Made by a program: the position numbers and the translations under genes. This document shows positions 1 through 20,431 of a stretch of DNA of 20,431 nucleotides, in pieces. Position 1 is the stretch's first letter. Each line of letters begins with the position of its first letter. The stretch is from a virus, in IMG/VR virus record IMGVR_UViG_3300010885_044655, positions 1-20,431 of that record; one strand, written 5' to 3'. The notes below the pieces were generated by a model, which was not told the DNA's origin, did not search any database, and was given only the letters and a program-made list of their open reading frames with translations.

Positions 1-1
1 A

Positions 2-154
2 AATTACAATCAAACTTCTACAACAATAACTGTTGATGTACTAAAAACAAATCCAACGACAAGTTTGCAATCTGCACCAGCACATTGCATAATACCATTT
101 ACAGTAAAAAGTTGGTCTGGTGTAACTGCTGTAAACGGCTACACACTTTATTGA
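2..154 (+). CDS. C-terminal fragment of a structural-looking protein
   Basis: The reading frame is open from the left edge of the window and stops at TGA 152-154, giving the last 50 residues of a longer protein. It is rich in Thr, Ser and Val, as beta-structured virion or fibre proteins often are. Its last 13 residues, WSGVTAVNGYTLY, align without gaps to the last 13 of the next gene, WTSSAAITVYQLY (shared W, A, Y and LY), so the two may be diverged tandem copies. The N-terminus lies outside the window. A virion or fibre role is inferred from composition and context only. Confidence 0.55.
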   Translation, partial: NYNQTSTTITVDVLKTNPTTSLQSAPAHCIIPFTVKSWSGVTAVNGYTLY

Positions 155-160
155 TAAATA
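153..160 (+). promoter_or_regulatory. Late-promoter-like motif GATAAATA
   Basis: GATAAATA overlaps the stop of the upstream partial gene and lies 7 nt before ATG 168. It matches the T4 late promoter in 7 of 8 positions. Inferred promoter. Confidence 0.45.
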
Positions 161-167
161 ATAATAT

Positions 168-425
168 ATGAGAACCTTCAAAAGAATGAGCATATTCGGT
201 ACTGCTGGATCAACTGGTGCAACCGGTGGAAAAAGCAATGAGGCTATTTTAATTCAAAATACCCAAGCCAGCACTACCAACGTAACAATACAAAGTTTTG
301 ATGCAAATCGAAACATCGTTTATGTTGGCCCTCTTCCAATAGGTGCAAACAGTTCATTAATCTATCCCGTATTTGCATACGGCTGGACATCCAGCGCAGC
401 AATCACAGTATATCAACTATATTGA
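168..425 (+). CDS. Small hypothetical, possibly structural protein
   Basis: This 85-residue protein has a Gly/Thr/Ser-rich N-terminus (GTAGSTGATGG) followed by a beta-rich, Asn/Ser/Val-rich body ending ITVYQLY. A late-promoter-like GATAAATA lies at 153-160, directly upstream. ATG 168 was taken because its distance from that motif (7 nt) matches other genes in the window; ATG 186 (MSIFGTAG) is a plausible alternative. The C-terminus resembles that of the preceding partial gene, suggesting tandem duplication of a small virion or decoration module. No enzyme motif is visible. The next gene begins 1 nt after the stop, so the two are probably co-translated. Confidence 0.65.
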   Translation: MRTFKRMSIFGTAGSTGATGGKSNEAILIQNTQASTTNVTIQSFDANRNIVYVGPLPIGANSSLIYPVFAYGWTSSAAITVYQLY

Positions 426-426
426 T

Positions 427-633
427 ATGACCAAGGAAATCCGCTGCTTGATCACTAATCAGATCTTGCAGCCCAAGGATTGGTATTGGTTTTCTTGGGA
501 AATGGATGCACCAATCTCAGCACATGGTCTAATGGAACTAGAAATTCGTCGTCATGATCCTGACGACGAATTTGCTAAATTGTTATGGCAAGAATGGGAG
601 TGGAGCCGGGAAATAGGATTCCCAGATCTTTAA
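427..633 (+). CDS. Hypothetical 68-aa protein
   Basis: The gene starts at ATG 427, one base after the stop of the preceding gene, which implies translational coupling; an in-frame upstream ATG at 373 lies inside the neighbour and is not needed. The 68-residue product is rich in Trp and acidic residues (WYWFSWEM; LLWQEWEWSREIGF), with no recognised domain or membrane segment. Its stop shares the palindrome TTAA with the stop of the convergent minus-strand gene, a 3-4 nt tail-to-tail overlap. Function unknown. Confidence 0.65.
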   Translation: MTKEIRCLITNQILQPKDWYWFSWEMDAPISAHGLMELEIRRHDPDDEFAKLLWQEWEWSREIGFPDL

Positions 634-1220
634 CCGTTCATCATTTTTGAAATTTTATTAAAAATTGATTCGTGGACTTCTCCGGTACGACCAGAGAATC
701 CACTCCAATGTCTGGCTTCTTCGCCTTCTTCGTATGCTTCTTCTTCTGCGTTTTTAGCAGCTTCTTCGGCAGCATCTTGTTCTGCATAACGAGCCGCACG
801 ATTTTGTATGGCATCTGCTCTAATTGCAGCGGCATCTTTCATTTCTGTATTCCAATCATCATCTTCAAAGTCCAATTCGGCTTCTCTTTGACCTCTGGCA
901 ACTTCATTTGCATCAGCCATGGATCCGCCATCAGGACCATCAAATAAATTTGGATCTAAAGTTATTGGGGATGCTTTACCAATCGCCGCAATCGCCGCTC
1001 TTCTACGATCATTGGATAACTCTTCTCCGGATGAAAGTTTTTCTGCAGCAATTCTTGCATGTTCTGCTGCATCATATTGCAAATCAGAAAGATCTTCTGG
1101 AAATTGCGATGGTCTGCCACGTTTTGCTTCATTTAAAATATTGAAACCTCTATGTTGAGATTCAATCCCAGCGCGATTTAAAGAATGAATCCAACTGTAA
1201 TAACCTTTATTGTTCTTCAT
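630..1220 (-). CDS. Hypothetical Ala/Glu-rich protein
   Basis: This 196-residue protein is not recognised. The N-terminal 40 residues are basic (NEAKRGRPSQF), the middle is mixed, and residues about 128-170 form an Ala/Glu-rich stretch predicted by eye to be helical or coiled coil. The C-terminus is HWSGFSGRTGEVHESIFNKISKMMNG. A minus-strand TCTAAATA at 1233-1226 sits 5 nt upstream of the ATG, matching the motif seen before many genes here. The gene is isolated between plus-strand genes. Composition and late-type motif make a virion or assembly role possible, but nothing proves it. Confidence 0.7.
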   Translation of the reverse strand: MKNNKGYYSWIHSLNRAGIESQHRGFNILNEAKRGRPSQFPEDLSDLQYDAAEHARIAAEKLSSGEELSNDRRRAAIAAIGKASPITLDPNLFDGPDGGSMADANEVARGQREAELDFEDDDWNTEMKDAAAIRADAIQNRAARYAEQDAAEEAAKNAEEEAYEEGEEARHWSGFSGRTGEVHESIFNKISKMMNG

Positions 1221-1225
1221 ATCAA

Positions 1226-1233
1226 TATTTAGA
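1226..1233 (-). promoter_or_regulatory. Late-promoter-like motif TCTAAATA
   Basis: Read on the minus strand this is TCTAAATA, one of the recurrent octamers resembling the T4 late promoter TATAAATA. It lies 5 nt before the ATG at 1220. Assignment as a late promoter is by similarity and recurrence. Confidence 0.45.
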
Positions 1234-1268
1234 TTTGACTTCTGTTATAGATGATATATACTAATGCC

Positions 1269-1394
1269 ATGGATTACGGATCACATGGTGCTGGTAAAGG
1301 CAGTTCTCCAAGACCTGTAAATTTGGAACAATATGGTAAAAATTTTGAAGCAATCTTCAAGAAAAAGAAGAAGTCAAAAAAGGTTAAGAAGTAA
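1269..1394 (+). CDS. 41-aa basic C-tail protein
   Basis: ATG 1269 opens a 41-codon frame beginning MDYGSHGAGKGSSPRPVN, continuing LEQYGKNFEAIF and ending in a Lys run (KKKKKSKKVKK). The layout of a short Gly/Ser/Pro-Arg-Pro segment, then YGKNFEAIF, then a basic tail resembles very small proteins common in T4-like marine phages (from memory, no family name claimed). It lies six bases before tRNA-Gly and probably shares its transcript. A basic tail suggests nucleic-acid or ribosome contact, which is inference. An overlapping ATG at 1264 gives only a short unrelated frame. Confidence 0.65.
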   Translation: MDYGSHGAGKGSSPRPVNLEQYGKNFEAIFKKKKKSKKVKK

Positions 1395-1400
1395 ATTTTT

Positions 1401-1471
1401 GCGGGTATGATGTAATGGTAACATTTCAGTTTTCCAAACTGAACTTATGGGTTCGAATCCCATTATCCGCT
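1401..1471 (+). tRNA. tRNA-Gly(TCC)
   Basis: A full cloverleaf is visible. The acceptor GCGGGTA pairs with TATCCGC (one G-T pair). The D arm is GATG/CATT. The anticodon arm is TCAGT-TTTCCAA-ACTGA, with anticodon TCC. The T arm is ATGGG-TTCGAAT-CCCAT, and the discriminator is T. CCA is not encoded, so the host CCA-adding enzyme would finish it. Confidence 0.93.
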
Positions 1472-1472
1472 T

Positions 1473-1666
1473 TTGACAATTGAAGACTACGAAGCTGTAT
1501 TGGGATAACTGATACCCAAGCAGCAATCAGAGGTGGGGCGCGGGATACCGTAGAAGAACGCGCAGGGCTAGCATTATACTTCCCAGACTTTGATCGGGTC
1601 TGGAAAAAGGATTCAATGCCCGACTTTAGCGAGTGTACTCAAGCGGTCAACGAGGGCAGACTGTAA
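1473..1666 (+). pseudogene. Possible frameshifted small ORF between tRNAs
   Basis: From TTG 1473 the frame reads LTIEDYEAVLG and stops at TAA 1506. The -1 frame, entered at GGG 1502, continues coding-like: ITDTQAAIRGGARD, then TVEERAGLALYF, then PDFDRVWKKDSMPDFSE, and it ends at TAA 1664 inside tRNA-Tyr. The segment is richer in GC than its surroundings. Three hairpins are also present: TTGGG..CCCAA around 1500-1520, GCGCG..CGCGC around 1540-1562, and CCAGAC..GTCTGG around 1583-1603. It could therefore be a frameshifted or decayed gene, a true frameshift, or an RNA. There is no good start or Shine-Dalgarno sequence. Function unknown. Confidence 0.25.
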
Positions 1667-1711
1667 ATCTGCTGGCTTATGTCTACGAAGGTTCGAATCC
1701 TTCCGCTCGCA
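1629..1711 (+). tRNA. tRNA-Tyr(GTA), class II
   Basis: The acceptor GCGAGTG pairs with CGCTCGC (one T-G pair). The D stem is CTC/GAG. The anticodon arm is GCAGA-CTGTAAA-TCTGC, giving anticodon GTA. A long variable region (TGGCTTATGTCTAC) makes it class II, as expected for bacterial tRNA-Tyr. The T arm is GAAGG-TTCGAAT-CCTTC and the discriminator is A. CCA is not encoded. Confidence 0.93.
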
Positions 1712-1715
1712 TTAC

Positions 1716-1828
1716 GGTGATCAGCATGGTGGGAACATGCAGTCTTGAGAAGAGTCGTACCAGCGTAAAACGGTATACTGTAAATCAACCGACAAAGCTG
1801 GAAAATGGGTTCGAATCCCATATCACCA
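1716..1828 (+). ncRNA. Oversized tRNA-like element
   Basis: The 3' part is a perfect tRNA half: T arm ATGGG-TTCGAAT-CCCAT (1805-1821), then ATCACC and A. The 5' end GGTGAT (1716-1721) pairs with ATCACC, followed by a D-like hairpin GCATG..CATGC (1724-1740). The interior is not standard. A weak arm carries loop TTGAGAA (1745-1751), which would read as anticodon GAG (Leu). A large arm CCAGC..GCTGG (1760-1801) encloses CGGT..ACCG with loop sequence CTGTAAA, also the tRNA-Tyr anticodon loop. At 113 nt it is too long for an ordinary tRNA. It may be a degenerate class II tRNA-Leu, a tRNA carrying an insert, or a tRNA mimic. Confidence 0.45.
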
Positions 1829-1840
1829 TTTTTAATAATT

Positions 1841-2323
1841 ATGAAAAACAATTTATACATAACGATGTCTTGGGAACTTCAGGCAATAGACAAAATTTGC
1901 GAAGACATACGAGCAAAAAAGTTTATTAATGAAAAAACTGCCATACTCCAATTAAGTTATGAATATTCTGGAATATTGGCTCAACTGTTGTCACACAAAC
2001 TTTCTACAAAAAATGAGCCTATCGATATTGAACCGATAAACATTCCCTATAAATCAGAATTTGAAGCCAGCATCCATCCAAATCAAATTGATCCATATGA
2101 AAGATTAATCGTAGTGGATAGTGGATGTTTGTCTGGTAACAATTTTAGAAAAATCAAAACTAAACTGCTTGACTATGGATTTTCCGAAGATAATTTGTTG
2201 TTCTGTTGTGTAGCCTGTAGCAGTACATCTGTTTTTAAACCTGATATTTGTCCAATCTATTTTGATGGTACAAACGATATGGTTCACTTTTGGTGGGAAA
2301 CAAAAACTAATAGATTCGACTAA
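1841..2323 (+). CDS. Phosphoribosyltransferase-like protein
   Basis: This 160-residue protein begins MKNNLYITMSWELQ. The fold pattern resembles type I phosphoribosyltransferases: an N-terminal helix segment (YEYSGILAQLLSHKLS), a hydrophobic strand plus loop RLIVVDSGCLSGNNFRKI at the place of the PRPP motif (usually VDDxxxTG), and a C-terminal YFDGTNDMVHFWWE like the W(I/V)xFPWE end of phage and bacterial relatives. The second Asp of the PRPP motif is Ser and TG is SG, so catalysis is uncertain. Starts at 1841 and 1865 (MSWELQ) are both possible; neither has a clear Shine-Dalgarno. It sits between the tRNA-like element and the tmRNA, and its stop is embedded in the motif ACTAAATA. Confidence 0.55.
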   Translation: MKNNLYITMSWELQAIDKICEDIRAKKFINEKTAILQLSYEYSGILAQLLSHKLSTKNEPIDIEPINIPYKSEFEASIHPNQIDPYERLIVVDSGCLSGNNFRKIKTKLLDYGFSEDNLLFCCVACSSTSVFKPDICPIYFDGTNDMVHFWWETKTNRFD

Positions 2324-2326
2324 ATA
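2319..2326 (+). promoter_or_regulatory. Late-promoter-like motif ACTAAATA before tmRNA
   Basis: ACTAAATA overlaps the stop of the upstream gene. A T4-style start about 6 nt downstream would begin transcription near 2332, at the 5' end of the tmRNA acceptor piece. Inferred. Confidence 0.45.
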
Positions 2327-2329
2327 ATA

Positions 2330-2646
2330 TTGGTATTGTTGATATTGGATTGAAATGCGTACAAGACGGGGGTTCGAATCCCCCCGACTCCATTAGCCTA
2401 ACCGAAGGATACTGCAATTCCTGAGAGATGGCGAAACCAAGTCCCCACAGCAGAGGGGCAATACCCAAAGTCCTAGGCTTTGGGCCAAGGGGTCGAAAGG
2501 AATAGATTGGCGCAGAGTAATGAAGAAGGAGATACCCGACACGGGTAACAAGTGTCGTAAATAAACAGTTGCAAAAATTAATTGCCAACCAAATGGCAAT
2601 GGCTGCTTGAAGCAGTGGGGATTGGTCTCCCGCATCTGAATCGACC
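2330..2646 (+). ncRNA. ssrA: Circularly permuted (two-piece) tmRNA
   Basis: The acceptor piece comes first: T arm GGGGG-TTCGAAT-CCCCC (2368-2384), then CGACTCC and A (2385-2392), with no CCA. After an intervening segment (hairpin CCCAAAG..CTTTGGG, 2464-2484) comes the coding piece, starting GGGGTCG (2489-2495), which pairs with CGACTCC. P2 is CGCA/TGCG (2511-2514 with 2356-2359) plus TAAT/ATTG (2518-2521 with 2349-2352). An H-type pseudoknot follows: ACCC/GGGT, whose loop GACAC (2538-2542) pairs with GTGTC (2552-2556). The tag frame ends LIANQMAMAA at TGA 2608, and the stop sits in hairpin CTGCT-TGA-AGCAG. The resume codon is uncertain; the in-frame sequence from 2557 is VNKQLQKLIANQMAMAA, but spacing from the pseudoknot favours a start near 2566-2572. 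tmRNA rescues stalled ribosomes and tags products for proteolysis. The outer ends are approximate. Confidence 0.85.
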
Positions 2647-2647
2647 C

Positions 2648-2667
2648 AAGGCTCCTTCGGGAGCCTT
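2648..2667 (+). terminator. Hairpin terminator after tmRNA
   Basis: AAGGCTCC-TTCG-GGAGCCTT is an 8-bp stem with a stable TTCG tetraloop just after the tmRNA. The following bases (GTTACTTG) are only moderately U-rich, so it may act as a terminator or as a 3'-end processing or stability element. Confidence 0.65.
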
Positions 2668-2681
2668 GTTACTTGACTAGC

Positions 2682-2689
2682 ACTAAATA
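2682..2689 (+). promoter_or_regulatory. Late-promoter-like motif ACTAAATA
   Basis: ACTAAATA lies between the tmRNA terminator and the small basic protein gene, where a new promoter for the four-gene block 2707-3808 would be expected. Inferred from the recurrent motif. Confidence 0.45.
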
Positions 2690-2706
2690 GGATGTATATT
2701 ATTCGT

Positions 2707-2880
2707 ATGCCAAATTCTAAACAGCGGGTAACCGCCAGACATCATCGTAAGCGCAAGAACCGTATTCGCAACAACCGTCACAAGAGCCTCATGGAGGCCA
2801 AGGTTGGTACACTCCGTCAGCTTGACGCGGATGGCCGACTTCCTTTAACTGTCAAGCAAAAGAGATTGCCTAATGGCTAA
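2707..2880 (+). CDS. Small highly basic protein
   Basis: The 57-residue product MPNSKQRVTARHHRKRKNRI.. is extremely basic in its first half (Arg/Lys/His run, residues 5-24) and ends LPLTVKQKRLPNG. Such composition suggests RNA or ribosome binding, as in small ribosomal proteins, but no family is recognised. ATG 2707 was preferred over in-frame ATG 2692 because the latter is only 2 nt after the promoter-like ACTAAATA and would be essentially leaderless. The stop overlaps the start of the next gene (ATGGCTAA), indicating coupled translation. Codon use is somewhat more GC-rich than its neighbours. Confidence 0.65.
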   Translation: MPNSKQRVTARHHRKRKNRIRNNRHKSLMEAKVGTLRQLDADGRLPLTVKQKRLPNG

Positions 2881-3172
2881 AGTTGATAATAGAATGACTC
2901 TTGCGGATTTACGCAAGCAGTATGATTCCATCGATTGTTTTTTCACATATTTTGATGGAGACAAATGTGCATTTGATTTTTATGGTACAAACGCTTCAGG
3001 AAATGAAGTTAGGATTTCCCTTGGTGGGTGTCCTGCTTGGATCAAACACCTTTCGTTTGGTCCAAATGATCCCCTAAATATCAGTGATTCCCTTGACCGT
3101 CATGTTCGTTACATCTCAGTAACAGACAACAAAGGCAAGGTTGTATACGAGCAGTTTTTTGACACTAACTAA
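2873..3172 (+). CDS. Hypothetical 99-aa protein
   Basis: The gene starts at ATG 2873 inside the end of the previous gene and ends 8 nt before the next. The 99-residue product (MAKVDNRMTLADLRKQYDSI..) has an N-terminal helix-like segment followed by alternating hydrophobic, probably beta, stretches (FFTYFDGDKCAFDFYG; VRISLGGCPAWIKHLSF; KVVYEQFFDTN) and three cysteines without a metal-binding spacing. No signal peptide or membrane segment is seen. It is the second member of a tight four-gene cluster ending in an RMF-like gene. Function unknown. Confidence 0.7.
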   Translation: MAKVDNRMTLADLRKQYDSIDCFFTYFDGDKCAFDFYGTNASGNEVRISLGGCPAWIKHLSFGPNDPLNISDSLDRHVRYISVTDNKGKVVYEQFFDTN

Positions 3173-3180
3173 GGAAATAA

Positions 3181-3594
3181 ATGAATAATTCAGATCACAA
3201 CGATTTTCAAAATTGGCAAAATGGCGACGAAAATGAGATGAACAATCCAAACAATCATATGGGTGGGTTCTTCTATTTTGGAGATCCAAAGTTTAGAGAG
3301 ATGTGGAAGAAGATCCAAAACAATGAAGATCCCACAGAACATATTCGTGATTATCTCAATATTGATGATATCATGAATCAATGGGGAAAGAACAATCCCC
3401 CACAAAAGTACAACCGTCGTCAACCCAAGCCAAAGAAAACCACGGTCACTTTCACTCAAGAAGAATACATGAAATTAATTGAAATCCGTGGATATCTTGC
3501 AATCACTGAACAATTTGCACACGTAAAGGCTTTGGATAAACTTTTAAAGCAAATTATTACTATACCAATTGACCCAAGGAGAAACAATGGCTGA
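3181..3594 (+). CDS. Hypothetical 137-aa protein
   Basis: A Shine-Dalgarno AAGGAA lies 5 nt before ATG 3181. The N-terminal third is rich in Asn, Asp and Met (about residues 1-30). The middle carries EMWKKIQNNEDPTEHIRDYL, and the C-terminal half has a basic linker (NRRQPKPKKTT) before a helix-rich segment (YMKLIEIRGYLAITEQFAHV..LDKLLKQI). The end overlaps the start of the RMF-like gene by 8 nt, so the two are translationally linked. No known domain is recognised; a disordered N-terminus with a helical C-terminal domain is all that can be said. Confidence 0.7.
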   Translation: MNNSDHNDFQNWQNGDENEMNNPNNHMGGFFYFGDPKFREMWKKIQNNEDPTEHIRDYLNIDDIMNQWGKNNPPQKYNRRQPKPKKTTVTFTQEEYMKLIEIRGYLAITEQFAHVKALDKLLKQIITIPIDPRRNNG

Positions 3595-3808
3595 TTACAC
3601 TCCCGGTTCCGCCTATGCGGCAGGTTATAAAACTAGAATGAATGGTGGAGATAAGGTTTCCAATACCCTGAATGAAAATTCAGTATATTGGCAAGAATGG
3701 ACTGCTGGCTGGAATGATGCGAATGATTCGATCATAAACGAAGCCAGAGCAAATGCCAACTGTTCAAAGCCAAAGTGTTGTAAAAACAAAAAGTTTATTC
3801 AAGATTAA
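3587..3808 (+). CDS. RMF-like small protein
   Basis: ATG 3587 has a good Shine-Dalgarno AAGGAG 5 nt upstream, preferred to an in-frame ATG at 3569. The 73-residue product contains AYAAGYKTRMNGGD, a spacer, and YWQEWTAGWNDAND. This matches the layout of ribosome modulation factor (GYxAGxxG, a spacer, then W-x-GGWREA), the protein that dimerises and silences 70S ribosomes in Escherichia coli. Family members are short (about 55 aa); this one has an added C-terminal tail CSKPKCCKNKK with three clustered cysteines. It lies close downstream of the tmRNA and tRNAs. Assignment by pattern; effects on ribosomes are inferred. Confidence 0.55.
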   Translation: MADYTPGSAYAAGYKTRMNGGDKVSNTLNENSVYWQEWTAGWNDANDSIINEARANANCSKPKCCKNKKFIQD

Positions 3809-3816
3809 AAATAGTA

Positions 3817-5310
3817 TTATTTAAGAAAACCAGCGTTTTCTTCATAGCCTTTTCTCATCGGATGATCAATGGGAACTGGTTTGAGTTCTACTCTTGTTTT
3901 TAATGATATACCAGGATCCGTAACATTATGTGGTCTGGATTTTACAAATCCGGTTTTTGAAGTGGATCCCCAATCTCTTATGTTACCAGTGAGAGTAAGT
4001 CCAATTGTTTCTGCCAATTTTGAATGTCTTCTATATAATGGTGTATTTCTTCTTCTAGAAGAAGATACTGCGTGTAAACCATTTTGATCTCCTGCCAAAA
4101 TTAAATCACCTTTATTTTCTAATTCTTTTTGTGCACCAGTTTCTGTTAATTTTTGTACAGATCTTTTATCAAGAAGGCCACCAAAAGCGGTTTTTAATAA
4201 AGATGGTTTACTGGCGACTTCAGATTCTCTTTTATATCTTGCGGCAATCGCATTTAACATAGTTTGACCTAAACCAAATATTGCTCCATGATGTGAAGGT
4301 TTTGATTTTCTGGGTTTACTAGGAGAACTTTTTTTTAATTCAATTCCGCCATAGATTTCATCATCATGTTTTACATAGGCATCATGTCCGTGGCCTTCAT
4401 TAGGATTTTCTCCTACATAAAAAGTACCATGTTGCAATGATTTATGAAATTCTTCTAATTTTTTTTGATCCATTCTAGTTTTCATATCTGGTGATTTTAC
4501 TCTACGAAAACCTTTTTTTTCAAGGTGTGTTGCGAATAAATCATGTACATTTTTTCCAGTTAAAGTAGTTGATTCTTTTAAAAAAGAATCAAGTCCATAT
4601 TCTTCTTTTAAACTTCTTGGTTTGAGTTTAATCCAATGAATATCGTTGGTTCCCGTATCTGGATCCACAGATCTCAATGCAATATGGCCTTCAGGATTTC
4701 TTCTTTGATATCTTTGAATGTATTTCTTAGTTTCGCTATATTCATCATCAGGAATATCTGTCCATGCTTGAGCACCTTTGAATCTTCTCAACTCTTCTGG
4801 ACAAACATCAAACATTTCACATTTATCCATGCCTTTCAGAATAGGTCCTCGTCTTTGCATAGGTGCCATAGGAAGATCATTTCCAGAAACGCTTCCAGTA
4901 TTGTATCCGGGTGAAGATGCTGGTGTTCCCATTCCCGCTGAACCCATGTCCTCACACAAAGCAATGTAACTGACATCTGCATAACCATTCAGAGCGAGAT
5001 ATCCTTCAACTAAACCAGCATATTCTACTTGAGTTATTCCAATATGCTCCACTTCCTCACCAAATAATTGTAATGTGCTCAAATAATTGTTTAATCTTGC
5101 CTTTGTCATGCCAGAAGGCAATTCTTCGAATATTCTTTTTAATTTTATAATCAAATATTCAAGTGGTTCAATGCTGCTTTCTGGTTTAATGGCATTACCA
5201 TTAGCATCAATACTACCTGCTTTGAATGCCTGTAAAGATGTATAAGGTTCTGAAATTCCTTGGGCAAATTTATAAAAATAAAATGATGGGATGTATTGTG
5301 GTGATGTCAT
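3817..5310 (-). CDS. Large hypothetical, possibly virion protein
   Basis: This 497-residue protein is not recognised. Residues 1-25 (FYFYKFAQGISEPYT) include I-S-E, matching the (L/I)-x-E rule for T4 head-protease cleavage, weakly. A Gly/Ser/Pro-rich linker lies near 120-155. The central part has HDLFATHLEKKGFRRVKS and a segment HGHDAYVKHDDEIYGGIELKKS whose D..E-x-K spacing faintly recalls PD-(D/E)XK nucleases, followed by a Lys/Ser/Pro stretch. The C-terminus is basic and low in recognisable motifs. Its start overlaps the upstream stop (ATGA), so it is coupled to the 73-aa gene. It is the last gene of the long minus-strand block. Confidence 0.7.
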   Translation of the reverse strand: MTSPQYIPSFYFYKFAQGISEPYTSLQAFKAGSIDANGNAIKPESSIEPLEYLIIKLKRIFEELPSGMTKARLNNYLSTLQLFGEEVEHIGITQVEYAGLVEGYLALNGYADVSYIALCEDMGSAGMGTPASSPGYNTGSVSGNDLPMAPMQRRGPILKGMDKCEMFDVCPEELRRFKGAQAWTDIPDDEYSETKKYIQRYQRRNPEGHIALRSVDPDTGTNDIHWIKLKPRSLKEEYGLDSFLKESTTLTGKNVHDLFATHLEKKGFRRVKSPDMKTRMDQKKLEEFHKSLQHGTFYVGENPNEGHGHDAYVKHDDEIYGGIELKKSSPSKPRKSKPSHHGAIFGLGQTMLNAIAARYKRESEVASKPSLLKTAFGGLLDKRSVQKLTETGAQKELENKGDLILAGDQNGLHAVSSSRRRNTPLYRRHSKLAETIGLTLTGNIRDWGSTSKTGFVKSRPHNVTDPGISLKTRVELKPVPIDHPMRKGYEENAGFLK

Positions 5311-5528
5311 TTGTCTGTTTCTTTCTTTCCATATGCATCAAAAAGCATTTTTGCCATATCCATACCCATGGTAATGCCATATTGATTTACAAAATGATTG
5401 GATTCCTCGTTTAATTTATATATTAAACCATTATAAAGAAATAATTTATCATTTGCAATATAAAAATCAATTCTACTTGATTCATTCTCAAAAGACGCAA
5501 ATAAAAAATTTGGCATTTTTGCAATCAT
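5307..5528 (-). CDS. Hypothetical 73-aa protein
   Basis: The 73-residue product begins MIAKMPNFLFASFENESSR and alternates beta-like hydrophobic strands (IDFYIANDKLFLYNGLIYKL) with a C-terminal helix (MAKMLFDAYGKKETDK). The layout suggests a compact beta-sheet plus helix domain, but no family is recognised. A minus-strand AATAAATA (5544-5537) lies 8 nt before the ATG. The stop overlaps the start of the 497-aa gene by 4 nt (ATGA), so the pair is translated together, perhaps as a partner of the larger protein. Confidence 0.65.
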   Translation of the reverse strand: MIAKMPNFLFASFENESSRIDFYIANDKLFLYNGLIYKLNEESNHFVNQYGITMGMDMAKMLFDAYGKKETDK

Positions 5529-5536
5529 GCTACTAA

Positions 5537-5544
5537 TATTTATT
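5537..5544 (-). promoter_or_regulatory. Late-promoter-like motif AATAAATA
   Basis: Minus-strand AATAAATA lies 8 nt before the start at 5528 and differs from TATAAATA at one position. Inferred promoter for 5528-3817. Confidence 0.45.
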
Positions 5545-5938
5545 GTTCTGTTTGGCTCAATTTACGATCAACTCTAGGATCTGTATTCAATTCTTTATAT
5601 GATACTTCCGGCAAAGTTTGAATATTAAAATTCAAAAAGACCAAAAAAGATTTAAGATATGAATATAATCTTGATTCAACCCTGAAAAAAAGAATGCGAG
5701 CCGCATTCTCTTCTCCAAAAACATTCTTTAAAATTATTATGTGATTTATGATAAGACGTTCACGAATGGATTTTAATGTCTTATGTTTGTGTATTTTCTG
5801 CAAAAGTCTCTTGACGTACTTGATCCTTTTGACATCATCCATGAATTCCGCTTTACCAGAACACGAACTGTTGAAATAACAGCCCTGACAGAATTCTACA
5901 AAGATTTCTTCTGTCAGGGGCTTGTTTTTGTTTATCAT
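5540..5938 (-). CDS. Conserved T4-like phage protein of unknown function
   Basis: The preferred start gives a 132-residue protein beginning MINKNKPLTEEIFVEFC, 7 nt after the upstream gene stops; longer in-frame starts (5968, 6013) would overlap that gene. The body is helical and rich in basic and aromatic residues: DDVKRIKYVKRLLQKI, ERLIINHIIILKNVFGEENA, ARILFFRVESRLYSYLKSFL, VFLNF. The pattern KPLTE-F, DVKRIKY-KRL, R-LILNH--IL-NVFG and R-LFF strongly resembles a protein widespread in T4-like cyanophages and related marine myoviruses (recalled; function unknown). CQGCYFNSSC supplies three cysteines near the start. Confidence 0.75.
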   Translation of the reverse strand: MINKNKPLTEEIFVEFCQGCYFNSSCSGKAEFMDDVKRIKYVKRLLQKIHKHKTLKSIRERLIINHIIILKNVFGEENAARILFFRVESRLYSYLKSFLVFLNFNIQTLPEVSYKELNTDPRVDRKLSQTEQ

Positions 5939-5945
5939 CTTTGGT

Positions 5946-6503
5946 TCAGTGCTGGCAACCACAGTCATGAGTTGGTGAATCCGAATTATATGAAGATGTG
6001 TCAGTCGGAACAATTACCAAACTTACTTTTCTCAAGTGATTTGGTTGCTTTTCGATGTTTACACTCAATGATAGAGAGTGTCCCAATTTTTCCTTGATTC
6101 CATCGCCTTGCTTGAATCCAGTCTTGTTTACGTCATCGTATGGATTTTGTCCATAGACTCCGAGTTGTGGGCTTCCATATTGAACCAGTTCAAACATGGA
6201 CAATCCATCACTAAGAATGGTCTTTGGTGTTGCGAAGTCCAAACCAAATAGGTTTAACTTTTGACGTACTACACCAAGAATGCTATCAGGATCAATGTAA
6301 TCACGGCACGAGAATGTATGCAACATTGCATTGATTGCATCAACGTGGCGGGGCATTTGTAGGTTGTGTGTGCCTTTGTTGGTCAGAGGGGATTGGCCTA
6401 CTCCACCTTGGGGATCTCCAATATAAAGACCTCCGCCAAAGGTATGTTCTGCGGCATTTTCGACAAGGTTGTTGATGGTTTTCAGAAGGGTTTTAAATTT
6501 CAT
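5946..6503 (-). CDS. Hypothetical protein with candidate capsid-targeting N-terminus
   Basis: This 185-residue protein begins MKFKTLLKTINNLVENAAE. L-V-E at residues 13-15 followed by N fits the (L/I)-x-E cleavage rule of the T4 prohead protease gp21, and the opening MKFKTLL resembles MNFQTLL of the 793-aa protein nearby. The rest is Gly-rich at first (FGGGLYIGDPQGGVGQSP), then has a mixed domain (HVDAINAMLHTFSCRDY; LGVVRQKLNLFGLDF) and ends in a His/Cys cluster HDCGCQH. A Shine-Dalgarno AAGGA lies just before the start, after an ACTAAATA motif. The mature function is unknown; a head-located role is inferred. Confidence 0.7.
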   Translation of the reverse strand: MKFKTLLKTINNLVENAAEHTFGGGLYIGDPQGGVGQSPLTNKGTHNLQMPRHVDAINAMLHTFSCRDYIDPDSILGVVRQKLNLFGLDFATPKTILSDGLSMFELVQYGSPQLGVYGQNPYDDVNKTGFKQGDGIKEKLGHSLSLSVNIEKQPNHLRKVSLVIVPTDTSSYNSDSPTHDCGCQH

Positions 6504-6512
6504 GGCTGTCCT

Positions 6513-7283
6513 TTATTTAGTTCGGTTTTTAATTAACCCATATAGATCTGGGTTATATGGTTTTGCATTTAAGGAATTTAAGGTTTCTTTCTTGATATTT
6601 TCCTTGATAACAATGCATTTATCTTCTTTAATGGAATTTACCTGTACATCTTCCTTCAACATGGAAGATACTGGTTTTGCACTCCAGGTTTTGCATGCCC
6701 AATACTTTGCTTTCCATCTTGGACCGGGATTTTCACAATGATGGCGGGCACGAAAGTTTTTACGGCGAGCAGGGTTATCTCGCTTTATTTCCATATTGGG
6801 ATCACCAAAATTTACCTTAACCACATTTCCCTTATCATTCTTTACATAGACTTTGTATTTTTTTACATCGCCATGCATTATCTTATTGAGTTTTACTTTT
6901 TTGTTTGAATCTTCATAAACCTCAATCTTGTCACCATATTCATTAATCTCTTCACCTTCTGAAATATCTACGAATCCCATAACTTTATTGGTGGTAAATG
7001 TTTCTTTCAATTCACAACCATGTTCATCTGTGAAAGTTATTTGATATGAATCTTCATTTATTTCAACTGCATCTACATTCAAAATATTACCAGATTCATT
7101 GATTACAATATCACATGGTTTGATATCTTTTGCTTCAATGGCTGAAAATGGCAATGAAGGAATGAAATTCATAGTTTCAATTATAAATTTATTCTTTGAT
7201 TGTTTGATTTCCAAAGCACGTTCATTGAAATCCAATTTTGATTTCACTTGTTCTAGGATTAGATCCGCGTACTTCTTACTCAT
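6513..7283 (-). CDS. Hypothetical protein with conserved Cys/Trp phage domain
   Basis: This 256-residue protein has an N-terminus MSKKYADLILEQVKSKL, containing I-L-E like the other candidate targeting peptides here. The middle has beta-rich stretches (ILNVDAVEINEDSYQITF; YKVYVKNDKGNVVKVNFGD). A striking segment follows: PNMEIKRDNPARRKNFRARH, then C, ENPGPRWKAKYWACKTW. This FRARHxC...KYW(A/S)CKxW pattern recurs in T4-like marine phage proteins (from memory) and may bind metal, but its function is unknown. The start overlaps the stop of the 793-aa gene (ATGA). A virion or packaging role is inferred from neighbours. Confidence 0.7.
   Translation of the reverse strand: MSKKYADLILEQVKSKLDFNERALEIKQSKNKFIIETMNFIPSLPFSAIEAKDIKPCDIVINESGNILNVDAVEINEDSYQITFTDEHGCELKETFTTNKVMGFVDISEGEEINEYGDKIEVYEDSNKKVKLNKIMHGDVKKYKVYVKNDKGNVVKVNFGDPNMEIKRDNPARRKNFRARHHCENPGPRWKAKYWACKTWSAKPVSSMLKEDVQVNSIKEDKCIVIKENIKKETLNSLNAKPYNPDLYGLIKNRTK
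6514..6521 (-). promoter_or_regulatory. Late-promoter-like motif ACTAAATA
   Basis: On the minus strand ACTAAATA runs into AAGGACAGCC and the ATG at 6503. The last two codons and stop of the upstream gene (ACT AAA TAA) use the same bases. Confidence 0.45.
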
Positions 7284-9661
7284 TTCCAGCTATCCTTGTT
7301 TTGTTTTTCACCTTCGTGATGACCATTGTCCGAGCGATTCTTAGACTTGCTGCGGACCCGTAAATTATTTAGGCCATTAGAACCCCCAGAACGCAAGGGC
7401 TTCTTGTGATCGATATCCTTGCCATCTCCGCGTTTAACTCTGCCCTTTTTTATAAGTTCTTCTCGGGCCTTGGTTCTTTCAGCACGTTCTTTACGTTGCT
7501 TTGCTTTACCGTGGTAGTTACGATATTCCATCTTGTAATCGCGCTTGTATTCTTCAGCAACGAGATCATCAATCAAATCATACAATATTGAAGGATCTTG
7601 GTAAATGCGTTCAATAGCATTCTCATAAATGGAATGCAGGTTGATCATTACATATTCAGCATTTTCCAACAATACTTTCTCGGAATTATTTAAAAACAAT
7701 GCTTCTGAATCATTCAAAATTCTGCTCTTTAGAAGATTTGCAATGACAAAGTTATTGGTCAAGGATTCAATCAAAAGATCATTGATGAGTACCACTCCTT
7801 CACTCAATACTTCATTGGTGATATTCTCACCCTTCATTACTGGAATCTTAATAGTCTTCTTTCCAATCGTGACATAATTGTATTGAACGGCATTCAAGTC
7901 AGCAGGATTGAAACCGGGAAGCAGACTTGCATTCAACAAGAAATCATTATTTTTTACCAAATAACCAACCATCAATTGAATTGGATCGATGTCATCTCTG
8001 TTGAGCAACATCTTTTCCAAAGATGGTTTCTTTTCGGTCTTCGGTTCGACTGCTTCAACAACCGCAGTATACTTTTTCAATGTTTCTGCAGCCGATGGTT
8101 TGTACTTGGAGATGTTTGATGCCGTCATGACATCTTTGGATACAGTTACATCAAGTTTGGAAGTTGGAGTTATGGCATCAAAATAATCATCTGTCATTGC
8201 CATGATTCCATTGACTGTAATCAAATGATTTGGAGCCATTGCTGGATCAGTTATACCATCACCCCGCAATATTGTTTTCAACAAATTTGATACAACGGCC
8301 TTCTTTAAACCATTTTCCTTGTCTTTACCCTTCATCAATTCCTTGGCGCTGTCTTGCCATGCTTTTTGATATTGAGAAGCGGAGGCCAATTGGTTCAAGT
8401 TTCCTGCCTCATCAAAAACAGTTCCAACTACTTGGCCATCTGAAGTTTTGATTGGAGTTTGTTGTAATTTTTTCAACAAAGCGGGATCACTCTGTATTTG
8501 AGTTACCAATTCATCAGGAACCAATACAGAAGAAAAATTCTCTTTGCCGGCTTGCATTCTTTGGAATGCAGCAGAAAGTTTGGGATCTTTGGCAATCAAT
8601 TGAGGATTGCTGAGTGCCTGAGTCAATGCGTTTGCTACAAATCCTTTGAAGTTTTTATTTGATTGATTGAAGTCAGTTGTAGAAAGAGAGATTTCGCCAC
8701 CAGCAGCAATCTTGAATTTATAGTTTCCACATTCCATGTCTGGATTGCCTTCAGTGTTGACAGGCTTTCCTGTGGTCTCTACATTTGTAACCAATGTCTG
8801 CAAGCATTGATCACCAATTTGTGAAAGTACCTTTTTTGCAGTAAAGAATGCAGAACGAGTGAATTCTCTTCCACCCGGAGCCAAGGCCAAATATGTCTGC
8901 ATTTCTTGTTCGCTTGCTCCGGCCTTCAACTTGGCTAGGAAGACAAGAGCATTCATGACTTGTTGATTATAAGGAGTTCCGCTTACATTGCTCAATCCAT
9001 ATGCAACGGTGATATTTTCATACGACATTTGATCGAAGTCACTGTTGGCAGGTGGCTTGCGAGTCATTTGGAAATATTCATTACGCAACTCAGGAGGCAT
9101 CTGCATCAATTGTTCCGGGGTCATTTGAGTCATGGTCTGGAACATTTGTTGACGATTCAACTTCTGGGCCTTGCTCTTCTGGGTTTTTACACGCTTTTCT
9201 TCTGGCTGAGGGGTTGCGGCTTCACGCTCTTTGGCCTCAACTTCTTTTTTGCTTCCTTCTTTTGCAGCAGATTCTTTTTGTTTAACATCACCAAACAAAA
9301 GTTTGGAAGCCCGTGTTTGTTCAAAATTTTGTTCTTTTGTTACTCTCTGGGCCTCTTCAATTGTCATAGCATCTTTGTTTAATTTTTGATGCAGACTGTT
9401 ATTGAACGAATCTTTGAAAATTAATTGAAGATTACCGCTTTTGGTCTTTACAAGGATAACATCCTTGACCAGTTCCTGCTTTGGCTTTCTTTCTCTGGGG
9501 GTTTCTCTGGCACGTTCTGCGCGTTTACGGGCTGCATCTCTGGCTTTATGGTCGCCAGTAGCGGACATGGTACGTTCTTTCTTCTCAGCCATACCGGGCC
9601 CAGAAACCTCTAATAACATCGATTCAGCGATAATTTTATGTAAAAGCGTTTGAAAGTTCAT
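7280..9661 (-). CDS. 793-aa protein with C-terminal HNH-like domain
   Basis: ATG 9661 (MNFQTLLHKIIAESMLLEV) follows GGAG directly; a TTG two codons upstream is possible. The N-terminal peptide has I-A-E then S, matching the gp21-type cleavage rule. Next come a Lys/Arg/Glu/Ala-rich, probably disordered stretch (about 25-180), Met/Gln-rich repeats (MTQMTPEQLMQMPPELRNEY) and a long mostly helical body. The last 90 residues are basic and carry an HNH-like motif: DIDHKKPLRSGGSNGLNNL followed by RVRSKSKNRSDNGHH. The D-H pair and Asn residues fit HNH nucleases; the zinc-binding cysteines of classical HNH enzymes are absent, as in other phage members. It may be an internal head protein with a nuclease tail; enzymatic activity is inferred. 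Confidence 0.7.
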   Translation of the reverse strand: MNFQTLLHKIIAESMLLEVSGPGMAEKKERTMSATGDHKARDAARKRAERARETPRERKPKQELVKDVILVKTKSGNLQLIFKDSFNNSLHQKLNKDAMTIEEAQRVTKEQNFEQTRASKLLFGDVKQKESAAKEGSKKEVEAKEREAATPQPEEKRVKTQKSKAQKLNRQQMFQTMTQMTPEQLMQMPPELRNEYFQMTRKPPANSDFDQMSYENITVAYGLSNVSGTPYNQQVMNALVFLAKLKAGASEQEMQTYLALAPGGREFTRSAFFTAKKVLSQIGDQCLQTLVTNVETTGKPVNTEGNPDMECGNYKFKIAAGGEISLSTTDFNQSNKNFKGFVANALTQALSNPQLIAKDPKLSAAFQRMQAGKENFSSVLVPDELVTQIQSDPALLKKLQQTPIKTSDGQVVGTVFDEAGNLNQLASASQYQKAWQDSAKELMKGKDKENGLKKAVVSNLLKTILRGDGITDPAMAPNHLITVNGIMAMTDDYFDAITPTSKLDVTVSKDVMTASNISKYKPSAAETLKKYTAVVEAVEPKTEKKPSLEKMLLNRDDIDPIQLMVGYLVKNNDFLLNASLLPGFNPADLNAVQYNYVTIGKKTIKIPVMKGENITNEVLSEGVVLINDLLIESLTNNFVIANLLKSRILNDSEALFLNNSEKVLLENAEYVMINLHSIYENAIERIYQDPSILYDLIDDLVAEEYKRDYKMEYRNYHGKAKQRKERAERTKAREELIKKGRVKRGDGKDIDHKKPLRSGGSNGLNNLRVRSKSKNRSDNGHHEGEKQNKDSWK

Positions 9662-9667
9662 CTCCAA

Positions 9668-10270
9668 TTATTTAGGCTCCGGAGAAACCTTGTATTGGAG
9701 CATGGGATCGTAAACTTTCAAACCTTTATAACTTTTTGATCTACCGTTTACCAATTTTTTAAGAGCATTGTAATCAAGATTGTTTTTCTTTGCAAACTGC
9801 GAAAGATTGTCAATATTCATTATTTCGTTTGTATTAGTGTCTACCAAGGTATACTGCTTGGTTATCAATGTCTTTGTTTTCTTTGGTTCTTCCAATTTTT
9901 CATGAGATCCAACCCCATCCTTGACTTCCCGGATTTCTACGGCAGTCCATCCCTTATAAGTTTTGCGTTTACCATTCAAGAGTTCACATACCTTGACCGC
10001 TGTCATTCCTTGACTTTCGGCAAACTCTGACATATTCTTGAAGAAAGTTTTTTCCCCGGTGTCTACTCGCTTTAGCCAATATCCATTCTTTTCAGTTATT
10101 GGATTGGTCCAGATCCAATGCGATCCTTCTTGCTTGAAGAACCCACCATGTGTTGCCACAAATCTTGTTCTGTTTTTAGCAGCCTTTGAATTATCATTCA
10201 TCATGATCCATAATTTGGTTCCATGCTTATTGACGGTTTCTTCCAAGGTTCTTTCTTCATGATAATGCAT
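9668..10270 (-). CDS. Protein with two NUMOD/IENR-like DNA-binding repeats
   Basis: This 200-residue protein has two similar modules: FFKNMSEFAESQGMTAVKV..LLNGKRKTYKGW (about 76-108) and MNIDNLSQFAKKNNLDYNAL..LVNGRSKSYKGL (about 150-184). They match the 'NLSEFxKxxGLxxxxLxxxLNGKRKSYKGW' pattern of the helix-turn-helix repeats attached to HNH and GIY-YIG homing endonucleases (NUMOD1/IENR1). No nuclease motif is visible in the same chain; the N-terminal 60 residues (RFVATHGGFFKQEGSHWIW) are unassigned. ATG 10270 has AGGA 8 nt upstream and overlaps the exonuclease gene by 14 nt. It could be a DNA-binding regulator or the remnant or partner of a homing endonuclease. Confidence 0.65.
   Translation of the reverse strand: MHYHEERTLEETVNKHGTKLWIMMNDNSKAAKNRTRFVATHGGFFKQEGSHWIWTNPITEKNGYWLKRVDTGEKTFFKNMSEFAESQGMTAVKVCELLNGKRKTYKGWTAVEIREVKDGVGSHEKLEEPKKTKTLITKQYTLVDTNTNEIMNIDNLSQFAKKNNLDYNALKKLVNGRSKSYKGLKVYDPMLQYKVSPEPK
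9669..9676 (-). promoter_or_regulatory. Late-promoter-like motif CCTAAATA
   Basis: CCTAAATA on the minus strand overlaps the final Pro-Lys-stop codons of the upstream gene and lies 7 nt before ATG 9661. Confidence 0.45.
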
Positions 10271-10925
10271 TTTCAGTCCTGTATTCTGTTATGAGTTTTT
10301 TCAATGATTTTACATGGTTGATTGGTTTATCTTGAAATACCTGTTTTAAACCATCTTCACATGCAATTAATATTGCAAAGTTCTCTATGATTATTCCGGT
10401 TCTTTCTTGAAACATCAAAGCATATGCACAAGCCTGAGCAAAATAATTATCGATATCCTGAATGCGCTTTTCCTTTGTGCTGGCCTTGAAATCTATTATA
10501 GAAAGTTTGCCATCATATTCAGCAATACAATCTGTTCTTCCAGCCAGTCCAAGAGTCTTTGACCACAAAGGAGTCTCTAAAGCGATTATGTTATTAATCT
10601 TGTCTATCTCTGGTTTTAATATCGAAAACAATGATTTATAATTTGAATGAAGATTGTCAAAATCTATTTCTTCATTCTTCAAATATGATTCAATAAGACT
10701 GTGAAATTTGGTACCCCGGGATGTAACCCGTTTACTTTCTTCAGGATTTTTTCTTCTCCACTCTGCAAAAAATTGTTGTTTCTTGAATCCAACAACAGTT
10801 GTCACAGATGGAAAAATTCCCTCAGGGGTTTCATAGAGTCTTTTACCTTCTAGTGAAACTTCCTTGAGGGAACCTTCTATTATAATTGGTTTATGGATAA
10901 ACGGGTTTAATGAACTACTTAACAT
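10257..10925 (-). CDS. PD-(D/E)XK exonuclease, RecB/Cas4/MGME1-like
   Basis: The 222-residue protein contains the core of a PD-(D/E)XK nuclease. GRTDCIAEYDGKLSIIDFKAST holds the metal-binding D132 and the D145-F-K147 triad. An upstream H75..E79 (RGTKFHSLIESYL) and YFAQACAYALM (Y161, Q164, Y168; the QxxxY motif) are also present, as in RecB-family and MGME1-type exonucleases common in T4-like marine phages. It would degrade DNA ends in recombination, repair or host DNA breakdown. GGTGA lies upstream of the ATG. The start of the NUMOD-repeat gene overlaps its stop by 14 nt, so they form a unit. Confidence 0.8.
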   Translation of the reverse strand: MLSSSLNPFIHKPIIIEGSLKEVSLEGKRLYETPEGIFPSVTTVVGFKKQQFFAEWRRKNPEESKRVTSRGTKFHSLIESYLKNEEIDFDNLHSNYKSLFSILKPEIDKINNIIALETPLWSKTLGLAGRTDCIAEYDGKLSIIDFKASTKEKRIQDIDNYFAQACAYALMFQERTGIIIENFAILIACEDGLKQVFQDKPINHVKSLKKLITEYRTENALS

Positions 10926-10970
10926 AAATTTTCACCATATAAGTATATCACACAAATTCTAATATACAAT

Positions 10971-10978
10971 TATTTATC
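10971..10978 (-). promoter_or_regulatory. Late-promoter-like motif GATAAATA
   Basis: GATAAATA on the minus strand includes the stop of the 358-aa gene and lies about 45 nt before the exonuclease start, leaving room for a normal leader. Inferred promoter for 10925-9668. Confidence 0.4.
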
Positions 10979-12050
10979 TCATAACTTGTCGTCTTGAAAA
11001 TTGTCCTATTGCTTCTAAACCCAATCCCAAATCTAGTGGAATCTTTTCACCCTGTTCTGCATAGGCCCTGCCATTAACTTGGCTACCAAATATATTGGGC
11101 AATCCCCATTCTCTTGGTTGTCCCTCTTCAGTTGGTGGTTCCCCTACACGAGGACGTAAAGGATTATTTTTTCCAGATTTAGGTTTAATTTCTTCTTTTT
11201 CACCTGGTTTTGTTTTTTCACCTTCACTTGGTTTTGTTTTTTCACCTTCACCGGGTTTTGGTTTTTCATCTTCGTGTGGTTTAATATCTTCCTTTTCCTC
11301 TTCCTTTGGAGGTTTACCTGTTTCATATTCATCTGGAGGAAAAGTTGGTTTTGGTGGTTTTGCTGGAGGATTTTCGGGTGGTATAACTGGTTTTGGCTCT
11401 GTTGGCGGTGTTTCTGGTTGTGGCTGTTTTGGTGGTGTTTCTGGTTCTGTTATTGGTGTTTCTGGTTTTGTATTGGGGCGCCAGAATGGACGGTTAGGAT
11501 CAAAATGAGGTGGAATAACTATTGGTTTTTCTCCGGGAAGCGGAGTTCTTGGAGTTATTGGAAGTATAGGTGGTGTTGAAGGAACTGTGGTTGGTATAGT
11601 TTCAACACCTGTAATAGTTTTTATGCCTTTTCCAACAACATCTTTTCTGATACTGTCTACTGAAGTGTTAATACGGTCTCTCAAAGTATCAACAACTTCA
11701 GGACTTTTTATTAAATCTGGTCGTTGACGCAAAATATCACGCATTATGTCTTTAGGTTCTACTACTCCTTGGACAATTGATTGTTTAATTCTATCTTCAA
11801 ATGCTTTTTTGGCTAATTGTTCATATTCATATGTTGGATATTTTATTCCATGAGTTTCCATATCTAAAAAATTATCAATAACATCTTTGGAAATATTTTC
11901 TTCGCCTGAACGAAGTAAACTTTCAAAAGGATCTATAATCATTTTTTCTGCAGCACCTTCGACTGCGCCAGCAACCTGTTCTGACAACAATTTATTTGAA
12001 AGATATCGGGCTTCCAATATAATCTCTATTATTGAATTTATGGATTTCAT
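10974..12050 (-). CDS. Pro/Glu/Lys-rich repeat protein with candidate targeting N-terminus
   Basis: This 358-residue protein begins MKSINSIIEIILEARYLSNK; I-L-E then A fits the head-protease cleavage rule and EA matches T4 targeting peptides. Residues to about 150 are helical (DRIKQSIVQGVVEPKDIMRDIL). A long Pro-rich segment follows (about 150-310), including 8-residue repeats KPGEGEKT/KPSEGEKT/KPGEKEEI encoded by 24-nt DNA repeats. The last 50 residues contain WGLPNIFGSQVNGRAYAEQG. No catalytic motif is seen. Such a disordered linker between two small folded parts suits a packaged or scaffold-like protein; the function is unknown. It ends 3 nt from the downstream side of the 368-aa gene. Confidence 0.7.
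   Translation of the reverse strand: MKSINSIIEIILEARYLSNKLLSEQVAGAVEGAAEKMIIDPFESLLRSGEENISKDVIDNFLDMETHGIKYPTYEYEQLAKKAFEDRIKQSIVQGVVEPKDIMRDILRQRPDLIKSPEVVDTLRDRINTSVDSIRKDVVGKGIKTITGVETIPTTVPSTPPILPITPRTPLPGEKPIVIPPHFDPNRPFWRPNTKPETPITEPETPPKQPQPETPPTEPKPVIPPENPPAKPPKPTFPPDEYETGKPPKEEEKEDIKPHEDEKPKPGEGEKTKPSEGEKTKPGEKEEIKPKSGKNNPLRPRVGEPPTEEGQPREWGLPNIFGSQVNGRAYAEQGEKIPLDLGLGLEAIGQFSRRQVMR
11206..11277 (+). repeat. 24-bp tandem repeat, three copies
   Basis: Three adjacent 24-nt units (11206-11229, 11230-11253, 11254-11277) begin GGTTTTG and contain TTTTTCA(C/T)CTTC; copies 1 and 2 are nearly identical and copy 3 is diverged. On the minus strand they encode Lys-Pro-Gly/Ser-Glu-Gly-Glu-Lys repeats. 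Confidence 0.85.
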
Positions 12051-12052
12051 TA

Positions 12053-13159
12053 TTATTTGCTACCTTGTAATCTTTTATATGAACTTTCTATGGCAGAATC
12101 TATATCAGAATCACTAGCTTCTTGTTTTCTTTTATTTTCAATTTCTTCTTCTCTTGCTACTTGTTTATTATAATCTTCATCACTTACACCATAATAAGAT
12201 TTTATTCCTTTTTCTCCGGCTTTTATAATTCCGTAAGCAGCAGCGGGGGTTGCGGCGAGAGCCAAACCATAGGGACCTAATGCTGCTAAACTTTCTCCAG
12301 CAGCAATACTACCAGCAGCATCCAATGCAGGTAAAACTCTCGCACCAGCACCTAACAATCTTGGTACTGTTGATACGGCAGCCCTTATATAAGGTGCAGT
12401 TGCTGCGGCAGTTATAGTCCCGGCTGGAATTTTATAAACTAAACCTTTTTCTGATGTATCTACATAATTTTGTAAATTAAATTGTGCTGCAAGACGTTTT
12501 TCACTAGCACCAACCCTACTACCAATTGGTTCACCGATACCTTCTGAACCTGCTACAAATCCCGGCATATCTGTTGCTAACATCCCTACACCATGGCCTA
12601 AACTGTTTACTGCAGTTTTAGCTAATGTTTCTGGAACAGTTTTATTGATAATCGAATCTGTTGGTAATTGATTTACTACAGATGTATTTACAACTTCTGG
12701 TCTTGGTTTTGGTGAACCGGGAACATATGTTGCTGGCCCTATTCTCCATTTAAAATCTGGATTTACGTTTGGTGCCTCTACTTCAGTTTTAGACAATCTC
12801 AATTTAGATGGTTGGCTTGGCTCGGGCTCAGAAACTCTTATTTTTCCATCTGCCGATGAAGTGGTCCGTTTAAACATTCTTTCTCTGTCCATCGGTTCGC
12901 CAACAAATTTTTCAAGAGTTCCGATACCACCTAAGCCCAAAACTGGTAATAATTTGGGATCAATTTTTTCTATCTTAATCCCACCAGTACCACCCCAATA
13001 AACAGCCTCTGGTTTATAAAAGGGTTCATCTACTAGAGGATGTTGTCCTCTTTCAACTTCAAGATCTTCTCTCAAAACATACAACTTCTTTTTCAAAAAT
13101 TTTATTTGTTCTTGGAGTTGAGTTGCTTTATTTTTGTAGTAATTAGTTAAATAATCCAT
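12053..13159 (-). CDS. Coiled-coil protein with Ala/Gly-rich hydrophobic segment
   Basis: This 368-residue protein opens with a coiled coil (about 10-38, LQEQIKFLKKKLYVLREDLE). A Pro-rich middle (about 105-175) follows, then a long Ala/Gly-rich hydrophobic region (about 245-313: AGTITAAATAPYIRAAV, LLGAGARVLPALDAAGSIA, YGLALAATPAAAYGIIKAG). The tail is charged. The hydrophobic region could insert into or perforate a membrane, as proposed for some injected phage proteins, or form a helical bundle; neither is shown. ATG 13159 overlaps the stop of a tiny upstream frame (TAATG), implying coupled translation. Confidence 0.7.
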   Translation of the reverse strand: MDYLTNYYKNKATQLQEQIKFLKKKLYVLREDLEVERGQHPLVDEPFYKPEAVYWGGTGGIKIEKIDPKLLPVLGLGGIGTLEKFVGEPMDRERMFKRTTSSADGKIRVSEPEPSQPSKLRLSKTEVEAPNVNPDFKWRIGPATYVPGSPKPRPEVVNTSVVNQLPTDSIINKTVPETLAKTAVNSLGHGVGMLATDMPGFVAGSEGIGEPIGSRVGASEKRLAAQFNLQNYVDTSEKGLVYKIPAGTITAAATAPYIRAAVSTVPRLLGAGARVLPALDAAGSIAAGESLAALGPYGLALAATPAAAYGIIKAGEKGIKSYYGVSDEDYNKQVAREEEIENKRKQEASDSDIDSAIESSYKRLQGSK

Positions 13160-13254
13160 TAGTTAGTTCTTTGTTTTTTGCCAACATAGTAATCAATTAG
13201 AGTTTTTTTGTATTGATCTGCGTACCATGAAATCTCTTTCTTAAAATTAATAAT
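13159..13254 (-). CDS. Possible 31-aa microprotein with non-ATG start
   Basis: The gap between two minus-strand genes contains an open frame reading INFKKEISWYADQ, then YKKTLIDYYVGKKQRTN. Its TAA overlaps the ATG of the 368-aa gene as TAATG, the classic coupling arrangement, and the residues look protein-like. No ATG exists; ATT 13254 or a nearby codon would have to serve, overlapping the end of the 424-aa gene in another frame. It could instead be a frameshifted C-terminal extension of that gene. Function unknown. Confidence 0.4.
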   Translation of the reverse strand: MINFKKEISWYADQYKKTLIDYYVGKKQRTN

Positions 13255-14521
13255 TTTGTTTAGGATTTTTTGTATATTCATCAACAACGGCTTGCATTTC
13301 AGGTGGTAATGGTTTACTCAAATCAGTAAGATTTGGGTCTCCTCGATATCCACTAGGGTTGCTATTTGGTTTTATTTGACCTGGTTTTTGTGAATATCTT
13401 GTCGCAATCGCAGATGCTGAAAACCGAGGATCTCCCATTTCAACCGATCTATTGAATCCGGTATTATCGTTGAATCTTCTTAGTTTAATCATTTTATCAC
13501 GAACAGCAGCAGCATCTTGTTGTGCTTTTTGTACTGCATCTGAACTAACAGATTGCGGAGAACCTTGTCCAGATGGCATTGGTCCTTCTTCATCTCTAGC
13601 CGATGCTCCAACTGCTGTTCTAGAAGCCTTGGCAGCATCCATGGAAGTACGCAAATCATCACGCATTTTATCTCTTTCTCTTCGAGCAGCAATATTTGCT
13701 GCTGCAATTGCCGCATTACGAGCAGTTGTTGCTGCTCTCCATTCTTGATAATTATTTTTTTCAGTTTTATTGGACATAGTTGATAGAATTGGAACATGCA
13801 TAGCATGAGCTGCACTAATTTGATCTACTATATCGGCACGACGATCTTCAGGACTTTGCTGTTGTGTACTTTGTTGTTGTGTACTTTGCTGTTGTGGGGA
13901 TGGTTGTGTTGATGTTGGTGTTGGTTGTTTTTGATTGCTTGGAGTAGGTGTTGGTGGAGGTGGTGTAGATCCGGGAGATCCTGAAACTTCATTTCCTTCA
14001 TCGTCTACCCAAGTACCGTCAGGCAACATGTGGCTCTGAGGTGTTGGAATGCCGGATCCACTGGTAGATGAACCGCCACCCCCTCCTCCTCCACTTGATT
14101 GACTGCTCTGTGCCATTGCCATGTGTGGAGCAAGATTCAAAAATCTAGAAGAACTTCCTAAACTTCCAAATGCAGCACTGGAAGCAAGTCTTGCAGCATT
14201 GTTTGCAACTACATCAAATGCAGTTGCTTCTTTGACCATTTGGAAACCATTGTTATGAACATTCTTGGCAAAAGCGGGGGACTCTGGAGTTCCAGCCCTC
14301 TTTGCCGATTCCATCGCACTAATTGCTTGACGAATAGTGGATACTGAGTTAATATTACTGTTGAATGAAGATTGTCTATAAAGATTATTTTGTTCCAAGA
14401 TGTTCTTGACGCTATCAACAACCGAAGGTGTTGAAGGTCTAGAAGCAGGTGCTGGAGCCTGCTTTTGGTTCATAAAATCCTTGACTTCCCAATAAAATTG
14501 TTTATTTTCTTTGTTATCCAT
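13247..14521 (-). CDS. Low-complexity Ser/Gln/Pro/Ala-rich protein
   Basis: ATG 14521 (MDNKENKQFYWEVKDFMN) was chosen because a TCTAAATA motif lies 10 nt upstream; the longer in-frame extension to 14653 would run through the divergent promoter region. The 424-residue product has a helical N-terminal third (SVVDSVKNILEQNNLYRQ), a Gly/Ser run (GGGGGGGSSTSGSG), a Pro/Thr/Gln segment with QQQST repeats, and an Ala/Arg-rich helical part (ATTARNAAIAAANIAARRER). It ends AVVDEYTKNPKQNY. No domain is recognised. It heads the long minus-strand block and is probably a late virion or scaffold protein (inference). Confidence 0.65.
   Translation of the reverse strand: MDNKENKQFYWEVKDFMNQKQAPAPASRPSTPSVVDSVKNILEQNNLYRQSSFNSNINSVSTIRQAISAMESAKRAGTPESPAFAKNVHNNGFQMVKEATAFDVVANNAARLASSAAFGSLGSSSRFLNLAPHMAMAQSSQSSGGGGGGGSSTSGSGIPTPQSHMLPDGTWVDDEGNEVSGSPGSTPPPPTPTPSNQKQPTPTSTQPSPQQQSTQQQSTQQQSPEDRRADIVDQISAAHAMHVPILSTMSNKTEKNNYQEWRAATTARNAAIAAANIAARRERDKMRDDLRTSMDAAKASRTAVGASARDEEGPMPSGQGSPQSVSSDAVQKAQQDAAAVRDKMIKLRRFNDNTGFNRSVEMGDPRFSASAIATRYSQKPGQIKPNSNPSGYRGDPNLTDLSKPLPPEMQAVVDEYTKNPKQNY
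13854..13898 (+). repeat. 15-bp tandem repeat, three copies
   Basis: Three units of CTTTG(C/T)TGTTGTGTA (13854-13868, 13869-13883, 13884-13898; the last ends GGG instead of GTA) encode the QQQST repeat on the minus strand. Confidence 0.8.
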
Positions 14522-14531
14522 GGCTATGAAA

Positions 14532-14539
14532 TATTTAGA
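14532..14539 (-). promoter_or_regulatory. Late-promoter-like motif TCTAAATA (divergent pair, left)
   Basis: TCTAAATA on the minus strand lies 10 nt before the start at 14521. It forms a divergent pair with CATAAATA on the plus strand 4 nt away. Confidence 0.5.
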
Positions 14540-14543
14540 TTTC

Positions 14544-14551
14544 CATAAATA
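14544..14551 (+). promoter_or_regulatory. Late-promoter-like motif CATAAATA (divergent pair, right)
   Basis: CATAAATA on the plus strand lies 10 nt before ATG 14562 of the HNH gene. The two facing-away motifs in a 40-bp gap between divergent genes support a promoter role. Confidence 0.5.
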
Positions 14552-14561
14552 CTTAAAAGGT

Positions 14562-15047
14562 ATGAAGAAACAGGTACTCTTGTTAAACCAAGACAATACA
14601 CCTCTTAATATCATTACCGTTAGTAAAGCATATAAACTTTTGAGCCGGGACAAAGTTTGGGGAGATGAAACTAACGAATTTTATGAAGTTGTATCTGTTT
14701 CAAAGATCATTAAAATTCCTAAAATTTTAATTCTAAAGTATTATGTGAAGTTGCCCTACAAAAAGGCATCTCCCTCCAGACAGAACATTCTTCGTAGAGA
14801 TCAATATTGCTGTCAATACTGCAATATTGAAATGACCGACAAAGAAGCAACTGTTGACCATGTTATACCAAAATCCAAGGGAGGATCTTCCTCTTGGGTT
14901 AATATGGTTGCTGCATGCAGAGATTGTAATTTGGCAAAAGGAAACAGGACTCCAAAAGAAGCCAAGATGGATTTAAAATCCAAACCCAAGGAACCTTCAT
15001 ATGGATTCTTGTTTGAAAACATGCTAATTACTTTTAGGAAGAAATAA
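14562..15047 (+). CDS. HNH endonuclease
   Basis: Starting at ATG 14562 (AAAGG just upstream) the 161-residue protein begins MKKQVLLLNQDNTPLNIITV, the VLLLNxDxxPLxI opening typical of this HNH family. The nuclease core is complete: CCQYC zinc knuckle, TVDHVIPKSKGG with the catalytic D-H, WVNMVAACRDCN with Asn and the second CxxC, and AKGNRTPKEA. HNH enzymes cut DNA with a beta-beta-alpha-metal site; phage versions act as homing endonucleases or in packaging. In-frame ATGs at 14511 and 14526 lie within or before the promoter motif and were rejected. The FmdB-like gene begins 1 nt after its stop. Confidence 0.88.
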   Translation: MKKQVLLLNQDNTPLNIITVSKAYKLLSRDKVWGDETNEFYEVVSVSKIIKIPKILILKYYVKLPYKKASPSRQNILRRDQYCCQYCNIEMTDKEATVDHVIPKSKGGSSSWVNMVAACRDCNLAKGNRTPKEAKMDLKSKPKEPSYGFLFENMLITFRKK

Positions 15048-15048
15048 T

Positions 15049-15354
15049 ATGCCTAATTATGCGTTTAAGTGTGAAAAATGTGATCATTCATTCGATGAAA
15101 TGTTATCATTGTCTGACCGCGATGTTCCCACTACAAAACCTTGTCCAAATTGCAAAAAGAAAAAGGTTATAAGAGATTGGAGTGCATCCAAACCATCTTT
15201 GGCAATGGATGCTACTTTAACGCCCAGTAAAGTCGTAGGAAGTCAATTCAAGGAAGTAATTGACCGCATGAAGAATAGTGGTCAAGTACCCAAGAGATTC
15301 CATGAAAAATTGGATGCTAGTGCCAATATGAATGCTGGACGTATTGTACGTTAA
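15049..15354 (+). CDS. FmdB-like zinc-ribbon protein
   Basis: The 101-residue protein begins MPNYAFKCEKCDHSFDEMLS and has a second pair CPNC, the four-cysteine zinc ribbon of the FmdB/CxxC_CxxC_SSSS family (MPxYxFxCxxCG...CPxCG). The C-terminal part (VVGSQFKEVIDRMKNSGQVP..FHEKLD) is helical. Small FmdB-like proteins are frequent in T4-like marine phages; their role is unknown, possibly regulatory. It follows the HNH gene with one base between, so they are one transcript. Its stop shares a TTAA palindrome with the convergent RuvC gene. Confidence 0.85.
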   Translation: MPNYAFKCEKCDHSFDEMLSLSDRDVPTTKPCPNCKKKKVIRDWSASKPSLAMDATLTPSKVVGSQFKEVIDRMKNSGQVPKRFHEKLDASANMNAGRIVR

Positions 15355-15890
15355 ATTTTTGACTGTACCAAAGATTTAAGAATATAAAAACTGTCGATTA
15401 CATCCGTAACCGGATTGCTCAAAGTTTTCTGACCAAAGACCGACAAAAGATCGGTCTTTGTCTCTTTGGTGAAGGCTTCGTACATTGCCTGTTTATCAGC
15501 GTTACCTTTGCCTGTGGCGAGTTTCTTTACTCTGGATGGCTCAACGATGGTCACGGGAACGGCGAGCTTGTGGAGCTTATATTTCAATATTCCACAATTT
15601 TCAGCAAGATTAAAAATTTTGCCATGAGCAGCATATGCGTATCCTTCAATTGATACATCAGCAGCACCAACACATAAATTTGTGGCCCATTCTGATATGC
15701 TGTCAAATCTTTCCGTGTCGTATGCATATTCCTCAAAACCTTCACCATTTATATTTGGTGCAATTTTTGTTGCATATTTCTTAGTATTGGTCAAAAAATA
15801 AAAAGAACAATTTTGAAAACAAAATTCTCTCTTTTGATCAAAAAGACATATGGCCGGGCTGGTGATGGAATAATCGATTCCGACTAACAT
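15351..15890 (-). CDS. RuvC-like Holliday junction resolvase
   Basis: ATG 15890 (MLVGIDYSITSPAICLF) was preferred over a GTG 9 nt upstream. The 179-residue protein shows the RNase H-fold resolvase pattern: first acidic strand VGIDYSIT (D6), VSIEGYAYAAHGKIFNLAENC with the second acidic residue, the segment PSRVKKLATGKGNADKQAMYEAF, and the C-terminal acid in NPVTDVIDSFYILKSL. It would cut branched DNA during recombination and before packaging. Phage RuvC-like enzymes of this length are common in marine T4-like phages. A 115-nt structured leader precedes it. Confidence 0.82.
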   Translation of the reverse strand: MLVGIDYSITSPAICLFDQKREFCFQNCSFYFLTNTKKYATKIAPNINGEGFEEYAYDTERFDSISEWATNLCVGAADVSIEGYAYAAHGKIFNLAENCGILKYKLHKLAVPVTIVEPSRVKKLATGKGNADKQAMYEAFTKETKTDLLSVFGQKTLSNPVTDVIDSFYILKSLVQSKI

Positions 15891-15919
15891 ATGGAACACA
15901 TATATATCTATACCTTGGT

Positions 15920-16001
15920 CAGAAGTGGTGGTTCCTTAGCAGTCTGATGAAATATACTTCGACCATTCCAAAAGGACTGCGTGGAATACCCACCACCTCT
16001 G
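15920..16001 (-). ncRNA. Structured RNA element upstream of RuvC
   Basis: The 120-nt gap between the metalloprotease and RuvC genes holds a nested inverted repeat. CAGAAGTGGTGG (15920-15931) pairs with CCACCACCTCTG (15990-16001) in 11 of 12 positions. The stem continues as TTCC (15932-15935) with GGAA (15983-15986), and inside it GCAGTC (15939-15944) pairs with GACTGC (15975-15980). The inner loop is 30 nt. A CCTAAATA motif on the minus strand lies just before it, so it would form the 5' leader of the RuvC mRNA or a separate small RNA. It matches no RNA family I recognise. Confidence 0.55.
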
Positions 16002-16008
16002 CCTAAAA

Positions 16009-16016
16009 TATTTAGG
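16009..16016 (-). promoter_or_regulatory. Late-promoter-like motif CCTAAATA
   Basis: CCTAAATA on the minus strand contains the stop of the metalloprotease gene and is part of a short palindrome (TGCCTAAA-ATA-TTTAGGCA on the plus strand). It precedes the structured leader of RuvC. Confidence 0.4.
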
Positions 16017-17265
16017 CATAGCGATTATCTTTTTTAAGTGATGTTTTTTGTACACCTCTCCATATGGCTTTACCTTCTGGAGTTTTTAACAATTGCAATG
16101 CTTTTATTGATCCTGGATGGAAGGTTTTAGATGGATTATTTACATCTAAAAGTTTATCCATTAAAAAATCAGCATCATTTTCTATTGACTCATCACTTTG
16201 ATCCGACATCCTATATGGTTGATTGTTTTGTCTCATTAATTGCATTTTTAATTGATGCATGTATGCAGGAACTTCTTGTCTGTTCCAATAATAAGAATTG
16301 GAATCATAATTTTTATTATCTTTTTCATCTGACACAGATTTAATTTCATTTGACAAATCTGCTGTATCTAAAGAAAGTTTCCTTAATTTGTAATTCAATA
16401 GATTGTCTTGTCTTTTGGATATTTCATCCCATCTAGATTTATGTGCCTTATAATCATAAGGTAATAATCTTCCGTCAGCATCGCGTTTATCCTCATCTTT
16501 AATCAATTCATTACCTGATTGGGTTATTTTATTTTCTTCCTCTTCAGCGCGTCTATCCATTTCTTTTGTTGTTGACGACCACGTTGGATCTATATTGTAA
16601 TTTTTTGCAATTAAAGATGGTGTTTTTAAATTTTTATTATTTAAATTTTGAATTTGACTTGGGTATGCTAACCTATGCCAAGATTCATGTGACAACACAT
16701 CTTTCAATTCCTCATCAGAATAATTTTTTATTTCAGATGGATTGATACTGATATATGATGTAGTTTTAATATCTTCCGGTTGATGCTGTCGTTTTTTGAT
16801 TTCATCTATATCCGCATCAGCAGTGTAGGGTAAAGATCTTCGTATAAAATCAGATACTTCTGGAGAATGTACTGCTACTGTTGTATTTGTTGTAGATTTA
16901 GAATCTTTTACACCAAATTCTGATGGAACCACGAACGGAATTTTTTCCTTTAAATGTTCATCTGACAATCTTGGTATGCTAATATAATTCTCTAAATCAT
17001 AATTTTTTCCATGATAATTTTTCAATTTTTCAACGTATTCATCTCTTTCTTTTACTTTGTCTTTACCAAATTGCAAAGACATTACATCAAATGGGGATAA
17101 TTCAACTCTTTCACCGGTTTTTAACTTAACAAATTTTTTATTTAAGGAATCAAAATATTCTGGTGAATTGTAATCTTCTTCAAATTCCTTAACTGGAGTT
17201 GGCCGACTATAATCAACATAAGAAGTTGCATTTTGTTCAATCAAAAATTGTTTAAATCTCAGCAT
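16012..17265 (-). CDS. Putative HExxH zinc metalloprotease with targeting-like N-terminus
   Basis: This 417-residue protein contains DVLSHESWHRLAY: HESWH at 193-197 fits HExxH, the zinc-binding and catalytic motif of zincin peptidases. A downstream WNRQEVPAYMHQL (E331) could supply the third ligand, as the ExxAY segment does in related families. The N-terminus MLRFKQFLIEQNATSY has L-I-E, fitting the T4 head-protease cleavage rule and resembling the T4 peptide MKTYQEFIAEA (recalled). The rest is charged and mostly helical. TATAAATA, the exact T4 late-promoter sequence, lies 5 nt upstream of the ATG. It may be a packaged, injected protease; peptidase assignment rests on the motif alone. Confidence 0.65.
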   Translation of the reverse strand: MLRFKQFLIEQNATSYVDYSRPTPVKEFEEDYNSPEYFDSLNKKFVKLKTGERVELSPFDVMSLQFGKDKVKERDEYVEKLKNYHGKNYDLENYISIPRLSDEHLKEKIPFVVPSEFGVKDSKSTTNTTVAVHSPEVSDFIRRSLPYTADADIDEIKKRQHQPEDIKTTSYISINPSEIKNYSDEELKDVLSHESWHRLAYPSQIQNLNNKNLKTPSLIAKNYNIDPTWSSTTKEMDRRAEEEENKITQSGNELIKDEDKRDADGRLLPYDYKAHKSRWDEISKRQDNLLNYKLRKLSLDTADLSNEIKSVSDEKDNKNYDSNSYYWNRQEVPAYMHQLKMQLMRQNNQPYRMSDQSDESIENDADFLMDKLLDVNNPSKTFHPGSIKALQLLKTPEGKAIWRGVQKTSLKKDNRYA

Positions 17266-17270
17266 ACCAA

Positions 17271-17278
17271 TATTTATA
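17271..17278 (-). promoter_or_regulatory. T4-type late promoter TATAAATA
   Basis: Minus-strand TATAAATA equals the T4 late-promoter consensus exactly. It abuts the terminator hairpin of the upstream transcription unit and lies 5 nt before ATG 17265. Confidence 0.6.
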
Positions 17279-17310
17279 ACCCCCCAGGATTGCTCCTAGG
17301 GGGTTATTTT
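17277..17310 (-). terminator. Strong hairpin terminator
   Basis: AACCCCC and AGGA pair with TCCT and GGGGGTT around loop TTGC, with one C-A mismatch. It lies just after tRNA-Asn on the minus strand and would end the ThyX-NrdJ-tRNA transcript. The U-rich tail (TTATTTT) is on the plus-strand side, so it may work in both directions. Confidence 0.7.
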
Positions 17311-17313
17311 ATG

Positions 17314-17386
17314 CTCCTCCGACTGGATTTGAACCAGTGACCCGAGAGTTAACAGCTCTCTGCTCTACCAACTGAGCTACAGAGGA
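17314..17386 (-). tRNA. tRNA-Asn(GTT)
   Basis: Read on the minus strand: the acceptor TCCTCTG pairs with CGGAGGA (one T-G). TA precedes the D arm GCTC-AGTTGGTA-GAGC. The anticodon arm is GAGAG-CTGTTAA-CTCTC with anticodon GTT. The T arm is ACTGG-TTCAAAT-CCAGT and the discriminator is G. CCA is not encoded. It lies 8 nt after the NrdJ stop, so it is probably cut from that transcript. Confidence 0.95.
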
Positions 17387-17394
17387 GTGAAGAA

Positions 17395-19284
17395 TCAGAC
17401 TATCTGGCAACCGCCAGCACTGCAGGCAAATTCTTTTGCCGACTCAGTATTGTCTTCTGCCTCATATTTAGCCAGATCCTTGAAGTTAACTTTAACTTTT
17501 GGATGGGCTGCATAGGTTGCAGAATCAATTTGCTCAAATGGAGCCTGAGCGTATGTGTGACTGTCTCCACCGGGAAGGAACGAGATGCCTGTTGCGACAT
17601 CGAAGTTCTCCCATAGCCAGTTACCGACTTCAAGGAATTCAGAATCCTTGTAATTGACGGTAATTGATGGCTTGTGCTGACAATAATGTTCCTGATATGT
17701 CTTCCACAGATCCAAGTGATCCAGTGCACGGAGTTGATCCGTGGTAATGGTTCCTCTCGGAGCCTTCATTGCAAACGTGAAGACCGCTGTGTTATTAGGA
17801 TTGATCACATCATCTTCGCAAGGAACGCCTTGATCCTTCATTAGATTGTAAATTGGATCCTTCTTGTCAATACGAACTCTGCGGAAATAATAATCCGCAT
17901 AACGGGGATGCAAACCAGAGGCAGAGTCAACCAAGCAAGAAGTGGTTCCTTCAGGCTTGACGCAAGTGATTGACTTGCTGGGATTGATACCCAACTTATC
18001 TGCCCACTTGAGGTTTGTGGCGATTGCATGATCTCTAAGAGTTTCTAATAGACGAACCAACTTTGGTTTGCCCTCAAGACCACTGGTAAGTTTGTTGTCA
18101 TAGATACCAGTCATGCTTACACCAAGAAGTCTTTCATCTTCGCAGTTCTTCTTCCACTCGGGACGAAGATATGGGAACTCCGTGAATGTTGACTGTACTG
18201 TTCCGATGATCGTGGCGATTTCAATCTTCTTCTTCAGAGTTGAAGCCGTATCATCTGCACGAACAACAACAGTAGAAAGATTGCAGAACTCAAATGGCTT
18301 GAGAATGATTTCTGAGCATGGGTTTGTTCCATACTCACATTCAACATCACGTCCCCATTTCGCTGCTTGTTCTTGCAATGCATTTCGATTGATCATTCCA
18401 CGCTCACCACTGTGGCTGTTGTAGAGAGAAGTCCATTCCTCTAGGAACTGACCCATTGGCGGACGACCACGATAGACAGCAGAGTTGTTTGCGTAAGAAC
18501 GGAACCCAGCCTGCTCCCACCATGCACCGCTCTTGCAGTGAGCCATCTCACGATCAGAAAGATCACTGAGAGAAATCATAGCAGAACGACGAACACCACC
18601 AACGATAACTGCGTTGGCAATAGCACAGCAAATGTCGTGGCATTCAAGAGCAGTAAGTCTGCGTCCCTGTGCATTGTAGAAAACCTTTACAATGAACTTG
18701 AATAGATTATCAAGAGGTGCAGGACCGCTTGCACGACCACCAAAGGTCTTCAAACGAGCACCAGCAGGACGAATGTTACTAAGATCCCACTTGACGTGAC
18801 GACCTGCATACAAATGTTCAATCAAAAACTTTACAGCGTTTCCCCAGCCTTCCTTTGAGTCTTCAACAACGTAAGAAATATTGAATACTTTTTCTATCTT
18901 GTTTGCAACAGCAGGAAGTTTGTCCGTGTATTGGCGTTCAACGGAATATCCAACGCCAGTACCATTCATTAGAATTACGAACAACTCAGCAAATGATTGA
19001 ACAGAATCAATCGGTAGATATGAGCAGTTGTAGAGACAGGTGTTGTCATGATCCAATGCTGGGCCTGCAGTCATCAGGCTTCTCATTGAAGGAAGAACCT
19101 CAAGATTTAGGATTGCTTCCTTTACATCTGGACGTTCCAATAGTTGTGGAACTTTATTAGTAAAATATTTCCACCAACGGTCTACACATTCATCCCAAGT
19201 CTCACGACGATTCTGGTCATTGAGCCATCTAGAATATCTGGAGATGAAAATAAACGATTGAAATGGTGATAAAATTTCTGCCAT
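17395..19284 (-). CDS. nrdJ: Class II (adenosylcobalamin-dependent) ribonucleotide reductase
   Basis: The 629-residue protein reduces ribonucleotides to deoxyribonucleotides. NPCSEI (321-326) carries the thiyl-radical Cys and neighbouring Asn and Glu. An early Cys pair NTCLYNC (83, 87) can supply the disulfide partner, and the C-terminal CSAGGC (621, 626) is the thiol pair that re-reduces the active site. Length and the absence of NrdB-type partners fit the monomeric class II enzyme of the Lactobacillus leichmannii type, which needs B12 and no oxygen. AAGGA lies 8 nt before the ATG, and an ACTAAATA motif about 24 nt upstream. ThyX precedes it and tRNA-Asn follows. Confidence 0.93.
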   Translation of the reverse strand: MAEILSPFQSFIFISRYSRWLNDQNRRETWDECVDRWWKYFTNKVPQLLERPDVKEAILNLEVLPSMRSLMTAGPALDHDNTCLYNCSYLPIDSVQSFAELFVILMNGTGVGYSVERQYTDKLPAVANKIEKVFNISYVVEDSKEGWGNAVKFLIEHLYAGRHVKWDLSNIRPAGARLKTFGGRASGPAPLDNLFKFIVKVFYNAQGRRLTALECHDICCAIANAVIVGGVRRSAMISLSDLSDREMAHCKSGAWWEQAGFRSYANNSAVYRGRPPMGQFLEEWTSLYNSHSGERGMINRNALQEQAAKWGRDVECEYGTNPCSEIILKPFEFCNLSTVVVRADDTASTLKKKIEIATIIGTVQSTFTEFPYLRPEWKKNCEDERLLGVSMTGIYDNKLTSGLEGKPKLVRLLETLRDHAIATNLKWADKLGINPSKSITCVKPEGTTSCLVDSASGLHPRYADYYFRRVRIDKKDPIYNLMKDQGVPCEDDVINPNNTAVFTFAMKAPRGTITTDQLRALDHLDLWKTYQEHYCQHKPSITVNYKDSEFLEVGNWLWENFDVATGISFLPGGDSHTYAQAPFEQIDSATYAAHPKVKVNFKDLAKYEAEDNTESAKEFACSAGGCQIV

Positions 19285-19307
19285 AGTTAAATCCTTAAGT
19301 TGGTGTC

Positions 19308-20018
19308 TTATTTAGTTGTTAGAGTTTGCCACGAAACTGGGAAAAGAGGAGCAATTAATTTATCAATTGCTTTTGCATATTCCTGAATTTCCCATTGTGC
19401 GTGGGCATCGATTCTCAAGTTATAAACACGGGCAAATGCATAGAGAGAACCAGTCCACACAAATTCCGTATAAGTTCCTTGTGGCAAGATTGAACGTGCT
19501 TGTTCGGGAGCAACACCATCCACCAAAAGTTTATTGTAAAGATCCAGACATTCCTTTGCAACTCCATCATACTCTTGACGAAGTTTGATGCAATGATCCA
19601 TATCTTCGATTGCACCACTGCTGCCTTGCTTTGCTCCATCAGTTGGAGCATTTCTCCAGAGCGGAGTATAAATTTCTGGCTCATGTGTGACATATCTACG
19701 ACTGACCTCGTTCATCACTAGGCCAATCTGATGTTTTCCAAGTTGTGCACGAACAAAGATCGGGCACTTGATACGCAAACTGATCTGTGCATGACAGAAA
19801 GGAGTGAAGTGATTGTGCTTTGCAAGATACTTAATAAGTTTTGTATCTCGCTCAGACAGTTCTCTTTTATTGAAGCCTGTCCAATTCGGCTCACTTGCCC
19901 AAGAACTTTCTTTATTAAAAGAAACTCTTGCAGCATTAACAACACTAAGATCAGAACCCATGTAATCCACCAGATCAACGTGTCCGTGATCTAGAACGAA
20001 ATACTTAGTCTGCTCCAT
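19308..20018 (-). CDS. thyX: Flavin-dependent thymidylate synthase
   Basis: From ATG 20018 the protein (236 residues) begins MEQTKYFVLDHGHVDLVDYM, then GSDLSVVNAARVSFNKES, the usual ThyX opening. The signature region reads RAQLGKHQIGLVMNEVSRRY, the marine-phage form of RHRxxSxNExSxRY in which the first RHR is KHQ. ThyX makes dTMP from dUMP using FAD, NADPH and methylenetetrahydrofolate. Its C-terminus (EYAKAIDKLIAPLFPVSW) is typical. Starts at 20042 (MTEIQN, with GAGG upstream) or 20060 are possible; all overlap the preceding 79-aa gene. It pairs functionally with nrdJ in dNTP supply. Confidence 0.93.
   Translation of the reverse strand: MEQTKYFVLDHGHVDLVDYMGSDLSVVNAARVSFNKESSWASEPNWTGFNKRELSERDTKLIKYLAKHNHFTPFCHAQISLRIKCPIFVRAQLGKHQIGLVMNEVSRRYVTHEPEIYTPLWRNAPTDGAKQGSSGAIEDMDHCIKLRQEYDGVAKECLDLYNKLLVDGVAPEQARSILPQGTYTEFVWTGSLYAFARVYNLRIDAHAQWEIQEYAKAIDKLIAPLFPVSWQTLTTK
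19309..19316 (-). promoter_or_regulatory. Late-promoter-like motif ACTAAATA
   Basis: ACTAAATA on the minus strand overlaps the last codons (Thr-Lys-stop) of thyX and precedes nrdJ by 24 nt. Its presence before an early/middle-type gene is a caution against calling every copy a late promoter. Confidence 0.35.
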
Positions 20019-20244
20019 TTTTATGTTCTGAATTTCGGTCATCAATCTCATCCTCATCATTATCTACAAGTTCAACTTTTACACCGGGTATCTTTGTGAA
20101 GTCTGCTGCATATTCTCTGGCACGTGCCCAAAGTTTTGGATCCATCTCTTTTACATATTCACCAAATCTTTGTACAAATGTTATGTATGCTTGGCTTGCA
20201 AGCAATGACTCTTCATCAGATAAATCTTCGTCTTCATTACTCAT
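20005..20244 (-). CDS. Acidic 79-aa conserved phage protein
   Basis: The 79-residue protein is acidic at both ends (MSNEDEDLSDEESLL; ELVDNDEDEIDDRNSE) around a helical core SQAYITFVQRFGEYVKEMD followed by KLWARAREYAADFTKI. Similar small acidic proteins sit near primase and replication genes in T4-like marine phages (recalled; no function known). Its start lies 1 nt after the primase stop, and its end overlaps thyX by about 14 nt, so all three are co-translated. Confidence 0.7.
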   Translation of the reverse strand: MSNEDEDLSDEESLLASQAYITFVQRFGEYVKEMDPKLWARAREYAADFTKIPGVKVELVDNDEDEIDDRNSEHKNGAD

Positions 20245-20245
20245 T

Positions 20246-20431
20246 TTATACCTTCTTCCAGTAAGTATACTTCATCTTGGCTTTTAGTCCAGAATAAACA
20301 TTGTTGATTACAAGTTTAACAGTTGTGTTGATTCCATAAACTTTAACCATGTCATTAATGTCTTTCTTTTCTATTTCAGGAGGCCAGATTACTACGTTTC
20401 TTCCAGCCTCAATATATTTTCCAATCAACTG
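20246..20431 (-). CDS. DNA primase (T4 gp61-like), C-terminal fragment
   Basis: The frame is open at the right window edge; only about 61 residues are present. GRNVVIWPPEIEKKDINDMV followed by INNVYSGLKAKMKYTYWKKV matches the end of T4-type primases, with the conserved KDINDM and the final GLxAKxxxxxWKK(V). gp61 synthesises RNA primers on the lagging strand with the gp41 helicase. The toprim and zinc-finger parts lie outside the window. It opens the operon that continues into the 79-aa gene, thyX and nrdJ. Confidence 0.8.
   Translation of the reverse strand, partial: QLIGKYIEAGRNVVIWPPEIEKKDINDMVKVYGINTTVKLVINNVYSGLKAKMKYTYWKKV

Follow-up and report, generated by a model that had tools for sequence, protein, structure and literature searches.

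A phage-borne circularly permuted tmRNA gene with a conserved and exchangeable folded RNA in its intervening sequence

The permuted tmRNA gene and its surroundings

The window, i.e., the whole 20,431-base stretch of the virus record analyzed here, carries a tmRNA gene of the circularly permuted (two-piece) type between approximately positions 2332 and 2646 (Table 1). ARAGORN in permuted mode made a call spanning 2302–2701, and the Rfam family tmRNA_permuted (RF04321) matched the window with 73.5 bits (E 1e-12, cut-off 47), which makes the gene a member of that family. As in RF04321, the 3' acceptor and T arm come before the 5' acceptor, and acceptor pairing between the two pieces is backed by covariation. 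The nearest subtype among the older clade models tried on the window was the betaproteobacterial RF01850, of which the gene is not a member at 46.7 bits (cut-off 84), and the alphaproteobacterial RF01849 gave no match in the window and at most 28 bits, under threshold, in relatives. Taken together, there is good support for a permuted, two-piece tmRNA carried by a phage. The sequence-only reading had correctly recognized this gene, its parts and their positions as well as the fact that the phage carries its own tmRNA, the source being a virus record; ARAGORN in permuted mode, which it had proposed as a check, bore it out, as did RF04321, and the betaproteobacterial and alphaproteobacterial models that it had also named did not.

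Table 1. Features of the tmRNA locus and the nearby tRNA-like RNA in the window.
Feature	Position	Strand	Basis
Free-standing tRNA-like RNA (module 2), ~112 nt, 132 bits, beside tRNA-Tyr	1716–1827	+	model match, covariation
Acceptor piece: 5' strands of P1-like and P2 helices, T arm, 3' acceptor, discriminator	2332–2392	+	sequence, ARAGORN, Rfam, relatives
T arm GGGGG-TTCGAAT-CCCCC	2368–2384	+	sequence
3' acceptor CGACTCC	2385–2391	+	sequence
Discriminator A	2392	+	sequence
Intervening sequence (module 1), 96 nt, conserved and folded, predicted not to be part of the mature tmRNA	2393–2488	+	comparison with relatives
Module 1, helix GCC/GGC (2396–2398 with 2430–2432) capped by hairpin with loop CUGCAA (2412–2417)	2396–2432	+	covariation, RNAalifold
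Module 1, second hairpin; loop GCAG (2450–2453) pairs with CUGC (2412–2415)	2441–2459	+	covariation
Module 1, optional third hairpin CCCAAAGUCCUAGGCUUUGGG	2464–2484	+	8/11 pairs with two-sided changes
Coding piece: 5' acceptor, D-loop, P2 3' strand, pseudoknot, tag, stop hairpin, second pseudoknot	2489–2646	+	ARAGORN, Rfam, covariation
5' acceptor GGGGTCG	2489–2495	+	sequence
H-type pseudoknot ACCC/GGGU and GACAC/GUGUC	2534–2556	+	sequence
Tag frame ANQMAMAA and stop UGA	2584–2610	+	ARAGORN, relatives
Stop UGA in loop of GCUGC-UUGAA-GCAGU	2608–2610	+	sequence
Pseudoknot-like fold after tag: GUGGGG/UCCCGC; loop GGUC pairs with GACC (2643–2646)	2615–2646	+	sequence, relatives
Terminator-like hairpin AAGGCTCC-TTC-GGGAGCCTT	2648–2670	+	read from sequence

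Proteins compared with a view to the host resemble those of T4-like cyanophages and others at less than 60% identity. Relatives were gathered from public viral contigs by means of neighbouring proteins and two DNA patterns, and 69 distinct tmRNAs were extracted; all relatives are metagenome contigs, of which many are near-duplicates. This set was chosen on pairing at all seven acceptor positions, which limits the weight of the acceptor comparison, although the filter admitted any standard pair; G3-U70 was nevertheless present in 69/69. This pair is the classical alanine identity element. Acceptor pair 4 was GC in 53, UA in 11, CG in 3 and AU in 2 relatives, and pair 5 was CG in 45 and UA in 24; the pairing of the two acceptor strands, whose covariation in relatives the sequence-only reading had named as the point on which it would stand or fall, is thus compensatory. 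The T arm and the P2-like helix (UGCG..CAA/UUG.CGCA) likewise covary, and two-sided pair changes were detected in stem 2 of the H-type pseudoknot. CCA is encoded neither in the window nor in the relatives examined, as had been noticed from the window.

An eight-codon tag ending in AA and followed by a stop was found in 69/69 relatives. GCC at 2584 is the most likely resume codon, which gives the tag ANQMAMAA; the reading LIANQMAMAA proposed earlier holds for these eight codons and for the stop in a hairpin loop, and its first two residues are not conserved, IK or TK preceding the tag in other relatives. Tags elsewhere include AAPMRMAA, ANQLAMAA and ANELAMAA, and all 69 relatives keep the end [M/V/I]-A-A. 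The suggestion that the MAMAA end alters proteolysis as compared to the host tag is therefore weak: the betaproteobacterial consensus tag ANDEHFAMAA of RF01850 also ends in AMAA. What had been described as an unusual resume region turned out to be a conserved hairpin over tag codons 1–6. In the window, the start of the tag, resume codon included, lies inside the hairpin AUUGCCA/UGGCAAU (2582–2600), which is kept in most relatives, and another group of relatives has a different hairpin, CCGCA/UGCGG. Since the hairpin differs between groups and pairing is kept, the tag codons appear to be chosen to pair.

The T run of the hairpin that follows the gene is too weak for the terminator scan. In many relatives, L010 and L013 among them, a T run comes directly after stem 2 of the post-tag pseudoknot (CCCGGUUUU/AAAACCGGG); there the pseudoknot may double as terminator, and the window has a separate hairpin after it. 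A small, very basic protein (MPNSKQRVTARHHRKRKNRIRNNRHK...) is encoded directly downstream of the tmRNA at 2692–2880, with a promoter-like site between; it had no Pfam or PHROG match, and for the neighbouring 99-aa gene no cultured relatives were found.

The intervening sequence and its exchange

The sequence-only reading had treated the spacer between the two pieces as empty and thereby missed the most unusual property of the gene, namely that this spacer is conserved and folded. Among the 43 phage tmRNAs with the long intervening form (903 pairs), the mean pairwise identity of the intervening sequence, hereafter module 1, was 0.77. The acceptor piece reached 0.87 and two parts of the coding piece 0.83 and 0.76, with the flanks at 0.28 and 0.32. 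A hand-made five-helix structure had 88.6% of cells paired, whereas sliding it by 1–3 columns left at most 45% paired; 16 pairs showed two-sided changes against a shuffled mean of 9.0, and 0/500 shuffles reached this number. RNAalifold, blind to the hand-made structure, returned the same main helices. The case for module 1 rests on such comparison, because single-sequence folding of the window copy was not unusually stable (z -0.5; two relatives reached -3.1 and -2.3). Letters required by the search pattern are not to be taken as evidence of conservation, but L100, L104, L109 and L119, which were found without that pattern, keep the fold with some of the required letters changed. In L104 the pair in the first helix is swapped to GGC/GCC. 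The CUGC/GCAG loop-loop helix is mostly invariant, with C-G replaced by U-A on both sides at one position in L100 and L119, hence its support is real but thin. The third hairpin is missing from the 71–73 nt forms described below. A fixed pairing of its loop UAGGC with GCCUA was considered and dropped, as L104, L109 and L178 alter the loop and lose the pairing. Conservation near the level of the tmRNA itself, together with compensatory changes, indicates selection on the RNA fold; judged by sequence comparison, module 1 is not filler but a selected, folded RNA, in which two hairpins pair through their loops and a third one is optional.

The slot between the pieces differs in length among the 69 relatives, namely 5–6 nt (n = 11), 31 nt (n = 1, a deletion remnant in L126), 71–73 nt (n = 7), 95–99 nt (n = 43) and 122–173 nt (n = 7). 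Module 1 is dispensable, since the relatives with 5–6 nt spacers lack it, and these also do without encoded CCA. In the 122–173 nt form, module 1 is replaced by an unrelated tRNA-like RNA (module 2), which consists of an acceptor-like stem, a hairpin with a 7-nt loop, a small hairpin, a long anticodon-like arm and a T-like arm. Module 2 also occurs free beside tRNA-Tyr, in the window (Table 1) as well as in other relatives (e.g., L013:1735-1847), and further copies were found at L145:8649-8760 and L107:5326-5481; in the stretches examined, no locus with module 2 combines a free copy with one in the slot. Two-sided changes were detected at 12 of its 29 predicted pairs, many of which split embedded from free copies and may thus represent few events. 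It had no Rfam or cultured-phage match and was not called by ARAGORN. Another unusual tRNA-like element, GCGTAG...AGGGTGCAAGCCCCT..CTACGC, lies between tRNA-Gly and tRNA-Tyr in L107 (about 5078–5162), and likewise in L108 and L115, with no ARAGORN call.

In a tree calculated from the tmRNA without its slot, 10 changes are required for the long form, of which well-supported branches impose 7, and at least 3 for the tRNA-like form, counts that intragenic recombination could inflate; the minimal form is one clade. The slot is, as far as these alignments tell, a cargo site, and its content is retained, replaced or lost separately from the tmRNA.

Every occurrence of module 1 that was detected lay within a tmRNA: patterns located it in 37 and 47 viral stretches, its covariance model matched 28 times over 66 loci, and 24 whole viral records gave no copy outside a tmRNA. 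No cultured relatives were found. A 20-base pattern search over GTDB genomes returned 7 stretches, none of which fitted the module 1 model and which were taken as chance, and 369 gammaproteobacterial genomes gave 0 matches in a search run without positive control.

Discussion

We consider it probable, at roughly 80%, that the gene is a functional phage-encoded permuted tmRNA whose intervening slot holds an additional phage RNA as cargo. Following the tmRNA literature, the precursor would be cut at A2392 and G2489 by two enzymes of the host, RNase P and a nuclease that processes tRNA 3' ends, after which CCA would be added and alanine loaded, with both pieces remaining paired. A search of 12 phage records, namely the window and 11 relatives of 88–238 kb, gave no SmpB gene, so that SmpB would have to come from the host, and a compatible one is assumed; together with it, the tmRNA would rescue stalled ribosomes during infection and append Ala-ANQMAMAA. 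The idea that the gene is an inactive remnant, a chance pickup from a host or an inhibitor is highly improbable. Phage tmRNAs can be inhibitory, as with the DS6A tmRNA, which lacks a tag (cited in PMC11915505), but here all 69 relatives retain the alanine identity pair, the tag and the stop, and several helices show compensatory change.

The transcript probably gives a third RNA, i.e., module 1 released from the slot. As an RNA with a free-standing life occupies the same slot, the slot most likely carries RNAs with functions of their own and module 1 is probably released. Our leading guess is that module 1 works in trans as a stable small RNA of the phage, against which speaks the fact that it was never seen outside a tmRNA. 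Somewhat short of an even chance, and hence tentatively, we propose that these tmRNA genes are RNA cassettes, in which processing frees a conserved third small RNA and phages exchange the slot content (module 1, the tRNA-like RNA or nothing).

The main rival, which we hold unlikely, is that module 1 acts in cis by aiding the pairing of the acceptor strands or by presenting the precursor to RNase P and the 3' nuclease. Such a role would matter because CCA is not encoded, and it would fit with module 1 lying exactly between both processing sites every time and never being free-standing. However, the 11 relatives with 5–6 nt do without module 1 although CCA is likewise unencoded, the bacterial relative L182 has 4 nt after an encoded CCA, an unrelated tRNA-like RNA fills the same slot, and by eye no conserved complementarity to the tmRNA body was observed. 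Less probable still is that modules 1 and 2 are selfish or neutral passengers of a tolerant slot: repeated gain and loss and deletion remnants such as the 31-nt form of L126 would be in line with this, yet conservation near that of the tmRNA and the compensatory changes point to selection on the fold, and there is no mobility gene.

That module 1 is a self-cleaving ribozyme performing its own cutting is very doubtful. Despite its compactness, its loop-loop pairing and its location between the cut sites, no Rfam family matched in the intervening sequence, ribozymes at relaxed thresholds included. Moreover, the ends left by ribozyme cleavage are unsuited to CCA addition unless repaired. A by-eye likeness to twister was likewise rejected, there being no Rfam match at relaxed thresholds and the CUGCAA-enclosing hairpin being unfit for twister.

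The intervening sequence of two-piece tmRNAs is viewed as a spacer that is discarded, whereas here selection on it is near the level of the tmRNA and structured RNAs are kept or exchanged. Were this spacer set free in one piece, genes for ribosome rescue would at the same time be sources of unknown phage small RNAs.

Comparison with known systems

Permuted tmRNAs encoded by phages are a kind already published and not new here. Two-piece forms made up 53 of 133 distinct phage tmRNA structures in 2022 (PMC9004378), and the tmRNA database of 2025 holds 79 phage sequences, all forms together (PMC11915505). The gene described here resembles RF04321 and RF01850 in gene order, T arm, G-U acceptor pair, pseudoknot, tag frame and stop in a hairpin. 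As compared to RF01850, with which it has the tag end AMAA in common, it lacks encoded CCA, has a shorter tag (8 codons) and reaches 46.7 of the 84 bits, and its folded intervening interval of 96 nt contrasts with the about 4 nt after encoded CCA in the bacterial L182.

Phage Melnitz and other two-piece structures (PMC9004378) represent phage-encoded permuted tmRNAs like the one described here. The tmRNA of Melnitz is, however, alphaproteobacteria-like and encodes CCA, and its long intervening sequence had no match to the module 1 model (L147). At about 46080–46250 of that record (MZ577097), an intervening open frame (MFKWLSKTRLVV...) runs into the coding piece; it may have a ribosome-binding site and had no Pfam match.

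The conserved folded intervening RNA that is exchanged or deleted among related viruses appears to be new, as it was not described in the open literature searched; papers elsewhere could describe it. Permuted tmRNAs with intervening cargo were reported in PMC11915505, one with an intact tRNA-Ala and one with a repetitive element. Those were reported as single cases, whereas here a conserved, covarying module is present in dozens of phage contigs and, furthermore, is swapped for an RNA that also exists free-standing.
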